A stretch of DNA of 64,000 bases from Aquiflexum balticum DSM 16537. Its GTDB lineage: Bacteria > Bacteroidota > Bacteroidia > Cytophagales > Cyclobacteriaceae. Shown one piece after another: positions 1 through 64,000 of this stretch. The DNA is taken from contig NZ_LT838813.1 in assembly GCF_900176595.1 (NCBI RefSeq), positions 1 to 64,000 on the forward strand, read 5' to 3'. A program made the position numbers and the translations under genes. Under the pieces are notes generated by a model that was not told the DNA's origin, did no database searches, and was given only the letters and a program-made list of their open reading frames with translations. The number at the start of each line of letters is the position of its first letter. Positions within the stretch are counted from its first letter, which is position 1.

Positions 1-91
1 TTTAAATATATTTTCCCCAAATTTGAGCCCCCTGAAAATCTTGGGGTGATAAGTCCTAAAATTCCTACCGAAAAGTTATTAAAAGTAATAA

Positions 92-1516
92 ATGAGTTCT
101 GAGGCCAATGCAGTTTGGAATGAATGTTTGCGTGTAATTGAACAGCACGTTAATGAGCAAAGTTATTCTACTTGGTTCAAACCTGTTAATCCTGTCAGAT
201 TGGAAGGAAGCAGCCTCACTATACAAGTTCCCAGTCAATTTTTTTATGAGTGGTTGGAAGACAACTACGTACAGGTACTAAAGTTAGCTATCAAATCAGT
301 TTTGGGCCCCAACGGTAAATTGGAATACGCGGTGGTCGTGGATAAAGGAAATTCTCAGAACCAACCTTATGTTGTAAGTTTTCCACAGGGAAATAACCCA
401 AGTTCTCCAAAAAAGAACCTTAATGAACCTGCTGAAAACAAAAGCCCTTTCTATCTTAAGTCTTTGGACGACGATATGCTTTTGCAATCCAACCTGAATG
501 CCATTTATACTTTCAATACCTACATAGAGGGTGATTGCAACAGATTGGCAAGGTCTGCAGGATTTGCAGTGGCCACCAAGCCGGGCATCACCTCATTTAA
601 TCCCCTAATGGTATACGGCGGAGTTGGTTTGGGAAAAACCCATCTTGTCCAGGCTATCGGCAACGAAATCAAAAACGGTCCTGAAGATAAATTTGTACTC
701 TATGTTTCTTCTGAAAAATTCGTCAACCAATTTATGGATTCCATCAAGGATGGGAACGTAAAGAGTTTTACGAACTTTTATATGCAGGTAGATGTGTTGA
801 TTATTGATGACATACAGTTTTTGGCAGGAAAAGACAGAACCCAGGAGATGTTTTTCCACATTTTCAATCATCTTCATCAAAACAAAAAGCAGATAATAAT
901 GACCTCGGATTGTCCTCCAAAGGATCTGAAAGGACTCGAAGAGAGATTATTGTCCAGATTCAAATGGGGTCTTACGGCAGATCTTCAGATGCCTGACTTT
1001 GAAACAAGGGTTGCTATTATTAAAAGAAAAATGCAGTCAGAGGGTATTTATATTCCTAATGATGTGATAGAATATTTGGCCTATACCATTGATACCAATG
1101 TAAGGGAACTAGAAGGTGTCATGATTTCCCTGCTTGCCCATGCTTCATTGAACAGGGTTGACATTGATTTGGCTTTGGCCAAGGCTATCATGAAAAATAT
1201 TGTAAAAGATATTGAGACTGAAGTGGGCATAGATTTTATTCAAAAAACAGTTTCAGAATATTTTGACATCAAAATTGAAGATCTTAAAGCAAAAACCAGA
1301 AAAAAAGAAATTGTCACCGCCCGTCAAGTGGCCATGTATTTTGCAAAAGAATTTACCAATCATTCCCTTAAATCCATCGGCTATCATTTTGGCGGAAGAG
1401 ACCACAGCACAGTAATACATGCGGTTCAGACAGTCAATGATTTTATGGAAACAGATACTGCTTTTAGAAACTCAGTAAATGACCTGAAAAAGAAATTTAA
1501 AATGCGGTCCTACTGA
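92..1516 (+). CDS. dnaA: Chromosomal replication initiator protein DnaA
   Basis: DnaA is the AAA+ ATPase that binds DnaA boxes and opens the chromosomal origin. The 474-residue protein has all four parts: the N-terminal helicase-loading domain (about 1-90), a variable linker (about 90-125), the AAA+ core with Walker A GGVGLGKTH (about 176-184) and Walker B LIIDD (about 236-240), and a C-terminal DNA-binding domain with the DnaA signature GGRDHSTVIHA (about 433-443). The length is normal for the family. The ATG at 92 is used because the following residues match the usual DnaA N-terminus. The last codons overlap the end of the convergent lipoprotein gene by 7 bp. No cluster of DnaA boxes is visible in the 91 bases upstream, so the origin itself is not placed here. 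Confidence 0.98.
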   Translation: MSSEANAVWNECLRVIEQHVNEQSYSTWFKPVNPVRLEGSSLTIQVPSQFFYEWLEDNYVQVLKLAIKSVLGPNGKLEYAVVVDKGNSQNQPYVVSFPQGNNPSSPKKNLNEPAENKSPFYLKSLDDDMLLQSNLNAIYTFNTYIEGDCNRLARSAGFAVATKPGITSFNPLMVYGGVGLGKTHLVQAIGNEIKNGPEDKFVLYVSSEKFVNQFMDSIKDGNVKSFTNFYMQVDVLIIDDIQFLAGKDRTQEMFFHIFNHLHQNKKQIIMTSDCPPKDLKGLEERLLSRFKWGLTADLQMPDFETRVAIIKRKMQSEGIYIPNDVIEYLAYTIDTNVRELEGVMISLLAHASLNRVDIDLALAKAIMKNIVKDIETEVGIDFIQKTVSEYFDIKIEDLKAKTRKKEIVTARQVAMYFAKEFTNHSLKSIGYHFGGRDHSTVIHAVQTVNDFMETDTAFRNSVNDLKKKFKMRSY

Positions 1517-2277
1517 CCAATTATTTTTTGCTTGTATAAATTCAAAACACCCCTTAATTCCTCCTTTGGAAATTTGATTTCAGTACCTCCCAAGACATAT
1601 GGGCCAATTTCGTATGGATTATAGTAAAACACCACTGAATCCATTTCAAAACCTATAGCAGCAGGTAAGAAAAATATCGAATCCCTTTCCAGAAAAAACA
1701 TACCGGTTTCCTTCAGAGATACTTTCTCTTCTATATCATGGATCTCCCTGAATTTTGATTCTACCAAATGGAGCAATTCGGGTTTATCCGAAATCAAAGA
1801 CTCATTATCCAATACCTGATTTTCAATTTTATTAAAATTTAGGTATTGTCTGTAACTATTGGGATGAGCGCCTCCGGTATAGGCGTAAGTTTCTATAACA
1901 ATTGAAATAAGCTGAACATTTTCAAACAAAATCTTGAAAGTTACATCTATTTCCCATTCTTGATTTGATTCAAACCCATCCATAAATTCAATATAAGAAT
2001 CTAAAAAATTGGTGGCCGCATCTTCAATGCTCGAGGATTTTATTTCTTCATTGACATCTACGATTTTAATGATTCTCTCTTCAATAAGATTATTCAAATT
2101 GGATGTGGTTTCATTTTCTTGGGTAAAAACCGGATATTTCACATTGACTTCACTACAATTTAATCCTTTACAGGCTTTTTGATGAAATTCCTTCAGTTCA
2201 AATTCCAAGCTATTGTGAATTGGAGGATTACATGAGAATGCAACAATTAAAAACACGAGCCAAATCCACTTGCTCAT
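1510..2277 (-). CDS. Lipoprotein with DUF3298/RsiV-like domain
   Basis: A secreted lipoprotein of about 255 residues. The start at 2277 gives a classic lipoprotein signal peptide (MSKWIWLVFLIVAFSC) with the lipidated Cys at position 16. An upstream in-frame start at 2310 would add residues that spoil the signal peptide and overlap meaB. The motif YTGGAHPNSYRQYLNF about mid-protein is typical of the DUF3298 domain shared with the anti-sigma factor RsiV and with many Bacteroidota lipoproteins. The protein probably sits in the periplasm or on the inner face of the outer membrane. It follows meaB by 10 bp on the same strand and may be cotranscribed. Its biochemical role is unknown. The family assignment is fairly sure, the function is not. 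Confidence 0.8.
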   Translation of the reverse strand: MSKWIWLVFLIVAFSCNPPIHNSLEFELKEFHQKACKGLNCSEVNVKYPVFTQENETTSNLNNLIEERIIKIVDVNEEIKSSSIEDAATNFLDSYIEFMDGFESNQEWEIDVTFKILFENVQLISIVIETYAYTGGAHPNSYRQYLNFNKIENQVLDNESLISDKPELLHLVESKFREIHDIEEKVSLKETGMFFLERDSIFFLPAAIGFEMDSVVFYYNPYEIGPYVLGGTEIKFPKEELRGVLNLYKQKIIGQ

Positions 2278-2287
2278 AATTGACCGG

Positions 2288-3292
2288 TTATTTTCTTGAA
2301 ATCCCATCAATAAATGCTTCCACTAATTCCCTGGCTAAACCTATTGGAGATTTTTTGCCTGCCTTTATTTCAGATAGATTCTTGGTTAAACTACTTTTGA
2401 TTTCTTCATTTTCATAAAAACTGCTTTTCAAAAGATAACCAATATGGTCATGAAGCCAGTTCTCTAATTGATTGGATCGATTGATATCCAAATAATTGAT
2501 CCGTTTCATTTGATCCACAAAGCCTTCAATCATTTGCCAGATTTCGGAAAGACCAATCTGATCAATCGCCGAACAGGTCAATACCTTGGGATTCCAGCCG
2601 TTTTCTTTTACAGGAAAAAGATGAAGTGCATTGGTATATTCTCTTTTGGCTTTTTTGGCAGCGGTTATATTTTCCCCATCTGCTTTATTGATGACCAATG
2701 CATCACACATTTCAATGATTCCTTTTTTTATACCCTGCAATTCGTCACCTGCCCCTGCCAACATAAGTAGCAGAAAAAAATCCACCATGCCCTTGACGGC
2801 AATTTCAGACTGACCAACGCCCACAGTCTCAATAAGTATGATATTAAACCCGGCGGCTTCACAAAGCAACATGGCCTCCCTGGTTTTTGCACTGACACCT
2901 CCCAAGGAGACACCTGCCGGACTTGGTCTGATATAAGCCCTTTTATCAGAACTAAGCTTTTCCATCCTGGTCTTATCACCAAGAATACTGCCATGACTTT
3001 TTTGACTGCTGGGATCTATGGTCAATACAGCAAGCTTATAGCCCTTTTCCACCAATAATTTACCAAATCCTTCTATAAATGTACTTTTCCCAACACCAGG
3101 AACTCCGGTAATTCCAATTCTGATTGATTTCCCTGAATAGGGCAGGATTTTTTCAACGACATTCTCAGCCAAAAATTGATCTTGGGGAAGTGTACTTTCT
3201 ACCAAAGTTATCGCCCTGCTCAAAATCACCCTATCTCCTGAAAGGATCCCTTCTACATAGGCTTCAACGGGTAGTCTGCTGGTTATTTTCAA
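2288..3292 (-). CDS. meaB: Methylmalonyl-CoA mutase-associated GTPase MeaB
   Basis: A G3E-family GTPase that chaperones adenosylcobalamin loading and protects methylmalonyl-CoA mutase. The P-loop GVPGVGKS lies at residues 63-70. It is followed by a DPSSQKSHGSILGDKTRM region, the ETVGVGQSE switch motif, and NKADG as the guanine-specificity motif. At 334 residues it is the normal family length. The mutase genes are not in this window. The DUF3298 lipoprotein follows by 10 bp, so the two may share a transcript. ArgK is an older name for the same family; a role in arginine transport is not supported. Confidence 0.95.
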   Translation of the reverse strand: MKITSRLPVEAYVEGILSGDRVILSRAITLVESTLPQDQFLAENVVEKILPYSGKSIRIGITGVPGVGKSTFIEGFGKLLVEKGYKLAVLTIDPSSQKSHGSILGDKTRMEKLSSDKRAYIRPSPAGVSLGGVSAKTREAMLLCEAAGFNIILIETVGVGQSEIAVKGMVDFFLLLMLAGAGDELQGIKKGIIEMCDALVINKADGENITAAKKAKREYTNALHLFPVKENGWNPKVLTCSAIDQIGLSEIWQMIEGFVDQMKRINYLDINRSNQLENWLHDHIGYLLKSSFYENEEIKSSLTKNLSEIKAGKKSPIGLARELVEAFIDGISRK

Positions 3293-3343
3293 TGGATAAA
3301 GATTGGATAAGCTTAATTGAAATGGCTCTCAAAGTTAAAAAAT

Positions 3344-3748
3344 TTATTGAAAGGGATACTTTTTGAATCGAACATCTCCCATCGCTGTTTTTTCAAATAC
3401 CGCAATACAGTTTTTTTCATATTTAGATTCGAAAATTGGTTCTGAAGGCCGAATGGATTTAGGTGTGAATTCCCTGTCATCAAAGAAAAACACTTTTGTA
3501 TTGCCATATTTGGTATGCGGCATAAAATTACCATAATCCAGCATTGTTTCTCGGGTTGAATCTGATGTATAAACAGCGTAAATCCTTATTACAGGGCCTG
3601 TATTGTTTTCATTCCTATAGCTGGCCATTTCAATAAAATCACCTTTAAGATCCCCTACTCCAGGTTGGGAAACAGTATCTCCTACTATCCAAACAATTAT
3701 CAAAATCACTGCTGCAATTATTCCGTATAGAAGGTACTTGGAAGACAT
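3344..3748 (-). CDS. Hypothetical protein with N-terminal membrane anchor
   Basis: A 134-residue protein that I do not recognise. Residues 6-25 (LLYGIIAAVILIIVWIVGD) form one strong transmembrane helix. The remaining roughly 105 residues are polar with beta-like segments and no catalytic motif, so a single-pass protein with its body in the periplasm is likely. It has its own gap on both sides (51 bp to meaB, 53 bp to the divergent hemJ). Codon use is like the neighbours and the reading frame is uninterrupted, so it is probably a real gene. Confidence 0.7.
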   Translation of the reverse strand: MSSKYLLYGIIAAVILIIVWIVGDTVSQPGVGDLKGDFIEMASYRNENNTGPVIRIYAVYTSDSTRETMLDYGNFMPHTKYGNTKVFFFDDREFTPKSIRPSEPIFESKYEKNCIAVFEKTAMGDVRFKKYPFQ

Positions 3749-3801
3749 TTTATAAAGGATCTTTAGATTTAAAGCCTTAATTTAGTGGAAAAAATTTCAA
3801 T

Positions 3802-4338
3802 ATGGTTTTTGAATATGTCAAAGCTCTTCACATCATTTTCGTAGTTACTTGGTTTGCAGGGCTTTTTTATGTTGTCAGGTTGTTTATTTATCAAACTGAG
3901 GCATTGGAAAAACCCGAAGAGGAGAAAAAAATACTGGTGCCCCATCTGAATCTCATGGCAAGAAGACTTTGGTTTGGAATTACTTGGCCATCTGCTATTC
4001 TGACGTTGATTTTTGGTTTTTGGGTATTGTATCACAGATGGGGGTATATGCAATTGGGTTTTATGCACGCCAAATTAGGGTTTGTATTACTTTTATATGT
4101 TTATCACTTCATTTGCCAAAGGCAATTTTCTGAACTCCAAAGGGGAATTGCAAAATGGAGCTCAAATCAACTGAGAATTTGGAACGAAGGTGCGACAGTT
4201 TTGTTATTTGCTATAGTATTCCTTATTGTTCTGAAAAGTCTGATCAACACCTTTTGGGGAATTATCGGGCTTTTGGGACTGAGCGCATTGTTGATGCTTG
4301 GAATCCAACTGTATAAAAAATCAAGGGCTAAATCTTAG
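3802..4338 (+). CDS. hemJ: HemJ-type protoporphyrinogen IX oxidase (CopD-like membrane protein)
   Basis: An integral membrane protein of 178 residues with about four to five transmembrane helices. HemJ oxidises protoporphyrinogen IX to protoporphyrin IX in heme synthesis and is the usual form in Bacteroidota. The N-terminal helix carries the conserved His of the family (VKALHIIFVVTWFAGLFYV). RRLWFGITWPSA and HAKLGFVLLLYVYHF hold the further conserved charged residues. It lies 15 bp before the SCO gene and is followed by a cytochrome c gene, so heme synthesis, copper delivery and a heme protein may be expressed together. Many annotations call such proteins only 'CopD family'; the HemJ assignment is by motif and length. 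Confidence 0.85.
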   Translation: MVFEYVKALHIIFVVTWFAGLFYVVRLFIYQTEALEKPEEEKKILVPHLNLMARRLWFGITWPSAILTLIFGFWVLYHRWGYMQLGFMHAKLGFVLLLYVYHFICQRQFSELQRGIAKWSSNQLRIWNEGATVLLFAIVFLIVLKSLINTFWGIIGLLGLSALLMLGIQLYKKSRAKS

Positions 4339-4353
4339 AATAAAAGACCAAAA

Positions 4354-5010
4354 ATGAAAAAATCGACTATTCCGGTAATTTTACTACTTTCAGCAATATT
4401 GTTATGGAATTGTTCCTCCGAAAAATCAAACGAAGATGACAATCGCCCCCTTCCAAAATTGGGCAATTGGTATATCAATGAGATTGAGATGGAAGGGAAA
4501 ACCGTTAAGGACACCGCATTTCATAAAATCGCCAATTTTTCATTTATCAATCAAGAAGGCAAAGAAATATCAAATTCATCGGTAGAGGGAAAAGTGTATG
4601 TTGCAGATTTTTTCTTCACTACTTGTCCTACTATCTGCCCAATAATGAAAACCCAAATGTTGCGGGTCTATGAGAAATTCAAAGAAGAACCTGATTTTAT
4701 GATCCTAAGCCATACTTTGGATCCTGTTCATGATACTGCTGAGCTTCTCAAAGATTACGCTTATCGGATCGGGGTAGAAAATGATCAGACCTGGCAATTT
4801 CTAACAGGAGACCAAGAAAAGATTTTTGAAATCGGTCAGACAAGTTATTTGACTACAGCAATGGAAGATCAAACCGAGCCCGGGGGAATATTACATTCAG
4901 GCGCTTTTGTCTTAGTAGATCAAAATGGACACATCAGGGGAGTATATGATGGAACCAAAGAAGATCAGGTAAACAAACTGATGAGGGACATCCCAAAATT
5001 GCTTCAATAG
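4354..5010 (+). CDS. SCO1/SenC family copper chaperone, lipoprotein
   Basis: A thioredoxin-fold protein of the SCO1/SenC/PrrC family that delivers copper to the CuA site of cytochrome c oxidase or acts as a thiol-disulfide partner. The signal peptide ends in a lipobox with Cys20 (LLWNC). The copper-binding CxxxC motif is CPTICP (C91, C95), and the distal His ligand is in GILHSGAFVLVD. Its 218 residues fit the family. The gene is between hemJ (15 bp) and a cytochrome c gene (3 bp), a tight run consistent with respiratory-chain assembly. Confidence 0.92.
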   Translation: MKKSTIPVILLLSAILLWNCSSEKSNEDDNRPLPKLGNWYINEIEMEGKTVKDTAFHKIANFSFINQEGKEISNSSVEGKVYVADFFFTTCPTICPIMKTQMLRVYEKFKEEPDFMILSHTLDPVHDTAELLKDYAYRIGVENDQTWQFLTGDQEKIFEIGQTSYLTTAMEDQTEPGGILHSGAFVLVDQNGHIRGVYDGTKEDQVNKLMRDIPKLLQ

Positions 5011-5013
5011 AAT

Positions 5014-5463
5014 ATGAACTTGAAATTAACTGCCACTTACCTTATCCTATATTTCCTGTTTTCATCCTGCCAACCGCAATCTTCCGGAAAGGAAAATACT
5101 TTAGCGAATATTAAAGACACTAAAGTTCTTCAATATGCCATTGAAGGTAAAATACTATATGAGAATCTTTGTGCAAACTGCCACCAAAAAGACGGGAGTG
5201 GATTGGGAAAATTAATCCCACCGCTTTTTGAATCCGATTATATGCTTGAGGATATCGGTAGAACAATAAGGATAATCAAGTTTGGACAAGAGGGTGAAAT
5301 AATAGTAAACGGGCAGATTTATAATCAAGCCATGCCTGCAAATCCCAAGCTAACTGATATGGAAATAGCCCAAATCGTCACCTATCTGTATAATATTTGG
5401 GGTAATAAGGAAGGTGTCATTGATGCAAATACAGTAGGTGAATACCTCAAAACGCAAAATTAA
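5014..5463 (+). CDS. Monoheme class I cytochrome c, lipoprotein
   Basis: A small membrane-anchored electron carrier. The signal peptide ends in a lipobox (FSSC, Cys19), so the protein is probably lipid-anchored in the periplasm. One heme site CANCH is at C53-C56-H57. The likely axial Met is in NQAMPANP near residue 108, and TDMEIAQIVTYLYNIW forms the typical C-terminal helix. Total length is 149 residues. It starts 3 bp after the SCO gene and is the last gene of the hemJ-SCO-cytochrome run. The redox partner cannot be read from the sequence. Confidence 0.92.
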   Translation: MNLKLTATYLILYFLFSSCQPQSSGKENTLANIKDTKVLQYAIEGKILYENLCANCHQKDGSGLGKLIPPLFESDYMLEDIGRTIRIIKFGQEGEIIVNGQIYNQAMPANPKLTDMEIAQIVTYLYNIWGNKEGVIDANTVGEYLKTQN

Positions 5464-5465
5464 CA

Positions 5466-5891
5466 TCAAGATTCCAGCTCTTTTTTTGCTGCTGTCATCG
5501 CTTTTTTGATGTCCTCATTTACTTTCTCAACTTTCACTTTTTGCCCCAGCAAATAGGTCTCTACCTCCGCTTCAGACATGTCATCATAGGAAGACTGAAA
5601 CTGCCTCATCCAAACAAACATCCCATTAAATGCACTATCCAGATTAATTGATAAGGTCTCCAGTTCATTTATTTTATCGATGTTTTCGGGATCTGATTGG
5701 GATATCATATCTTTTTTTTCATCAATTTTCTTTTTGAGAGATTTTAAATCTCCCATCAAGGGCATTACTTCATCGTGTATATCAATTACCTCCTGCTTTA
5801 ATTCTTGATTTTGATTTTTTATGTTGGGCTCACATCCCACAAATGAGGCAAGAAAACTTAAAAAAATTACCTTACTGATTAATTTTAACAT
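5466..5891 (-). CDS. Small coiled-coil lipoprotein of unknown function
   Basis: A 141-residue protein with a lipoprotein signal peptide (FLSFLASFVGC, Cys20). Nearly all the rest is charged and helical, rich in Lys, Glu, Asp and Met with heptad-like spacing, so a coiled coil is likely. A conserved-looking WMRQFQSSYDDMSEAE segment lies near residue 95. Similar short helical lipoproteins occur in Bacteroidota without known function. It converges on the cytochrome c gene, the two stops being about 2 bp apart. No catalytic residues are visible. Confidence 0.75.
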   Translation of the reverse strand: MLKLISKVIFLSFLASFVGCEPNIKNQNQELKQEVIDIHDEVMPLMGDLKSLKKKIDEKKDMISQSDPENIDKINELETLSINLDSAFNGMFVWMRQFQSSYDDMSEAEVETYLLGQKVKVEKVNEDIKKAMTAAKKELES

Positions 5892-5946
5892 ATTGCTGGT
5901 TTTTCATTCAAATGAAAAACAATTAGGCTAAAAAAAGAAATTATTC

Positions 5947-6345
5947 CTAAACTATTTTGCAATTTTTGTGATATTTCCAATTTATAATATGAATTATTAT
6001 TAAAGATATGGAAGCCAATACGGAAACTGCGATCATCCAAGAGTTCCATTCATGCAAGAGAATCGCAAAAGAAAAAATTAAAACAGCAGTCCATAATGCT
6101 ATTTTAATACCTTTGGAATGTGTATTTTTAGCAGCATTAAATACAGCCCAGACTGCCAGTGCTATAAAAAAATAATCCATCCAATGCCAATGAATATGAT
6201 CATGTGCATGATCGTCAGAATATCGAGCCATATAGCCCAAGGAAATCATTACCGGAAATGCCAAGCAATGAATCATACATAAAACTGATGCTGATATACC
6301 CAGCATATCTGCCGATTGACTTGAAATTCTTTTTATTATTTGCAA
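5947..6345 (-). CDS. MerC-domain membrane protein
   Basis: A 132-residue membrane protein with four predicted helices. The MerC signature is ADMLGISASVLCMIHCLAFP, whose Cys pair in helix one binds metal in mercury-transport homologs. A His-rich loop (DDHAHDHIHWHW) follows and suggests metal binding, plausibly zinc. The reading frame opens with a TTG at 6345 inside a palindrome. The first ATG is at 6306 (MLGIS), but it would cut into the conserved helix, so the TTG or another non-ATG start is preferred. No mer genes are nearby, so a role in zinc or general metal handling is more likely than mercury resistance. Confidence 0.82.
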   Translation of the reverse strand: MQIIKRISSQSADMLGISASVLCMIHCLAFPVMISLGYMARYSDDHAHDHIHWHWMDYFFIALAVWAVFNAAKNTHSKGIKIALWTAVLIFSFAILLHEWNSWMIAVSVLASISLIIIHIINWKYHKNCKIV

Positions 6346-6357
6346 CGTAATTGCAAA
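6339..6357. promoter_or_regulatory. Perfect inverted repeat at the merC-like gene start, possible Zur/Fur-type operator
   Basis: The 19-bp sequence TTTGCAACGTAATTGCAAA has perfect 7-bp arms (TTTGCAA/TTGCAAA) with a 5-bp spacer. It covers the TTG start of the MerC-like gene and lies 46 bp before the divergent aminotransferase gene. Its length and symmetry fit a Fur-superfamily operator, and the His-rich MerC product makes zinc control (Zur) an attractive guess. The regulator itself is not in the window. Confidence 0.45.
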
Positions 6358-6403
6358 TATATGTGATATTTCGAAAATTATTATAAAACAAATCTATTAT
6401 TTC

Positions 6404-7210
6404 ATGAAACCTTATTGTTTTGCCAAAAACCAAATTATATCCTCACATCTCGCTGTAATACATCCTATGGATATAGGATTGATTCGGGGATATGGCATTT
6501 TCGATTTTTTCAGGACTTCAAATTACAATCCGCTGTTTCTGAGTGATTACTTGGACAGGTTTATAAGGTCTGCTGAAAAAACACATCTCACCCTACCCTA
6601 TTCGAAAGAAGAGCTTACCTCAGTCATTGGGGAATTGATCTCAAAAAATAACCTAGAAAACGGAGGTATAAGGATGTTACTTACCGGAGGTGTATCTGAA
6701 AATCATTTTTCCCCCACAGATGGTTCCTTGTTTATTTTCTGTGAAGACCTGGATTTCCCTGCCCCACATAAATATGAAAACGGCGTCAAATTATTAGCTG
6801 TCGAACATGTCAGGGCAATAGCAGATGTTAAAACCACTAATTATGCATTCCCGGTTTGGCATAGTGCTGAATGGAAGCAAAAAGGTGCAGAAGATGTGGT
6901 TTATCATCATGATGGATTTGTTTCGGAAAGCTCCAGATCAAATATATTCGTGGTTAAAAATGGAGAAATTAAAACTCCTGACAAGCATATTCTCCATGGA
7001 ATTACGCGCAAAAGGGTTTTGGAATTAGACAATTCAATTAAAATTCAACCTGTGACTTTAAATGAATTATTGGAGGCGGACGAACTGTTCATTACCAGTA
7101 CAACAAAAAAAATTCTGCCCATAACCCAAATCGATGAAAAAAAGATAGGAACAGGTAAACCAGGAGAAATTACATTGGCCCTGATTGAAAAATTCAGAAC
7201 CATTTGTTAA
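6404..7210 (+). CDS. Class IV aminotransferase (PLP fold type IV)
   Basis: A PLP enzyme of the branched-chain aminotransferase / D-amino acid aminotransferase / aminodeoxychorismate lyase superfamily. Landmarks are GLIRGYGIFDFFRT near residue 27, the likely PLP lysine in ADVKTTNY near 146, the SESSRSNIFVVKNGEIKTP strand and the HGITRKRVLEL helix, then the FITSTTKKILPI segment. Its 268 residues are typical for the smaller members. The substrate cannot be fixed: the sequence lacks obvious markers separating 4-amino-4-deoxychorismate lyase from a D- or L-amino-acid transaminase. It is divergent from the MerC-like gene and shares its 58-bp promoter region. Confidence 0.88.
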   Translation: MKPYCFAKNQIISSHLAVIHPMDIGLIRGYGIFDFFRTSNYNPLFLSDYLDRFIRSAEKTHLTLPYSKEELTSVIGELISKNNLENGGIRMLLTGGVSENHFSPTDGSLFIFCEDLDFPAPHKYENGVKLLAVEHVRAIADVKTTNYAFPVWHSAEWKQKGAEDVVYHHDGFVSESSRSNIFVVKNGEIKTPDKHILHGITRKRVLELDNSIKIQPVTLNELLEADELFITSTTKKILPITQIDEKKIGTGKPGEITLALIEKFRTIC

Positions 7211-7240
7211 AGGCAAATCCAGTCTTTTCACATCAACCCA

Positions 7241-7894
7241 TTAATCAACAAAATCTGCTTTGATAGATCGGGATGTATAAATCAATAGATATATAATTAT
7301 CAAAAGGATTACAAGTGCTGCAACTTCAAATTGAGCCCATATTCTGGAACGATTGACTACTTTATCTGAATTTTCGGCCAGCTTTTTCCCTTCTTCGATT
7401 TGAATAAGGGAAAGCTTCTCAAGATCTGAAATAGCTCTTTCAATATAAGAATTGTATTCTTTAACGCTTTTTGTGTTTATTCCTGATTCTTCAGAATACA
7501 GCATGGCGTAATCTGCGATTCTTAAATTACTCTCTATGATTTTTTTGAAATCTGTGAGAAATCCCTCCTCAGCTACAGTCAGTTTTGTTTTTTCAAAACT
7601 TTCCACAAGTTTAAGAATAGACGCCTCATAATCACTGATTTCCTCAATTACATGGCTGTAATCACTTTCAAATTCACAGTGATTGATCAGTAGTTTGATC
7701 CTGAAAAGATTCTCTGAAATAGAGAAAATATAACTTTCAACCACTAATCTGTCCTCATAAAAAGAAATAAAAGTATCACCAAGTTCATTGAAGTTTTTTC
7801 TCTCTAGAACATTCTTTCCAAATATCATTACAATAATGATTGTCAGGATTATTGCTACTTTCAGTTTACGGTTGTGGGGTTCGTTTTTTGGCAT
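7241..7894 (-). CDS. Membrane protein with MCP-type four-helix-bundle sensor domain
   Basis: A 217-residue protein with a transmembrane helix at each end (about 11-27 and 188-206). The helical extracytoplasmic region between them looks like the 4HB_MCP_1 ligand-sensing bundle of chemoreceptors. The N-terminal segment KVAIILTIIIVMIFGKN and the extended helices with Leu/Ile heptads support this. No HAMP, methyl-accepting, kinase or cyclase domain follows; the protein ends 11 residues after the second helix. It is therefore a sensor module without an output domain and would need a partner. The ligand is unknown. Confidence 0.7.
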   Translation of the reverse strand: MPKNEPHNRKLKVAIILTIIIVMIFGKNVLERKNFNELGDTFISFYEDRLVVESYIFSISENLFRIKLLINHCEFESDYSHVIEEISDYEASILKLVESFEKTKLTVAEEGFLTDFKKIIESNLRIADYAMLYSEESGINTKSVKEYNSYIERAISDLEKLSLIQIEEGKKLAENSDKVVNRSRIWAQFEVAALVILLIIIYLLIYTSRSIKADFVD

Positions 7895-8131
7895 TGTTGT
7901 TTCTGATTAATACTTCCACAAAAATTAACGTCTAAAGTCCAATGATAATTTTTTTGTGGTTAATTATCTGCCAATTAAAATTTTTGAAATGAAATAACCT
8001 AAGAAAAAAGGGGAAATAATAATAAAACCCTTCAACCGGCATAAACTCAGTTGAATAAAATAAAAACATCCGAACAGGAGGATGATCTTTTGAAAAAGAA
8101 AACAACACGTGGTGAACAAAACCCTAATCAC

Positions 8132-8160
8132 AAAAAAACCTCCCTTTAAAAAGGAGGCTT
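8132..8160 (-). terminator. Terminator after tRNA-Lys pseudogene 1
   Basis: Reading the minus strand, a GCCTCCTT...AAGGGAGGT hairpin is followed by a run of seven T, directly after the 3' end of the tRNA-Lys-derived sequence. Two more copies lie at 8313-8338 and 8491-8517, each in the same position relative to its tRNA. Confidence 0.8.
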
Positions 8161-8163
8161 CTG

Positions 8164-8247
8164 TGATCCCGCTGGGATTCGAACCCAGGACCCATACATT
8201 AAAAGTGTATTGCTCTACCATACCGATAGCTATCGGTATACGGATTC
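8164..8247 (-). pseudogene. tRNA-Lys(TTT) pseudogene 1 with palindrome in place of D-arm half
   Basis: From the anticodon arm to the 3' end this copy is identical to the intact tRNA-Lys genes (anticodon loop CTTTTAA, T-arm, acceptor 3' strand). Positions 10-16 (GCTCAGC), the 5' strand of the D-stem, are replaced by the 18-nt perfect palindrome TACCGATAGCTATCGGTA. The acceptor 5' strand also carries a T-to-A change at base 3, which unpairs it. A normal D-arm cannot form, so charging as tRNA-Lys is unlikely. A terminator follows it. Confidence 0.85.
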
Positions 8248-8312
8248 ATATTCTCTTTAAACAAAGTAAGTTCCCAAATCCAGACTGGTTATAGGAACGA
8301 TTTTCTGAAATG

Positions 8313-8338
8313 AAAAAAACCTCCCTTTGAGGAGGCTT
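8313..8338 (-). terminator. Terminator after tRNA-Lys pseudogene 2
   Basis: On the minus strand the GCCTCCTCAAAGGGAGGT hairpin is followed by seven T. It is a copy of the terminators at 8132 and 8491. Confidence 0.8.
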
Positions 8339-8341
8339 CTG

Positions 8342-8425
8342 TGATCCCGCTGGGATTCGAACCCAGGACCCATACATTAAAAGTGTATTGCTCTACCATA
8401 CCGATAGCTATCGGTATACGGATTC
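8342..8425 (-). pseudogene. tRNA-Lys(TTT) pseudogene 2 with the same palindrome
   Basis: This is the second relic and is identical to relic 1 in the tRNA part, including the 18-nt palindrome replacing bases 10-16 and the base-3 change in the acceptor stem. It lies 178 bp from relic 1 and has its own terminator (8313-8338). Two relics carrying the same changes show that the altered version was duplicated after the replacement happened. Confidence 0.85.
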
Positions 8426-8490
8426 ATATTCTCTATAAACAAAGTAAGTTCTCAAATCCAGACTGGTTATAGTAACAATTTTCTGAAATG

Positions 8491-8517
8491 AAAAAAACCT
8501 CCCGTTTGAGGAGGTTT
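8491..8517 (-). terminator. Terminator after intact tRNA-Lys copy 1
   Basis: On the minus strand, ACCTCCTCAAACGGGAGGT followed by seven T begins just after the tRNA 3' end at 8521. It would end the Arg-Lys part of the tRNA transcript before the two relics. Confidence 0.8.
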
Positions 8518-8520
8518 TTG

Positions 8521-8593
8521 TGATCCCGCTGGGATTCGAACCCAGGACCCATACATTAAAAGTGTATTGCTCTACCAGCTGAGCTACGGAATC
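8521..8593 (-). tRNA. tRNA-Lys (anticodon TTT)
   Basis: The sequence is 73 nt from GATTCCG to the discriminator A, with no encoded CCA. The acceptor stem GATTCCG/CGGGATC, D-arm GCTC...GAGC, anticodon stem ATACA/TGTAT with loop CTTTTAA, and T-arm CCTGG/TTCGAAT/CCAGC regions all pair. It is identical to the copy at 8960-9032. Two 46-bp repeat units lie directly upstream on its strand. Confidence 0.96.
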
Positions 8594-8685
8594 TTATTGT
8601 TTTGCTCTTCCATCCCGATAACTATCGGGATACAGAATCATATTGTTTTGCTCTTCCATCCCGATAACTATCGGGATACGGAATC
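8594..8685 (-). repeat. Two tandem 46-bp units made of tRNA-Lys 5' fragments plus palindrome
   Basis: The units are at 8594-8639 and 8640-8685. On the minus strand each reads GATTCCGTA (tRNA-Lys bases 1-9), then the near-palindrome TCCCGATAGTTATCGGGA, then TGGAAGAGCAA (matching tRNA-Lys from base 17 on with one change), then an 8-nt spacer. The palindrome again stands exactly where tRNA bases 10-16 should be. The units lie immediately upstream of the intact tRNA-Lys at 8521-8593. Confidence 0.9.
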
Positions 8686-8714
8686 AAATATTTATAATAG
8701 TCTGATAATAAATT

Positions 8715-8738
8715 GAGCATCCCAGCAAAGAGATGCTC
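8715..8738 (-). terminator. Hairpin terminator after tRNA-Arg
   Basis: The arms GAGCATC (8715-8721) and GATGCTC (8732-8738) form a 7-bp stem. On the minus strand it is followed by AATTTATTAT, a weak T-rich tail, 11 bases after the tRNA-Arg 3' end. Confidence 0.55.
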
Positions 8739-8748
8739 TGTATCAAAG

Positions 8749-8822
8749 TGATCCTGTCAGGAATCGAACCTGAAACCTACTGCTTAGAAGGCAGTTGCTC
8801 TATCCAATTGAGCTACAGGACC
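8749..8822 (-). tRNA. tRNA-Arg (anticodon TCT)
   Basis: The gene is 74 nt. The acceptor GGTCCTG pairs with CAGGATC, the D-arm is GCTCAATTGGATAGAGC, and the anticodon stem ACTGC/GCAGT has loop CTTCTAA, giving anticodon TCT. The T-loop is TTCGATT and the discriminator A is at 8749; CCA is not encoded. It follows tRNA-Pro by 12 bp on the same strand. Confidence 0.96.
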
Positions 8823-8834
8823 GGAATAATTAAG

Positions 8835-8908
8835 TCGGGGTGGCAGGATTCGAACCTACGACCTCCTGCTCCCAAAGCAGGCGCGATACCGGGCTACGCT
8901 ACACCCCG
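8835..8908 (-). tRNA. tRNA-Pro (anticodon TGG)
   Basis: The gene is 74 nt. The acceptor CGGGGTG pairs with CACCCCG, the anticodon stem CCTGC/GCAGG has loop TTTGGGA, giving anticodon TGG, and the T-loop is TTCGAAT. CCA is not encoded. It lies between tRNA-Lys copy 2 and tRNA-Arg in one minus-strand series. Confidence 0.96.
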
Positions 8909-8959
8909 AACTTTAAACTCTTTAGAATCTGACTTATCCAGATCAATTTAGTCTTTTTG

Positions 8960-9032
8960 TGATCCCGCTGGGATTCGAACCCAGGACCCATACATTAAAA
9001 GTGTATTGCTCTACCAGCTGAGCTACGGAATC
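8960..9032 (-). tRNA. tRNA-Lys (anticodon TTT), second intact copy
   Basis: The 73 nt are identical to the copy at 8521-8593, with an intact D-arm. It is the first tRNA of the minus-strand cluster. Three 46-bp palindrome-bearing units stand directly upstream of it, in the region where its leader should be. Confidence 0.96.
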
Positions 9033-9190
9033 ATATTGTTTTGCTCTACCATCCCGATAACTATCGGGATACGGAATCATATTGTTTTGCTCTACCATCC
9101 CGATAACTATCGGGATACGGAATCATATTGTTTTGCTCTTCCATCCCGATAACTATCGGGATACGGAATCTTATTGTTTTGATCTGCCAT
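9033..9190 (-). repeat. Three tandem 46-bp tRNA-Lys-derived units plus a partial unit
   Basis: The full units are at 9033-9078, 9079-9124 and 9125-9170, with a partial copy at 9171-9190. Each repeats the order acceptor 5' strand, TCCCGATAGTTATCGGGA, TGG(T/A)AGAGCAA, spacer. Two units keep the exact tRNA TGGTAGAGC; the outermost full unit has one change. They are contiguous with the tRNA-Lys at 8960-9032 and have no unique spacers, so they are tandem repeats and not a CRISPR. Confidence 0.9.
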
Positions 9191-9361
9191 CTCAATTCAA
9201 AAGGAGGTAACAGCGCATTTGTTTAAACCCTAACAAGTGAAGAATTTAACATTCTGAAATCCAATAAGTATCAATTTAAAATAGAAAATCAAAGAATTTG
9301 ACTTGCTTTTTCTTAAATCAATACCGTAATTGGACTGCAAATTTAAGCCGCTGTATTTAAA

Positions 9362-10090
9362 ATGCCAAACCCAAATCGAATCTTTCTGACAAAATTTATA
9401 ATATTTTTTATCGTATTTGTACAAAGCTTTAATTGTCAGGCTAATATATCCAAGCTTCAAAAAGCAGATTCTTTGTTTACCACTAAGAATTACCAAGAAG
9501 CTATGATCATCTATAAGGATTTACTTCTAAATGAGGTCACATTCTCCTCTGCGATGCTTTTGAAAATGGCTTTTATTTCAGAAGGCATTGGTGATTATTC
9601 AGATGCCAGCTTTTACCTGGCTAAATATTATGATCAAAACCCCAACCCCAGGGTTATTACCAAGATTAAAGTCCTGACTGATCAGGTTACACTTTATGGA
9701 TATGAGTTGAATGATAGCGATAGGTTTATGAAGTTCCTTATTGATCTTCAAATGGAAATCACCTCATTTTTCGCAGTACTTTTGATGTTGTCGTTGATAC
9801 TGCTGTTTGTTTTCAGAAAAAAAGCGGACAAACCCAGGTACTATCTACCCTCTTTTTTATTCCTTATATTGACTTTTTTTTCCAATAACTTTCTTTCAGA
9901 GCCAAAATCCGGAATAGTTACAGGCAGTCCCACTTTGGTGATGGACCAACCAACCGCAGGAGGCAAACTCCTTAAGATAGTTTACCCAGGCCACAGGGTT
10001 ATAATCAAGACCACCAAAGATGTCTGGTATGAAGTAAATTGGGGTGATCAGAAAGCATTTGTAAAAAAAGAAAACATAACCCGACTTTAA
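9362..10090 (+). CDS. Membrane protein with TPR-like N-terminus and C-terminal bacterial SH3 domain
   Basis: A 242-residue protein. A signal peptide or first helix covers about 8-24. A helical repeat region resembling one to two TPR units (ADSLFTTKNYQEAMIIYKDLL) spans about 32-110. Two transmembrane helices lie at about 135-150 and 160-177. An extracellular SH3-like domain spans about 185-240, with the typical pattern of small residues ending in WYEVNWGDQKAFVKKENITRL. The order TPR, membrane, SH3 resembles BatE of the Bacteroides aerotolerance operon, but no other bat genes are near, so this is a resemblance only. The stop codon is 1 bp from the end of the convergent LON-domain gene. Confidence 0.75.
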   Translation: MPNPNRIFLTKFIIFFIVFVQSFNCQANISKLQKADSLFTTKNYQEAMIIYKDLLLNEVTFSSAMLLKMAFISEGIGDYSDASFYLAKYYDQNPNPRVITKIKVLTDQVTLYGYELNDSDRFMKFLIDLQMEITSFFAVLLMLSLILLFVFRKKADKPRYYLPSFLFLILTFFSNNFLSEPKSGIVTGSPTLVMDQPTAGGKLLKIVYPGHRVIIKTTKDVWYEVNWGDQKAFVKKENITRL

Positions 10091-10091
10091 A

Positions 10092-10718
10092 TTAAAAATC
10101 AAGCGGCTCAAGATTTTTGAAATGACCGTTATTTTTGATCTTCTCTTTTGCTGATTCAATGTCCCTAAGGATTGGTATCACTTTCAATAAATGCCTGATT
10201 AAATACTGTATCCTGTCAGATTCTTTGTCCATCATCAGTAAATCATATTCCTCCTCTAACTTCAAGCCAACTTTATGGGCAAAAGTAAAGGAGTTGACTT
10301 GAAGAGGTATAAGCTCAATTGTATAATTCATCAATCGAAATAACTCCTTCAGATAAAAAAGAAATTCAGCATAAAGGCTTTCGGAAACCATAATATTGTT
10401 ATCCTTGTAAACGACTCGTCCTCCTGCATACAATCTGCCTATCGTGGGATTATCAAAGGACAGAATTTCGAATACCCGACCCCCTATGGTTTTGATATCC
10501 ATTCTGCCATCTTCGTATACTTTGGAGACTTCCTTTAGCTTTACCTCAGTACCAAAAGACATCAATTTATCCAAATAGACAGCTATTCCAAAAGTACTAT
10601 CAGTTTCCAAAACATCGTTCACCAATTGCTTATACCTCGGTTCGAATATATGAAGACTAAGGTGTTCACCTGGGAAGGCAACAAGCTTCAAAGGGAATAG
10701 GGGTAGAAAGGATTCCAT
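10092..10718 (-). CDS. LON substrate-binding (N-terminal) domain protein
   Basis: A 208-residue stand-alone version of the N-terminal domain of Lon protease. The hallmark start is LPLFPLKLVAFPGEHLSLHIFEPRYKQLV (residues 5-33), followed by the beta-rich core and a C-terminal helix (about 130-200). There is no ATPase or protease domain, so it cannot degrade proteins alone. Stand-alone LAN domains are widespread with unclear roles, perhaps in recognising substrates or as remnants of adaptors. It lies tail-to-tail with the TPR-SH3 gene. Confidence 0.9.
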   Translation of the reverse strand: MESFLPLFPLKLVAFPGEHLSLHIFEPRYKQLVNDVLETDSTFGIAVYLDKLMSFGTEVKLKEVSKVYEDGRMDIKTIGGRVFEILSFDNPTIGRLYAGGRVVYKDNNIMVSESLYAEFLFYLKELFRLMNYTIELIPLQVNSFTFAHKVGLKLEEEYDLLMMDKESDRIQYLIRHLLKVIPILRDIESAKEKIKNNGHFKNLEPLDF

Positions 10719-10780
10719 AAAACTTATAAAGAGGACAAATTTGATTTGGTTAAGATATCAACCTTAAATATGAAAAAAAT

Positions 10781-11449
10781 TTATTTTTCCAGTGCCTCAC
10801 TCATGGAAATGATTTGATCCGGAGACATATATAGCGATTTGATTTTATTCCTATACTCCACATCAAAGCCTTCATTGTTCAAAATATAAGTTTTGTTGGC
10901 CAGAATCTGAAGCCCCATACCACATCCAATAGCGTATCCATCAGCAGTCAATTCAGCTTCCGTCACCTTTTTCTTTGAAAGAAAATACCTCGCTCCAAAA
11001 TGCATCATATCTGTGGAGGATCTTTTGAGATAATCCATCACGTGTCCGAGTTCATGACCTATCCATCCTACCAGAGCGTCAATAGGTATCTTTTCTATAG
11101 GTAATAACTCACCTCCTAAATCCAACTCACGGGTAATTTTGATCCTATATTTTCTATCTTCTTTACCGTTCACAAAAAGTGAGAATATCTTTGGCTGGGC
11201 TTGCATTACCGCTCCGGATATATTCTCTTTGAATTCAAAAGTAATATCGACACTATCCAGATCAGGAAAATAAGCCAAAGCTTTCAAAACGGGCTCTAAG
11301 ATAACCTTGGGAACAGTTTTGTTCTTGAACCTTACAACTTCATCGGGATCTTTGTTTTCTGTTTTTGGGTGATTAGAAAAACGATCTGATACTTTTTGGG
11401 AAATTTGGGGACTTCCGAATAAGAAAGTCCATAACACTAATAAATACAT
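10781..11449 (-). CDS. Exported zincin-type metallopeptidase-like protein (HELGH)
   Basis: A 222-residue protein. The short hydrophobic N-terminus (MYLLVLWTFLFGSPQIS) may be a signal peptide. The zinc motif HELGH occurs at about residues 131-135 in WIGHELGHVMDYL, followed about 35 residues later by EAELTADGYAIGCGM, where an acidic residue could be the third zinc ligand as in gluzincins. The region before it has a beta-strand with KIFSLFVNGK. No known peptidase family can be named with confidence. It is followed by the LON-domain gene on the same strand and preceded by the gap terminator. Confidence 0.75.
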   Translation of the reverse strand: MYLLVLWTFLFGSPQISQKVSDRFSNHPKTENKDPDEVVRFKNKTVPKVILEPVLKALAYFPDLDSVDITFEFKENISGAVMQAQPKIFSLFVNGKEDRKYRIKITRELDLGGELLPIEKIPIDALVGWIGHELGHVMDYLKRSSTDMMHFGARYFLSKKKVTEAELTADGYAIGCGMGLQILANKTYILNNEGFDVEYRNKIKSLYMSPDQIISMSEALEK

Positions 11450-11511
11450 TAAACTATTTTTGTTTGAAACTTCATTATATGAATTTTTATCTTCAACTCA
11501 AAAAAAATCAT

Positions 11512-11541
11512 AAAAAAAGAGGGTCGATTGACCCTCTTTTT
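11512..11541 (-). terminator. Intrinsic terminator of gap, probably bidirectional
   Basis: A GAGGGTC (11519-11525) / GACCCTC (11530-11536) stem with a 4-nt loop has seven A on its left and five T on its right. It can therefore terminate on both strands. It lies 25 bp after the gap stop codon. Confidence 0.9.
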
Positions 11542-11566
11542 GGTGAAATAACATGAATACATTATT

Positions 11567-15482
<3,916 letters not shown>

Positions 15483-16289
15483 TTACTTTAATTCAAACTG
15501 ATCAGCATCCATCCAGGCAGGGAATTTCTCTCGGTATTGCATCAGCGACTCATAATCCAGATCAACAAAAAGAATTTCCTCTTTGTCAGCTGAAAAAGAA
15601 AGGGTCTCCCCTTTGAAATTATAAGCCCCTGAATGGCCTGAATAGGGCACAGAATTACCGTCCTCCCCAATTCTGTTGACTCCAAGAGCATAGGCCTGAT
15701 TTTCAACAGCCCGTGCTTTGAGCAAAATATCCCATGCACTGATTCTTGGGCTGGGCCAACTCGCGACGTAAAAAATCAGGTCATATTCAAGCTCTTTATT
15801 AATGACTTTATTTCGGGACCAAACAGGAAATCTCAAATCATAACAGACCTGAGGCATTATATTCCATCCTTTGCAATGGAATACTTTTCTTTCCTTACCC
15901 ATGTCAAAAAATTCATCCTCATTCGCCATTCTAAATAGATGCCTCTTATCATACCAATCCATAATTCCATCAGGGCTTACCCAAAGTAAACGGTTAAAGA
16001 ATTTCCCTTTATCATTGATAATTATACTTCCTGTTATAATTGATTGGGTCTGTGAAGCCATTTGCTTCATCCATTTAGTTGTATGAAGGTTCATTGGTTC
16101 GGCAACCTCCTTTGCATCCATCGTAAATCCTGTGGAAAACATTTCAGGCAAAACAATTAAATCAACCTGTTGATCAAATCCCAATATTTTTTCCTCCAAC
16201 ATGGCCATATTGGCGATCTTATCTTTCCAATATAAATCTGTCTGTACCAATGCGATTCGAATGGGTGAAATGTTTTTTCGGTTTATCAT
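15483..16289 (-). CDS. Nitrilase-superfamily amidohydrolase, omega-amidase (YafV) type
   Basis: A carbon-nitrogen hydrolase whose homologs hydrolyse 2-oxoglutaramate and 2-oxosuccinamate. The catalytic triad is Glu49 (LPEMFSTGF), Lys115 (DWYDKRHLF) and Cys149 (PQVCYDLRFPVW). The LPEMFSTGF and CYDLRFPVW forms, and the short length (268), fit the YafV branch better than other nitrilases. It is one of two nitrilase-fold enzymes in this window, the other being aguB at 17710-18585. Only an AT-rich gap of about 150 bp and the Uma2 remnant lie before it. Confidence 0.88.
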   Translation of the reverse strand: MINRKNISPIRIALVQTDLYWKDKIANMAMLEEKILGFDQQVDLIVLPEMFSTGFTMDAKEVAEPMNLHTTKWMKQMASQTQSIITGSIIINDKGKFFNRLLWVSPDGIMDWYDKRHLFRMANEDEFFDMGKERKVFHCKGWNIMPQVCYDLRFPVWSRNKVINKELEYDLIFYVASWPSPRISAWDILLKARAVENQAYALGVNRIGEDGNSVPYSGHSGAYNFKGETLSFSADKEEILFVDLDYESLMQYREKFPAWMDADQFELK

Positions 16290-16441
16290 TTTTTATTCAT
16301 TCAAATTTAAATATAAAGAATTCAACAAGTTTCGGAGAATTCGGCAATTATTAAATAAAATAAATGTCCAAAATAATCCTGTCCCTATTCAATTCAATCT
16401 CCATTTTATAAAAAAACAGCCTTTTTTTATATATCGATAAA

Positions 16442-16638
16442 ATGAATAATTCCAGCGAAAACCCCGAATATCAAAACAAAATCAAGAAACCATTAACAAA
16501 GCACCTGCCTACCGGACAGGCAGGTGGGTATATTCCTATGCTGATTATCTGTCACGGGAGTTTGATGAAATGGTTGAGATCAATAAAGGAAAATTATTCA
16601 AATCGGCAGATGCTGACCCCAGAAGAATCCATCAATAA
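16442..16638 (+). pseudogene. Uma2-family (DUF820) nuclease fragment broken by a palindromic repeat
   Basis: Two pieces in different frames join into one Uma2-like N-terminus. The first piece (from ATG at 16442) reads MNNSSENPEYQNKIKKPLTK. After the palindrome, another frame from about 16528 reads YSYADYLSREFDEMVE, then INKGKLFKSADADPRRIHQ and a stop at 16636-16638. YxYADYL...F-E-MVE-I-KGK-F is the N-terminal signature of Uma2 proteins. The palindromic insert of 23-26 bp shifts the frame. The rest of the gene is missing, and the fragment ends inside the last bases of aguA. It is non-functional. Confidence 0.7.
16502..16526. repeat. REP-like palindrome CACCTGCCT-N7-AGGCAGGTG
   Basis: Perfect 9-bp arms (16502-16510 and 16518-16526) flank a 7-nt loop, ACCGGAC. 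It interrupts the Uma2 fragment, so it behaved as an insertion. This element resembles short palindromes I recall from other Bacteroidota contigs, which is memory rather than a search result. Confidence 0.8.
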
Positions 16639-17720
16639 GGTTCTTGCTGACTCAGGCAATGAAATGAACCCAAACCCCAAATCAGATCCAAGGAATTGAC
16701 TCCTACTACTTTTCTGTCAGGAAAACAGGAAGTCAAAATTTCCAATGCCTTATCGTCATTTTTATCCTGGAAAGTCGGGACAATCACCGCATGGTTGGAA
16801 ATATAAAAATTGGCATAAGATGCCGGCAAGCGCATATCTTCATGGATGATTTCTCTTGGCATAGGTAATTCCACAATATTCATTTGTTTTCCGTTTTCCA
16901 ACCTCAGTTTGCAAAGCAGATCAAGGTTCTCTTTGAGAGGCGCATAGTTTTCATCTGCTTTATTATGCTCTACCATGGCCACCACCGTATCGGGATTGAC
17001 AAACCTTGTAAGGTCATCAATGTGTCCATCTGTATCATCTCCGATGATTCCATCATTCAGCCAAAGAATGTTTTCAACACCAAAATAACCATTCAGGTAT
17101 TCCTCAATTTGCTTTTTTGAAAGATGGGGATTTCTGTTGGGATTGAGCAGGCAAGCTTCCGAGGTGAGCAATGTCCCTTTACCATTGAATTCAACGGAAC
17201 CTCCTTCCATGATAATTCCAGGCCTGAAGCAGGGGATATTTCTAAATTCTGCAATTTTGATCGGAACCTGATTGTCCAAGTCATAAGGAGGATACTTATC
17301 TCCCCAGGCATTGTAATCCCATTTGACCAAAACTTTCTTTTGTTCTGCCCCCGGATTAATCAAGAAGGCTGGACCATGATCCCTGCACCAGGCATCATTA
17401 GTTGGAAAATAATGAAAAAAAATCCTTTTTAGGTCTGCTCCTGCAACCTCAAGATGCTCCAAGGCAAATGCCTTCATTGCTTCATCTTTTACATTGATAT
17501 GAACTTCTTCACCTAAAGCTACATACTTTATAAATTCAGCATAAGCAGGAAAAATGGTCTTGATCTTCCCTGGCCAAGATGCTTCTTTATGAGGCCAACT
17601 CAGCCAAGTTGCAGCATGGAGTGCAAATTCCGCTGGAAAATAATAGCCCAATTGGGAGGGTGTAATATCTCCTGCATTGGCGATTTCAAAAACGTCTTTG
17701 GTAAAAATATTAATCTTCAT
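16632..17720 (-). CDS. aguA: Agmatine deiminase
   Basis: This enzyme converts agmatine to N-carbamoylputrescine, the first step of the agmatine route to putrescine. The 362 residues belong to the guanidino-group-modifying fold: PAEFALHAATWLSWPHKEASW at about 29-49, NDAWCRDHGPAF with catalytic acids near residue 110, EGGSVEFNGKGTLL, the DTDGHIDDLTRF His/Asp motif, and the catalytic Cys355 in GSFHCLSQQEP near the C-terminus. It overlaps aguB by 11 bp, so the two are cotranslated in one operon. Related peptidylarginine deiminases share the fold, but the aguB partner decides for agmatine. Confidence 0.93.
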   Translation of the reverse strand: MKINIFTKDVFEIANAGDITPSQLGYYFPAEFALHAATWLSWPHKEASWPGKIKTIFPAYAEFIKYVALGEEVHINVKDEAMKAFALEHLEVAGADLKRIFFHYFPTNDAWCRDHGPAFLINPGAEQKKVLVKWDYNAWGDKYPPYDLDNQVPIKIAEFRNIPCFRPGIIMEGGSVEFNGKGTLLTSEACLLNPNRNPHLSKKQIEEYLNGYFGVENILWLNDGIIGDDTDGHIDDLTRFVNPDTVVAMVEHNKADENYAPLKENLDLLCKLRLENGKQMNIVELPMPREIIHEDMRLPASYANFYISNHAVIVPTFQDKNDDKALEILTSCFPDRKVVGVNSLDLIWGLGSFHCLSQQEPY

Positions 17721-18585
17721 CTATGAATCTCTTGAGAATGGGAGAATAAGAATCAATGCGTCGGTCTCTCAAAAAAGGCCAATGTGTTCGGTACCTGTCC
17801 GAATTATGCATGTCAAGTTCATGGACATAAACCTCCTCTTCATTATGATCAGCCTGGAATAAAACTCTTCCAAATGCATTGCAAACAAAAGAACCTCCCC
17901 AAAACTTCATATCTCCTTCAATCCCTACCCTGTTGACCGAAACTACCGGAACGCCATTGGCAACAGCATGTGAACGCTGAATGGTCTGCCAGGCCTGATA
18001 TTGCTCCTCATTGGTTGGTTTATCCTGATCCTTGTGCCAGCCAATGGCAGTCGGGTAAAATAGCATTTCTGCTCCCATCAATGAGGTAATTCTTGCCGCT
18101 TCCGGATACCATTGATCCCAACAGATCAGAACTCCTATTTTGGCAAATTTGGTGTTGAAAACTTTGTAGCCCAAATCTCCTGGTGTGAAATAAAATTTCT
18201 CATAATATCCGGGATCATCGGGGATATGCATTTTCCGGTATTTGCCTAGGTAGCTTCCATCAGCATCCAATACAGCTGTGGTATTATGGTAAAGCCCCTC
18301 AGCCCTTTTCTCAAACAGGGAGGCTATGATGACCACACTCAATTCTTTGGCAAGGGAGGAGAAAAAGTCCGTAGAAGGACCGGGAATACTTTCCGCCAGT
18401 TTGAAATTATCATGATCCTCTACATCACAGAAATAAAGAGAATTAAAAAGTTCTTGCAGACAAATGATCTGCGCACCTTCCTGACTTGCTTTCCTAATTC
18501 CTTTTTCAGCTTTAGAAAGATTTGATCCAAGATCTGAACTGCATGAATGCTGCACCAATCCTACTTTTACGGTTCTTATAGACAC
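17710..18585 (-). CDS. aguB: N-carbamoylputrescine amidase
   Basis: This nitrilase-superfamily enzyme hydrolyses N-carbamoylputrescine to putrescine, CO2 and ammonia. The triad is Glu45 (CLQELFNSLYF), Lys118 (YRKMHIPDDPGYYEKFYF) and Cys155 (GVLICWDQWYPEAARI). The 291 residues and the CWDQWYPEAAR motif are typical of AguB. It is the first gene of the aguBA operon, with an 11-bp overlap into aguA. Divergent to it, across 207 bp, is the M3 peptidase gene. Confidence 0.95.
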   Translation of the reverse strand: MSIRTVKVGLVQHSCSSDLGSNLSKAEKGIRKASQEGAQIICLQELFNSLYFCDVEDHDNFKLAESIPGPSTDFFSSLAKELSVVIIASLFEKRAEGLYHNTTAVLDADGSYLGKYRKMHIPDDPGYYEKFYFTPGDLGYKVFNTKFAKIGVLICWDQWYPEAARITSLMGAEMLFYPTAIGWHKDQDKPTNEEQYQAWQTIQRSHAVANGVPVVSVNRVGIEGDMKFWGGSFVCNAFGRVLFQADHNEEEVYVHELDMHNSDRYRTHWPFLRDRRIDSYSPILKRFIDED

Positions 18586-18759
18586 TATTATTCTATTTTA
18601 GCATTACCAATTTTCTATTCAATCTTCAAAAATAATTGAATATTTGTAAAAATTGGGCTCATTATTGGTTTATCCCTCAATTATTTAAATGCCGGAAAAG
18701 TTATGAATGATATAAATCCCACGATTTAAATAAAAAATATTCACTATCAAAAACCTATT

Positions 18760-18767
18760 TATATTTG
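18760..18767 (+). promoter_or_regulatory. TAnnTTTG -7 element before the M3 peptidase gene
   Basis: TATATTTG matches the Bacteroidota -7 consensus exactly. Transcription would start a few bases downstream, past the ATG at 18769. This supports the second in-frame ATG at 18793 as the true start. No clear -33 TTTG is present. Confidence 0.5.
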
Positions 18768-18792
18768 CATGGAAAACCCAAATAGATTCCTT

Positions 18793-20928
18793 ATGAAAAA
18801 ACAAATGATTGCTGCTATTGCTTCCGTAAGCCTCTTGTTGGCCTGTGAGCAAAGCGAAAATGAAAACGATATGACCAACCCGTTCTTTGAGGCTTATAAT
18901 ACGCCTTTTGAAGTACCCCCTTTTGACAAAATCAAAAATGAACATTTTGCTCCGGCCCTTAGGGAAGGAATGAATCAACAACAGCAGGAAATAGATGCCA
19001 TTGTCAACAATCCTGATGCTCCTACTTTCGAAAATACCATTGAAGCAATGGAATATTCGGGAGATTTACTGAGCCGGACCAATATTGTCTTTTCCAATCT
19101 GAACAGTGCCAACACTAATGATGAACTCCAGGCTATTGCCAGAGAAATGGCACCTGAATTATCAAAGCATAATGACAATATCAACCTGAATGAAAAACTC
19201 TTTGCCAGAGTTAAAGCGATTTGGGATCAAAAAGACAACCTCAACCTGAATCCCGAACAGGAAAAATTGCTGGAGAAAAGATATAAGTCATTTGTAAGAA
19301 GTGGAGCAAACCTAAGCGAGTCTGACAAAGAGAAAATGCGGGCCATAAACAGCAAACTCTCCACTTTGAGTCTACAATTCGGACAAAATCTATTGGCCGA
19401 AACAAATGCCTTCCAATTGGTAATCGATAATCAGGATGATCTTTCCGGCTTGTCAGAAAGTCAAATTGAGGCTGCGGCAAGTGACGCTAAAGCAGCCGGA
19501 ATGGAAGGAAAATGGCTTTTTACGCTTCAAAACCCAAGTGTGATGCCCTTTCTTCAATATGCAGACAACCGCGAATTGAGAAGACAAATCTGGGAGGCTT
19601 ACCAAATCAGAGGCAATCAGGGAAACGACAAAGACAACAAAGAAATCTTGCTGGAAATAGCAAATCTCAGAAGAGAAAAAGCAAATCTACTTGGTTTCAA
19701 AACCCATGCGGATTATGTCCTGGAGGAAACCATGGCCAAGAATCCTGAAAATGTATATAACTTATTAAACCAACTTTGGACTCCTGCCCAGGCAAAAGCA
19801 AAAGTAGAAGGAGCAGAAATGCAGGCAATGATCAATGCTTCTGGCAATGGTTTTGAATTGGCCCCTTGGGATTGGAGATATTATGAAGAGAAGTTGAAGC
19901 AGCAGAAATTCGACTTGGACGAACAAGAGGTAAAACCATATTTTGCTTTGGATAAAGTTCAGGACGGGGTTTTCATGGTAGTTAAAAATCTCTGGGGCCT
20001 GACTTTTGAGGAAATCAAAGACATTCCCGTATACCATCCTGATGCCAAAGCTTATGAAGTTAAAGAAGCCGATGGAACTCATGTAGGCGTATTGTATATG
20101 GATTTTCACCCTAGAGCATCCAAAAGAGGTGGCGCTTGGATGACATCCTACAGGGCACAGAAATCAATAAACGGTGAAAGAAAAGCGCCTGTAATTTCAA
20201 TTGTGTGCAACTTCACAAGACCAACTGCAGATGCTCCTGCTTTATTGACTTTTGATGAAGTGTCAACTTTCTTTCACGAGTTTGGTCATGCACTCCATGG
20301 CCTGTTATCCAACGTGCAATACCGAAGTCTTGCAGGAACATCAGTACCAAGGGACTTTGTTGAATTGCCGTCACAGATTATGGAAAACTGGGCTACAGAG
20401 CCAACTGTTTTAAAACAGTATGCCATCCATTATAAGACCGGTGAAGTGATACCTGATGCATTAATTGAAAAACTCCAAAAAAGCGGCACTTTTGGTCAGG
20501 GATTTGGGACTACAGAATATTTGGCTGCTTCCTTATTGGATTTGGATTACCATACCCAGACCAGTCCTATTTCATTAAGCGCAGATGAATTTGAAAAGGC
20601 TTCCATGGATAAAATTGGTCTAATGGAAGAAATTATCCCACGTTACAGAAGTACTTACTTTTCACATATTTTCTCGGGCGGTTATTCTTCGGGATATTAC
20701 AGTTATATCTGGTCCGGAGTATTGGACACAGATGCTTTCCAGGCTTTCAAAGAAACCGACCTGTTCAATCAGGACAAGGCACAGGCTTTCCGAAAAGAAA
20801 TTCTTGAAAGAGGTGGAACAGATGATCCTATGAAAATGTATGTGAATTTCAGAGGTGCTGAGCCCAAAATCGATGCCCTTTTGAAGAAAAGAGGATTGGA
20901 TGAGGTATCCATGGAAAGAAGAGATTGA
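18793..20928 (+). CDS. dcp: M3-family metallopeptidase, peptidyl-dipeptidase Dcp type, lipoprotein
   Basis: A zinc oligopeptidase that releases dipeptides from peptide C-termini. From the ATG at 18793 the protein has 711 residues and a lipoprotein signal peptide (MKKQMIAAIASVSLLLAC), so it acts in the periplasm. The zinc motif HEFGH in STFFHEFGHALHGLLSN lies near residue 494 of this start, with a downstream Glu ligand in VELPSQIMENWATEP. The dcp-type start of the mature region (NPFFEAYNTPFEVPPFDKI) is typical. An upstream ATG at 18769 would add eight residues before the signal peptide and would sit at the promoter. A terminator shared with the convergent porin follows. Confidence 0.93.
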   Translation: MKKQMIAAIASVSLLLACEQSENENDMTNPFFEAYNTPFEVPPFDKIKNEHFAPALREGMNQQQQEIDAIVNNPDAPTFENTIEAMEYSGDLLSRTNIVFSNLNSANTNDELQAIAREMAPELSKHNDNINLNEKLFARVKAIWDQKDNLNLNPEQEKLLEKRYKSFVRSGANLSESDKEKMRAINSKLSTLSLQFGQNLLAETNAFQLVIDNQDDLSGLSESQIEAAASDAKAAGMEGKWLFTLQNPSVMPFLQYADNRELRRQIWEAYQIRGNQGNDKDNKEILLEIANLRREKANLLGFKTHADYVLEETMAKNPENVYNLLNQLWTPAQAKAKVEGAEMQAMINASGNGFELAPWDWRYYEEKLKQQKFDLDEQEVKPYFALDKVQDGVFMVVKNLWGLTFEEIKDIPVYHPDAKAYEVKEADGTHVGVLYMDFHPRASKRGGAWMTSYRAQKSINGERKAPVISIVCNFTRPTADAPALLTFDEVSTFFHEFGHALHGLLSNVQYRSLAGTSVPRDFVELPSQIMENWATEPTVLKQYAIHYKTGEVIPDALIEKLQKSGTFGQGFGTTEYLAASLLDLDYHTQTSPISLSADEFEKASMDKIGLMEEIIPRYRSTYFSHIFSGGYSSGYYSYIWSGVLDTDAFQAFKETDLFNQDKAQAFRKEILERGGTDDPMKMYVNFRGAEPKIDALLKKRGLDEVSMERRD

Positions 20929-20957
20929 CCCCTAACTAATTCTTTTTTTTAAAAATT

Positions 20958-20996
20958 AACCCGACTTCGTTTTGGAATGGAGTCGGGTTATTTTTT
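20958..20996. terminator. Bidirectional terminator between dcp and porin 1
   Basis: The 9-bp arms AACCCGACT (20958-20966) and AGTCGGGTT (20981-20989) flank a 14-nt loop, with a T-run on the right and A/T-rich DNA on the left. It sits between two convergent genes and can serve both. Confidence 0.88.
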
Positions 20997-22371
20997 ACTT
21001 CCATTGAATGGTATAATTCACAATAAAATTAACATGAATCATATTGACCTTATTGAAAATCCATTGGGGCTTTATTTCTCCTGATTTGATATTCAGTTTA
21101 CTCATCAAAATCGCATGAAAATCCAAACCTTTCCCCCAGTTTTTTGGAACGTATTTCCCCCCAAAGTTTGCTTGGGCATAAGAGGGAAATGCATACTTAT
21201 TCAATTCGGTATTGCCTGGATCCGGTAAAAAATGTAATCCTGCAAAGCCATAGAATTGGAGGCCTTTTTCAGGAAAATTTCTTTGGTAATAGGTGGTGAA
21301 GGCATCTACCTGATTATAACCTTCATTACGTTCTCGCGGTATAAATGTGAAAAAAGGATCTCGACCCCACTCACGAGGATTCAGAAATCTTCCCCTGCCG
21401 TCTATTCTTGTATAATTCAGCCACCAAATAGACCTGTTGGATTTGATACCTATTCTGCCTCCCAACACAAAATTCAAATCATCAGGATTTTTGAATCTTT
21501 TATCAGGTTCAGGATTACCTCCATCACCTATCCCATCTTGCACTATAAACTGCAGACCTGTAACAAACTTTTTCCCACTATTTGCAATGTCCCAATCCTT
21601 TACGGCTTGCGTAAAAACCGTGTTTGAAATATTGTCTACATAAGTATGGTTTAACTGTAACTGAACATCCGAATCTGTACGATGCTGCCAATCCACCACG
21701 GTGAAGAAATTACTTTCGGTATTACCCTGATAATTTGATGGACCCCCAAATTCACTTTGGCCAACGGGATATATTCCTATTGTCTCCCCAATATCAAACC
21801 AACCCGAAGTTGACCTAGGGCTCATTCTTCCTATAAATTGGGCTGAGAATTTGTTTTTCTTGTCCGGTTGAAAATCCAAGCGTACCCCCTCCACAAATGT
21901 TGGAGAAAGACGACCGTCTTGAGGATTGATAAAAGGTGTGTTGATATCCATTCGGCCCAGGACCGCATTGAATTTTGAAGAACTATACCTTATTTGAAGT
22001 TCTTCCACTTTCCCAAAAAACTTGTCAGATGGATCGTTTACATCAAAAAGCCCTACTTCATACCTGTTGAAATTTTGGGTAACCGGATCTCTTCCCAATA
22101 AATCCGAACTCCATAAGTTGCCAAAAACGGAATACCTTCCCACTATGGAAAAGCCTTTATACGCTTTGGTTTTAAGTTGAATAAATGCACTTTGTCCCAA
22201 GGCAAAGTCTCCTTTGAAATTTTCCCAATAACTTGTGGACATCCAATAAGACCTAAGTCCAATAGTTCCGTGTATTGGGCTTTTGGATTTATTTCTAAGC
22301 GTATCAGATTCTTGGGCAATACTCTGAAAGTGCAAGAAAGTTGAAAAAATCAATAGAATCAAAACTCTCAT
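20995..22371 (-). CDS. Outer-membrane porin-like beta-barrel (porin 1)
   Basis: A 458-residue protein with a signal peptide (LILLIFSTFLHFQSIAQ) and a body of alternating hydrophobic beta-strands typical of a 16- to 18-strand barrel. It ends in a strand with IVNYTIQW. It shares order and motifs with porin 2 at 26892-28280: an (F/Y)-Y-x-Y-P(V/F)G-x-(S/N)-(E/P)FG-x-PS-(N/D)Y stretch, a REWGR-x-(P/N) motif, and a (Y-G/A)-(F/I)PSY near the C-terminus. The start overlaps the end of the TsdA-like cytochrome gene by 4 bp, so the two are one operon. The solute it passes is unknown. An anion such as a sulfur oxyanion is plausible from context only. Confidence 0.82.
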   Translation of the reverse strand: MRVLILLIFSTFLHFQSIAQESDTLRNKSKSPIHGTIGLRSYWMSTSYWENFKGDFALGQSAFIQLKTKAYKGFSIVGRYSVFGNLWSSDLLGRDPVTQNFNRYEVGLFDVNDPSDKFFGKVEELQIRYSSSKFNAVLGRMDINTPFINPQDGRLSPTFVEGVRLDFQPDKKNKFSAQFIGRMSPRSTSGWFDIGETIGIYPVGQSEFGGPSNYQGNTESNFFTVVDWQHRTDSDVQLQLNHTYVDNISNTVFTQAVKDWDIANSGKKFVTGLQFIVQDGIGDGGNPEPDKRFKNPDDLNFVLGGRIGIKSNRSIWWLNYTRIDGRGRFLNPREWGRDPFFTFIPRERNEGYNQVDAFTTYYQRNFPEKGLQFYGFAGLHFLPDPGNTELNKYAFPSYAQANFGGKYVPKNWGKGLDFHAILMSKLNIKSGEIKPQWIFNKVNMIHVNFIVNYTIQWK

Positions 22372-23435
22372 TTCGCGGCTTTTTCTCTTGCTTCTTTTAT
22401 CGGTTTGAATGGACCGAATTTATGTTGTTCCTCACTGAATTCATCCGAAAAAGGTCCGAATGGATGGTCGACGGGTTTTTTGGAAATATCCGGCCAATCT
22501 TTAGAAAGATCTTTTCCGGGACGGTCCATGGAGTTGACATAGGCTGCCACATCCCATGCCTGCTCATCCGTAAGCAATGGCCTTTCGAAAGTTGCTCCTA
22601 ATGGCATGTTGGTTTTGACATACCCTGCAAACCTTGACATCCTGAACAGACCCGCTCCGTGATTATAACTGTGCTCTCCCCATAGTGGTGGGTAAGTATA
22701 TCCTGTTTTGTCTGCTTTCATCATTCCCTGACCATCTTCCATATGACAGCTTTGGCATAATTGGGAATAAACGGTTTTACCTTTTATCGGATCCGCGGCC
22801 CTGTCCAAAAATGGCACTTCGTATATTCCAACTCCTTTCGGGGATTCACCCTTGGGTACGTCTTTTCCAAGCCATTCCATGTAAGCGACCATTGCCAGCA
22901 TTTCTTTACTGTTATTTTCTAAGGCTTTTCCATTCAGACTTCTTTCAAAACAATCATTGATTCTTTTGGGGATATCCTCCATTTGCCCGGAACGGCCTCT
23001 TACTTTTGGATAAGTGGATGCAACAGCTGCATAGTTATTGCCCAAAGGTAAAGAGCCAGCATTCAAATGGCAGTTTTGGCAGTTCATCCCATTGGATATT
23101 TTTTTCACTTTTCCATTTGGCCCCAAATATTCCGATGTGTTGGCTATCAACTCTTTTCCATATTTAATGAGGTCTGCATTGGGTTCGGCTTCTACCGTAT
23201 TCCAGGCTGGTGCCTGCCAAAGACCCTCTTTTGGAATGACACCCCTATAAGTATTTGCGACTGTAGCTACTACCGCATTTCCCGCGGAGGCTAATTGATC
23301 TGATTTTTGAGAAGAAGTGCCATTAAACATCAGCACCACTGTTCCAATCAGGATTACGGTCAATAGTGTAATAGTCACCAATAGACCAACCATTAAAGTC
23401 AGAATTTTTATAAATGGCCGGAAAATATCTTTCAT
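22368..23435 (-). CDS. TsdA-like diheme c-type cytochrome (thiosulfate dehydrogenase family)
   Basis: A 355-residue protein with a membrane anchor or uncleaved signal at about 12-36 and two heme-binding sites, CQNCH (C119-C122-H123) and CQSCH (C227-C230-H231). The arrangement GMNCQNCHLNAG, then DCFERSLNGK at 161-170, then the second heme, matches TsdA, which interconverts thiosulfate and tetrathionate. Cys162 is where TsdA enzymes supply an unusual cysteine heme ligand, so its presence fits catalysis rather than plain electron transfer. The C-terminal GPF-rich tail is a family extension. It is the first gene of a two-gene operon with porin 1. Other small cytochromes of this fold exist, so the substrate remains inferred. 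Confidence 0.8.
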   Translation of the reverse strand: MKDIFRPFIKILTLMVGLLVTITLLTVILIGTVVLMFNGTSSQKSDQLASAGNAVVATVANTYRGVIPKEGLWQAPAWNTVEAEPNADLIKYGKELIANTSEYLGPNGKVKKISNGMNCQNCHLNAGSLPLGNNYAAVASTYPKVRGRSGQMEDIPKRINDCFERSLNGKALENNSKEMLAMVAYMEWLGKDVPKGESPKGVGIYEVPFLDRAADPIKGKTVYSQLCQSCHMEDGQGMMKADKTGYTYPPLWGEHSYNHGAGLFRMSRFAGYVKTNMPLGATFERPLLTDEQAWDVAAYVNSMDRPGKDLSKDWPDISKKPVDHPFGPFSDEFSEEQHKFGPFKPIKEAREKAAK

Positions 23436-23458
23436 AGGGTGAATTTTTATTTACTGTA

Positions 23459-23504
23459 CAAAATTGGCTTATTCTTACACTAATTAGCTGTGATAATCAT
23501 CACA
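23459..23504 (-). promoter_or_regulatory. Promoter of the tsdA-like operon with Crp/Fnr-type site
   Basis: The site TGTGATGATTATCACA (minus strand, 23504-23489) matches TGTGA-N6-TCACA perfectly. The element CAATTTTG (23466-23459) is one base from the Bacteroidota -7 TAnnTTTG and is 22 bp downstream of the site. If it is the -7, the site centre lies at about -42, the class II activator position. The inferred leader is about 18 nt. Confidence 0.65.
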
Positions 23505-23559
23505 ATTAAATCTAAAAAATAACTTTGAATTTGGCTTTAGAAATTCATGCAAACAACAG

Positions 23560-24291
23560 TCAATCTGAGATCTGTTTGTTCACTTTTGCCAAAAAAACCT
23601 GTTTATTTTGGTTCTTCCCAATCAATATGGTCGAATCTTCTTCAACCTGATAATAGATTTCTATTTCCTGATTCAACATTACCTCCGCAATGTAATTTAT
23701 GAGTATGTACTCGATATTTGCTTTATGTAATAAGCAAAAATCCTCAACCCACCTGATATAGCTTACATTATTTACATGATTGTTCATGTCGAGATCAAAT
23801 GGTCTTACCTTTATAAGATCACCAAAAACAGGCTTTTCCGGAAGTGGTATTTTATCCGGCATTAGTTGGGATCCATCAATATAGCTGAACAACTCCGGGG
23901 GCAATACATTCCCTGGCCTTTGGGGTCTTTTCGATTTGATTTCCAATAACAACCATGCGGACATTGCTTCTGCCAATACTTCACCAGTCGCACTAACCAC
24001 CAAAAACTCCCTTAATGCAAACAGCTTGTCTATTCCCCTCCCGGCCGTTTTCACTGTAATCTCCTCACCCCATGAAGGCATTTTATGCACTTTGATTTCA
24101 AATCTTGACAATACCCAAATATATCCTTGGTCGAAAAGTGCTTTACCGAAGTCCCTGCTATCCGCATGTTTCCAGGCCACTTCCTGCATCAGATCTGCCA
24201 AAGCAGACATACGGAGTCTTCCCTTGGGATCTATCTGAAAAGACAAAACCTCGAATTTTTTCTCAAATTGAAAGGGTATTTTCTCTGACAT
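23560..24291 (-). CDS. Acyl-ACP thioesterase (FatA/FatB type)
   Basis: This enzyme hydrolyses acyl-ACP and ends fatty-acid chain growth. The 243 residues form two tandem hot-dog folds. The first, about 1-125, begins FEKKFEVLSFQIDPKGRLRMSALADLMQEVAW. The second, about 145-243, carries VRPFDLDMNNHVNNVSYIRWVEDF with the Asn/His/Glu residues used by the family. It is followed after 6 bp in the upstream direction by the MFS transporter gene, so the two may be cotranscribed. A link to the sulfur genes is not evident. Confidence 0.9.
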   Translation of the reverse strand: MSEKIPFQFEKKFEVLSFQIDPKGRLRMSALADLMQEVAWKHADSRDFGKALFDQGYIWVLSRFEIKVHKMPSWGEEITVKTAGRGIDKLFALREFLVVSATGEVLAEAMSAWLLLEIKSKRPQRPGNVLPPELFSYIDGSQLMPDKIPLPEKPVFGDLIKVRPFDLDMNNHVNNVSYIRWVEDFCLLHKANIEYILINYIAEVMLNQEIEIYYQVEEDSTILIGKNQNKQVFLAKVNKQISD

Positions 24292-24297
24292 GACTTA

Positions 24298-25458
24298 TCA
24301 TTTGGCTGCTACTTTTCCAGGATAGAAGACATCGGTTTTGATAGTGGACAAAACAGCAATACCCAACCCAGCTATAGCCACCAAGGTAAAGGAAGCTTTC
24401 AAACTTAACAAATCTGCTATAAAACCAATTAAAGGCGGACCTATCAAAAACCCGAAAAACGAAATGGTCGATATGATGGCCAAAGAAACACCAGGAGGAT
24501 AAAGTTTTGACCTGCCCGCTGTACTGTATGCTATGGGAATAATTGAAGCAACCCCAAATCCTACAAGCAAAAATCCGATTGTAGCCACAATTGGAACCGG
24601 AAACAAAACTGATAAAATCAGTCCTGAAAAAATAACCAGCCCACTGATTCTCAAAATGAGCACTTTCCCATATTTATTGGTAACCCTATCCGCAATAAAC
24701 CTTCCTGAAGCCATTGCACCCATAAAAGACACATATCCCAAAGCAACCAAACCTGCTTCTATTTCCACCACTTTCTTAAAATAGACCCCGCTCCAATCAA
24801 ACATACAGCCCTCGCAAAGCATTCCCAAAAATGATATTGATCCTATTCTCAGCAACATGTCGTCAGGTTTTCTTAACACCAGACCACCGCCTCCGCCAGA
24901 ACTCTGTTCATCCACTAGAAGACTTTGAACCAAGAATGTCACTATTAAAACCAACCCGGCCACAAACAAATAATGAAACTTGGGAAGTACATGTAAAAAA
25001 ATCATGATTGCTCCGATTCCTGCCCCTGTAAAACCCGCCAGACTCCACGTTCCATGGAAAGATCCCAAGATATTTCTTCCGTAATTATCCTCTAAGGCCA
25101 AAGCCTGGGTATTCAACGAGATATTCATCAAATTTCCTGTCATACCAAAAAAAAACACCACCGGAACCAACATCCACAAAGATTCGCTGAATCCAATCAG
25201 AGGTAGAAAAACAATGTATCCAGCCGAGGATAGCAATACCACAATCCTACTTCCAAACCGATGAACTGCCCAACCAGCCAGGGGAAGGGCCAATACTGAA
25301 CCAACCGGCAATCCCAAAAGCAAAGAACCCAATTGGGATTCAGAAAGATCAAACTTCACCTGGATATCAGGAATACGGGAAGCCCAAGAAGCAAAACATA
25401 GCCCTGCCAAAAAAAATAAGCTCCCTAAAGCTATTCTTCTTTTTTGAAGTAAAGTCAT
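24298..25458 (-). CDS. MFS transporter (YbjJ/sugar-efflux-like)
   Basis: A 386-residue major facilitator with 12 predicted helices. The N-terminal helix FFLAGLCFASWASRIPDIQVKF and the loop QLGSLLLGLPVGSVLALPLAGWAVHRFGSR carry the classic MFS loop 2-3 signature. The C-terminal half repeats the six-helix arrangement with GMLCEGCMFDWSGVYFKKV at about helix 7. This pattern resembles the YbjJ branch of Gram-negative MFS proteins, for which substrates are poorly known. It lies directly upstream of the thioesterase gene. Confidence 0.88.
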   Translation of the reverse strand: MTLLQKRRIALGSLFFLAGLCFASWASRIPDIQVKFDLSESQLGSLLLGLPVGSVLALPLAGWAVHRFGSRIVVLLSSAGYIVFLPLIGFSESLWMLVPVVFFFGMTGNLMNISLNTQALALEDNYGRNILGSFHGTWSLAGFTGAGIGAIMIFLHVLPKFHYLFVAGLVLIVTFLVQSLLVDEQSSGGGGGLVLRKPDDMLLRIGSISFLGMLCEGCMFDWSGVYFKKVVEIEAGLVALGYVSFMGAMASGRFIADRVTNKYGKVLILRISGLVIFSGLILSVLFPVPIVATIGFLLVGFGVASIIPIAYSTAGRSKLYPPGVSLAIISTISFFGFLIGPPLIGFIADLLSLKASFTLVAIAGLGIAVLSTIKTDVFYPGKVAAK

Positions 25459-25583
25459 TATTGATTTGAAAGGTTAGGTTTGAACTTGCAAAGCTAACAG
25501 CAAAAAACGGAAATAATAAACCTAAAAAAATTGAAATTGACGAACATAATTCATTTACTTCTGTTAATAATAAAAATCAAAAG

Positions 25584-25664
25584 ATGGAATTTGTAATCGC
25601 CGGTTCTGTAATCTTGATCGCCATATTAATGATCAGAACTATTATCAAAAAGGTTTTTGACTGA
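25584..25664 (+). CDS. Possible 26-residue single-helix membrane microprotein
   Basis: An ATG opens a 26-codon frame ending TGA at 25662-25664. The translation has a near-continuous hydrophobic stretch, FVIAGSVILIAILMIRTII, followed by KKVFD, the layout of small membrane proteins with a positive-inside end. An A-rich segment with AAAAGATGG precedes the start. The gap between the divergent MFS gene and the yeeE-type terminator holds nothing else. Short frames occur by chance, so this is a candidate only. Confidence 0.4.
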   Translation: MEFVIAGSVILIAILMIRTIIKKVFD

Positions 25665-25671
25665 ACCGATT

Positions 25672-25706
25672 TTAAAAAAAAAGTCACCGCCTTTTGGCAG
25701 TGACTT
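25672..25706 (-). terminator. Terminator of the yedE-yeeE operon
   Basis: The stem AAGTCAC...GTGACTT (25681-25687 / 25700-25706) is extended inside by GCC/GGC with one mismatch. On the minus strand a T-run corresponds to the nine A at 25672-25680. It lies about 38 bp beyond the yeeE-type stop codon. Confidence 0.8.
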
Positions 25707-25743
25707 CTAATTGATTTTTTTATGTTTCAATCCATGCTCCTCA

Positions 25744-26235
25744 TTAATTGGGAAGTTTATCTGAAAACCTACCATATGTCCATGTTCCCGCAATTGCACT
25801 AATTAAAGTGACTGCAATCACTGTAAATCCACTGCCTATTTGGGCAAACAAAGGTCCCGGACATGCGCCTGTTAAAGCCCAACCCAATCCGAATATAAAT
25901 CCACCAATGATTTGGCCCTTTCTGAATTCTTTTTTCGGTACGACAATTTCCTCTCCATGAATAGTCTTAATGTTAAATCTTTTGATCAATTGAATGGAGA
26001 TCATACCTACCAATATGGCGGATCCGATAACTCCATACATGAAAAAAGATTGTAATCTGAACATTTCCTGAATTCTGAACCAGGAAATGATTTCAGCCTT
26101 GACGAAAATCAGACCGAAAAACAATCCAACTATCAAATATTTTATCAATCCAAATCCGGTCTCATGATCAACCTTATGATTAAGCGTTCCGCAATCCTTT
26201 GGATCCTGTTTTTTTTCAGTTATTGTAGTTTTCAT
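25744..26235 (-). CDS. YeeE/YedE family membrane protein, second half (DUF6691 type)
   Basis: A 163-residue membrane protein with four predicted helices. It carries the family motif GLGWALTGACPGPLFAQIGSG near residue 115, whose Cys is part of the relay of YeeE-type thiosulfate channels. With the gene just upstream it forms a split YeeE/YedE transporter: together the two cover the full two-repeat protein. They are 12 bp apart on one strand. The substrate is probably thiosulfate or a similar sulfur compound, as shown for E. coli YeeE; this is by family analogy. Confidence 0.9.
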   Translation of the reverse strand: MKTTITEKKQDPKDCGTLNHKVDHETGFGLIKYLIVGLFFGLIFVKAEIISWFRIQEMFRLQSFFMYGVIGSAILVGMISIQLIKRFNIKTIHGEEIVVPKKEFRKGQIIGGFIFGLGWALTGACPGPLFAQIGSGFTVIAVTLISAIAGTWTYGRFSDKLPN

Positions 26236-26247
26236 ATTCCTTTATTA

Positions 26248-26829
26248 TTAAAATCCTACTAAAGTCATTAATGGACCCAAAAACGCATGAGTCATCAGAA
26301 ATCCCCCAATCATAAAGAAGATTGTGGCGACCAATGATGGCCATTGGAGAGAACTGATTCCCATAATGGCGTGACCTGAAGTACAACCCCCAGCATATCT
26401 CGTCCCAAATCCAACCAGAAAACCTCCGATTACAAAAAAGAGAAGCCCTTTTGATGTAAACAGATTATCCCAAGTAAATATCTCAGCAGGCATCAGACTG
26501 CTGTAATCAGTAATACCCAATACGGCCAAATCCTGTTGCGTTGATTGTGCAATAACAATGGTCTCAGGATTGGCAAAAAAGGTTGTAGCCACAAATCCAC
26601 CTATCAAGATTCCAATTACAAATACAATGTTCCACATTTCTTTTTTCCAGTTGTAGGTAAAGAAAGGTATATTGGCCGGTACACACATGGCACAGACATG
26701 CCGAAGTGAAGAAGAAATCCCGAAAGACTTGTTTCCAATTATCAATAATATTGGTACTGTAAGGCCGATCAACGGCCCTGCGACCCACCAAGGCCAAGGT
26801 TGCTTAATCCACTCGATAAATTGTTCCAT
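26248..26829 (-). CDS. YeeE/YedE family membrane protein, first half
   Basis: A 193-residue membrane protein with about five helices. Conserved features are the [17 protein letters not shown]-terminal helix, [13 protein letters not shown], and [23 protein letters not shown] near residue 140, the second GCTSGH-type motif of the family. It precedes the companion YeeE-type gene by 12 bp. It lies 62 bp after porin 2 in the same direction, so porin 2, yedE and yeeE are probably one transcript. No separate Crp/Fnr-like site is seen in that 62-bp gap. Confidence 0.9.
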
Positions 26830-26891
26830 ATTTCACTTTTTTGTTTTTGATTCATTTTTAAACTGTTGATAATAATAATTTTTTATCTAAC

Positions 26892-28280
26892 CTAAAACCT
26901 GTAATCCATAACCAGGTTTAAGTTCCACATATTAACCCGGTTTATTCTAAGTTGATCAGGCAAGTCGCTATTTTTCGGTTTTTTATTGATTACAAGTAAT
27001 TGAAGATTTAAACCTTGGAGAAATTCTTTAAAGCTGAAATCCAACATCCCTGAGAATTGGTAATAGGAAGGAATCCCATATTTGTTTGTTTTAAAGGTAT
27101 TCATATCAGAATGATGGATAGTTCCTGCACCAAATTGTGCAAAAAGCCCATCCAATGGAGTTATTAAGTCATATTTGAGAACCCATGCCTGCATATCTCC
27201 GCTTCCTTCATATCTTTCTCTTGATAAACTGGCGTACAAATTCTCTCTTCCCCATTCCCGAGGAAAAAGGAATCTGCCTTTGTCACTGATGCCAAGGAAG
27301 TTGAGAGAAACATAATGTCGGCCAGAGAATATGCCTACTTTCGAGCCTCCTCCAAATCCTTTTTCATCAGGCAATATATAAGTATTTGCCGGGTCAGGGT
27401 TTCCACCATCATTTACAGCAAATTGATAAAAGCCCTGTACACCTAAGTGAAGGTTAGCCTCTCCTCCAATATTAAATGAATAATCAGACTGGGCAAAGCT
27501 CATATTGAAAACATTATCTGCGTGGTAATTCCAGGCTTGAGCAGATAATCCACTCTTGTGAAACTGGAATCCAAACATCCCTATGCCTTTTGAACTTATC
27601 TTGTCTTTATAGTCTGAAGGTTCTCCAAATGGATTCCTTCCAAAAGGATAGACACCATAAGAATCCTCAATACTATACCAATCTACCGTTCCCCTTATGG
27701 TGACGGAATTGATCCACATGGCGGTTACTTTGTAATTTAACCCCGAATAAACAGCGGATAATCCTCCAAAGACATTTGGTCTCATTCTATTATCCTGTTC
27801 ATTCAGCAATGGAGTGATAATTTTTTGTCTTCCTAAGGTGAATTTCAACCTGTTTTTTCGGTAAGCAATAAACAATTCCTCCAATCTATCCAGCCTGTTG
27901 GTATTGGTGAGATCGTTCATATCATACAACAAAATCTCATACCTGTTCCCGGCACCTGTTATGGGATCTGCAATCCGAATGTTATTTTCAAACACCTGAA
28001 AGGTGAAGAAACCACTGAATCTTGCCTCAAACCCTTTCCATTCAGGACTGGTATAACCTATTCCTGCACCAGCTGCCAAGGTGGCGTAATCCAGGAGATC
28101 ACCTTTGTTTATGGTGGACATAAAGAAGGACTTGATATGGAAATCTACTTTTCCACTTTTAAGTTCTTCCCCGAGATTTTTCTTTTGCACAGGTAAAGAA
28201 TCACTCTCATTCATATAAATTTCATCAGCAAAAGCAGATTTGCTTAAGCCCAATAAAATGATTATAATCAATAAGCGCAT
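26892..28280 (-). CDS. Outer-membrane porin-like beta-barrel (porin 2)
   Basis: A 462-residue outer-membrane barrel with signal peptide MRLLIIIILLGLSKSAFA. The ATG at 28280 is chosen over an upstream TTG at 28289 because the signal peptide starts there. It is a paralog of porin 1 (20995-22371), sharing segments such as REWGR, SRER-x-EG and IPSYYQF, and the ending MDYRF is a typical barrel terminus with aromatic last residue. It is the first gene before the YedE/YeeE pair and has its own Crp/Fnr-like promoter. With the YeeE-type channel it could bring an anionic sulfur compound across both membranes. Confidence 0.82.
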   Translation of the reverse strand: MRLLIIIILLGLSKSAFADEIYMNESDSLPVQKKNLGEELKSGKVDFHIKSFFMSTINKGDLLDYATLAAGAGIGYTSPEWKGFEARFSGFFTFQVFENNIRIADPITGAGNRYEILLYDMNDLTNTNRLDRLEELFIAYRKNRLKFTLGRQKIITPLLNEQDNRMRPNVFGGLSAVYSGLNYKVTAMWINSVTIRGTVDWYSIEDSYGVYPFGRNPFGEPSDYKDKISSKGIGMFGFQFHKSGLSAQAWNYHADNVFNMSFAQSDYSFNIGGEANLHLGVQGFYQFAVNDGGNPDPANTYILPDEKGFGGGSKVGIFSGRHYVSLNFLGISDKGRFLFPREWGRENLYASLSRERYEGSGDMQAWVLKYDLITPLDGLFAQFGAGTIHHSDMNTFKTNKYGIPSYYQFSGMLDFSFKEFLQGLNLQLLVINKKPKNSDLPDQLRINRVNMWNLNLVMDYRF

Positions 28281-28286
28281 GTCCGT

Positions 28287-28331
28287 CAAAATTGGCCAAA
28301 CTTTACAATTAATAAAGTGATATTTATCACC
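28287..28331 (-). promoter_or_regulatory. Promoter of porin 2 with Crp/Fnr-type site
   Basis: The site GGTGATAAATATCACT (28331-28316) has perfect inner arms GTGATA/TATCAC. CAATTTTG (28294-28287), preceded by GGC, repeats the GCCAATTTTG of the tsdA-like promoter, and the spacing is 21 bp. If this is the -7, transcription would begin almost at the ATG at 28280, giving a leaderless or near-leaderless mRNA. Confidence 0.55.
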
Positions 28332-28349
28332 TTGAGATATCTGAAATTA

Positions 28350-28378
28350 AAAATGGCAAGACTCAAAGCCTTGCCATT
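28350..28378 (-). terminator. Terminator of the MBL-rhodanese gene
   Basis: The 9-bp arms AATGGCAAG (28352-28360) and CTTGCCATT (28370-28378) are followed on the minus strand by TTTAATTT. It ends the MBL-rhodanese transcript before the porin 2 promoter, so porin 2 needs its own promoter. Confidence 0.85.
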
Positions 28379-28417
28379 AATATTTAGGGTTAATTAAGAT
28401 CCTTTTTCCTATTTAAA

Positions 28418-29839
28418 TTATAGCAAAGTGGTAGGACAAACATAGTCACTCACTTCGAAAAGCCCGGAGTCCTTGATGGCATCAAATCCACCTTTCACGT
28501 CAATCAGGTTGTCATAACCTCTGGCTCTCAAGATTGAATTGAAGACCATAGACCTATATCCTCCTGCACAATGCACATAGTAGATTTTATCTTTATTCAC
28601 TTTGGTCATACTGTCATTGATGTAGTCCAATGGTGCATTTTCAGCATCGATGACATGTTCACTCATGTACTCAGAATTTTTTCTGATATCTAGGATATTT
28701 ACCTGACCTTCTTTTTCAACTATATGAGCCAATTCATCTGCCGAGACCGATTTGATGGAATCAGTTTCTCTTCCATCAGCTTTCCATGATTCAAAGCCTC
28801 CTTTCAGATATCCAATGCAATAATCATAACCTACTCTTGCCAATCTGGTAATTACTTCCTCTTCTCTGCCTTCTTCGGCCACAACAAGAATTTCTTGCTT
28901 CAGGTCAGGAACCAAAGCCCCTACCCATACCGCAAAACTTCCGTCAATACCAATATTAATAGAATTTGGAATAAATCCCTTCGCAAAAACCTGAGCATCT
29001 CTGGTATCGATGATTACTGCTCCGGTCTCATTGGCAGCCGCTTCAAAAGCAGCAGGGCTCAAAGGATTGAATCCCCGGGTCAAAACATCATCTATAGAAT
29101 CATATCCTTGGATATTCATCATAACATTTTGAGGGAAATAAGATGGCGGAGGCGTCAGACCAGTCAGTACTTCTTTGACAAATTCCTCTTTAGTCATTTC
29201 CTGAAGGGCATAATTGGTTTTCTTTTGATTTCCCAAGGTATCAGAAGTTTCCTTACTCATATTTTTTCCGCATGCACTACCGGCACCATGAGCAGGATAA
29301 ACAATGATATCATCTGCCATAGGCATGATTTTTTCTCTTAATGAATCGTATAGATGAGCTGCCAATTTATCTTGGGTCAAGTCAGCAATAACTTTCTGTG
29401 CCAAGTCCGGACGTCCTACATCACCAATGAACAAAGTATCTCCGGTGAATAATGCCTCTTCTTTTCCTTCCTCATTGATCAAAAGGAAGCAGGAACTTTC
29501 CATGGTATGACCGGGGGTATGAATTACCCTGATTTTTGCTTTTCCCAAAGGGAATTCCTGACCGTCTTTTGCTACGATAGCATCAAAGCCCATTTTCATA
29601 CCAGTGGGTCCAAAAACTATTGGAGCACCTGTCTTGGCGGACAAGTCCTGATGTCCCGATACAAAGTCTGCATGGAAGTGGGTTTCAAAAACATACTTGA
29701 TTTTAGCTCCTCTTCTTTCAGCTTTTTCGATATAAGGCTGCACCTCTCTAAGAGGATCAATTACAGCAGCTTCTCCCTCAGACTCGATGTAGTAAGCTCC
29801 CTGAGCCAAGCATCCGGTATAAATTTGTTCGATTAGCAT
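28418..29839 (-). CDS. MBL-fold hydrolase fused to two rhodanese domains (persulfide dioxygenase-like)
   Basis: A three-domain protein of 473 residues from the ATG at 29839. Residues 1-220 are a metallo-beta-lactamase fold of the ETHE1/glyoxalase II branch, with H54-F-H56-A-D58, H111, D134 and H184 as metal ligands. Residues about 255-355 form one rhodanese domain whose active-site Cys position reads AEEGRE, so it is probably inactive. Residues about 365-465 form a second rhodanese domain with Cys424 in HCAGGYRS. Persulfide dioxygenases with such fusions oxidise glutathione or bacillithiol persulfide to sulfite. The family and context fit removal of sulfane sulfur. An upstream TTG start at 29899 would precede the predicted transcription start. 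Confidence 0.9.
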   Translation of the reverse strand: MLIEQIYTGCLAQGAYYIESEGEAAVIDPLREVQPYIEKAERRGAKIKYVFETHFHADFVSGHQDLSAKTGAPIVFGPTGMKMGFDAIVAKDGQEFPLGKAKIRVIHTPGHTMESSCFLLINEEGKEEALFTGDTLFIGDVGRPDLAQKVIADLTQDKLAAHLYDSLREKIMPMADDIIVYPAHGAGSACGKNMSKETSDTLGNQKKTNYALQEMTKEEFVKEVLTGLTPPPSYFPQNVMMNIQGYDSIDDVLTRGFNPLSPAAFEAAANETGAVIIDTRDAQVFAKGFIPNSINIGIDGSFAVWVGALVPDLKQEILVVAEEGREEEVITRLARVGYDYCIGYLKGGFESWKADGRETDSIKSVSADELAHIVEKEGQVNILDIRKNSEYMSEHVIDAENAPLDYINDSMTKVNKDKIYYVHCAGGYRSMVFNSILRARGYDNLIDVKGGFDAIKDSGLFEVSDYVCPTTLL

Positions 29840-29880
29840 ATTATATTCTTTTTTTTCGGTTATTTGAATAATTATAATGG

Positions 29881-29925
29881 TAAAAATATCAGGACTCAAT
29901 TTTTTATAAAATGACTTTTGTCACA
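29881..29925 (-). promoter_or_regulatory. Promoter of the MBL-rhodanese gene with Crp/Fnr-like site
   Basis: The site TGTGACAAAAGTCATT (29925-29910) matches TGTGA in full and three of five bases of the second half. TATTTTTA (29888-29881), one base off TAnnTTTG, is 21 bp downstream. Transcription near 29875 would give a leader of about 35 nt to the ATG at 29839. Confidence 0.55.
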
Positions 29926-29934
29926 TTTTTAAAA

Positions 29935-30261
29935 TTAAGCTTTTACTTGTGTTTTTTCTTCAATTACCTTCACTAATTGATGGGCAGGAACTACTCCTGA
30001 TTGCCTCCAAATGGTCAGACCGTTTTGGAAAAGAATCAAAGTAGGAACTCCTCTAACCTGGTACTTGCTTGCTGCAAGGGGGTTTTTGTCTACATCTACC
30101 TTTACTATTTTGATCTTATCTCCCATCTGTCTGGAAGTTTCCTGAAGTATTGGCTGCATCATTTGACAGGGCCCGCACCAAGTGGCGAAGAAATCCACTA
30201 AAACCGGCTGGTCTCCTGATATTAATTCATTGAATGTTTTAGGTTGTGCACTCATGGTCAT
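29935..30261 (-). CDS. trxA: Thioredoxin
   Basis: A 108-residue thioredoxin with the WCGPC active site (W28-C29-G30-P31-C32) and the cis-Pro segment RGVPTLILF. It reduces disulfides and can reduce protein or low-molecular-weight persulfides, which would suit the adjacent MBL-rhodanese gene. A second in-frame ATG at 30255 is also possible. It precedes the MBL-rhodanese gene by about 95 bp on the same strand, with a separate promoter for each. Confidence 0.95.
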
Positions 30262-30280
30262 CTCTTATTTTTTAGTGATA

Positions 30281-30325
30281 CAAATTTAAGGGCCTATATA
30301 CAATTGGACAGTAATTTTTATCACA
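30281..30325 (-). promoter_or_regulatory. Promoter of trxA with Crp/Fnr-like half-site
   Basis: TGTGATAAAAATTACT (30325-30310) has the full TGTGA arm and a weak second arm. TAAATTTG (30288-30281) matches TAnnTTTG exactly and lies 21 bp from the site, the same spacing as in three nearby promoters. The predicted leader is about 13 nt. Confidence 0.55.
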
Positions 30326-30403
30326 ATGCCTTAAATGCTGTTAAAATTCCAATCATTTTAGATTATTTGCTTATTTTCGCCCGACATATTTACTTCGAAA
30401 AAG

Positions 30404-33388
30404 ATGCTTGATTATAAAAAGGTCAACAACCTCACCGGTTGGTTGGTTTTTCTGTTTGCGACCACCGTGTATATACTCACAGTTGAACAAACTGCCAGCT
30501 TTTGGGATCCTGGAGAATTTATTGCCGTTTCTTACAAATTGCAGGTACCGCACCCTCCAGGTGCACCGTTTTTTTTATTGATCTACAGAATGTTCGGCTT
30601 TCTTGCTTTTGGAGATGGCCTGCAGGTTGCCTATTGGATGAATGTTGGTAGTGCTCTTTTTTCAGGATTTACAATTCTGTTTTTATTCTGGTCCATTACC
30701 TTGTTTGGGAGAAAACTTTCCAGTATTCAAAAAGGACAGGAAAGCAAAGGGCAGACTATTACCCTTATGGGTGCTGGCATAATCGGGTCATTGGTCTACA
30801 CCTTCACGGATAGTTTCTGGTTTTCAGCTGTGGAAGCTGAAGTCTATGCCATGTCTTCCTTTTTTACGGCAATAGTTATCTGGGCCTTTCTGAAGTGGGA
30901 TGTCATAGAGGATCCAAGAGATGAAAATAGATGGATGATTTTTATTGCTTACCTGGTGGGATTGTCCATCGGTATTCACTTGCTCAACTTGGTTACTTTA
31001 CCTGCATTGGCTTTGGTTTATTATTTTAAAAAGTATTCCAATCCTAACCTAAAAGGAGGCATTATAGCCCTAGTATTGGGAGGAATTGCATTGATCATCA
31101 TCAACAATATCATCATTCCCGGGCTTCCAAGTCTTGCAGGTTCAATTGAGATATTTTTTGTGAACAGTATCGGGCTTCCTTTTGGATCTGGCATTGTCGT
31201 TTTTTCTGCTTTGTTTCTGGGCTCATTGATATATGGACTGCTTTATTCCATCAAAAAAGAAAAAGTCATTCTCAATACCATTTTGGTATCATTGACTTTT
31301 ATTTTAATAGGATATGGTTCATATGCCATGATTGTCATCAGAGCAAATCAAGACCCTGTTATCAATGAAAATGCGCCCAAGGATATCATCAGTTATGTGT
31401 CTTACCTTAAAAGAGAACAATACGGATATAGGCCTTTGCTTCATGGGCAATATTTTGATGCGGAATTGGTTGACCAAAAAGAGGGCGCTCCTATTTACCT
31501 GAAAGGCAAAGAAAAATATGATATTGTGGACTATTCCACTACGAATATATATGACCCTGAGAGGACCACAATCCTACCCAGGATTTATTCCACCCAAGAT
31601 CGGCACAAACAGATTTATAGAAGCAAGTTGGGCTTGAGAGAAGGAGAAAAACCTACTTTTTCCGATAATATTTATTTTATGCTATCCCATCAGTTGGGAC
31701 ATATGTATTGGAGATATTTTATGTGGAACTTCTCCGGGAGGGAAAGTGATTTTTCGGATGCACCTTGGTTAGGGATATCTGATTTCTTCAGCGATTTTTT
31801 CCCGGACTATATCAAAGAAAATAAAGCCCATAACAATTATCTGATGCTTCCTTTGATATTGGGGTTGATTGGGTTGATATTCCAAGCCAAAAATGATCCC
31901 AAATCATTTTACATTACTGCCATGCTGTTCTTGATGATGGGTGTGGTATTGGTTTTATATCTGAATTCTCCGCCGGTAGAACCTAGAGAAAGGGATTATA
32001 TCTATGTAGGTTCATTCTATGCCTTTGCCATTTGGATCGGAATCGGCGTAATGGCCTTGGCCCATTGGATAGCCAAGTTGAATAAAAACATGGCGATTGC
32101 AGGCATTATTGCTACTTTGTTTGCATTCCCTATTCCCGTTTTGATGGCTTCCCAAAACTGGGACGACCATAACAGGCAGGGCAGGTTTTTCTCTGTGGAT
32201 TCGGCAAGGAACTTTTTGGCCTCCTGTGCTCCAAATGCGATTCTATTTACCGGTGGTGACAATGACACCTTCCCGCTTTGGTATGTGCAGGAAGTGGAAG
32301 GTTTCAGAACAGACGTCCGGGTTGTGGTATTGAGCTATTTTGATACTGATTGGTATGTGGAACAGATGACCCGCCCGGTCAATGAATCTGCTGCGTTACC
32401 ATTTTCATTGGATTACAAAAATTTCAAAAAAGGTACAAATGACGTACTATATGTTGTGGAAAAAGAAGGTCTGGATGCTATTTCAGCCAATGAATATCTG
32501 AAATTGGTCAGAAACGAAAGCGCTCTGCTCAAACTCCAAACCTCCGGTCGAAGTACTTATAACATGGTCCCATCCAGAAATTTAATCCTTGATGTCAATG
32601 TGCAGAATGTTTTTAACCAAGGTCTGATTCCTGATGGCATGGAAACCCTGATGACCGAACAGATCAATATGAGGGTAAAAGGAAATTACCTTACTAAAGG
32701 AAATCTGATGCTAATTGACCTCATTACCACCAACAATTGGGAAAGACCTATATACTTCAACAATACCTCTCTGGCTACGATAGGAATAGACATTGAAGAT
32801 TATGTGGTCATGGAAGGCCTGACTTACAGATTACTTCCGGTGCGTAAACCGCAGGGATTGAGAAATGAATTGATCAATACCGATTTGGCCTTTTCCAATA
32901 TCATGGAAAAATTCGCTTTCCGTGGTATGGATGATCCCGGTAATTATTTTGATGATGAATTCAGGAGATTCGCCTCCAACCATCGTTCTGCGATGAATTC
33001 TGTTGCAATAGGGCTACTTGATGAGGATGATTTGGACCGGGCAGCGGAGATACTTAAATATAGCCTGAAAGTCATGCCTGACAAAGCCATTCCTTACGAC
33101 TTGGCAAGCGGGCAATCCGTCCCTTTGTTGTTTGAGGTAGGTGAAGACGATCTGGCCTTGGATATCATAGATAAAATCTCGCACAAATCAGTTCAGATGC
33201 TGGATTTTTATTCCAAAACAAACAGAGATTATGACCGGGAAGCCATGATTTCAATAGAAATGCTGAAGTTTTTTATTCCCCTTTTGGATGAAAGAGGCTA
33301 TAAGGAAGAATCGGAAAAGTTAAAGATGGAACTGGAGAAAATCCTTGGACCCGGTTCAGCCGGAGGAGGCCTGTTGGATAGAAGATAG
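30404..33388 (+). CDS. DUF2723 (GT117/TMEM260-type) polytopic membrane protein
   Basis: A 994-residue membrane protein. The DUF2723 signature lies at the start: YILTVEQTASFWDPGEF, followed by VPHPPGAPFFLLIYRMFG, with the acidic residues expected in the first loop of GT-C glycosyltransferases. About 11 to 13 transmembrane helices cover residues 10-600. A soluble C-terminal part (about 640-994) contains helical repeats and a motif LFTGGDNDTFPLWYVQE. The human relative TMEM260 is an O-mannosyltransferase, and Bacteroidota members are often called glycosyltransferase family 117. The sugar donor and acceptor are unknown here. It stands alone, divergent from trxA. Confidence 0.88.
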   Translation: MLDYKKVNNLTGWLVFLFATTVYILTVEQTASFWDPGEFIAVSYKLQVPHPPGAPFFLLIYRMFGFLAFGDGLQVAYWMNVGSALFSGFTILFLFWSITLFGRKLSSIQKGQESKGQTITLMGAGIIGSLVYTFTDSFWFSAVEAEVYAMSSFFTAIVIWAFLKWDVIEDPRDENRWMIFIAYLVGLSIGIHLLNLVTLPALALVYYFKKYSNPNLKGGIIALVLGGIALIIINNIIIPGLPSLAGSIEIFFVNSIGLPFGSGIVVFSALFLGSLIYGLLYSIKKEKVILNTILVSLTFILIGYGSYAMIVIRANQDPVINENAPKDIISYVSYLKREQYGYRPLLHGQYFDAELVDQKEGAPIYLKGKEKYDIVDYSTTNIYDPERTTILPRIYSTQDRHKQIYRSKLGLREGEKPTFSDNIYFMLSHQLGHMYWRYFMWNFSGRESDFSDAPWLGISDFFSDFFPDYIKENKAHNNYLMLPLILGLIGLIFQAKNDPKSFYITAMLFLMMGVVLVLYLNSPPVEPRERDYIYVGSFYAFAIWIGIGVMALAHWIAKLNKNMAIAGIIATLFAFPIPVLMASQNWDDHNRQGRFFSVDSARNFLASCAPNAILFTGGDNDTFPLWYVQEVEGFRTDVRVVVLSYFDTDWYVEQMTRPVNESAALPFSLDYKNFKKGTNDVLYVVEKEGLDAISANEYLKLVRNESALLKLQTSGRSTYNMVPSRNLILDVNVQNVFNQGLIPDGMETLMTEQINMRVKGNYLTKGNLMLIDLITTNNWERPIYFNNTSLATIGIDIEDYVVMEGLTYRLLPVRKPQGLRNELINTDLAFSNIMEKFAFRGMDDPGNYFDDEFRRFASNHRSAMNSVAIGLLDEDDLDRAAEILKYSLKVMPDKAIPYDLASGQSVPLLFEVGEDDLALDIIDKISHKSVQMLDFYSKTNRDYDREAMISIEMLKFFIPLLDERGYKEESEKLKMELEKILGPGSAGGGLLDRR

Positions 33389-33405
33389 TTTATTTGGCTT
33401 TTTCC

Positions 33406-33664
33406 GCTATTCGCCATTTGGAATGGCGAATCCAGATAAACAGAATTTGTAATCCTGGTCAACCTACTTTAGATGGGTTACCGGAATTACAAATTCCGCT
33501 TTATCTGTTCTCGAGATTACAAATCTCGAGAAGCTGCTATTCGACATTTGTAATGTCAAATCCAGATGAATAGGATTTGTAATCCTACTATGCTTCTGGA
33601 AGAATCGTTACCGGAATTACAAATTCCGATTGTTCTGTTCATGAGATTAAAAATCCCGAGAAGC
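33406..33664. repeat. Two 130-bp units of ATTACAAAT-core hairpins
   Basis: Two direct units start at 33406 and 33536. Each is a string of short hairpins with the constant core ATTACAAAT (or its complement ATTTGTAAT) and variable but matched arms: CGG/CCG, CTCGAG/CTCGAG, GAC/GTC and GG/CC. In each unit one hairpin reads CGGAATTACAAATTCCG. The right end overlaps the last codons and the stop of the methyltransferase gene, so the repeat supplies its C-terminal SRDF. Confidence 0.85.
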
Positions 33665-34435
33665 CTTATACAACACATAAAACAAATCCAATCCTTTGTC
33701 AGGGGAGGGTTCCAAGGTGTAATCTTCATGACTGATATCGGTGACGGAATCTCCCTGTTGCTGATGTAGCTTATTCCTGTTCATCCGATTGAGGATTTCA
33801 TAAGGCCATCTCAACATAAAAGCAGGTAATCTGTACTGTAGATTGAAAATGTCAAACCGCATGATTTTATTCACTGACTTGCGGTTCGCTTCATGATAAT
33901 TCCAGATTTTTTTATTTCCACCTATTCCCATGGGCTCAACTTTATCAAAAATCCCCATACACAGATCTTCCAATTGCTTGGGCGTATACTCTCTGATATG
34001 CCAGGGATTTCTTGAAAGCGTATGCCTGATATTCGGTGTGGAAATAATGGCCTTCCCGCCCGGCTTTAAGACCCTGTAGATTTCCTCCAGAAAAAGTTTG
34101 TCATTCTGTATATGTTCTATGACCTGAAAACTAACGACACTGTCAAACGAGTCTGTCGCCAAACCTGAAAAAGGGGGAATAAATGCTTGTTGGAAGACAG
34201 CATTAGGAAACTTGGGACTGAGATTATCTATGACTTCCTGAATTTTGTCAATACCAAGATAAGAATCCACATTTTCCAAAAGCACTTCCACGCCTCTACC
34301 CTCGCCACATCCCACTTCCAGAAGATCTCCTTTTACCATAGGTTTGGCAGCAATATAAGCTTTCAAAAGACGTTGGTGGATAGGGTTATCACTGATTAAC
34401 TTATCAGAAGCAATTTCCGTTGTATAGGTAGCCAT
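33647..34435 (-). CDS. Class I SAM-dependent methyltransferase
   Basis: A 262-residue Rossmann-fold methyltransferase. Motif I is LLEVGCGEGRGVEVLL (about 38-53). The acidic residue for SAM ribose lies in YLGIDKIQ, and the post-I motif is VSFQVIEHIQNDKLFLEEIYRVLKPGG, which is typical of the UbiE/Methyltransf_11 type. The substrate is unknown. The last four residues are encoded by the intergenic hairpin repeat, so its C-terminus may have been changed by repeat invasion. Confidence 0.88.
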   Translation of the reverse strand: MATYTTEIASDKLISDNPIHQRLLKAYIAAKPMVKGDLLEVGCGEGRGVEVLLENVDSYLGIDKIQEVIDNLSPKFPNAVFQQAFIPPFSGLATDSFDSVVSFQVIEHIQNDKLFLEEIYRVLKPGGKAIISTPNIRHTLSRNPWHIREYTPKQLEDLCMGIFDKVEPMGIGGNKKIWNYHEANRKSVNKIMRFDIFNLQYRLPAFMLRWPYEILNRMNRNKLHQQQGDSVTDISHEDYTLEPSPDKGLDLFYVLYKASRDF

Positions 34436-34484
34436 TTAAAATTTCATTAATTTGGGCAAAATTACGGTTAATTTTTAAATCAAG

Positions 34485-35735
34485 ATGATCAGAAAAAAAA
34501 TCACCAAGAAAATTATCCCCTATCTAGGTCTATTGCTCATATTGGCGGCATTCCCTTTTAAAAGTTTTTCCCAAGAAACCTTGGAAACTCTTAATCAGGC
34601 TCTTAGATATTCCAGGTATTCTCGTTTATCATTAAAAATCCTTCCTATCCAAGTTGAAAATAAGAAATTTATCCTGCAAATGCCGGTTGAAAAAATCGAA
34701 ATGGACATTGAATTCGATACATATCAATTTGCTTACGCCGTTCTATCCGGATTTCAGGAACCGATTACAGATCAGAATTTGATCAGCTTAACCAAAGATG
34801 ATATCATCCGGGAAACCGAATATCACTATTATTTCGAAAAAACTGTAACCATACCCGAATCGCAGGAAATGGCTTTTGCATTGTTAAAAGCTACTGACAC
34901 CCGACAGGGAGATGTGTATTACTATCATATTGACCTCATAAGCCCTTTTGTTTTTGGTCACCCCAATTTCTGGGCTTATTACAGAGACGGGATCCCGTTT
35001 GATCAGGCTTTTGTCATCCAAAAAGACCCCATTGAATTTAAAGGGAGAGGTTTGATTGAATTTCATAACTTTCATTACCCTACGGAATTTGATCCACCGC
35101 TTCCACCCATGGAAATCAGACCTGCTCCCGTTACCAGAGAAATTAAAGTGGATTATAAGGGAAGTTTTCTGGCCAATCTACCCAAAACCTTCGATGAAGA
35201 TGGCTACTATTTTATCCAGGCAGATACCAATTCTACTCAGGGAATGATGTTGAAATCCGTCCCGGAAACTTTCCCAAGAGTAAAAGATTATGATGAAATG
35301 GTGGAAATGGTAGTCTATATTTCTACCCGACGAGAGCATGAAACATTAAAAGAAGCTGAAGACAAAAAAATAGCCCTTGACCAATATTGGTATAGTCTGA
35401 CCAAAGATGAAGAAACTGCCAGGAAACTGATCAAGGAATATTTCAAACAGATTGAATTCGCAAATATCATGTTTACTGATTTCAAAGAAGGTTGGAAGAC
35501 TGACAGGGGAATGGTCTTCACTGTCATGGGGCCTCCCAATGAAGTTTTCTTCAGATTGAACGGAGAAATATGGTCTTATGTCAGCCCTGATTCCAATTCA
35601 AAAATAACGTTTACCTTTGCACGGGTTAAAAATATTCTGACCCCAAATTATTACATACTCAACCGGTCCAGAGCGCTACAGCCTGATTGGTTCAAAAGCA
35701 TCACAACATGGAGAAACGCTCAGATGGTTTTCTGA
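34485..35735 (+). CDS. GWxTD-domain protein, exported
   Basis: A 416-residue protein with a signal peptide or N-terminal membrane helix (IPYLGLLLILAAFPFKSFSQ). The GWxTD signature appears as EGWKTDRGMVFTVMGPPNEVF near residue 330, in the family domain that spans roughly 275-410. These proteins are common in Bacteroidota and Chlorobi with unknown role. The upstream half is beta-rich with no known motif. The last 28 bp overlap the start of rlmB, suggesting cotranslation. Confidence 0.9.
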   Translation: MIRKKITKKIIPYLGLLLILAAFPFKSFSQETLETLNQALRYSRYSRLSLKILPIQVENKKFILQMPVEKIEMDIEFDTYQFAYAVLSGFQEPITDQNLISLTKDDIIRETEYHYYFEKTVTIPESQEMAFALLKATDTRQGDVYYYHIDLISPFVFGHPNFWAYYRDGIPFDQAFVIQKDPIEFKGRGLIEFHNFHYPTEFDPPLPPMEIRPAPVTREIKVDYKGSFLANLPKTFDEDGYYFIQADTNSTQGMMLKSVPETFPRVKDYDEMVEMVVYISTRREHETLKEAEDKKIALDQYWYSLTKDEETARKLIKEYFKQIEFANIMFTDFKEGWKTDRGMVFTVMGPPNEVFFRLNGEIWSYVSPDSNSKITFTFARVKNILTPNYYILNRSRALQPDWFKSITTWRNAQMVF

Positions 35736-36481
35736 TAAACAAAGGAGAACATGAAAAGGATTATATTTTTGGAACAAGAGCGGTTATGGAAGCCATCCAT
35801 GCCCAAAAAGATATAGACAAGATTTTAGTTGACAAAGAAGTCAACAACGAACTGATCAAAGAGCTTTTGGCTTTGGCCAAAGAAGAAAGAATCAATGTGG
35901 TCAGGGTCCCGGAAGCGAAACTGAACAGGATTACCAGAAAAAACCATCAAGGGGTGGTAGCACATATGTCGGCTATTCAGTATGCTTCTTTGGACAATGT
36001 GATAGATGAATGTTTTTCAAAGGGTGTAGCTCCCCTTATTTTGGTCTTGGACAGGATTACTGATGTGAGAAATTTTGGTGCAATGGCAAGGACTGCTGAC
36101 TGCGCAGGTGTTCACGCCATCGTTATTCCAGAAAAGGGAAGTGCCCAGATCAATTCAGACGCAGTCAAAACCTCAGCAGGAGCTTTGAATCATTTGCCTG
36201 TCTGTCGTGTCAAAAACCTCTATTACACCGTAAAAGATCTCAAGAAGATGGGCCTTAATGTTGTGAGCGTGACAGAGAAAACCGAGAGGTTAATGTATGA
36301 TGCTGATTTCACCTTACCTACCGCCTTGATTATGGGTTCTGAAGAGGATGGAATCTCACAGGAACTGATGGGGGTTTCTGATGAATTTGTAAAAATCCCA
36401 TTATCCGGAAATATTGAAAGCTTAAATGTTTCTGTTTCCGCCGGAGTGGTGGTTTATGAAGCGATAAGGCAGAGAAGATAG
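35708..36481 (+). CDS. rlmB: 23S rRNA (guanosine-2'-O)-methyltransferase RlmB (SpoU family)
   Basis: A SPOUT-class methyltransferase for G2251 of 23S rRNA. The ATG at 35708 is preferred over one at 35687 because MEKRSDGFLINKG leads directly into the substrate-binding domain beginning YIFGTRAVMEAI. The SpoU motifs are LDRITDVRNFGAMARTADCAG, LIMGSEEDGIS and IPLSGNIESLNVSVSAGVVVYEA. Its 257 residues are normal. It overlaps the GWxTD gene by 28 bp in another frame. Confidence 0.95.
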   Translation: MEKRSDGFLINKGEHEKDYIFGTRAVMEAIHAQKDIDKILVDKEVNNELIKELLALAKEERINVVRVPEAKLNRITRKNHQGVVAHMSAIQYASLDNVIDECFSKGVAPLILVLDRITDVRNFGAMARTADCAGVHAIVIPEKGSAQINSDAVKTSAGALNHLPVCRVKNLYYTVKDLKKMGLNVVSVTEKTERLMYDADFTLPTALIMGSEEDGISQELMGVSDEFVKIPLSGNIESLNVSVSAGVVVYEAIRQRR

Positions 36482-36859
36482 GAAGTAGGGAAATTGGGGA
36501 GTTGGAAGAAATTGACCGATGACGGATGTTGGATGACCGATGTTTTTAGGGTAGTTGGAGAAAAAGGAGATTTGATTGCCAAAATGTTGAAGAGGCGAAA
36601 AAGCTTGTCCTTGTCATTTCGAACGTAGAAGGCTGTCCGTGGCGGAAGAAATCTTTGCTCCGGAATTAAAGTTTCCAGACCACTCCTGCCGTCGAGGTGA
36701 CAAGGCAAAGCCTTCTTGAATTCTTAAATGCTGTTAAATGATCAAAAAAAATAAAGCTTCAACTTTGACACCGTTTTCAAGACTACCATGCCCACTGTAA
36801 CCTGACCACTGCTTACTGCGACTGACCACTGAGACTGCTTACTGATATCTGAATACTGC
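36482..36859. repeat. Non-coding region with Bacteroidota-type intergenic repeats
   Basis: About 380 bp without a gene. It contains GACCGATGACGGATGTTGG followed by GATGACCGATG (about 36510-36543), a stretch resembling the common repeat beginning GTCATTTCGAACGTAGAAGG (about 36615-36634), and repeated ACTG/CTTACTG words at 36792-36860 (ACTGACCACTGAGACTGCTTACTG-like). Part of it (about 36692-36735, ACAAGGCAAAG) resembles DNA on the other side of the mscS gene. Confidence 0.6.
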
Positions 36860-39325
36860 CTACTTCTCCTTCTCCCCTGGTTTCATTAGTTTTTCCTGTA
36901 CAAGCCCCGGGTATTCTTTGAGATAGAGGTCTCTTTGCGGGAAAGGAATTTCTATATCATTATTTTTGAAAGCATTGAAAATACCTCTCATGACCCGATC
37001 TCTAACCAATATCCAAATATCCACATCATTGACCCAAAACAACACACGGAAGTTGACAGAATTGTCCGCAAAGGTCTGTAGAAAAACTTTTGGTTCAGGA
37101 GCTTTTAGGATTTCATCCCTGTTAAGTTCTTTAGTGATCAGTTCCGTGACCAAATCCATGTCAGATTTATAAGCCACCCCAATGATCAGCTCGACCCTTC
37201 TCTTTTTATCAGAAAGTGTCCAATTGGTCAGGTACTGTGACAATAAATCTCCATTTGGAATGATTACTTCGGCGCCGTCCCAATTTTTGATTTTACTGGA
37301 ACGAATTCCGATATCTTTGACGACCCCTTCCACTACACCCACCTCAATCGTATCTCCTATCTGAATGGGTTTCTCAAATGCCAAGATTACCCCGGAGACC
37401 AGGTTATTGACTATAGTCTGCAATCCAAAACCTATACCTACGGACAATGCCCCCAGCACAATAGCTATTTTATCTATAGGAATACCGGATGCTGCTACAG
37501 CAATCAAAAATCCAATCGTCAGGACAGCCAATCTGATCAAGAGAATTGAAGAACCCAATCTTTTGTTCCCCAAACCCACATTTTGCTGATCCTTGATGGA
37601 AGCCATGTAGGCAACGGTATTTGCCAGGAAGCTGGCTACATAAATTACCACAAAAAAGACAGCTATCTGGGCAAAAGTGAATGAGGCATTCAAAATACTT
37701 CTCGGCTTCACCAGAAATTTACCAATAGCATCAATCATGGATTCCAGAATACTTAGACTTTCAAAAAAATAATAGCCCCAAATAGCAAATGCCAGAAAAG
37801 AAAAGATCCTGTTTACTTTTTTCTGTATATCGTTGAAGTCTATCATGGAAGTAAAATCACTTTCGCTTTTTCTACTTACCTCAATCTGTAGATATATCAA
37901 TTCCTTCACGAGAATTACAAAAATCACCAAGGCCAAAGCATGCATCAGACTTAATGTGGCAGTAATGCCGATCATTTTGCTCAGACTGAATCTCCCTAAG
38001 ATGTTTGCAAGAAAGGAAACCGCTCCAAAACCAATATATAATTTAGCAAAAAGCTTAATATATGGCGGAATATCTATCGTTTCATCCGCATTCTGCAATT
38101 TCAACAACCTCAAACCCAGAAAAATCCCAAAGACATTGAACACCAACAAATGCCATCTTTCCTGATAGGCTATTTCCCAGTACAAGTTGCTGGCAGTACT
38201 TATCAGAAAAAGGAAAAAAAGCATCCACCAAACCTGATAAAGTTCCTTCCCTATTCTCCTTCTCAATAAAACTCCCGAAATACTGACCATCATTACCAAA
38301 ACCAAAGCAAAAAAGGAAACCGGGGGATTTGGGTAAAAAAATGGGGCAATGGCCAAAATGATCATCAAAGAAGAAAGAAAAGGATATCTCGGAACATAAT
38401 TCATCCTCCCTAAGATAATCCCGGAGAACTCTTTTTCACTTTTGATTTTTTTAAGGTTGGATCCTGCCCAGTAGTTGATCAAAAACACCAAAAGCACCAA
38501 AAAGACACTGATGCCAACGTGGCTTTTGATATACCTGCTAACAATGGTCTGATTCAGATTGAGGGATGTCCTAAATACATCGACAAGCCTTTCGGTATTC
38601 GGAAAATCCCTTGGTTCCCAGATGAAATTATTCTCTTTGTCAAAAAGTGCCTTTTCCAATCCTCTTTTTTGGGTATCCAAATTATCGGTAATCTCATCAA
38701 CCTTAACCGTAATTCTGGAAATTCTTGATTGAAAAGTAAGCGCTTGAAGCCTCTGCAAATTCAAAATACTGTCTGTGCGGGTTAAATTGGATTTTAAATT
38801 TGAAATAGCAGTTTGGTATTCGGGAAGTAAGGTAGTGTCACGGAGGTTGTACCGCATCAGATCATCCTGTTTGATAGAATCAATTTTGGTTTTGACCGAA
38901 GCCAGGTTATCTACCCTATTCCTCACTGATTCTTCTATGGTTTCTATCCTTGCATTCATAGAAGTCATCAGGTTATCAAGCGCATTCAAGTATCTCAAAT
39001 TGATCTTTGTTTCAGCATTTTCCAACCTTTTTTCAACAAGCAAAAATACCCCTTCAGACACCGTAATTATTTCAACAATTTGTGCTGTGTCCAATTCATT
39101 CTTCAATACTTTATTGAGCTGATTGATTTTTAAAGTATATTCTTGGGTTTTCCTGATACTTCCCTCCAATGATGGTTTGGATTCTGCTTTTTGGGCTTCA
39201 GTTTCATTTTCATCGGACATAAATAAAGAATCCAACAAATCCTGAGCGTTGGTGATCTGCGCAGTAACTTGGCTATGCATTGAAAACAGCATAAATATTG
39301 AAAACAAAATCCCTATTGACTTCAT
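36860..39325 (-). CDS. MscS-family mechanosensitive channel (large, MscK/MscM-like)
   Basis: A large channel of about 821 residues that opens under membrane tension to release solutes. The N-terminal signal peptide MKSIGILFSIFMLFSMHSQVTA favours a start near 39325 rather than the TTG about 135 bp upstream. A periplasmic coiled-coil region (about 30-260) comes next, followed by about 10 helices (270-640), and the MscS pore and beta domain at the end. The latter has GALSVGIGFGLQTIVNNLVSG (pore helix with Gly/Ala spacing) and GDTIEVGVVEGVVKDIGIRSSKI. Its layout resembles MscK/MscM (YnaI/YbdG are shorter). One base of my count near the start is uncertain. Confidence 0.88.
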   Translation of the reverse strand: MKSIGILFSIFMLFSMHSQVTAQITNAQDLLDSLFMSDENETEAQKAESKPSLEGSIRKTQEYTLKINQLNKVLKNELDTAQIVEIITVSEGVFLLVEKRLENAETKINLRYLNALDNLMTSMNARIETIEESVRNRVDNLASVKTKIDSIKQDDLMRYNLRDTTLLPEYQTAISNLKSNLTRTDSILNLQRLQALTFQSRISRITVKVDEITDNLDTQKRGLEKALFDKENNFIWEPRDFPNTERLVDVFRTSLNLNQTIVSRYIKSHVGISVFLVLLVFLINYWAGSNLKKIKSEKEFSGIILGRMNYVPRYPFLSSLMIILAIAPFFYPNPPVSFFALVLVMMVSISGVLLRRRIGKELYQVWWMLFFLFLISTASNLYWEIAYQERWHLLVFNVFGIFLGLRLLKLQNADETIDIPPYIKLFAKLYIGFGAVSFLANILGRFSLSKMIGITATLSLMHALALVIFVILVKELIYLQIEVSRKSESDFTSMIDFNDIQKKVNRIFSFLAFAIWGYYFFESLSILESMIDAIGKFLVKPRSILNASFTFAQIAVFFVVIYVASFLANTVAYMASIKDQQNVGLGNKRLGSSILLIRLAVLTIGFLIAVAASGIPIDKIAIVLGALSVGIGFGLQTIVNNLVSGVILAFEKPIQIGDTIEVGVVEGVVKDIGIRSSKIKNWDGAEVIIPNGDLLSQYLTNWTLSDKKRRVELIIGVAYKSDMDLVTELITKELNRDEILKAPEPKVFLQTFADNSVNFRVLFWVNDVDIWILVRDRVMRGIFNAFKNNDIEIPFPQRDLYLKEYPGLVQEKLMKPGEKEK

Positions 39326-39660
39326 CTGAATATTTTTTTTTAAATGTAAGGAGAATATAATATGAATGCCGGAAAATTGCATGGGTTTTCTGGGAAAAAG
39401 CTGGAAGTCGGAAGTTGGAAGCTGGAAGACTAATGTAAGGTTCTCGAGGATACAAGGCAAAGTTCATTTAAATCCTTGAATGCTATTCTAGTCAATTGAT
39501 ACAATTACGTCATACGTAAATTAAAAAAACTGTCAACTTGACGTATTCTGAGCTAAATAAAAGTAAAAATAAGCCATAATGTCCTGATTTTAAGAATGGT
39601 ATATTTCTTATTGAATTGTAGTAAGATAAATTTCATCAAAAAAACAAACCAATTACCACT
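39326..39660. other. Intergenic region between mscS and hsp20
   Basis: About 335 bp without a gene. It contains GGAAGTCGGAAGTTGGAAGC (39404-39423 region), a tandem of GGAAG-type words, an ACAAGGCAAAG segment (39451-39462) that resembles the DNA at 36692-36735, and the palindrome at 39505-39519. The hsp20 promoter must lie in the right part. No heat-shock CIRCE element is visible. Confidence 0.5.
39505..39519. promoter_or_regulatory. Palindrome TTACGT-N3-ACGTAA upstream of hsp20
   Basis: A perfect 6-bp arm palindrome with 3-bp spacer lies about 140 bp before hsp20 and about 180 bp before mscS. It could be a regulator site for either divergent gene. The evidence is symmetry and position only. 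Confidence 0.3.
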
Positions 39661-40089
39661 ATGAAACTTGTAAAATATAACCAGTTGGAACCTAATTATC
39701 CAGCTACTTTCAGCAGCTTATTGGACAGGTTCTTTAATGACTCCATCGGACAGAACATCAAACAATTCACTCCTGCGGTGGATATTTCGGAGGATGAAAA
39801 GCAATTTGAAATCCACGTATCCGTGCCGGGAATGAAAAAGGGAGATTTCAATCTTGAGTTAAATGATGGAAGGCTGACCATTTCCGGCGAAAGAAAATTG
39901 GAAGAGAAAAAAGAAGGAAAAAATTTCCACACCCTTGAAACCCACTACGGATCTTTCAGCAGGTCTTTTTATCTTCCGGAAAATGTCAAAGAAGATGGCA
40001 TAGCCGCTGCTTATGAGGATGGATTGCTTAAAGTAAGTCTGCCAAAAGAAGAGAAAAAAGTAAATAAATCAAAAATTGAAGTAAAATAA
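39661..40089 (+). CDS. Small heat-shock protein Hsp20 (alpha-crystallin family)
   Basis: An ATP-independent holdase that binds unfolding proteins. The 142 residues contain the alpha-crystallin domain at about 37-125 (DISEDEKQFEIHVSVPGMKKGDFNLEL ... LPENVKEDGIAAAYEDGLLKVSLPK) with the GLLKVSLPK sheet motif. A short N-terminal arm and the C-terminal KVNKSKIEVK with an I-x-V-type anchor complete it. A terminator follows, and degP, another protein-quality gene, is next. Confidence 0.95.
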   Translation: MKLVKYNQLEPNYPATFSSLLDRFFNDSIGQNIKQFTPAVDISEDEKQFEIHVSVPGMKKGDFNLELNDGRLTISGERKLEEKKEGKNFHTLETHYGSFSRSFYLPENVKEDGIAAAYEDGLLKVSLPKEEKKVNKSKIEVK

Positions 40090-40091
40090 AG

Positions 40092-40122
40092 GCAAGTGGG
40101 GAAACCCACTTCCTTTTTTTTT
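40092..40122 (+). terminator. Intrinsic terminator after hsp20
   Basis: The stem AAGTGGG (40094-40100) / CCCACTT (40105-40111) has a 4-nt loop and is followed by about nine T, just after the hsp20 stop. Confidence 0.88.
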
Positions 40123-40269
40123 GTTATTCTTTTATCTACATCGTAATCAAACACACTTTCCTGTTAAACGTTGTTAAAACCATCTGTCAAACAAAAAAAT
40201 AAGCTTGGTTTTTGATACCGTGAATCTTTAAATTACGTGTATCAAGTTGTAACTTAAAAAAGAAAAGAA

Positions 40270-41766
40270 ATGAATAAAAAGCAGTTTTTCCTTGGAATCA
40301 TCCTTGCTTCATTGATCGGAGGCGTAGTGGCACTTGCAGGGGCAAGCTACCTTTCGAAGCAAAATTCCGCCTCAAACTTCACTGATAAACAGGATACGAG
40401 TCTGGTCAACTGGCTATCTGATGAGAAATTCACCATACCTGACGGGATCAATTTTGTGGCCTCAGCTTCGATGGTCACTCCGGCTGTAGTGCATGTAAAA
40501 AGCAGCATCACAGTCACTCAAGGACAAAGAGGTGCAGACCCTTTCGAGGAATTCTTCGGATTCAGGTCTCCTGACAGAGGGCAGACCCCGAGAGAAGGGA
40601 GAAGTTCCGGTTCAGGCGTAATCATCTCCGCAGATGGATATATTGTGACCAATAACCACGTAATCGAAAATGCCTCACGAATCGATATCTCCCTAGAGGA
40701 CAATACAAGGTACACTGCCATCGTAGTAGGCACAGATCCTACGACAGATTTGGCTTTGCTCAAAATTGAAGCGAGTAATTTGCCCTTTGTAAAATTTGGA
40801 GATTCTGATAAAACAAAAGTAGGCGAGTGGGTTTTGGCTGTGGGCAATCCGTTTGATCTTACCTCAACCGTGACTGCAGGTATCATCAGCGCCAAAGCGA
40901 GAAACATCGGCATCCTGAGAGATATGGAAAACAATTTACAGATCGAATCTTTTCTTCAGACTGATGCGGTAGTCAATCCGGGAAATTCCGGTGGTGCTTT
41001 GGTCAATTTGGCCGGGGAACTCATTGGTATCAACACAGCCATTGCATCGCGAACCGGGACTTTCAACGGTTATGCATTTGCTGTACCCAGTTCTATAGTG
41101 AAAAAAGTGATGGATGATCTGCTCGAATTCGGAGCAGTACAGAGAGGATTATTGGGAGTTCAGATAAGGGATGTCAGTCCTGAATTGGAAGAATTTCTTG
41201 GCGAGAAATTGGATGTCGCCAGAGGAGTCTATGTTGCAGATGTGAATGCGGGCAGTGGGGGCGAAGAGGCTGGTATCAAAAAAGGTGATATCATTATTGG
41301 AGTTGATGGCACGGAAATTTTCAATGTTGCCAAACTTCAGGAAATGGTCGCCAGAAAGCGTCCCGGAGATAAAGTTGATGTAGAATATTTGAGATCAGGT
41401 AAAAAGTATACCACTACCGCAACCCTGAAAAATATTTCAGGTGACACCAAAGTCATCAGAAAAGAACTGCCTGTAAGAGCGACATTTGGAGGGGTAACTT
41501 TTGAGGATTTGAAACCCGACCTGAAAACAAGGCTTAAACTTGACGGCGGGGCCAGTATCATCAGCATTGAAAATGAAGAATGGCAAAAGTCAGGCGCAAA
41601 AGTAGGGTTTATCATTACTTCAATTATCAGCCAACAAGGGCGTTACAGAATTACCGGGGCAGATGATATTTCCAAAATCCTATTTGAAAGTAAAGGTGAA
41701 GAAGTGGTGATCTTGGGTGTTTATCCAAATGGTCAGGAATACTACTTCGAAGTCAATATTGAATAG
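40270..41766 (+). CDS. degP: Periplasmic serine endoprotease, DegP/HtrA (Do) family
   Basis: A stress protease and chaperone of the cell envelope. The 498-residue protein has an N-terminal membrane anchor or signal (FFLGIILASLIGGVVALAGA), a trypsin-like domain with the triad His130 (VTNNHVI), Asp160 (TTDLALLKI) and Ser240 (GNSGGAL), and a first PDZ domain at about 280-365. A second, more diverged PDZ-like region spans about 395-495. The order is that of DegP/DegQ. It comes after hsp20 with its own 180-bp promoter region, which suggests a shared stress role but not one operon. Confidence 0.95.
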   Translation: MNKKQFFLGIILASLIGGVVALAGASYLSKQNSASNFTDKQDTSLVNWLSDEKFTIPDGINFVASASMVTPAVVHVKSSITVTQGQRGADPFEEFFGFRSPDRGQTPREGRSSGSGVIISADGYIVTNNHVIENASRIDISLEDNTRYTAIVVGTDPTTDLALLKIEASNLPFVKFGDSDKTKVGEWVLAVGNPFDLTSTVTAGIISAKARNIGILRDMENNLQIESFLQTDAVVNPGNSGGALVNLAGELIGINTAIASRTGTFNGYAFAVPSSIVKKVMDDLLEFGAVQRGLLGVQIRDVSPELEEFLGEKLDVARGVYVADVNAGSGGEEAGIKKGDIIIGVDGTEIFNVAKLQEMVARKRPGDKVDVEYLRSGKKYTTTATLKNISGDTKVIRKELPVRATFGGVTFEDLKPDLKTRLKLDGGASIISIENEEWQKSGAKVGFIITSIISQQGRYRITGADDISKILFESKGEEVVILGVYPNGQEYYFEVNIE

Positions 41767-41789
41767 AGAATTTGTTTGGTTTTTTTATT

Positions 41790-41828
41790 GAAAAGCTGGC
41801 CTGAGTTTTCAGGCCAGCTTTTTTTTTA
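41790..41828. terminator. Bidirectional terminator between degP and GH9
   Basis: A strong 13-bp stem with AAGCTGGCCTGA / TCAGGCCAGCTT ends in a T-run on the plus strand, while A-rich DNA lies on its left. The T-run overlaps the stop codon of the convergent GH9 gene at 41826. Confidence 0.9.
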
Positions 41829-43610
41829 CCTACTAAAATGCACCATCATCAATATCGCCCCGGCAGTCCCGTCCATGGTGGGTTCGTTGGTGCTGTAATC
41901 TCCTACGTCATCATGGTAAACCACATGCTCGTTTTGGAAAGCGGCAAACTTGTCGGGTTTCAATAATGTCAGGCCCAACAGGTTATTGTAAATAGAAGTA
42001 TAAACCGGCCCATCCACCAAGCCTCCGGGGACGTCCATTCCCAATAGTACATAGGGGGCGGTATGCACTTCCACCGGAAATTCACCTCCATCGGGAATTC
42101 CTGTAAACATGGAACTTCCCCATGGATTTTTTCCAAACAACCAATCCCTTTGAGAAGCCAGAAATGGTTCGAATTGCTTGTCCCCTGACATTTTTTCGTA
42201 CAGAATGACCTGCGTGGCCAAACTTGTCAACAGGTTATTGCTGCACCAGATAAATGGCACACCGATATGAAAAGGGTTTTTCTGGGCACGCTTCAAAGTA
42301 TAATCAATGCCATCTTTATAATATCCTTCCAAAGTTTTTTTAAAATCTTCATCCACCACTTCATGTAGGGAATAATGCCCCATATTGATAAAAGGATACA
42401 ACTGATAATGAGCAGCCGAGTCCCTTACCGTCCAACTGTCGGCCGTATTGCTTTGCAAGGCATAGGATTTGGCTTGTTCCAAATACCTGTCTTCTTTGGT
42501 TAATTTGTACAATTCTGCCGCACCCCATTCCATATCATCTGCCCAGGTTTCCTCATTGTAGCGATAAGGCGCCCCATAGGAATTTCCCTGCTGAAAACCT
42601 TCCTTCTCTCTGCCCAATTGATACAAAGAGATCGCAGCCCTTTTACACTTTGCTGCAAAAACAGGATCATTCAGATCCCTTTCCCAGATCCTGGCCGCCA
42701 AAGCCATGGCCGCGGCACTTCTTCCTGCAAGGTTGGCAACTCCGGTTGCCTCGCTCTGATACTTGCTCAATCCCTGTGGCTTACCTGTGGCAAAATAGCC
42801 TACCCGATAGGAATTTTCACCCCAGCCATAATCCGCATTGTCTTTATTGGGAATCTTAAAACCCCGGTGATCCCTATCATCAGCTACTTGATGGAAAAGC
42901 TGATCGGGCGCAGGATGCATTTTATGGATCCAGTCCAGACCCCATTTGGCCTCATCTAAAATATCCGGGATTCCATTGGCCCCGGGCTGTCCCAAGGCAT
43001 TGACTTTATCCTCAAACCTATCCGGGTACATCTCATAAGCCATCAACATATGGGCTGTGGCATAACTGGAAGTGATCAGATACTTCAGCTGATCTCCGGC
43101 ATCGTGCCAACCCCCACTCAGGTCGACAAAGGTACTGTCCGGCATAGGCCCAAAAAACGATCTTCCATCCTTTTGGTGACAGACCATATCCAAAGCAGGA
43201 TTATAGCCACAGCGCTGCTGCCGCATAAATTCCAACAATTGCTCCTGATAGCCTGCATAGGCATTGTTCGAAATCAAAAAAGGACTAGAACTAACCCCTG
43301 ATTTCTTTCCTTTCACAACATACTGCCCCGCTTCACTGATTGGGGAAAAATCCACTTCCCAATACAAAAATCCACCCCAGGCATCTTTTTTCAATTTGAC
43401 AGGTTTGATGTCCAAGACAGTTTCACCTGTTTCAACATGCACCAACAGGAAATTTTCCCGGACGGTCTCTTTGCTGAAAATCACTGCAACCTTGCTGTCC
43501 TCGGGGAGGTAGCCGATTTGGTTGATGCGGATTTGGATTTCTGCTGCTTTTGGAGATTCGGGATAAAATGTGAGGTTTAGGAAAAGGGTTAGGAGGAGTA
43601 GGTAGGACAT
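41826..43610 (-). CDS. Glycoside hydrolase family 9 enzyme (cellulase-like)
   Basis: An exported enzyme of 594 residues. It has a signal peptide (residues 1-22), then an Ig-like CelD-N domain (about 25-115; INQIGYLPEDSKVAVIF), then the (alpha/alpha)6 barrel of GH9. The catalytic Asp pair is D170-A-G-D173 in GGWHDAGDQLKY, and the acid Glu576 is in DYSTNEPTMDGTAGAI at the C-terminus. GH9 enzymes cut beta-1,4-glucans or related oligosaccharides with inversion. No SusC/SusD or other carbohydrate operon is adjacent, so the natural substrate is uncertain. Confidence 0.93.
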   Translation of the reverse strand: MSYLLLLTLFLNLTFYPESPKAAEIQIRINQIGYLPEDSKVAVIFSKETVRENFLLVHVETGETVLDIKPVKLKKDAWGGFLYWEVDFSPISEAGQYVVKGKKSGVSSSPFLISNNAYAGYQEQLLEFMRQQRCGYNPALDMVCHQKDGRSFFGPMPDSTFVDLSGGWHDAGDQLKYLITSSYATAHMLMAYEMYPDRFEDKVNALGQPGANGIPDILDEAKWGLDWIHKMHPAPDQLFHQVADDRDHRGFKIPNKDNADYGWGENSYRVGYFATGKPQGLSKYQSEATGVANLAGRSAAAMALAARIWERDLNDPVFAAKCKRAAISLYQLGREKEGFQQGNSYGAPYRYNEETWADDMEWGAAELYKLTKEDRYLEQAKSYALQSNTADSWTVRDSAAHYQLYPFINMGHYSLHEVVDEDFKKTLEGYYKDGIDYTLKRAQKNPFHIGVPFIWCSNNLLTSLATQVILYEKMSGDKQFEPFLASQRDWLFGKNPWGSSMFTGIPDGGEFPVEVHTAPYVLLGMDVPGGLVDGPVYTSIYNNLLGLTLLKPDKFAAFQNEHVVYHDDVGDYSTNEPTMDGTAGAILMMVHFSR

Positions 43611-43704
43611 AAGGGTAGATCGGGTTATTGGGTTTAGAATAGGATAAAATTCAATTTAGGCAAATATTTTTTGGGTATTCCGGCATCCGCGGATCTGTTT
43701 AAGG

Positions 43705-43735
43705 TTTGGGCAGTACCAAGATTGATATAAATATC
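43705..43735 (+). promoter_or_regulatory. Candidate promoter TTTG-N19-TAAATATC before the SDR operon
   Basis: TTTG (43705-43708) and TAAATATC (43728-43735, six of eight bases of TAnnTTTG) are separated by 19 bp, the typical Bacteroidota spacing. Transcription would start about 43740 and run through the inverted repeat at 43777-43810. Confidence 0.4.
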
Positions 43736-43776
43736 CGCCAATAATCTATAATGCTTATTGCCGCAGGTATAAATAA

Positions 43777-43810
43777 GTTTACAAAAATGCATAAAGCAAA
43801 TTTTGTAAAC
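43777..43810. promoter_or_regulatory. Perfect 10-bp inverted repeat, likely operator of the SDR-aldehyde dehydrogenase operon
   Basis: GTTTACAAAA (43777-43786) and TTTTGTAAAC (43801-43810) are exact complements separated by 14 bp, and end 14 bp before the SDR start. A dimeric repressor of the HxlR or TetR type is a reasonable binder. No such gene is near. As RNA it could also form a stem just before the start codon. Confidence 0.5.
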
Positions 43811-43824
43811 CAAAAAAATAAAAG

Positions 43825-44565
43825 ATGGATTTAAAAGACAAAGTAGTAATCATAACAGGAGCATCAAGCGGAATAGGAAAAGCAACTGCGATGAAATTGG
43901 CCAAAGAGGGTGCCTCGGTGGTATTATGTGCCCGAAGTGAAGATGAACTCAATCAATTAAAAGAAAAAATTGAGAAGAATGGTGGAAAGGCTTTGGTTGC
44001 GATAATGGATGTGACCAAACCAGCTGATTTTAAAAAAGCCGTTTCTCAAACTTTGGATAAATATGGATCCATCGATGTATTGATCAATAATGCCGGGCTG
44101 ATGCCTCTTTCTTACATCGAAAAACTTAAGACCGAAGAGTGGGATAAGATGATAGACGTCAACATCAAAGGCGTACTCAATGGAGTGGCAGCTGTTTTGC
44201 CGACTATGCGAAAGAACAAAAGCGGTCACATTATCAATATTTCTTCGTCAGCAGCCCACCGGTACTTTCCGGGCGGAGCAGTTTACAGCGCCACAAAGGT
44301 TGCCGTAAAAATGTTTTCCGAAGGACTGAGACAAGAGTTGGCACCGACCTTCGGAATCAATGTGACCTCTATAGAGCCTGGCGCAGTAGACACAGCCCTA
44401 TACGAAACCATCACCGATGATGATATCAAGGAGAAATTGAAAGGAATGATGGAGATGACCACACTCGAGTCAGAAGATATCGCCAACGCCATTTTCTATG
44501 CCTTAAACCAGCCTGACAGGGTAAATGTCAACAACATATACTTAATGCCTACTGAACAAGGATAA
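43825..44565 (+). CDS. Short-chain dehydrogenase/reductase
   Basis: A 246-residue classical SDR. The cofactor motif is TGASSGIGKA (11-20), NNAG is at about 88-91, and the catalytic Ser (ISSSA near 140), Tyr154 and Lys158 in YSATK are intact. Arg in LCARSED after beta-2 suggests NADP preference. The HRYFPGGAVYSATKVAV stretch resembles the YdfG / 3-hydroxy acid dehydrogenase group. It precedes the aldehyde dehydrogenase by 12 bp in one operon, so an alcohol-to-aldehyde-to-acid route or aldehyde clearance is plausible. Confidence 0.9.
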   Translation: MDLKDKVVIITGASSGIGKATAMKLAKEGASVVLCARSEDELNQLKEKIEKNGGKALVAIMDVTKPADFKKAVSQTLDKYGSIDVLINNAGLMPLSYIEKLKTEEWDKMIDVNIKGVLNGVAAVLPTMRKNKSGHIINISSSAAHRYFPGGAVYSATKVAVKMFSEGLRQELAPTFGINVTSIEPGAVDTALYETITDDDIKEKLKGMMEMTTLESEDIANAIFYALNQPDRVNVNNIYLMPTEQG

Positions 44566-44577
44566 CCAAAAAAAACC

Positions 44578-45969
44578 ATGAGCGAAGTAGAAACAAAAGA
44601 AAGGATTGAGACCATCAACCCAACAACAGGTAAGAGTCTCGACCATTACGAATATATGACCGACGAAGAGGTCAAAGTGGCCATTTCAAAATGCCACGAA
44701 GCCTTCAAGAAGTGGAAAGAAGTCTCTCCTAAAGATCGGGCCGAAAAGATCCAAGCCATCGGTAAAGAACTGGCTAATTCCAAAGAAGAGTTGGCGCAAT
44801 TAATGACTGATGAGATGGGCAAGACCTTAGAGCAAAGCAGGCAAGAAGTGGATTTGTGCGTTGCTATTTGTCAAAATACCTCTGAGATCGGACCTAAGGA
44901 ATTGAAAACCGAGGAGCGGGAGCTGCTCAACGGTAATAAAGGACGCGTATCTTTTGCTCCTATCGGTGTAGTATACGGTATTCAGCCTTGGAACTATCCT
45001 AGCTATCAAGTGGTGCGGTACTCCGTAGCGAGCCTCATGGCAGGTAACGGAGTTCTATTAAAGCACGCCTCCAACGTAACTGGTTCGGGCAAACTGCTAG
45101 CGCATATTTATCGAGAAGCCGGTCTATCTGAAGGCTTGTTTACCACCCTGGTGATCAGTCACGATCAGTCCGATGATGTGATCAAAAATAAACTGGTGCG
45201 CGGAGTGACCCTCACCGGAAGTCCCGATGCGGGAAAAAAAATTGGACAGAAAGCCACCGCTGCATTGAAAAAATCAGTCTTGGAATTGGGGAGCAATGAT
45301 GCCTATCTGGTTCTTGAAGATGCCGATATCGACATGGCCGTAAAAGCGTGTGTGATGGGCCGTATATACAATAACGGCGAAACATGTATTGCGGCCAAAC
45401 GGTTTATCGCGGTCGAGAAGATCTACGATGAGTTTCGGGATAAATTCGTGAAGGCCATGAGTGAAGTAAAAATGGGAGACCCCAATGACGAAAATACTGA
45501 ATTGGGGCCCGTGGCACGCAAGGACCTTCGCGATGATCTGCACGAACAAGTAGTGAAAAGCGTCGAGAAGGGCGCCAAGATAGCTTGTGGAGGGAAAATT
45601 CCCAGTAGGGAAGGATTTTTCTATCCCGCCACGGTTTTGGAAAATGTGCAGCCCGGACAGCCTGCTTATGAGGATGAATTTTTTGGCCCGGTAGCCTCAT
45701 TGATCAAAGCCAGGGACAACGAAGATGCCATGCGCATCGCCAACGACAGCCGCTTTGGGCTGGGAGGAGGAATTTTTTCGAAAGATGAAGACGCCGCTAT
45801 CGAAATGGCTGAAAAGCACTTTGACACAGGAATGGTGTTTATCAATTCTTTCGGCTTGGCCGAACCTTCCATGCCCTTTGGCGGTGTGAAAGATTCGGGC
45901 TATGGCCGTGAACATGGTGGGTTCGGTTTGAAGGAATTCGTGAACGTGAAAAGTGTTATGAAACGGTAG
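44578..45969 (+). CDS. NAD(P)-dependent aldehyde dehydrogenase, succinate-semialdehyde dehydrogenase type
   Basis: A 463-residue aldehyde dehydrogenase. It has INPTTGKSLDHYEYMTDEEV at the start, QPWNYPSYQVVRYSVASLMAGN (137-158), Lys162 in LLKHASNV, general base Glu236 (LELGSND) and nucleophile Cys270 (NNGETCIAAKRF). The short N-terminus and the NPTTG opening are typical of GabD/Sad-type enzymes. The gene looks richer in G and C than its neighbours (many GCC, GGC and CGG codons), which hints at transfer together with, or independent from, the SDR gene. A terminator follows. Confidence 0.9.
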   Translation: MSEVETKERIETINPTTGKSLDHYEYMTDEEVKVAISKCHEAFKKWKEVSPKDRAEKIQAIGKELANSKEELAQLMTDEMGKTLEQSRQEVDLCVAICQNTSEIGPKELKTEERELLNGNKGRVSFAPIGVVYGIQPWNYPSYQVVRYSVASLMAGNGVLLKHASNVTGSGKLLAHIYREAGLSEGLFTTLVISHDQSDDVIKNKLVRGVTLTGSPDAGKKIGQKATAALKKSVLELGSNDAYLVLEDADIDMAVKACVMGRIYNNGETCIAAKRFIAVEKIYDEFRDKFVKAMSEVKMGDPNDENTELGPVARKDLRDDLHEQVVKSVEKGAKIACGGKIPSREGFFYPATVLENVQPGQPAYEDEFFGPVASLIKARDNEDAMRIANDSRFGLGGGIFSKDEDAAIEMAEKHFDTGMVFINSFGLAEPSMPFGGVKDSGYGREHGGFGLKEFVNVKSVMKR

Positions 45970-45992
45970 TATGACTGTTTTACCTGATATTT

Positions 45993-46027
45993 TAAAAGCT
46001 TGTTGCTACGGTAGCGGGCTTTTTTTA
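45993..46027 (+). terminator. Intrinsic terminator of the SDR-aldehyde dehydrogenase operon
   Basis: An AAGCTTGTTGCTAC / GTAGCGGGCTTT hairpin with G-U pairs is followed by seven T. It lies about 25 bp after the aldehyde dehydrogenase stop. Confidence 0.75.
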
Positions 46028-46147
46028 TTTTATGGAAATAGCAGGGATTCAAAAATGGGGAAATCTCTGAAAGCTAACACCCAAAAACTGTCCCTCCGGT
46101 AGGTAGCGGATTTGGATATCTTGGATATTGATATTGGGTTAAATAGA

Positions 46148-47239
46148 TTATTTTTCGTTTAAAATCTCATTGAGAAAGATATCTTTTACCCGATTTGGTT
46201 CTTCAAAATGAGGGCTGTGTGCTGAATTTTCAAATGTATAGAATCTTTTTTGGGGTGCTTGAATCTTTTCAAAATACATCTTGGCCAGATCATATGATAC
46301 TGTATAATCGTATTTTCCATGAAAAAAATAAACTGGAATGTCCAACTTGTTGGTTTTATCGCTAAGATCTGTGACAATAATTGTTTCCCAAAGTGGATGG
46401 ACACCTGACTGAGCTTTACCCCGCCATAAATTGAATTTCTCTTTCAGGGTAAAGCCTTTGAAGGTAAGGGACGGAACAAACAATCCGGTGATTATTGAAT
46501 TCATATCCCGCGTGGTGCCAATTCCAAGGCTATGCATGGCGGCATCTCTTATTTTGAGATATCCATCCGGAATTCGGTCAGTTACCGGTGAGGCTTCTAA
46601 CTTTCGGACCATTTTCATATTCCCGGCAGTTTTGAATTGCTTAAGAACATAATCATAAGCCAACTTTTCTGATTTAAATTGATCTGACATCTGAGCTATT
46701 CCGATATAGGCATGATAAAGTTCCGGTGATTTCGCTGCCATCTGGATGCCAATGAAGGTTCCTCCCGAGCGCCCCATGAGGTAAATTTTTTCCTTTCCAA
46801 ACCGGGTACGGAGATAATTTGTCACCTCTTTTGTGTCGGACAAAAATTGATCTAGATTTTTGGAATCGTCTGGAATGTCCGAATTATAGGATAGCCCCGA
46901 TCCCCTTTGATCCCACCATACTACAGTAAAATATTCTTCAAGTCCGGTAGGGTATTTATGGGTGAGAAAGTAATCAGGTATACCCCCGTGAAGATAAAGT
47001 AGGACGGGGTTTCCTTCATTTTTACTTTGAATAAACATTCCCTGACGGATTCCTCCAATTAATAGAAATTTCTTTTCTGAAATACTTCCTTTCAAATTCC
47101 TGCCCTGATCATCCATAAATGGTTCAGGTTTACCGGGGCTGTAAAGAAATAGAGTGATAGTAATTGTTAGTAAAATACCTGTGATAACAAAGATGGATAT
47201 CAATACCATATGCTTAGCAAATTTTAAATACTTTTTCAT
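46148..47239 (-). CDS. Alpha/beta hydrolase with N-terminal membrane helix
   Basis: A 363-residue hydrolase. Residues 11-32 (MVLISIFVITGILLTITITLFL) form a membrane anchor. The oxyanion segment is YLHGGIPDYF, the next motif is VVWWDQRGSGLSYN, the nucleophile elbow is MGRSGGTFIG (Ser), and the C-terminal HGKYDYTV supplies the acid and AHSPHFE the base. The DQRGSG motif is that of the proline iminopeptidase branch, though the substrate may be an ester or lactone. It begins 17 bp after the four-helix membrane gene. Confidence 0.88.
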   Translation of the reverse strand: MKKYLKFAKHMVLISIFVITGILLTITITLFLYSPGKPEPFMDDQGRNLKGSISEKKFLLIGGIRQGMFIQSKNEGNPVLLYLHGGIPDYFLTHKYPTGLEEYFTVVWWDQRGSGLSYNSDIPDDSKNLDQFLSDTKEVTNYLRTRFGKEKIYLMGRSGGTFIGIQMAAKSPELYHAYIGIAQMSDQFKSEKLAYDYVLKQFKTAGNMKMVRKLEASPVTDRIPDGYLKIRDAAMHSLGIGTTRDMNSIITGLFVPSLTFKGFTLKEKFNLWRGKAQSGVHPLWETIIVTDLSDKTNKLDIPVYFFHGKYDYTVSYDLAKMYFEKIQAPQKRFYTFENSAHSPHFEEPNRVKDIFLNEILNEK

Positions 47240-47256
47240 ACTTCATAATATTCTTC

Positions 47257-47682
47257 TCATCCCTCAACCATATCAATTTTTGGCAAAAACATTTCCTTCA
47301 AACTCAGACCGCCCTTAAGACCAAAAATAAAATACAATACTGTGAAACCTGTATCAATGATACCAGTAAACCAAAATGTAGCAGGGAAATCTTCTATAAA
47401 AAACATAAATCCATATAATTGAACTACATAGAAGGTCCTACCAATGATCAAACAACCTACATTGAAAGCATACCGCTTAATGTTAAATGCCGACATAAAT
47501 TGCAAATAGGCAAAGCAAATGAAGAATGAACCCAGGAAAATTGAAAAAAAGGGATCTATTGGGGGATTATCAATTAATCGCCCGATTCCAATAATGAAAA
47601 TATACAAGATTCCTGCTACGGTATCCCAAACACCACTAAAAATGAAGGTTATGGCCAAAGGTTTTAATCTATTGCTGTTCAT
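47257..47682 (-). CDS. Hypothetical four-helix membrane protein
   Basis: A 141-residue protein that I do not recognise. It has four predicted transmembrane helices at about 8-30, 44-64, 73-95 and 104-124, with SGVWDTVAGILYIFI and IIGRTFYVVQLYGFMFF segments and few charged residues. It resembles small DoxX-like or DUF membrane proteins only in size. It precedes the alpha/beta hydrolase by 17 bp, so the two are probably one operon. Function is unknown. Confidence 0.7.
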   Translation of the reverse strand: MNSNRLKPLAITFIFSGVWDTVAGILYIFIIGIGRLIDNPPIDPFFSIFLGSFFICFAYLQFMSAFNIKRYAFNVGCLIIGRTFYVVQLYGFMFFIEDFPATFWFTGIIDTGFTVLYFIFGLKGGLSLKEMFLPKIDMVEG

Positions 47683-47708
47683 GGAAATGGATTTAATGAA
47701 TTTAAACC

Positions 47709-47882
47709 TTATTCTTTGAAAAGAACTTCATCCAACAATAACCTATAGGAATAGGGCATTGCTTCAGCATATCCAAACCTGATAAGCAATAAAGGTTGTT
47801 TCCCATTTTCTAAATTAAAGTGCCTTATCAGTTTCTGTCTAACTGAAATTTCTTCACATGGCATATTGACATGCGCATGCTC
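47709..47882 (-). pseudogene. C-terminal remnant of an Acg-type nitroreductase-family protein
   Basis: The minus strand codes for about 57 residues without a start. A continuous frame runs EHAHVNMPCEEISVRQK, LIRHFNLENGKQPLLLIRF, GYAEAMPYSYRLLLDEVLFKE and stop at 47709-47711. The GKQPLLLIRFGYAEAMPYSYR segment is like the C-terminus of Acg/nitroreductase-fold proteins. Its 5' end stops exactly at the stop codon of the outer-membrane barrel gene (47881), so the rest of the gene has been lost by a rearrangement. Confidence 0.7.
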
Positions 47883-48483
47883 AAAATTTAAATACTATTC
47901 CCAATCCAAGGGAGATATATTTTAGATCCACAGCTGTGGTTACAGATTCAATTTCTATATCCCTGCTTAAGGATCTGTAACGTACACTGGGTACCAATTC
48001 CCAATTATCACTGAGAGGTATTGCCAAGCCTCCCTCGATCTGCCAACCAAAGCCATGACCTGAATCAGAAATTACATCACTACCTTTTTCAACTTCAATA
48101 TGGTTTGCCAAACCACCAGCTCTGACCAATAAATTGATATTAGAATCTCCTAATGGATGAGTATATTGAAGGCCATAAGTATAGCCAGTTTCCTCAAAGT
48201 CCAAATTTGTTCCATCTACTTTTTGATCAGATCCGAATTTGTTCCAACTCCATCCAGCATAAACTGAAAGATTTGGCATAAATCTATAAGCAAAAGTACC
48301 TTCTGCCCCAAAACCCGTGTTAAGGTTAGCCTCTCCCAACTTCGTGGTAGCGAAATTAACGCCAGGTCTAACTTCAAAACTCCAGCGATCTTGTGCCAAA
48401 GAGACATGTGAAATACTCACCATTGCAATGGCTATAAAGATTGAAGCCAATGCCTTTCCTATTAAATTCTTATTTACTTTCAT
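47881..48483 (-). CDS. Outer-membrane beta-barrel protein (OmpW/porin-like family)
   Basis: A 200-residue protein with a signal peptide (residues 1-30, ending SLAQ) and an eight-strand barrel pattern: NFATTKLGEANLNTGFGAEGTFAYRFMPNLSVYAGWSWNKF, GYTYGLQYTHPLG and a C-terminal strand ending in KF, typical of the OMP assembly signal. It is in the OmpA/OmpW-like barrel class with no periplasmic domain. Its stop codon abuts the nitroreductase remnant, which shows that this gene sits at a rearrangement boundary. A 470-bp AT-rich gap lies before it. Confidence 0.85.
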   Translation of the reverse strand: MKVNKNLIGKALASIFIAIAMVSISHVSLAQDRWSFEVRPGVNFATTKLGEANLNTGFGAEGTFAYRFMPNLSVYAGWSWNKFGSDQKVDGTNLDFEETGYTYGLQYTHPLGDSNINLLVRAGGLANHIEVEKGSDVISDSGHGFGWQIEGGLAIPLSDNWELVPSVRYRSLSRDIEIESVTTAVDLKYISLGLGIVFKF

Positions 48484-48956
48484 CTTGCTTTAGATTTGAT
48501 TTGTAATCGAAAATTAACAGTGTGAATTTCAATGTTTATTATTAAAAATTTTATGACTTTAGTTATATATTATAATGTTTTTCATCATAGTGTTCAACCA
48601 ATTATTTTTTTTGCAGAAAACTCAGTTTGGCTAATATCAAATTTTTAAAAAAAAAGAAATGGTTTTTTTGGCCCTGTTTTTTTGGTATTGATGTAGTGGA
48701 AATTTAACTCTTTATGAATGTGGGTTAATTAAATGAGGGATTCGGAAGGTTAAATAATTCAAAACAAAATATACATTTCATTGAAAAAATCTTGAATCAT
48801 TATCCGTTTATCAAGGTATTTTTTATAAATGAAGCAGATGGAATTGCAATAAAAGTCACTTTTGGGATTGTCAAAAAATCAAATCTTAGGTGGAGATGAA
48901 TAATTTAGACTCTAAGAATTTTACACAAATTGACTTTCATTAGATTGCTACACCTT
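48484..48956. other. AT-rich intergenic region before the outer-membrane barrel gene
   Basis: About 470 bp without a recognisable gene or repeat. It includes A/T runs (TTTTTTTGCAG, AAAAAAAAAGAAATGG) and short frames that do not resemble coding sequence. The promoter of the barrel gene is expected in its left part. I see nothing else in it. Confidence 0.5.
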
Positions 48957-49280
48957 TTACTTTATAATAATCTCAGGACCAGGTTTAAAACCCGATTTGA
49001 TCTTCTGGGTTACAATTGGCATTAACTCCTTCAAAGTTTTATAGGTATTGTCTTTAGCTGTCAGAACAAATACAGCTAAAGAGTATTTCTTGAAATTCTG
49101 TTGAAATTGGAGATTTTTATCAAAAGTCAATAAAATGTCGAAGTTGTTTTCCTCCATTAATTTCATTAGTTCTCCGTTTTTCTTTCCCGCCCAGCCATTA
49201 TCAGAAACTGTGGAAACTTCAAATTCCATTAAATCAACTTTCAGTCTTTTTGGCAGGTTTTCATCAAGCAGCAGTTTCAT
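48957..49280 (-). CDS. DUF5615 PIN-like toxin-type protein
   Basis: A 107-residue protein of the PIN-like DUF5615 family, probable RNase toxin. The N-terminal acidic motif LLLDENLPKRL, the middle SDNGWAGKKNGELMKLMEENNFDILLTFDKNL with Asp residues, and the hydrophobic VFVLTAKDN strand are family features. The start overlaps the end of the DUF433 gene by 17 bp, a typical antitoxin-toxin arrangement. Confidence 0.85.
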   Translation of the reverse strand: MKLLLDENLPKRLKVDLMEFEVSTVSDNGWAGKKNGELMKLMEENNFDILLTFDKNLQFQQNFKKYSLAVFVLTAKDNTYKTLKELMPIVTQKIKSGFKPGPEIIIK

Positions 49281-49506
49281 ATAATTTCTGGATGTCTTTG
49301 GACGACATGATTTTTGCTGCTATCTCAATTACTGCAATGGCATTTTCTTTGGAAACAGAAGGGAAATCACCTAAGAACTCATCTAAAGTTACACCATTTT
49401 CAAGGTGATCAAATAGTGATTCGATTGTAACCCTAGTTCCATAAAATACCGGTTGGCCTCCCAAAATTTCCGGATCGATGGTGATATAGTCTTTGACATT
49501 CTTCAT
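49264..49506 (-). CDS. DUF433 antitoxin-like protein
   Basis: An 80-residue helix-turn-helix-type protein of the DUF433 family, which pairs with DUF5615 toxins. The motif ITIDPEILGGQPVFYGTRVTIESLFDHLENGVTLDEFLGDFPSV is the whole domain. It is the first gene of a two-gene operon, overlaps the toxin by 17 bp, and may also repress the operon. Confidence 0.88.
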   Translation of the reverse strand: MKNVKDYITIDPEILGGQPVFYGTRVTIESLFDHLENGVTLDEFLGDFPSVSKENAIAVIEIAAKIMSSKDIQKLYETAA

Positions 49507-49546
49507 TATGCTAATATAACGTTTTTACCAAAATCATGTTTGTTTA

Positions 49547-49661
49547 AACGACAACGAGAGTATCTCCACTCGCATCTAAACCAAGACCTATTATTTACAT
49601 CTCCGCCAATGTGAGTGTCTCCACTCACATCATTCAAACTAAGCTGTAGAAACCCCTCTAC
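49547..49661. repeat. Hairpin repeat cluster with TCTCCAC core
   Basis: The cluster contains CGAGAGTATCTCCACTCG (49555-49572) and TGTGAGTGTCTCCACTCACA (49610-49629). These share the core TCTCCAC(T) with different matched stems (CGAG/CTCG and TGTGAG/CTCACA). A further small hairpin GTAGAAACCCCTCTAC (49646-49661) follows, at the end of the DUF2911 gene. It resembles the clusters at 33406 and 52430 in architecture, not in sequence. Confidence 0.7.
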
Positions 49662-50218
49662 ATCCCCGGCTTCCTCGCTATCGGAATAGCCAACTGAACA
49701 TCGCTCCATTCAAAGAACACCGTGGCACCATCAGCAGGACCTTCTTCAATCCTTGCTGTAAATTGCTCTACAGGTGTATCCAATCGGGTGACGGGTATTT
49801 CCGTGGTGAATAAATCATTGTTATAATCAGGTTCCCAAGCTCCCCATTTTCCAATTTCCGGGCTTACACCAATGCGAAATGTATTGGGACCCGGTATGGC
49901 ATAAAGTCTATAAGTTCCGGCAGGTAATGGCGTCCCGTTAAATAGCACATCTTGATTGACGGTGATTTCCGTGGCTTCATTTGCACCCAACCGCCAATAG
50001 CTTCCATAAGGCTGAATTGCCCCATCTTCTTCCGTTCCAAAAATCACCCGCTCCCGGACAGACGGGCGACTATAGTTGATTTCTACTTTCAGGTCATTTA
50101 CAGCTATCTCTGTTTTGCCCGGAGGGCTTAAAGTGCGACCGCGGTAATTCATATAAACAAATAACATGACCATCACCAAAACAATTACCCCTAAACCTAT
50201 AAGAACCTTTTTTACCAT
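49658..50218 (-). CDS. DUF2911 domain protein, membrane-anchored
   Basis: A 186-residue protein with an N-terminal helix (GLGVIVLVMVMLFVYMNY, about 8-25) followed by the DUF2911 domain: SPPGKTEIAVNDLKVEINYSRPSVRERVIFG, QPYGSYWRLGANEATEITV and LPAGTYRLYAIPG. DUF2911 proteins are periplasmic beta-sandwich proteins of unknown role in Bacteroidota. Its C-terminal codons reach the edge of the hairpin repeat cluster. Confidence 0.9.
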   Translation of the reverse strand: MVKKVLIGLGVIVLVMVMLFVYMNYRGRTLSPPGKTEIAVNDLKVEINYSRPSVRERVIFGTEEDGAIQPYGSYWRLGANEATEITVNQDVLFNGTPLPAGTYRLYAIPGPNTFRIGVSPEIGKWGAWEPDYNNDLFTTEIPVTRLDTPVEQFTARIEEGPADGATVFFEWSDVQLAIPIARKPGM

Positions 50219-50612
50219 AACGCTGATGTGTTTTTATTAGGAAGAAATGTAAGAATAATAAGTTTGGTTTACAAACACTTAGCAGCTTGTATTAAACACT
50301 CGCACTTTTGATTCCAGGCTTTTATTCAAAGGTCATTCTTTCTAAATGCTTTTAATTGAGGAAAATTATTTTACAACTCAAGCGCTTCTTCTAAAGTAAA
50401 TTTCTAACTCCCTGTGCAATAAACTCTTGGCCTATAATATTTTTCATAAACACACAGATAAAAATTGTCCCATCTGTGGTAATCCGTGGGATTTGTGAGA
50501 AAAAATAACTTCCCTGTCTTTGTTAGTTCCCATCATTTTAAGACGGGAAAGACAATATTTTTATTTACCTTACTTTGAAGAAAATCATTGTCAACACATC
50601 TCCCAAAATAAA
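50219..50612. other. Intergenic region between DUF2911 and the serine hydrolase gene
   Basis: About 390 bp. A short inverted repeat CACAGAT (50453-50459) / ATCTGTG (50472-50478) with AATCCGTGGGATT next to it (50480-50492) looks like a common Bacteroidota intergenic repeat (50453-50498). I see no gene. The serine hydrolase promoter is expected in the right half. Confidence 0.5.
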
Positions 50613-51902
50613 ATGAACCGAGCCTATTTTACCGCCGTACTGTTTTTACTCATTAACCTATCATTTGCCCAAACTCCTTCCCAAAAAAAATCTCTGCCTC
50701 TTTCCGAAGCAACTCCGCAAAGTGTAGGCATCTGTCCTGAGCGATTAAAAAAGCTGGACGCCATGTTAGAGGAATCGATGAAAAACGATGAAAACCCGGG
50801 ATTGGTGGCGTTAGTTGCGAGAAATGGCAAAATCGTATACCATACAGCCAAGGGTTCTGCTGATGCCTCCACGGGCAAAGCCATGACCAAAGACGCCATC
50901 TTCAGAATTGCTTCCCAAACCAAAGCCATCACCTCCACAGCGGTCATGATGCTATGGGAAGAAGGGAAATTCAGATTGGACGATCCTATTTCTAAGTTTA
51001 TCCCTGAATTTAAAAATCCAAGAGTCCTTCAAAATTTCCGCTACGGAGACACCACATTCACCGCAGTCCCTGCCAATAAAGAAATCACCATCCGACACCT
51101 TTTGACCCATACTTCCGGATTGGGTTATGGGGTGATTGATGGGGATGAACGTGTGGAGATGATTTACAACAAAGCCGGAATCATTGACCTCTATACCACT
51201 GAGAACATCAGCATCGGAGACAATATAAAGAAACTGGCAGCATTACCCCTCCACCATAACCCCGGAGAAAAATATACCTACTCAGAAGGATTGGATGTAT
51301 TGGGCTATCTGATTGAAATAGTCTCAGGCATGCCTTTTGACCAGTTTTTGAGAACAAGGCTTTTTGACCCATTGGGCATGAATGATACCTGGTTTTACCT
51401 GCCCGATACCAAGGCAGACAGGTTGGTCAAAGTTCAGCGCAAAGTCGATGGTAAATGGGAAAATTTCCCAATCACCTTTTATGACCCTCAATACCCCATT
51501 TCCGGAGCCAAAAGGTTCTTTTCCGGAGGGGCCGGCCTGTCAAGTACAGCAAAGGACTATGCTACTTTCCTACAGATGTACCTGAATGGCGGAGAACTCA
51601 ACGGCGTCAGAATCCTCAGCCGCAAAACCATCGAAACAATGATGAAAAACCAAGTAGGCGACCTTTGGAGCGGTGCATCGCATTATGGGCTGGCCTTTGG
51701 AGTTGTGACGGCCAATGGTGTAGCTGAAGGAGGGATTGGCAGTGAAGGTACCTTTGATTGGGGAGGCTATTTCAATACACAGTATTTTGCTGATCCACAG
51801 GAAAAAATCATAGGTATCATCATGAAACAGACCAGAGATACTCCCGGTGACCAAACAGGCTGGAAATTCAGACAAATGGTATTTACGCTTTTGGATGATT
51901 GA
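50613..51902 (+). CDS. Serine hydrolase, class C beta-lactamase-like (EstB type)
   Basis: An exported hydrolase of 429 residues from the ATG at 50613 (signal peptide MNRAYFTAVLFLLINLSFAQ). The SxxK motif is in IASQTKAITSTAVM, the Tyr motif is YSEGLDVLGYL, and HYGLAFGVV is in the third-motif region. Residue order and length fit carboxylesterase/beta-lactamase family VIII or D-aminopeptidase-like proteins; true beta-lactam hydrolysis is not implied. A longer start at 50520 lacks support. It precedes the beta-flower gene by 18 bp. Confidence 0.9.
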   Translation: MNRAYFTAVLFLLINLSFAQTPSQKKSLPLSEATPQSVGICPERLKKLDAMLEESMKNDENPGLVALVARNGKIVYHTAKGSADASTGKAMTKDAIFRIASQTKAITSTAVMMLWEEGKFRLDDPISKFIPEFKNPRVLQNFRYGDTTFTAVPANKEITIRHLLTHTSGLGYGVIDGDERVEMIYNKAGIIDLYTTENISIGDNIKKLAALPLHHNPGEKYTYSEGLDVLGYLIEIVSGMPFDQFLRTRLFDPLGMNDTWFYLPDTKADRLVKVQRKVDGKWENFPITFYDPQYPISGAKRFFSGGAGLSSTAKDYATFLQMYLNGGELNGVRILSRKTIETMMKNQVGDLWSGASHYGLAFGVVTANGVAEGGIGSEGTFDWGGYFNTQYFADPQEKIIGIIMKQTRDTPGDQTGWKFRQMVFTLLDD

Positions 51903-51920
51903 AGCGAAATACTTTGATAG

Positions 51921-52313
51921 ATGAAAAAGCCCATTATCCTATTTCTCCTTATTATGCTATCCATGTCTGCCTATTCCCAAAGGTTGATGGATGGCACAAG
52001 GAGGACGGTAGGATATATTGAAAATGACCGGGTGATGAATGGGGCTAGGTCTACCATTGGTTATATTGACAATAATCGGATCATGGATGGCAGCCGAAAG
52101 ACAATCGGATTTCTGGAAGATAGGAGGGTTATGGATGCTTCAAGGAAAACAATAGGCTTTATAGAAGATGGCCGCATCTTAGATGGGACAAGAAAAACCA
52201 TAGGCTATGTTGAAGATGGCAGGGTGATCGATGGCTCTAGAAAAACAATAGGCCATTTTGAGAGCCTGAAAATCTCCGAAGTGGCCCTGATTTTCTTTTT
52301 CTTTTTTTTATGA
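51921..52313 (+). CDS. Repeat protein of the 5-fold beta-flower type
   Basis: A 130-residue exported protein. After a signal peptide (KPIILFLLIMLSMSAYSQ) come six 17-residue repeats of the form R-(L/V/I)-(M/L/I)-D-G-(S/T)-R-K-T-I-G-(Y/F)-(I/V/L)-E-D-G, from residue 21 to about 121. The tail ends KISEVALIFFFFFL, a hydrophobic anchor. Bacteroidota proteins with such repeats are named '5-fold beta-flower protein', but here I count six units. It follows the serine hydrolase by 18 bp and may be cotranscribed. Confidence 0.85.
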   Translation: MKKPIILFLLIMLSMSAYSQRLMDGTRRTVGYIENDRVMNGARSTIGYIDNNRIMDGSRKTIGFLEDRRVMDASRKTIGFIEDGRILDGTRKTIGYVEDGRVIDGSRKTIGHFESLKISEVALIFFFFFL

Positions 52314-52644
52314 AATGAAGATCCTATTATCTCAAATTTGAATAGAAGCTCGAAATAAATATTTCGATTCAATCCATTGAAATGAGGCAAAGAAACTTTG
52401 CAAAAAATACGGGTAGCGTTACTGTCCCTTTAGGGACAAAATGAGGGTAGGAAAGTTTTAATATAATGGATATCCGTGCCTTTAGGTACGGAATATATGT
52501 TGTACCTAAAGGCACAAATACCATTCGCTTGATCGTTTATTTTACCCATATTATGTCCCTAATGGGACTTTGGCCAATGTTAAAAAATAGTATTGAGGAG
52601 TTTCAAACCAGAATTCCGTAACCAGTCAAAGTAGGGATAAAGTC
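52314..52644. repeat. Intergenic hairpin repeat cluster with (CC)TTTAGG-type cores
   Basis: About 330 bp without a gene. The hairpins are TGTCCCTTTAGGGACA (about 52423-52438), CCGTGCCTTTAGGTACGG (about 52472-52489), TGTACCTAAAGGCACA (about 52501-52516) and GTCCCTAATGGGAC (about 52555-52568). Cores TTTA/TAAA/TAAT are capped by stems that differ but stay matched, with a few G-T changes that still pair in RNA. The cluster lies between the beta-flower gene and the convergent OMP receptor gene. Confidence 0.7.
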
Positions 52645-55056
52645 TTACTGTCTGATCCGATAATTCAAACTCAAATTGATCTGCCTTCGGACATTCTGAA
52701 AATCACCATAGGTGATAAATCCTTGCCCTTCCAAAATATATCGGTCCCATCTAGAGTTGAAGACATCTGCAATGTTCAATACAAGGGTTCCTTTCTTTTT
52801 GAGAATATCCTTACTGGCGGATACATCCATAAAGAATATCCCTTTCCTGATTCCCTGAGCAATTTGTTGTCTGGCTTGATAATTGGCCCTGACTTGGGCA
52901 ATAATCCCGTTTCCAAAGGTAAATCGGGAATTCTGTCTGGCATTCCAGGAATAAGTGGTGGCTGTGAAATCTGTTTGAATATTACTGCCATCAATATCGG
53001 CATAAAAGAAATTCAGGTTGACATCAACTTTCCACCAAGATGAAATCGCATAATCTGTGGTAAACTCCAATCCAAATGATTGTTCTCCGTTTAGGTTTTG
53101 TGGAAAGGTCGTCGCATTACCCTCATTGTCCACCGTCCTGATTCTTTCAATTTTGTCTACGGTATTTCTATAAAACACAGTTGAAAACAAAGTCCCTTTT
53201 TCAAAATACTTGATATGACCCAATTCGAAAGCATCGGTAAATTCAGGTTCCAGGTCAGGATTGCCACTGAAGAAATTCCGGGCATCGGAAAATGTTACAA
53301 ATGGACTCAGATCATTGTAAAAGGGTCTCCGCACTCTTTTGCTATAACTGAATTGCAGGCCATTCTCTTCTGTAAAATTGTAGGTAAGGTGCGCACTTGG
53401 AAATAGGTTGACATAGTTTCTGGGGTTTTCCTCGTTGGTTTTGACCAAGGTTGTTTTGATATCTGTCAACTCTGTTCTTAATCCTCCCTGATAGCTCAGT
53501 TTCTTGGTTTTATTTCCCAAAATGCCATAAAGTGCATGGATATTTTCTCTGTATAGGAAAATGTTGTCCAAACCGGGCATGGGTTCAAATTCACCCTGCT
53601 CATTTTGTTCCTTAACCACAAAGTCATTTTCCATATTCCTGAAACTGCTTCTTATTCCGGTTTCAAATTTACCTTCTGCACCTATGGGTTTTGCGTAATC
53701 CACCTGGATAAGGTATTGCTTTTCAAATTCGTCATTGACGGAAGTCTGCACCAAAGAGCGTGAAGGGATCAAAGTCCCATCAGGTGAAAAAGTGGATTCG
53801 GTAAACAACTGATCCGAATTTTCCCAATAATCCAGATAAGTCAGTACAGTAGTGAGTTCATGTCCTTTTTTGTCAAAACTTCTTTTGTATGTGATCAGAT
53901 ATTCAGAGTTGGGTTCTTTTTCCGTTTCATTCTGCCTTCGCAATGAATAGCTTTGCATATTGTCCAAGTTGAAAATGTAGTCATTATAACGGATATCCGT
54001 GATCCTGTGGGCATCACTTCTCCTCAGGGAATAAGAGGCCGTCAATACGCTGTTTTCATTAAAAAAGTAATCCAATCCAGCTCTGACATTGTTATCAATT
54101 GAGTTAACCGTACCCTCAGTGGATTGGTCCGAAATAAAGGTGGTGTCTCCCCCAAATGCTTCCTGGAACAAGGTGCCTCTCCTGGGCACTATTCTTTTGG
54201 CAATTCCATAGTTGATAAACCAGTTGATTTTTTTATGCCTGTAATTGAGATTGGCAGCTAGACCTAGATTGGTGGGAGTGCCAACGATTACCTCAAAAGA
54301 ACCGTTAAAGCCTGAATTGGTTTCCTTTTTTAAAACAATATTGATTACCCCAGCCATCCCTTCTGCCTCATACCTTGCAGAAGGATTGGTAATGATTTCT
54401 ATGCGTTCCACCATACTTGCCGGTAATTGCTGCAATCCCCGGCTTCCTTTAAAACTTACCAATCCCGATGGTTTACCATCCACCAATATCCTGACATTGT
54501 CAGAACCCCTTAACCGTACATTTCCCTGTGTATCTACCGTGACGGAAGGCAGGTTCATCAAAATATCCGAAGTGGTCCGGCCGGCATTGGCCAGGTCTTC
54601 TGCTACATTAAAAATTCTTTTGTCCAAAGCCAGCTCCATAAAGGGCTTCTCCCCTGCTACAATTACCTCATCCAAGTTGCTCAAACCCGATTCCAAACCA
54701 ACAACGCCCAAATTGAATTCGGGATTTTCTTTGTTCAGCTTAAAGGTTTCCGTTTTGGATGCCTCATAACCCATAAATTCTATAATGGCATAATAGGAAC
54801 CAAAAGGTACTTTCAAAACAAAAAGACCATCCGCATCGGTGATATTTCCCTCCACCAAATCACCTGCTTCATTGAAAATGGAAACGGTAGCAAAAGGCAA
54901 AGCCAAGGCTGATTGCTTGTCAATTACCTTTCCTGATATTTCTCCTTTATTGGATTGTTGAGCTTGTACATTCCGACCCAAAAAATTCAAAAGAATTAAC
55001 AGAATACCTGAAAATATCCAGGTTGCAGAATTGGAAGGCTTGAACAGGAAAATCAC
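52645..55056 (-). CDS. TonB-receptor-like outer-membrane protein (OMP_b-brl_3 family)
   Basis: An 803-residue outer-membrane protein. A signal peptide (about 1-32) is followed by a CarboxypepD_reg-like domain (about 36-115; GEISGKVIDKQSALALPFATVSIF), a plug domain (about 130-240; RTTSDILMNLPSVTVDTQGNVRLRGSDNVRILVDGKP) and a large barrel to the end. The barrel terminus INLSLNYRIRQ is less typical than a final aromatic. No SusD partner is present. The ligand is unknown; peptide or siderophore transport is possible. Confidence 0.9.
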   Translation of the reverse strand: MIFLFKPSNSATWIFSGILLILLNFLGRNVQAQQSNKGEISGKVIDKQSALALPFATVSIFNEAGDLVEGNITDADGLFVLKVPFGSYYAIIEFMGYEASKTETFKLNKENPEFNLGVVGLESGLSNLDEVIVAGEKPFMELALDKRIFNVAEDLANAGRTTSDILMNLPSVTVDTQGNVRLRGSDNVRILVDGKPSGLVSFKGSRGLQQLPASMVERIEIITNPSARYEAEGMAGVINIVLKKETNSGFNGSFEVIVGTPTNLGLAANLNYRHKKINWFINYGIAKRIVPRRGTLFQEAFGGDTTFISDQSTEGTVNSIDNNVRAGLDYFFNENSVLTASYSLRRSDAHRITDIRYNDYIFNLDNMQSYSLRRQNETEKEPNSEYLITYKRSFDKKGHELTTVLTYLDYWENSDQLFTESTFSPDGTLIPSRSLVQTSVNDEFEKQYLIQVDYAKPIGAEGKFETGIRSSFRNMENDFVVKEQNEQGEFEPMPGLDNIFLYRENIHALYGILGNKTKKLSYQGGLRTELTDIKTTLVKTNEENPRNYVNLFPSAHLTYNFTEENGLQFSYSKRVRRPFYNDLSPFVTFSDARNFFSGNPDLEPEFTDAFELGHIKYFEKGTLFSTVFYRNTVDKIERIRTVDNEGNATTFPQNLNGEQSFGLEFTTDYAISSWWKVDVNLNFFYADIDGSNIQTDFTATTYSWNARQNSRFTFGNGIIAQVRANYQARQQIAQGIRKGIFFMDVSASKDILKKKGTLVLNIADVFNSRWDRYILEGQGFITYGDFQNVRRQINLSLNYRIRQ

Positions 55057-55312
55057 AATAGGATGCTGGTATGGTAGGTTTGAATTGATATTCCTCTCCC
55101 AAAGGAAGATTAGCGCCGGAATAATTGATTGAATTTAGAAATTATTAGACAAGATGAACAGGAATTTTTACCAATGGATTTTTCCTTTTTTTATCAGCTT
55201 AATATTTGGTTCCTGATTCCCTCCTTCCCAAACTCTTACACAAACGACTTGCTATTTTGAATTGCATTTCCAAGATTTGAAGTTAACTCCAACCTTTACC
55301 AAAAAGAAAATT

Positions 55313-56290
55313 ATGAACAACCCTAAACACAGAAGAATCTTTCTTAGAAACCTCGGTCTTTTGGGATTAGGAACGACCATCAGCCCATTGGTCCTTCAAT
55401 CCTGCGGAGGTCCGCAAACCCAAACCACCGTGGAAGAAGCCACCAAAGAAATGTTTTTCAAAATCTCCTTGGCCCAATGGTCACTGCACAAGGCATTATT
55501 TGCCGGAGAACTTGACAATCTGGATTTTGCAGCCTATTCCAAAAAAGAATTTGGTATCGATGCAGTGGAATATGTGAATGCCTTTTTCAAAGACAAAGGA
55601 AAAGATATGGACTATCTGGGTCAAATGAAACAACGCTGCGAAGACAATGGTGTGGAAAGCGTTCTCATCATGGTGGACGGGGAAGGCTATTTGGGAGACC
55701 TTGATGTCGCCGCAAGAATGAAATCTGTAGATGACCATAAAAAATGGGTGGAAGCCGCGAAGTTTTTGGGATGTCACTCTATAAGGGTCAATGCATTTGG
55801 AAGAGGAACTGCCGAGGAAGTCAGTGCCGCCGCAATAGATGGATTGAGAAGCCTAAGTGAATTTGCTCTTCCTTTCAATATCAATGTTATCGTCGAAAAC
55901 CACGGAAGTTATTCTTCCAATGGTCAATGGCTGGCTAACGTAATCCAAAGTACCGGGATGTCCAATTGCGGCACTTTACCTGATTTCGGAAATTTCTGCA
56001 TCAAAAGATCCGATGATTCTGAATGGGGCGGAGAATGCGTGGAAGAATATGACAGATACAAAGGAGTGGCCGAAATGATGCCCTATGCCAAAGGAGTCAG
56101 TGCAAAGTCTTATGATTTTGATGAAAATGGCAACTGCATTGAAACCGATTATGAAAAAATGCTCAAAATCGTAAAAGATGCAGGCTATGCCGGACATATC
56201 GGGATTGAATATGAAGGAAGTAAGCTTTCTGAAGTAGAAGGCATCAAAGCAACCAAAGCCCTTTTGGAAAGATTAGGCCCAACAGTTTAA
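55313..56290 (+). CDS. Sugar phosphate isomerase/epimerase-like TIM barrel, Tat-exported lipoprotein
   Basis: A 325-residue protein with a twin-arginine signal ([15 protein letters not shown]) and a likely lipobox Cys in VLQSCGG, so it is exported folded. The ATG at 55313 is used because the Tat motif begins there. The rest is an AP-endonuclease-2-type TIM barrel: [48 protein letters not shown] and [13 protein letters not shown], with Glu and His metal ligands. It probably isomerises a sugar or polyol in the periplasm. The substrate is unknown. Confidence 0.9.
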
Positions 56291-56327
56291 AACCTATCAG
56301 AGAAATCAATCAAAGCTTTTAAAAAAA

Positions 56328-56382
56328 AATACCCTTGCGACCTTTGCGGTTATAATATTGAACCGCAAGGGACGCCAGGGTT
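56328..56382. repeat. Intergenic inverted repeat with CCTTGCG / CGCAAGG arms
   Basis: CCCTTGCG (56332-56339) pairs with CGCAAGGG (about 56364-56371), and GCGGTT...AACCGC pairs inside it. It resembles the CCTTGCGACCTTTGCGG-type repeats known from other Bacteroidota contigs. It lies between the convergent isomerase and amylosucrase genes. Confidence 0.55.
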
Positions 56383-56467
56383 TGCAATGAGTTGAGATCT
56401 TGAAACTAATTGGACGATGTTTAGTAGACCTAATGATGGTTTATGATTTATGAAGTTCTTTCAAATA

Positions 56468-58414
56468 TCAATCAATCACCTCAAAAAGATAAAATTGATA
56501 GGGTTGCAATTCCAGAAATTCATGGTCATATCCCACATCAAACTCATCTCCTGTCCAGTGGTCCAATAATCTCTTGGGGGCTTGAGTATGTTCCCTGAAT
56601 ACGTACCAGGTCAGCTTAGTAGGAAAACTGCTGAAGTTGAATACTCCAAAAAAGCGATCATCTGCACTATCCCTCATGAAAACCGCCACATGTTTGTTCT
56701 GTGGTGTAGACCAAGTGAGGTTTTTGAAATCGGAAATGACAGACAGTTGCTTTCGGATTTGAATCAGTTTTTGAGTTTGGGAAAAAATCCTGTTTTCGAG
56801 ACTTCCATCTTTTTCAGCTAATTTATTTCTCTTCCAGTCTATCAGTGGTCTGTGCATCCATCGGTTGTCATAACTTTTTCCCGGATCATTCCTGAAACTG
56901 TAATCATTGGTATACCCCACTTCATCTCCATAAAACAACATAGGCAATCCTCCAATAAACATAGAATGGGCCTGCATCAACATGATTTTGTGGATCGCCT
57001 CATCGATTACTGTTGGGTCATTTTCATAGATGCCTTTTTCCAGACCGCATAAAGAAGCCAAAGTACCGCTGATACGCGCATCTCCTGTTTTCGGATTCGA
57101 GGAAAAAAGCTCTCCTCTTGCCGGGCTGTTTGGGAATTTCCCGGAATAATAATCCATTAAAAATTTCCGGTGCTCATATGGTTGCTTACCTGCCGCTTTG
57201 ATCATTTCATTTTCATAACCCAAACCAATATCATCGTGACATCTCGTATAGGTAATCCAGGAGGTACCATATGGCTTCTTGAGGATTTCATGTTGGGCAG
57301 CCATCATGACCTCAGTCTCACCTGTGGCCAACATGTCCCATTGCAGGGCCATATGAACAGCGTTGTAGGCAAAATCGCATTCCTGTGCCGTAAATTCACC
57401 GGTACCAAAGTATTTGGTGATTTCCTTTGGGGCTACAATGGCTTCTCCCAAGATGGCCATTCCCGGTGTGGAAACCATCACACATTGTTTGATCAACTGC
57501 AATAAGGTATGGACCTGAGGAAGGTTCTGACAAGTGGTTCCTGTTTGTTTCCAAATAAAGGCAGGGGCATCCACTCTAAGGAGATCGACTCCGAGATTGG
57601 CATAAAATAGGACATTGTCAAGCATTTCGCGAAGCACCATCGGATTCATATAATTGAGATCCCATTGGTAATCGTGAAAAACAGTCATGACCCATTTTTG
57701 ACATTCTTCGGACCATGTGAAATTACCAGGGGCAGCTTCCGGAAAAATCTCGGGCATTGCCTCCTCAAATTCGTTGGGAATCCAACGGTTGTCATACATG
57801 TAATAGAAGTCCTGAAAATAAGGATCTCCCGATTTGGCTTTTTCTGCCCATTGATGCCGGTGAGAGGTATGGTTCAATACAATATCCAACATGAGGTACA
57901 TTTCCCTCTTTTGCATTTTCTTGTTCAAGGCAATCAAATCTTCCAGGGTACCGAATTTTGGATCAACCTTTCTAAAATCTGAAACTGCATAGCCGCCATC
58001 ACTTTCTCCTTGCGGACTTTCAAACACCGGCATGATATGGAGAAAATTTACACCCAACTCTTCCAAATAGTCCAGTTTCGAGGACATGTTTTTCAGATTT
58101 CCTGCAAATCTGTCCACGTAGAGACTCATTCCCACCAATTCATTGCTCAAAAACCATTGGTTTTTATTGGACTTTATTTCATCCTGTTTCTTCAAGTCCA
58201 AACTCCTCTCATTGTTGGCTTTGAAAAGTGTGACAATCAGTTGTTCAAAAAGTTCATCCTTTTTGGGATGGGTAGCATACAGTTGGTAATAAAGCTTACT
58301 GATGGTACCAATCCTTTCGTTGAACCTTTGTAGGAAATCCTTGTCGTTTGAATCAATACTATATTTGTTGATTGTTTGCTGAATTAAATCAGGCTGATGA
58401 TGGTCTGAAGCCAT
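56468..58414 (-). CDS. Amylosucrase-type GH13 enzyme
   Basis: A 648-residue GH13 enzyme. An N-terminal helical region (about 1-95) is characteristic of amylosucrase (GH13_4). The (beta/alpha)8 barrel carries the nucleophile Asp282 (DLLRVDAPAF), general acid/base Glu324 (ILGEAIVAPK) and stabilising Asp at 394-395 (YTRCHDDIGLGYEN), with GGYAVSDFRKVDPKFGT at 140-156. Amylosucrases make alpha-1,4-glucan from sucrose, or hydrolyse sucrose. Its neighbour 72 bp upstream is a sucrose-type transporter on the same strand, which supports sucrose as substrate. Confidence 0.9.
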   Translation of the reverse strand: MASDHHQPDLIQQTINKYSIDSNDKDFLQRFNERIGTISKLYYQLYATHPKKDELFEQLIVTLFKANNERSLDLKKQDEIKSNKNQWFLSNELVGMSLYVDRFAGNLKNMSSKLDYLEELGVNFLHIMPVFESPQGESDGGYAVSDFRKVDPKFGTLEDLIALNKKMQKREMYLMLDIVLNHTSHRHQWAEKAKSGDPYFQDFYYMYDNRWIPNEFEEAMPEIFPEAAPGNFTWSEECQKWVMTVFHDYQWDLNYMNPMVLREMLDNVLFYANLGVDLLRVDAPAFIWKQTGTTCQNLPQVHTLLQLIKQCVMVSTPGMAILGEAIVAPKEITKYFGTGEFTAQECDFAYNAVHMALQWDMLATGETEVMMAAQHEILKKPYGTSWITYTRCHDDIGLGYENEMIKAAGKQPYEHRKFLMDYYSGKFPNSPARGELFSSNPKTGDARISGTLASLCGLEKGIYENDPTVIDEAIHKIMLMQAHSMFIGGLPMLFYGDEVGYTNDYSFRNDPGKSYDNRWMHRPLIDWKRNKLAEKDGSLENRIFSQTQKLIQIRKQLSVISDFKNLTWSTPQNKHVAVFMRDSADDRFFGVFNFSSFPTKLTWYVFREHTQAPKRLLDHWTGDEFDVGYDHEFLELQPYQFYLFEVID

Positions 58415-58486
58415 TTATTTTTAGAATGTTTAAAATCAGATTAATTTTTGAAATTTTCCCATGCTGAATTATTTCTAACAGTTGGG

Positions 58487-59968
58487 TCAATGCCCGCCAC
58501 CCATTGGAATGTCTTCTGTTTCCACATCATGTTTTTCCTCGATCCTCAAAACCGCTGCAGCCGCCAAAAGCAATAAGATTCCCGCAAATACGATAGCTGT
58601 TCCGGGATCATTGTTGAGAAAATACTTTGAAATAAATCCAAAACTCAGCGTCTGCAAAATCATAGGGATAACAATCATCATATTGATAATCCCCATATAA
58701 ACACCATATCTTTCTTTGGGTATTTCATTCACTACCAACAAATAAGGTATTCCCATCATACTCGCCCAGGCAATGCCAAATCCGGTCATAGGAGCGAAAA
58801 GGAGGTATTTGTTTTCTATAAAAGGAAAAATCAACAAACCCACTCCGGCAAATATCAGACAGACAAAATGGACTTTTCGTGGGCCGAATTTTTTGGCTAC
58901 CCCAACCAAAGCAAAAGCGGTCATAAAGGTCACCACATTGTACCAACCATTGACCAATCCTGTCCATCCAACCGCTTCTTCAAACAATTTCATATCTGCA
59001 GTGGGGGAAGTTTTCCAGACCGATTGGGCAATACTCTTGGCTGCATTTTGCCAATAGACAAACAGGGCATACCATTGGAAGAGATAGACCAATGAAAGCT
59101 TCCACATCACAGGAGGCATATCAAATACCGCATTGACAATCTCTACATTCTGTCCAAAAAACAGGCTGAGCTTTCGGTTTTCCTCTATGGCTTTAATATT
59201 CCTTTTGATGAGCCCTTTGTAAAAAATGGATGGAATCAACAAGAGCACGAAGTAAATATAAATGATCAGAGAAGAAACAAGAGAAAGGAAAAACTGAATA
59301 ACGAGCGGAGGCTTACCCTCATTTTCTGCCCGTATTTTGGCCAGTTCATGGTCAGTTGGTGGAATTTCCGGGGTTTTGTAAATACTCCAACCTACTGAAG
59401 TGATGGAGCATATTGTTCCCAAAAAGAATGAAGCATACACCCAAACAGGCAAAGAACCTACTGTTCCGGTAATATACTTTTGGAATACAAAGAGCGAAAG
59501 ATTGGCCAAAGTAATTCCCAATCCTGTGAAGAAGCTTTGGGTAAGAAAACCTTTGGCATATTGATCCGGTGGCAGCTTGTCGGCTATCAAGGCACGATAG
59601 GGTTCCATCGCCGTGTTGTTGGCTGCATCCAAAATCCAAAGTAATCCCGCAGCCATCCACAAACTGCTGCTGAAGGGGTAAAGAAACAAACTGATGCTGC
59701 AAAATACAGCTCCTATAAAAAAATATGGCCTTCTTCTTCCAAACTTGGGATGCCATGTCCTATCACTCAATGCTCCAATGATGGGTTGGATCAATAAGCC
59801 GGTCATAGGCCCTGCCAGATTCAAAATAGGGATTTCATGAGGTTGTGCCCCAAGCATATCATATATGGGATTGACAGCGCTTTGCTGTAATCCGAAACTG
59901 TATTGAATGCCAAAAAATCCGACATTCATGTTGATGATCTGGCTAAAAGAAAGACGGGGTTTGCTCAT
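58487..59968 (-). CDS. MFS sugar transporter of the SLC45/GPH-type sucrose/maltose family
   Basis: A 493-residue membrane protein with 12 predicted helices. The N-terminus NMNVGFFGIQYSFGLQQSAVNPIYDMLGA and the loop GALSDRTWHPKFGRRRPYFFIGA are marks of the SUC/SLC45 branch of MFS disaccharide transporters. AWASMMGIPYLLVVNEIPKERYGVYMGIINM supplies the second-half motif. It is the first gene before amylosucrase, so uptake of sucrose or a related disaccharide followed by its conversion is likely. No SusC/SusD or regulator gene is adjacent. Confidence 0.9.
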   Translation of the reverse strand: MSKPRLSFSQIINMNVGFFGIQYSFGLQQSAVNPIYDMLGAQPHEIPILNLAGPMTGLLIQPIIGALSDRTWHPKFGRRRPYFFIGAVFCSISLFLYPFSSSLWMAAGLLWILDAANNTAMEPYRALIADKLPPDQYAKGFLTQSFFTGLGITLANLSLFVFQKYITGTVGSLPVWVYASFFLGTICSITSVGWSIYKTPEIPPTDHELAKIRAENEGKPPLVIQFFLSLVSSLIIYIYFVLLLIPSIFYKGLIKRNIKAIEENRKLSLFFGQNVEIVNAVFDMPPVMWKLSLVYLFQWYALFVYWQNAAKSIAQSVWKTSPTADMKLFEEAVGWTGLVNGWYNVVTFMTAFALVGVAKKFGPRKVHFVCLIFAGVGLLIFPFIENKYLLFAPMTGFGIAWASMMGIPYLLVVNEIPKERYGVYMGIINMMIVIPMILQTLSFGFISKYFLNNDPGTAIVFAGILLLLAAAAVLRIEEKHDVETEDIPMGGGH

Positions 59969-60528
59969 CCTGTAGGATTATATTGGGTTAATCGTTGACT
60001 GATATTTACTTTTCATTGAAAAAGAATCATTTGGGCAAACTAAAATAGAGAAATATTCTTTCAATTTTTACCTATTCAAAAAATCAGAATTGGCAAACAG
60101 GGGTGTTTTAGATATAAATAGAAATATAGTTTTTTGCTAAATCCCGTTTTTTGGTGCATTTAAAACGGTTGCGGTAAAGCAGATTTGGAACTGAGATTAT
60201 TTCTAAAAAATTTTTGTTTTTTTCTTTTTTACCGGAAAATAATGATTGAATATGTGCTTTTGGTTAACACAAAAATTTTTCAAATGAATAATTCATTTAA
60301 GCGTTTTTTTTAAGATTGTTCTAAGTTGTTTTTAGGTTTAAAAAAACCCCTCCATGATTGGAATTTTAATTTCTAAAAAGAGCCAAAAATCTGATAATAA
60401 TCACTTAACTTTTTGACAAATAGTTGTTTAAATTCCATTGGGATTATTTAAATTTCTCTAGAATCAAAAAAAATCTTTTCAGCATTTAACTATAAACACC
60501 ATCATAACCACCTAAAATAATCGGAAAA
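59969..60528. other. AT-rich leader region before the lipoprotein-radical SAM pair
   Basis: About 560 bp, with long A and T runs. It holds the divergent promoters of the SUC transporter and the 544-residue lipoprotein. A 23-codon frame at 60242-60313 (MIEYVLLVNTKIFQMNN...) is present but shows no leader or core pattern of a modified peptide. No clear precursor, small RNA or repeat is seen. TTTTGACAAATAGTTGTT at 60411-60428 is a weak promoter candidate. Confidence 0.5.
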
Positions 60529-62163
60529 ATGGAAGATCATCATATTAACCGTCTAGCTATGTTGCTATTGGCTCTAAGTTTATGTTTTGTGGCTGCATGT
60601 AATTATTATAAGCCCATACCGACTTCACCTTCCTCTATGCCAAGTGCCAAATCGCAGGAAATAGCATCAATGAATGATAAAACATTCATTATTAGAAGCA
60701 ATCAGGGAGATTTTTTATTGAAGAATACGGAAGTAAGGATTGATAAGGAAGACTTGTTGGGGGTTTTGGATACAGTTCCAGAAAAAAATCAATCCTATAT
60801 TTCAGATACCAAACAAAGATTTTCCTATAGTTCAAAAGATCCAAGTGTTTTAAGTGAAGTACACATTTATACTTCCTTGGAACCAAATGTACAGATTGGG
60901 CAAGAAGTGATTATTCCAATTTCAAATATCAATAAATTAGAAGTGATTGAAAGGGACAAACAAAGAAGTAGCACAAATACTGTTTTTACAGCTATTGGAG
61001 TCACAGTGGGAGTCTTGGCAGTTGCTTTTACAGTTTTAGCATTGTCGTCTTGCCCTTTCATCAGTGCTTATGATGGGGAAAAATATGTTTTGCAAGGGGA
61101 GTCCTTTGGTGGAGCAATCTACCCTTCTTTAGCTAGGGAAGATTTTATCCCCCTCCCCTCTCTACTGATGGGAAATGAAGTAAAGTTAATGATACATAAT
61201 GAACTTAAAGAACACCACTACACAGACTTTGCAGACTTATTATTGGTCAGTCATTCTTCTGACGAGCATGTTTTAATTCAACCAAATGGTGATTTGAAAA
61301 TCATTAAGCAAAAAATCAAGCCTTTTGAAGCGAGCTTAAACAACCAAATAGATGTCCTGCAAAAATTAAGTGTAAACGATAATAATTTTTGCAATTTCAA
61401 TGAATTTGATGATGAAACGGCCATTAATCAAGTAATTGTAGGATTTGACAATCCACTAGGCGATCAAAAGCTCAGCCTATATCTCAATTTGAGGAATTCA
61501 TATTGGTTGGATCACATCTTTGGGGAATTTATCAGCAAATTTGGCAGCCAACATGTGAATTGGGTAGAAAAACAACGAAAAAGACCTGCAGAAGAACTTC
61601 TGGAGTGGAGGGAATCACAAAATATCCCCTTGTCCATATCTGTAAAAACGAGGGAAGGTTGGAAAGAAGTACAAAAACTGAATACAATAGGTCCTTTGAT
61701 GAACAGGGAGGTCTCTGTTTCATTGGAAGGTTTACAAATTGAGGGTCCAACTGTAGAAATCGCACTGAGTTCAGGATTTATGTTCTGGGAAATTGATCAA
61801 ATAGCTTTGGTCACCGTAGAAGATGTCTCTCCAAATTCTATTCAATTACTTAAGCCTGATCAGGTTTTGGATGAAAATGAAAATAATATGCTCCAACCAA
61901 TCCTTGATAAAGATGGTGTTTTTCTCCAACAGCTTGAAACGGGTAATAAGGCATATATTACCTATAAATTGGATAACTATAACCCAGAAGTAACTTATTC
62001 TGCTTTTCTCCATACCAGTGGATATTATGAACCTATCCGGGATTTCAAAGGTAAGACAGATAAAAAGTTCCTGACAAAATTCAGAGAACCTGGCACATTA
62101 CCTAAATTCAGCAAGTTTAAATTTTTGGAATTGGCAGGTGATACATATTTAGGATCAAACTGA
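60529..62163 (+). CDS. Large lipoprotein with CPFI-YDGEKY motif, paired with a radical SAM gene
   Basis: A 544-residue protein of unrecognised family. The signal peptide ends in a lipobox with Cys24 (CFVAAC). A second hydrophobic helix spans about 151-172 (TVFTAIGVTVGVLAVAFTVLAL), directly followed by SSCPFISAYDGEKYVLQGESFGGAIYPSL. A similar C-P-F-(I/V)-x-x-(Y/F)-(D/N)-G-x-(K/R)-Y-V-x-(Q/D)-(G/A)-E pattern is known to me from proteins of other Bacteroidota and Acidobacteria, usually lacking a function. Residues 30-145 are a beta-rich unknown domain, and the C-terminus is also beta-rich. The next gene begins 7 bp later and is a radical SAM enzyme. Confidence 0.8.
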   Translation: MEDHHINRLAMLLLALSLCFVAACNYYKPIPTSPSSMPSAKSQEIASMNDKTFIIRSNQGDFLLKNTEVRIDKEDLLGVLDTVPEKNQSYISDTKQRFSYSSKDPSVLSEVHIYTSLEPNVQIGQEVIIPISNINKLEVIERDKQRSSTNTVFTAIGVTVGVLAVAFTVLALSSCPFISAYDGEKYVLQGESFGGAIYPSLAREDFIPLPSLLMGNEVKLMIHNELKEHHYTDFADLLLVSHSSDEHVLIQPNGDLKIIKQKIKPFEASLNNQIDVLQKLSVNDNNFCNFNEFDDETAINQVIVGFDNPLGDQKLSLYLNLRNSYWLDHIFGEFISKFGSQHVNWVEKQRKRPAEELLEWRESQNIPLSISVKTREGWKEVQKLNTIGPLMNREVSVSLEGLQIEGPTVEIALSSGFMFWEIDQIALVTVEDVSPNSIQLLKPDQVLDENENNMLQPILDKDGVFLQQLETGNKAYITYKLDNYNPEVTYSAFLHTSGYYEPIRDFKGKTDKKFLTKFREPGTLPKFSKFKFLELAGDTYLGSN

Positions 62164-62170
62164 TTTAAGT

Positions 62171-63379
62171 ATGCTACTGGAAGAGAATACCTCAATTGAT
62201 ACTGAACAAGCCAAGTTGGATCGATTATTCGATGATGCGCCTAGAAGACCCCTGCTTTACCCATGGCAGGAAGAATTAATTCGCTATTGGATAAAAGTCC
62301 ATTTTTTTTTCCTGGCTTTGAACACTTATAAAAACTTCAAAAAAACCTTTGAGGTGCTTAAAATATTTCAGGAATTCAAAAAAAAGACATTTGGCAGAGA
62401 CGGGGAAAGGAAGATTACTTTAAAAAACGGCAAGATTTGGTTTGGTATTCATATACCTCCTTTCCCCTCCAAGAATTTCAACAAATATATACTGACTGAA
62501 TTTCACCGTTATGTACCTCATTCAAGGTCTATCAATACCTTTCAACAAGTTAATTTTGCTATTACTACCAAATGTCCCATGCGCTGTGAACACTGCTTTG
62601 AATGGGACAACCTGAACATGCCTGAAACTTTTTCTTTGGAACAGCTTCAACAACTTACCAAAAAGTTACAAAATCAGGGTCTCGCCCATATTTCTTTGAG
62701 TGGTGGTGAACCTATGATTCGGTATGAAGAAATGGTAAAATTGATTGAGAACGGAAATAAAGATACCCATTGGTGGGCAATAACTTCCGGATTTAATCTG
62801 AATGAGGAAAAGGCAAAACGATTAAAAAAAGCAGGGGCTACAGGTTTAGTGGTAAGTATTGATCATTATCTACCCGCGTCACATAACAAATTCAGGGGGC
62901 ATAAAGATGCCTTTAACCATGGAGTAAATGCGGCAATTTCCGCAGGGAAAGCAGGTTTGATGGTGGCCATTTCTGTTTGTGTTACAAAAGAAAATGCTAA
63001 CAGAGTATTTCTGATGAATTTTATGCAGATGGCCATAAATTTGGGTGCGGACTTCGTGCAGTGGCTGGAACCAAAAGCAGAGGGGCATTATAGAAATAAG
63101 GATGTTGAAATGAATGAAGGGCAAATTCAATTAATGGAAGAAGTATATGAAGAACTTTGCCATAATCCAAAGTACAGAAAATATCCGCCGGTAATGTACT
63201 ATGGCTATTACCAGAGGAGAATTGGTTGTTTTTCCGCGGGAAGATCCAGTTTCTACGTGGATTCTGTGGGGATGGTGCATTCCTGTCCATTTTGCCATTC
63301 TGCTGATTTCAAAATTACCGATTGGCTGGAAATGCCTGCTATAAGTGGTAAAGAGATTACAAAATGTGAATTATATTAA
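62171..63379 (+). CDS. Radical SAM protein with C-terminal Cys-rich region
   Basis: A 402-residue enzyme. The cluster motif is CPMRCEHC (C135, C139, C142), followed by ISLSGGEPMIRYEEM (SAM-binding GGEP). The C-terminus holds GCFSAGRSSFYVDSVGMVHSCPFCHSA and a final CELY, a SPASM- or twitch-like auxiliary cluster region, probably shortened. An N-terminal region of about 120 residues lacks a known RiPP-recognition domain. It starts 7 bp after the lipoprotein stop, so the two act together. The substrate may be the lipoprotein or an unknown cofactor or peptide. No separate precursor gene is visible. Confidence 0.88.
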   Translation: MLLEENTSIDTEQAKLDRLFDDAPRRPLLYPWQEELIRYWIKVHFFFLALNTYKNFKKTFEVLKIFQEFKKKTFGRDGERKITLKNGKIWFGIHIPPFPSKNFNKYILTEFHRYVPHSRSINTFQQVNFAITTKCPMRCEHCFEWDNLNMPETFSLEQLQQLTKKLQNQGLAHISLSGGEPMIRYEEMVKLIENGNKDTHWWAITSGFNLNEEKAKRLKKAGATGLVVSIDHYLPASHNKFRGHKDAFNHGVNAAISAGKAGLMVAISVCVTKENANRVFLMNFMQMAINLGADFVQWLEPKAEGHYRNKDVEMNEGQIQLMEEVYEELCHNPKYRKYPPVMYYGYYQRRIGCFSAGRSSFYVDSVGMVHSCPFCHSADFKITDWLEMPAISGKEITKCELY

Positions 63380-63442
63380 TTTGAGATGAATCCAAACTTT
63401 CTTATGAAAGAAATCCTTTAAGGTGTGGGGCCTTTAACCAAT

Positions 63443-63478
63443 AAGGGAAGTCCAATTCCAATAATTGGACTTCCCTGT
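63443..63478 (+). terminator. Intrinsic terminator after the radical SAM gene
   Basis: The 13-bp arms GGGAAGTCCAATT (63445-63457) and AATTGGACTTCCC (63463-63475) have a 5-nt loop, and TGTTTTGAATTTTT follows. It closes the lipoprotein-radical SAM unit. Confidence 0.8.
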
Positions 63479-63532
63479 TTTGAATTTTTCAATCTCGATT
63501 AAGGATTTGGTTTTATCTCTATGAAAAGGTTT

Positions 63533-64000
63533 TTAGCTTATATCATTGTTCAGAAGGATTTGATCCAAATCTTCCCCGGGTAAGGCAACGATTCTTTCAT
63601 TTTCTTCATCCCATTCTATCCTTCTTCCTATTTTGTAGGATAAGCCGCCCATATGGGCTGTAATGGCTTCCTCGAAACCTTCAACTATCCCGCAACTTGG
63701 CTCTCCTCCATTACGGATACAGCTCAGCCATTCCCTGATATGCAGGAAGGTAGAATCAACCCTTTTACCATCTCTATAGGTCCATAATAATCCTTTATTG
63801 GCAAAATATTTGGCAGTAGCTGAAGTCACCGCATCCACGCCATTGGCACTTGGATCATATTGGTAAATCGGTACCATGGGGTCTATGCGATTTTCTTTAA
63901 TCAAATCCGCATATTTTGTAGATCTTGGGTCAGCATGAATGGTTAGCATATTTCCCAACTCCATAGTGGCATCGTGTCCCATCAACAAGGTTCCTCTTTC
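63533..64000 (-). CDS. Gfo/Idh/MocA-family oxidoreductase, C-terminal part (runs off the window)
   Basis: An incomplete gene of at least 156 codons. The 5' end lies beyond the window, and the frame continues to 64000 with residues ERGTLLMGHDATMELG. The segment carries the beta-sheet domain of NAD(P)-dependent Gfo/Idh/MocA oxidoreductases, with HIREWLSCIRNGGEPSCGIVEGFEEAITAHMG near the C-terminus, a helix typical of secreted or cytosolic members in Bacteroidota. The substrate is unknown. It converges with the radical SAM gene. Confidence 0.85.
   Translation of the reverse strand, partial: ERGTLLMGHDATMELGNMLTIHADPRSTKYADLIKENRIDPMVPIYQYDPSANGVDAVTSATAKYFANKGLLWTYRDGKRVDSTFLHIREWLSCIRNGGEPSCGIVEGFEEAITAHMGGLSYKIGRRIEWDEENERIVALPGEDLDQILLNNDIS

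Follow-up and report, generated by a model that had tools for sequence, protein, structure and literature searches.

Crp-type boxes at a near-constant distance from the -7 element of sulfur gene promoters in Aquiflexum balticum and its relatives, and their candidate regulator

Four promoters in the window, the 64,000-nt stretch of Aquiflexum balticum DSM 16537 DNA analysed here (39% G+C), carry a Crp-type box upstream of an element resembling TAnnTTTG and precede genes of sulfur metabolism, which raises the question whether these boxes form one set and which protein reads them. The answer that we consider quite probable is that the four sites serve as operators in a single sulfur-oxidation regulon, bound and activated by C2, an apparently unstudied Crp-type regulator that would act most likely as a class II activator and respond to persulfide. 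The sites, their spacing and conservation, the regulon content, and the co-occurrence and linkage of C2 were supported directly by the data described below.

Boxes, -7 elements and genes in the window

All features in this section are located on the minus strand. The trxA gene (nt 29935–30261), encoding a thioredoxin of 108 aa (Pfam PF00085), was preceded by the box TGTGATAAAAATTACT at nt 30310–30325 and, 21 bp past the box, by the -7 element TAAATTTG at nt 30281–30288. The MBL-rhodanese gene (nt 28418–29839; 473 aa from the ATG at nt 29839) encoded a protein with PF00753 and PF00581 domains and two rhodanese stretches, which matched no NCBIfam model at its cut-off and is a probable persulfide dioxygenase/sulfurtransferase. 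Its box, TGTGACAAAAGTCATT at nt 29910–29925, was a hybrid of a GTGAC half and an ATGAC half, and the -7 element TATTTTTA was found at nt 29881–29888, again 21 bp past the box.

Porin 2 (nt 26892–28280), an OprD-like outer-membrane protein scoring 24.3 bits with PF03573, just below the cut-off of 25, is the probable leading gene of an operon, with genes for two YeeE/YedE-like sulfur transport proteins located downstream, A at nt 26248–26829 (PF04143) and B at nt 25744–26235 (PF04143 and PF20398). Its box GGTGATAAATATCACT (nt 28316–28331) and -7 element CAATTTTG (nt 28287–28294) were likewise 21 bp apart, and because the likely ATG (nt 28280) was situated only 6 bp past the -7 element, the porin 2 mRNA would be nearly leaderless. 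The tsdA-like gene (nt 22368–23435), encoding a diheme cytochrome c of 355 aa with PF21342 (SoxA-TsdA_cyt-c) and PF00034 domains, possessed the box TGTGATGATTATCACA at nt 23489–23504 and, 22 bp past it, the -7 element CAATTTTG at nt 23459–23466. Porin 1 (nt 20995–22371; PF03573, 24.9 bits, just below the cut-off of 25) overlapped the end of the tsdA-like gene and is thus probably co-transcribed with it. The sequence-only reading had described these four minus-strand sites and elements with spacers of 22, 21, 21, and 21 bp, and its letters and distances were all confirmed.

Recurrence of the composite site in the genome and in relatives

A sequence model built from 47 MBL-rhodanese (MBL) promoters of other genomes, none from A. 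balticum, was used to scan the 5,987,095-bp genome, with scores computed for 150 of the 4994 candidates from a first look. Under this outside-built model, the MBL site ranked 1 (25.3 bits), trxA 3 (18.1 bits), and porin 2 5 (17.2 bits); the tsdA site, weak in the model (8.2 bits), was missing from the 30 genome matches. Nine matches had E<0.1, of which seven were in front of sulfur-type genes, namely MBL, trxA, porin 2 (named by neighbourhood), an SQR-like and a SoxB-like gene (below their NCBIfam cut-offs, 235 vs 525 and 232 vs 550, respectively), and a rhodanese and a second MBL-rhodanese gene (both named by Pfam domains only). Matches before non-sulfur genes, including Hsp20, NarK, and PqqD-like, also occurred, the match at nt 5,673,220 had no confident gene assignment, and isolated 12–14-bit sites were present genome-wide. 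With a decoy having a +5 bp spacer, matches at E<0.2 dropped from 12 to 2, both fitting the box part alone, and several box positions returned in the decoy list at E 1.6–2.6.

When 160 bp of each MBL upstream region from other genomes was scanned, a strong box (at least 10/12) was observed in 51 of 79, the remaining 28 having no such site within that distance. In 47 of these 51 promoters a TAnnTTTG element (at least 5/6) was located at 21 bp (39 promoters) or 22 bp (8 promoters), while every other offset between 0 and 44 was shared by at most 2. No conserved TTTG was seen at the -33 place of the MBL promoters, this place being occupied by the downstream edge of the box. Boxes of the GTGAC/GTGAT form dominated in these promoters, the Cyclobacteriaceae had the hybrid GTGAC-N4-GTCAT, and GTAAC-type boxes were present in some other families of the phylum sample.

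At a threshold of 15/18 or better, the composite of box and -7 element was shared by 31 of 40 trxA, 24 of 43 porin 2, and 23 of 40 tsdA upstream regions of relatives, as against at most 0.13% of shuffled controls (0.125% for tsdA), which do not model the common ancestry of these regions. Within 80 MBL loci it was found at 56/85 MBL, 30/37 trxA, and 29/32 TauE genes versus just 8/648 genes having no homology to the named set; thus, in these loci the spacing was not equally common elsewhere, a point on which the sequence-only reading had staked itself. SQR promoters of the 80 loci reached 15/18 in 1 of 11 cases, and the composite was absent from second MBL-rhodanese genes (0/5), C2 (0/33), and the second YeeE gene (0/59), several of which are inside gene clusters.

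In six other genomes, 38 matches were obtained, and among the 30 whose loci were examined 18 were located upstream of genes homologous to the named set. Six of these 18 were MBL promoters used in building the model, leaving an independent 12 of 24. The composite was also borne by divergent SQR genes and nearby TauE-like genes, as observed in a scan in which 38 of 55 model matches were examined. Box and -7 element recur in relatives at all four promoters, and at further sulfur genes both in A. balticum and in relatives; the claim of one sulfur regulon was supported, and the regulon appears to be larger than the window.

C2 as the candidate reader of the box

C2, a protein of 218 aa, is encoded at nt 3,396,701–3,397,357 of the genome, 3.4 Mb away and outside the window. 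It scored over the cut-offs of PF00027 (38.6 bits), PF13545 (50.3 bits), and PF00325 (29.3 bits) and belongs to the Crp/Fnr superfamily by these domains. Five Crp/Fnr homologs of A. balticum (C1, C2, C3, C4, and C6) were compared as queries; a sixth PF13545 match, L005 (24.1 bits, below the cut-off), was ArsR-type by eye and was left out. In the MBL loci, C2 was the top-scoring query at every place where a homolog was found, that is, in 34 of 80 loci, and it was present in all 46 genomes searched, which were drawn from those carrying 50 of these 80 loci. Among 118 genomes of the phylum, C2 was found in 23 of 27 with MBL versus 21 of 91 without MBL (Fisher p 8e-9, phylogeny ignored). In a phylum sample, 22 genomes with C2 contributed 28 MBL promoters, of which 12 had the composite within 200 bp; of the 4 contributed by genomes lacking C2 (E<=1e-20), 1 had it, a difference in the expected direction that was not significant in so small a sample. 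The composite was also observed in 18 of 26 C2 promoters of relatives when spacers of 20–23 bp were allowed (shuffles, 0.15%), 13–18 bp ahead of the C2 ATG in 13 and 63–86 bp ahead in 5, where it may serve the adjoining gene instead; the A. balticum C2 promoter had no good box (best 11/18).

Residue conservation was counted on 55 distinct proteins, the alignment having 58 rows with three duplicates. In the helix SREVISR, R183, E184, and R188 were kept in 55/55, 53/55, and 55/55 proteins, respectively. This helix is of the kind expected for a reader of TGTGA sites and fits the specificity rule for Crp/Fnr sites, R180-G3/E181-A6, given in the accessible part of PMC1274295, with the equivalents of R180, E181, and R185 all kept, a full set of which C2 was the sole holder among the five homologs, C1, C3, C4, and C6 all being without it. 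C3, which adjoins norB/norC-like and nirK-like genes (by eye), was not favoured, having A-D in place of R-E and never being the top query in the MBL loci. Cys78 was present in 55/55 proteins, Cys84 in 51/55, and Cys78 plus Cys84 or Cys85 in 53/55, and no other column had Cys in at least 10 of the 58 rows. Both Cys78 and Cys84 lie where the cAMP pocket used to be, a location that hints at a dithiol sensor for persulfide.

That the FNR-like paralog C1 (237 aa, with N-terminal cysteines, at about nt 5,873,200–5,873,900 of the genome) governs the set by oxygen, alone or with C2, is unlikely. The promoters of C1 itself possess boxes of the ATGAY-N4-RTCAT or hybrid form, with a spacing to TAnnTTTG close to that described above (4/9 reaching 15/18), ATGAC-type boxes were observed at narK of A. 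balticum and at nrfH in another genome (G001), and the Cyclobacteriaceae MBL box, with its ATGAC half, resembles such sites; the MBL promoter would be the prime case for C1 and may be under dual control. However, C1 was never the top query anywhere in the 80 MBL loci, had a match of at least 48% identity in only 27 of the 46 genomes and none at E<=0.001 in 3, as against C2 in 46, and has T where R180 is expected, while none of the boxes at trxA, porin 2, and tsdA belongs to the ATGA type. Judged from helix, linkage, and distribution, C2 is the likely reader of the box rather than C1. The earlier proposal of a Crp/Fnr-family activator is thus supported as to the family, with C2 now named as the likely regulator, while its terms "activator" and "class II" derive from the promoter geometry.

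Proposed mode of action and comparison with known systems

In the mechanism favoured here, C2 would bind TGTGAY-N4-RTCACA-like boxes through its CRP-like helix SREVISR, with the box 21–22 bp before TAnnTTTG and its downstream edge over the -33 place. Because of this distance, and because the box edge occupies a -33 place that has no conserved TTTG, C2 is most likely a class II activator, which would contact RNA polymerase from a position near -40 to -42; CRP-type boxes in the class II position are centred near -41.5, and a -35/-33 element is not needed there. C2 would thereby turn on MBL-rhodanese persulfide oxidation, thioredoxin, the porin/YeeE uptake unit, and the TsdA-porin unit, and elsewhere in the genome would act on the SQR-like, SoxB-like, rhodanese, and second MBL-rhodanese genes, the putative signal being a persulfide derived from sulfide, which Cys78 and Cys84 would sense.

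A repressor needs no fixed distance between its operator and a promoter element. The near-constant 21–22 bp from box to -7 element (47 of 51 MBL promoters), with the box over the -33 place, matches the layout of class II activation and therefore speaks against the boxes being repressor operators at which C2 would block RNA polymerase near -40 until released by sulfide/persulfide modification, like SqrR and CstR. Although a review (PMC9774590) presents CstR and SqrR/BigR as repressors, and a box in the C2 promoter is compatible with either mode, we hold repression to be a little less likely even than control by C1. The short elements, the G+C content of the window, and the lone sites of 12–14 bits might speak for chance, or for AT-rich promoter sequence of a generic kind, but this reading is hardly credible in view of the recurrence at four promoters and others in tens of genomes, the +5 decoy, and the sulfur genes among the top matches.

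Activation by C2 being retained, a wider proposal is offered tentatively, at somewhat less than even confidence: C2 could be the founder of a class of its own, made up of activators that respond to sulfide/persulfide and extend across the phylum, having a Cys78-Cys84 dithiol switch in place of the cAMP pocket, working in class II mode on sigma-ABfr promoters, and driving the oxidation of sulfide and thiosulfate by heterotrophic Bacteroidota, while the FNR-like paralog would read an ATGA-type box near the same spacing, so that hybrid boxes such as that of MBL would join oxygen and sulfur signals. For Bacteroidota sulfur oxidation, the result provides a candidate regulator together with an operator, a list of genes, and the geometry of their promoters. 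If C2 does sense persulfide via cysteines of the old cAMP pocket, the Crp fold would have been put to a new use. The compact rule of box plus 21–22 bp plus TAnnTTTG helps in recognizing promoters that depend on an activator in this phylum, which lacks the classical -35/-10 type. No comparable regulon was seen among the matches listed from the open-licence PMC literature, which is weak evidence of absence.

SqrR/BigR (ArsR family), CstR (CsoR family), and FisR (a sigma-54 activator) resemble C2 in running sulfide/persulfide oxidation genes via conserved cysteines but belong to other protein families, the persulfide regulators of the review all being non-Crp in its accessible part (PMC9774590). 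HcpR, a Crp/Fnr-family regulator of nitrosative stress in Desulfovibrio, Bacteroides, and Porphyromonas, has in Desulfovibrio the site wTGTGAnnnnnnTCACAw, almost identical to the C2 box, and by the accessible part of PMC1274295 helix and box would not separate this HcpR1 type from C2; compared by description, however, HcpR regulons centre on hcp and the C2 set on sulfur genes. Under the same rule, the Bacteroides-type HcpR2, with Pro at 181 and the site GTAACnnnnGTTAC (PMC1274295), was rejected for C2, which has Glu184 in 53/55 instead of Pro and boxes mainly of the GTGAC/GTGAT form. FNR, with its [4Fe-4S] cluster and TTGAT-N4-ATCAA box, was also rejected, C2 being without the N-terminal cysteine cluster and its boxes being of the GTGA type. 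To our knowledge, SqrR/BigR, CstR, and FisR use no TAnnTTTG-coupled box.

CrpPg of Porphyromonas gingivalis (structure 2GAU), a cAMP-independent Crp homolog whose mutant has lower trxA, shares with C2 the phylum and the tie to trxA, while a sulfur regulon is not mentioned for it in the accessible part of PMC12040651; 2GAU was absent from the 35 PDB sequences matched by C2 at E<=0.001. Relative to the sigma-ABfr promoter, defined in the accessible part of PMC7366714 by TAnnTTTG at -7 and TTTG at -33, the MBL promoters have the -7 element, and no conserved TTTG was seen at -33.

In CRP of Escherichia coli, cAMP is contacted by E72 and R82. In a pairwise alignment of C2 with CRP (24% identity), no residue was aligned with E72, where C2 had a gap, and the position aligned to R82 (R89) could be K, E, R, L, Q, or T across the C2 rows; with neither contact kept and a score of 54.9 against the cut-off of 266 of the NCBIfam CRP model, neither membership in the cAMP-dependent CRP subfamily nor cAMP as the signal was favoured. 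C2 is nevertheless CRP-like in its Crp-type domains, its R-E...R helix, and a TGTGA-N6-TCACA-type box centred near -41, differing in its two conserved cysteines and in having a Bacteroidota -7 promoter in place of the sigma-70 promoter.

Composite sites and promoter geometry

The A. balticum genome is a single contig of 5,987,095 bp, of which the window comprises positions 1–64,000. On the minus strand, the four Crp-type sites (boxes) of the sequence-only reading, followed by -7-like elements at 22, 21, 21 and 21 bp, were recovered with identical letters and distances. By Pfam, the downstream genes encoded a SoxA/TsdA-type diheme cytochrome (tsdA); an OprD-like porin (porin 2), with two YeeE/YedE-like proteins encoded after it; a protein with MBL and rhodanese domains (MBL); and a thioredoxin (trxA), with the scores of both porins slightly under the cut-off. 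The mRNA of porin 2 is predicted to be nearly leaderless because its ATG lies only 6 bp past the -7 element (window 28280–28294).

Conservation was assessed in 80 loci carrying an MBL-rhodanese relative (the best 80 of 570), the closest of these proteins being those of Cecembia, Mongoliitalea and Algoriphagus with identities of 87%, 86% and up to 85%, respectively. Within 160 bp before the start, a box matching at least 10/12 was present in 51 of 79 MBL upstream regions and absent in 28; TAnnTTTG (at least 5/6) lay at 21 bp in 39 of these 51 and at 22 bp in 8, while each of the other offsets from 0 to 44 occurred in at most 2. In the same 51 regions, the -33 place fell on the downstream box edge with no conserved TTTG, and the remaining spacer positions had no strong letter preference. 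The MBL box at window 29910–29925, like that in most of the Cyclobacteriaceae loci examined (L007–L033), is a hybrid of one GTGAC and one ATGAC half.

In the Bacteroides housekeeping promoter, as described in PMC7366714, elements are centred at -7 and -33. Centring TAnnTTTG at -7 places the box centre at about -40 (21 bp) or -41 (22 bp), and a start 5–6 bp past TAnnTTTG places it near -42. With a box centre at about -40 to -42 and the -33 element missing, the geometry would be that of class II, from which activation is predicted at these promoters.

Scored as a composite (box 12 plus TAnnTTTG 6, spacer 21 or 22, pass at 15 or more), the site passed upstream of trxA in 31/40, tsdA in 23/40 and porin 2 in 24/43 cases, the last set including some distant-paralog matches, versus 0–0.125% of first-order Markov shuffles, a comparison that leaves shared ancestry unmodelled, related genomes not being independent samples. 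Counted per gene in the 80 loci, it preceded MBL (56/85), trxA (30/37), TauE (29/32), tsdA (23/40), porin 2 (21/29), the first YeeE (11/58) and rhodanese (8/55) genes. Pass rates were low for porin 1 (4/25), SoxB-like (3/14) and SQR (1/11) genes and nil for the second YeeE (0/59), second MBL-rhodanese (0/5) and C2 (0/33) genes, several of both groups lying inside gene clusters. The composite was specific within these loci, passing in only 8 of 648 genes lacking homology to the named set; sites with this spacing being as common elsewhere, an outcome that would count against the sequence-only reading, was not observed there. Four of the eight appear to form a single secreted family (GGLQSFAW...GGRLDGLHRRQPFA; L042:14680-15999, L080:7932-9542, L044 and L054), for which Pfam returned a Por secretion tail in one of the two members scanned and no match in the other; this family is likely an unnamed regulon member.

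Genome-wide occurrence of the composite

For a whole-genome scan, a sequence-only model with rough E-values (R1) was trained on 47 MBL promoters, none of them from A. balticum. In A. balticum, where 150 of 4994 candidates were scored, it gave 30 matches at E ≤ 10 and 9 at E < 0.1, mostly sulfur-type genes. The latter were MBL (25.3 bits), the second MBL-rhodanese gene, trxA, a site at 5,673,220 without assigned gene, porin 2, and Hsp20, single-domain rhodanese, SQR-like and SoxB-like genes; next came DoxX (E 0.10), narK (0.11), PqqD-like (0.18) and the SulP gene adjoining the C2 gene (0.23). The Hsp20 composite (17.1 bits) lies at G000:C1:5385024-5385069 on the A. balticum contig. At G000:C1:5673220-5673244, a strong box (TGTGACAAATGTCACT) leaves the -7 part of the model unmatched and has no obvious gene in its own orientation; about 11 bp away begins a short ORF of 108 aa on the minus strand.

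A decoy with identical box and -7 element and the spacer lengthened by 5 bp gave 2 matches at E < 0.2, both spanning the box part only, versus 12 for R1, and several R1 box positions reappeared in the decoy scan at E 1.6–2.6. Six other genomes yielded 38 matches at E ≤ 0.2; 18 of the 30 examined precede homologs of named genes (six MBL, three trxA, two TauE, two porin 2, and a single case for SoxB-like, rhodanese, SQR, SulP and peroxiredoxin genes each), or 12/24 when the six MBL promoters, which are R1 training members, are excluded.

The candidate regulator

Six PF13545 matches were found in the genome, five with Crp/Fnr layout. C2, a Crp-type protein of 218 aa encoded at genome positions 3,396,701–3,397,357, was the best of five queries at all 34 places matched in the 80 MBL loci (35–67% identity), and relatives were present in 46/46 genomes searched, as fragments only in one. 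In a 118-genome phylum sample, C2 (E ≤ 1e-20) occurred in 23/27 MBL-bearing (E ≤ 1e-100) versus 21/91 MBL-lacking genomes (Fisher p 8e-9, phylogeny ignored); a composite lay within 200 bp in 12/28 MBL promoters from 22 C2-bearing genomes versus 1/4 from C2-lacking ones, a difference that is not significant and carries no weight on its own. Among 55 distinct C2 proteins, the recognition residues R183 (55/55), E184 (53/55) and R188 (55/55) fit the rule, given in PMC1274295, that links R180-G3 and E181-A6 to TGTGA boxes; the full set is missing from the other four Crp/Fnr homologs of A. balticum.

C2 promoters carried a composite (spacer 20–23) in 18/26, that of A. balticum being one of the 8 without; the element lay 13–18 bp before the ATG in 13 and at 63–86 bp in 5, and in these five the box possibly acts on the adjacent gene. 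The 38 model matches examined around C2 genes preceded TauE/SafE-like (15; name Pfam-checked on one member), C2 (12), SQR (6), MBL (2) and UspA-like (2) genes, and no gene in one case. Site recurrence, scan content and C2 linkage support and extend the earlier proposal of Crp/Fnr-family control, and the favoured reading is a Bacteroidota sulfur-oxidation regulon controlled by a Crp-type, perhaps thiol-sensing activator, with the regulon and its Crp-type owner together judged likely.

The FNR-like paralog C1 (237 aa), another of the five homologs, has Fnr as its nearest NCBIfam model (88 bits, under the cut-off of 228). Its promoters carry ATGAY-N4-RTCAT or hybrid boxes near the same TAnnTTTG spacing, scoring at least 15/18 in 4/9; such boxes precede its own gene at G000:C1 about 5,873,200–5,873,900 (L001) and in L206–L213. 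ATGAC-type boxes were found for narK in A. balticum and nrfH in another genome scanned. These sequences raise the possibility that C1 and C2 recognise different spellings of a single promoter design, C1 perhaps having a second regulon with narK and nrfH-type genes. The Cyclobacteriaceae MBL box (GTGAC...GTCAT), half GTGAC and half ATGAC, is intermediate between the spellings, and MBL is therefore possibly under dual control by C1 and C2. C1 is unlikely to be the sole regulator of the sulfur set, since a match of at least 48% identity occurred in only 27/46 genomes and no match at E ≤ 0.001 in 3/46.

Putative signal and relation to known systems

In the 55 C2 proteins, Cys78 was conserved in 55, Cys84 in 51, and Cys78 together with Cys84 or Cys85 in 53. 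On alignment with a CRP sequence, Cys78 and Cys84 fell in the cAMP-binding segment of CRP, E72 had no counterpart and the R82 place was unconserved. The cysteine pair in this segment, together with the regulon content, suggests that C2 might sense sulfide-derived persulfide through a dithiol switch, a thiol-sensing role that we consider plausible though somewhat short of probable.

Elsewhere in the phylum, some families (L221, L222 and L224) have MBL boxes of the TGTAA[CT]-N4-GTTAC type with an unchanged spacing of 21 bp, and these boxes are near the HcpR2 consensus. Among the matches listed from the open-licence PMC literature, no Crp-type sulfur regulon was found in Bacteroidota. The persulfide regulators named in a review, CstR, SqrR/BigR and FisR (PMC9774590), belong to families other than that of the Crp-type C2.
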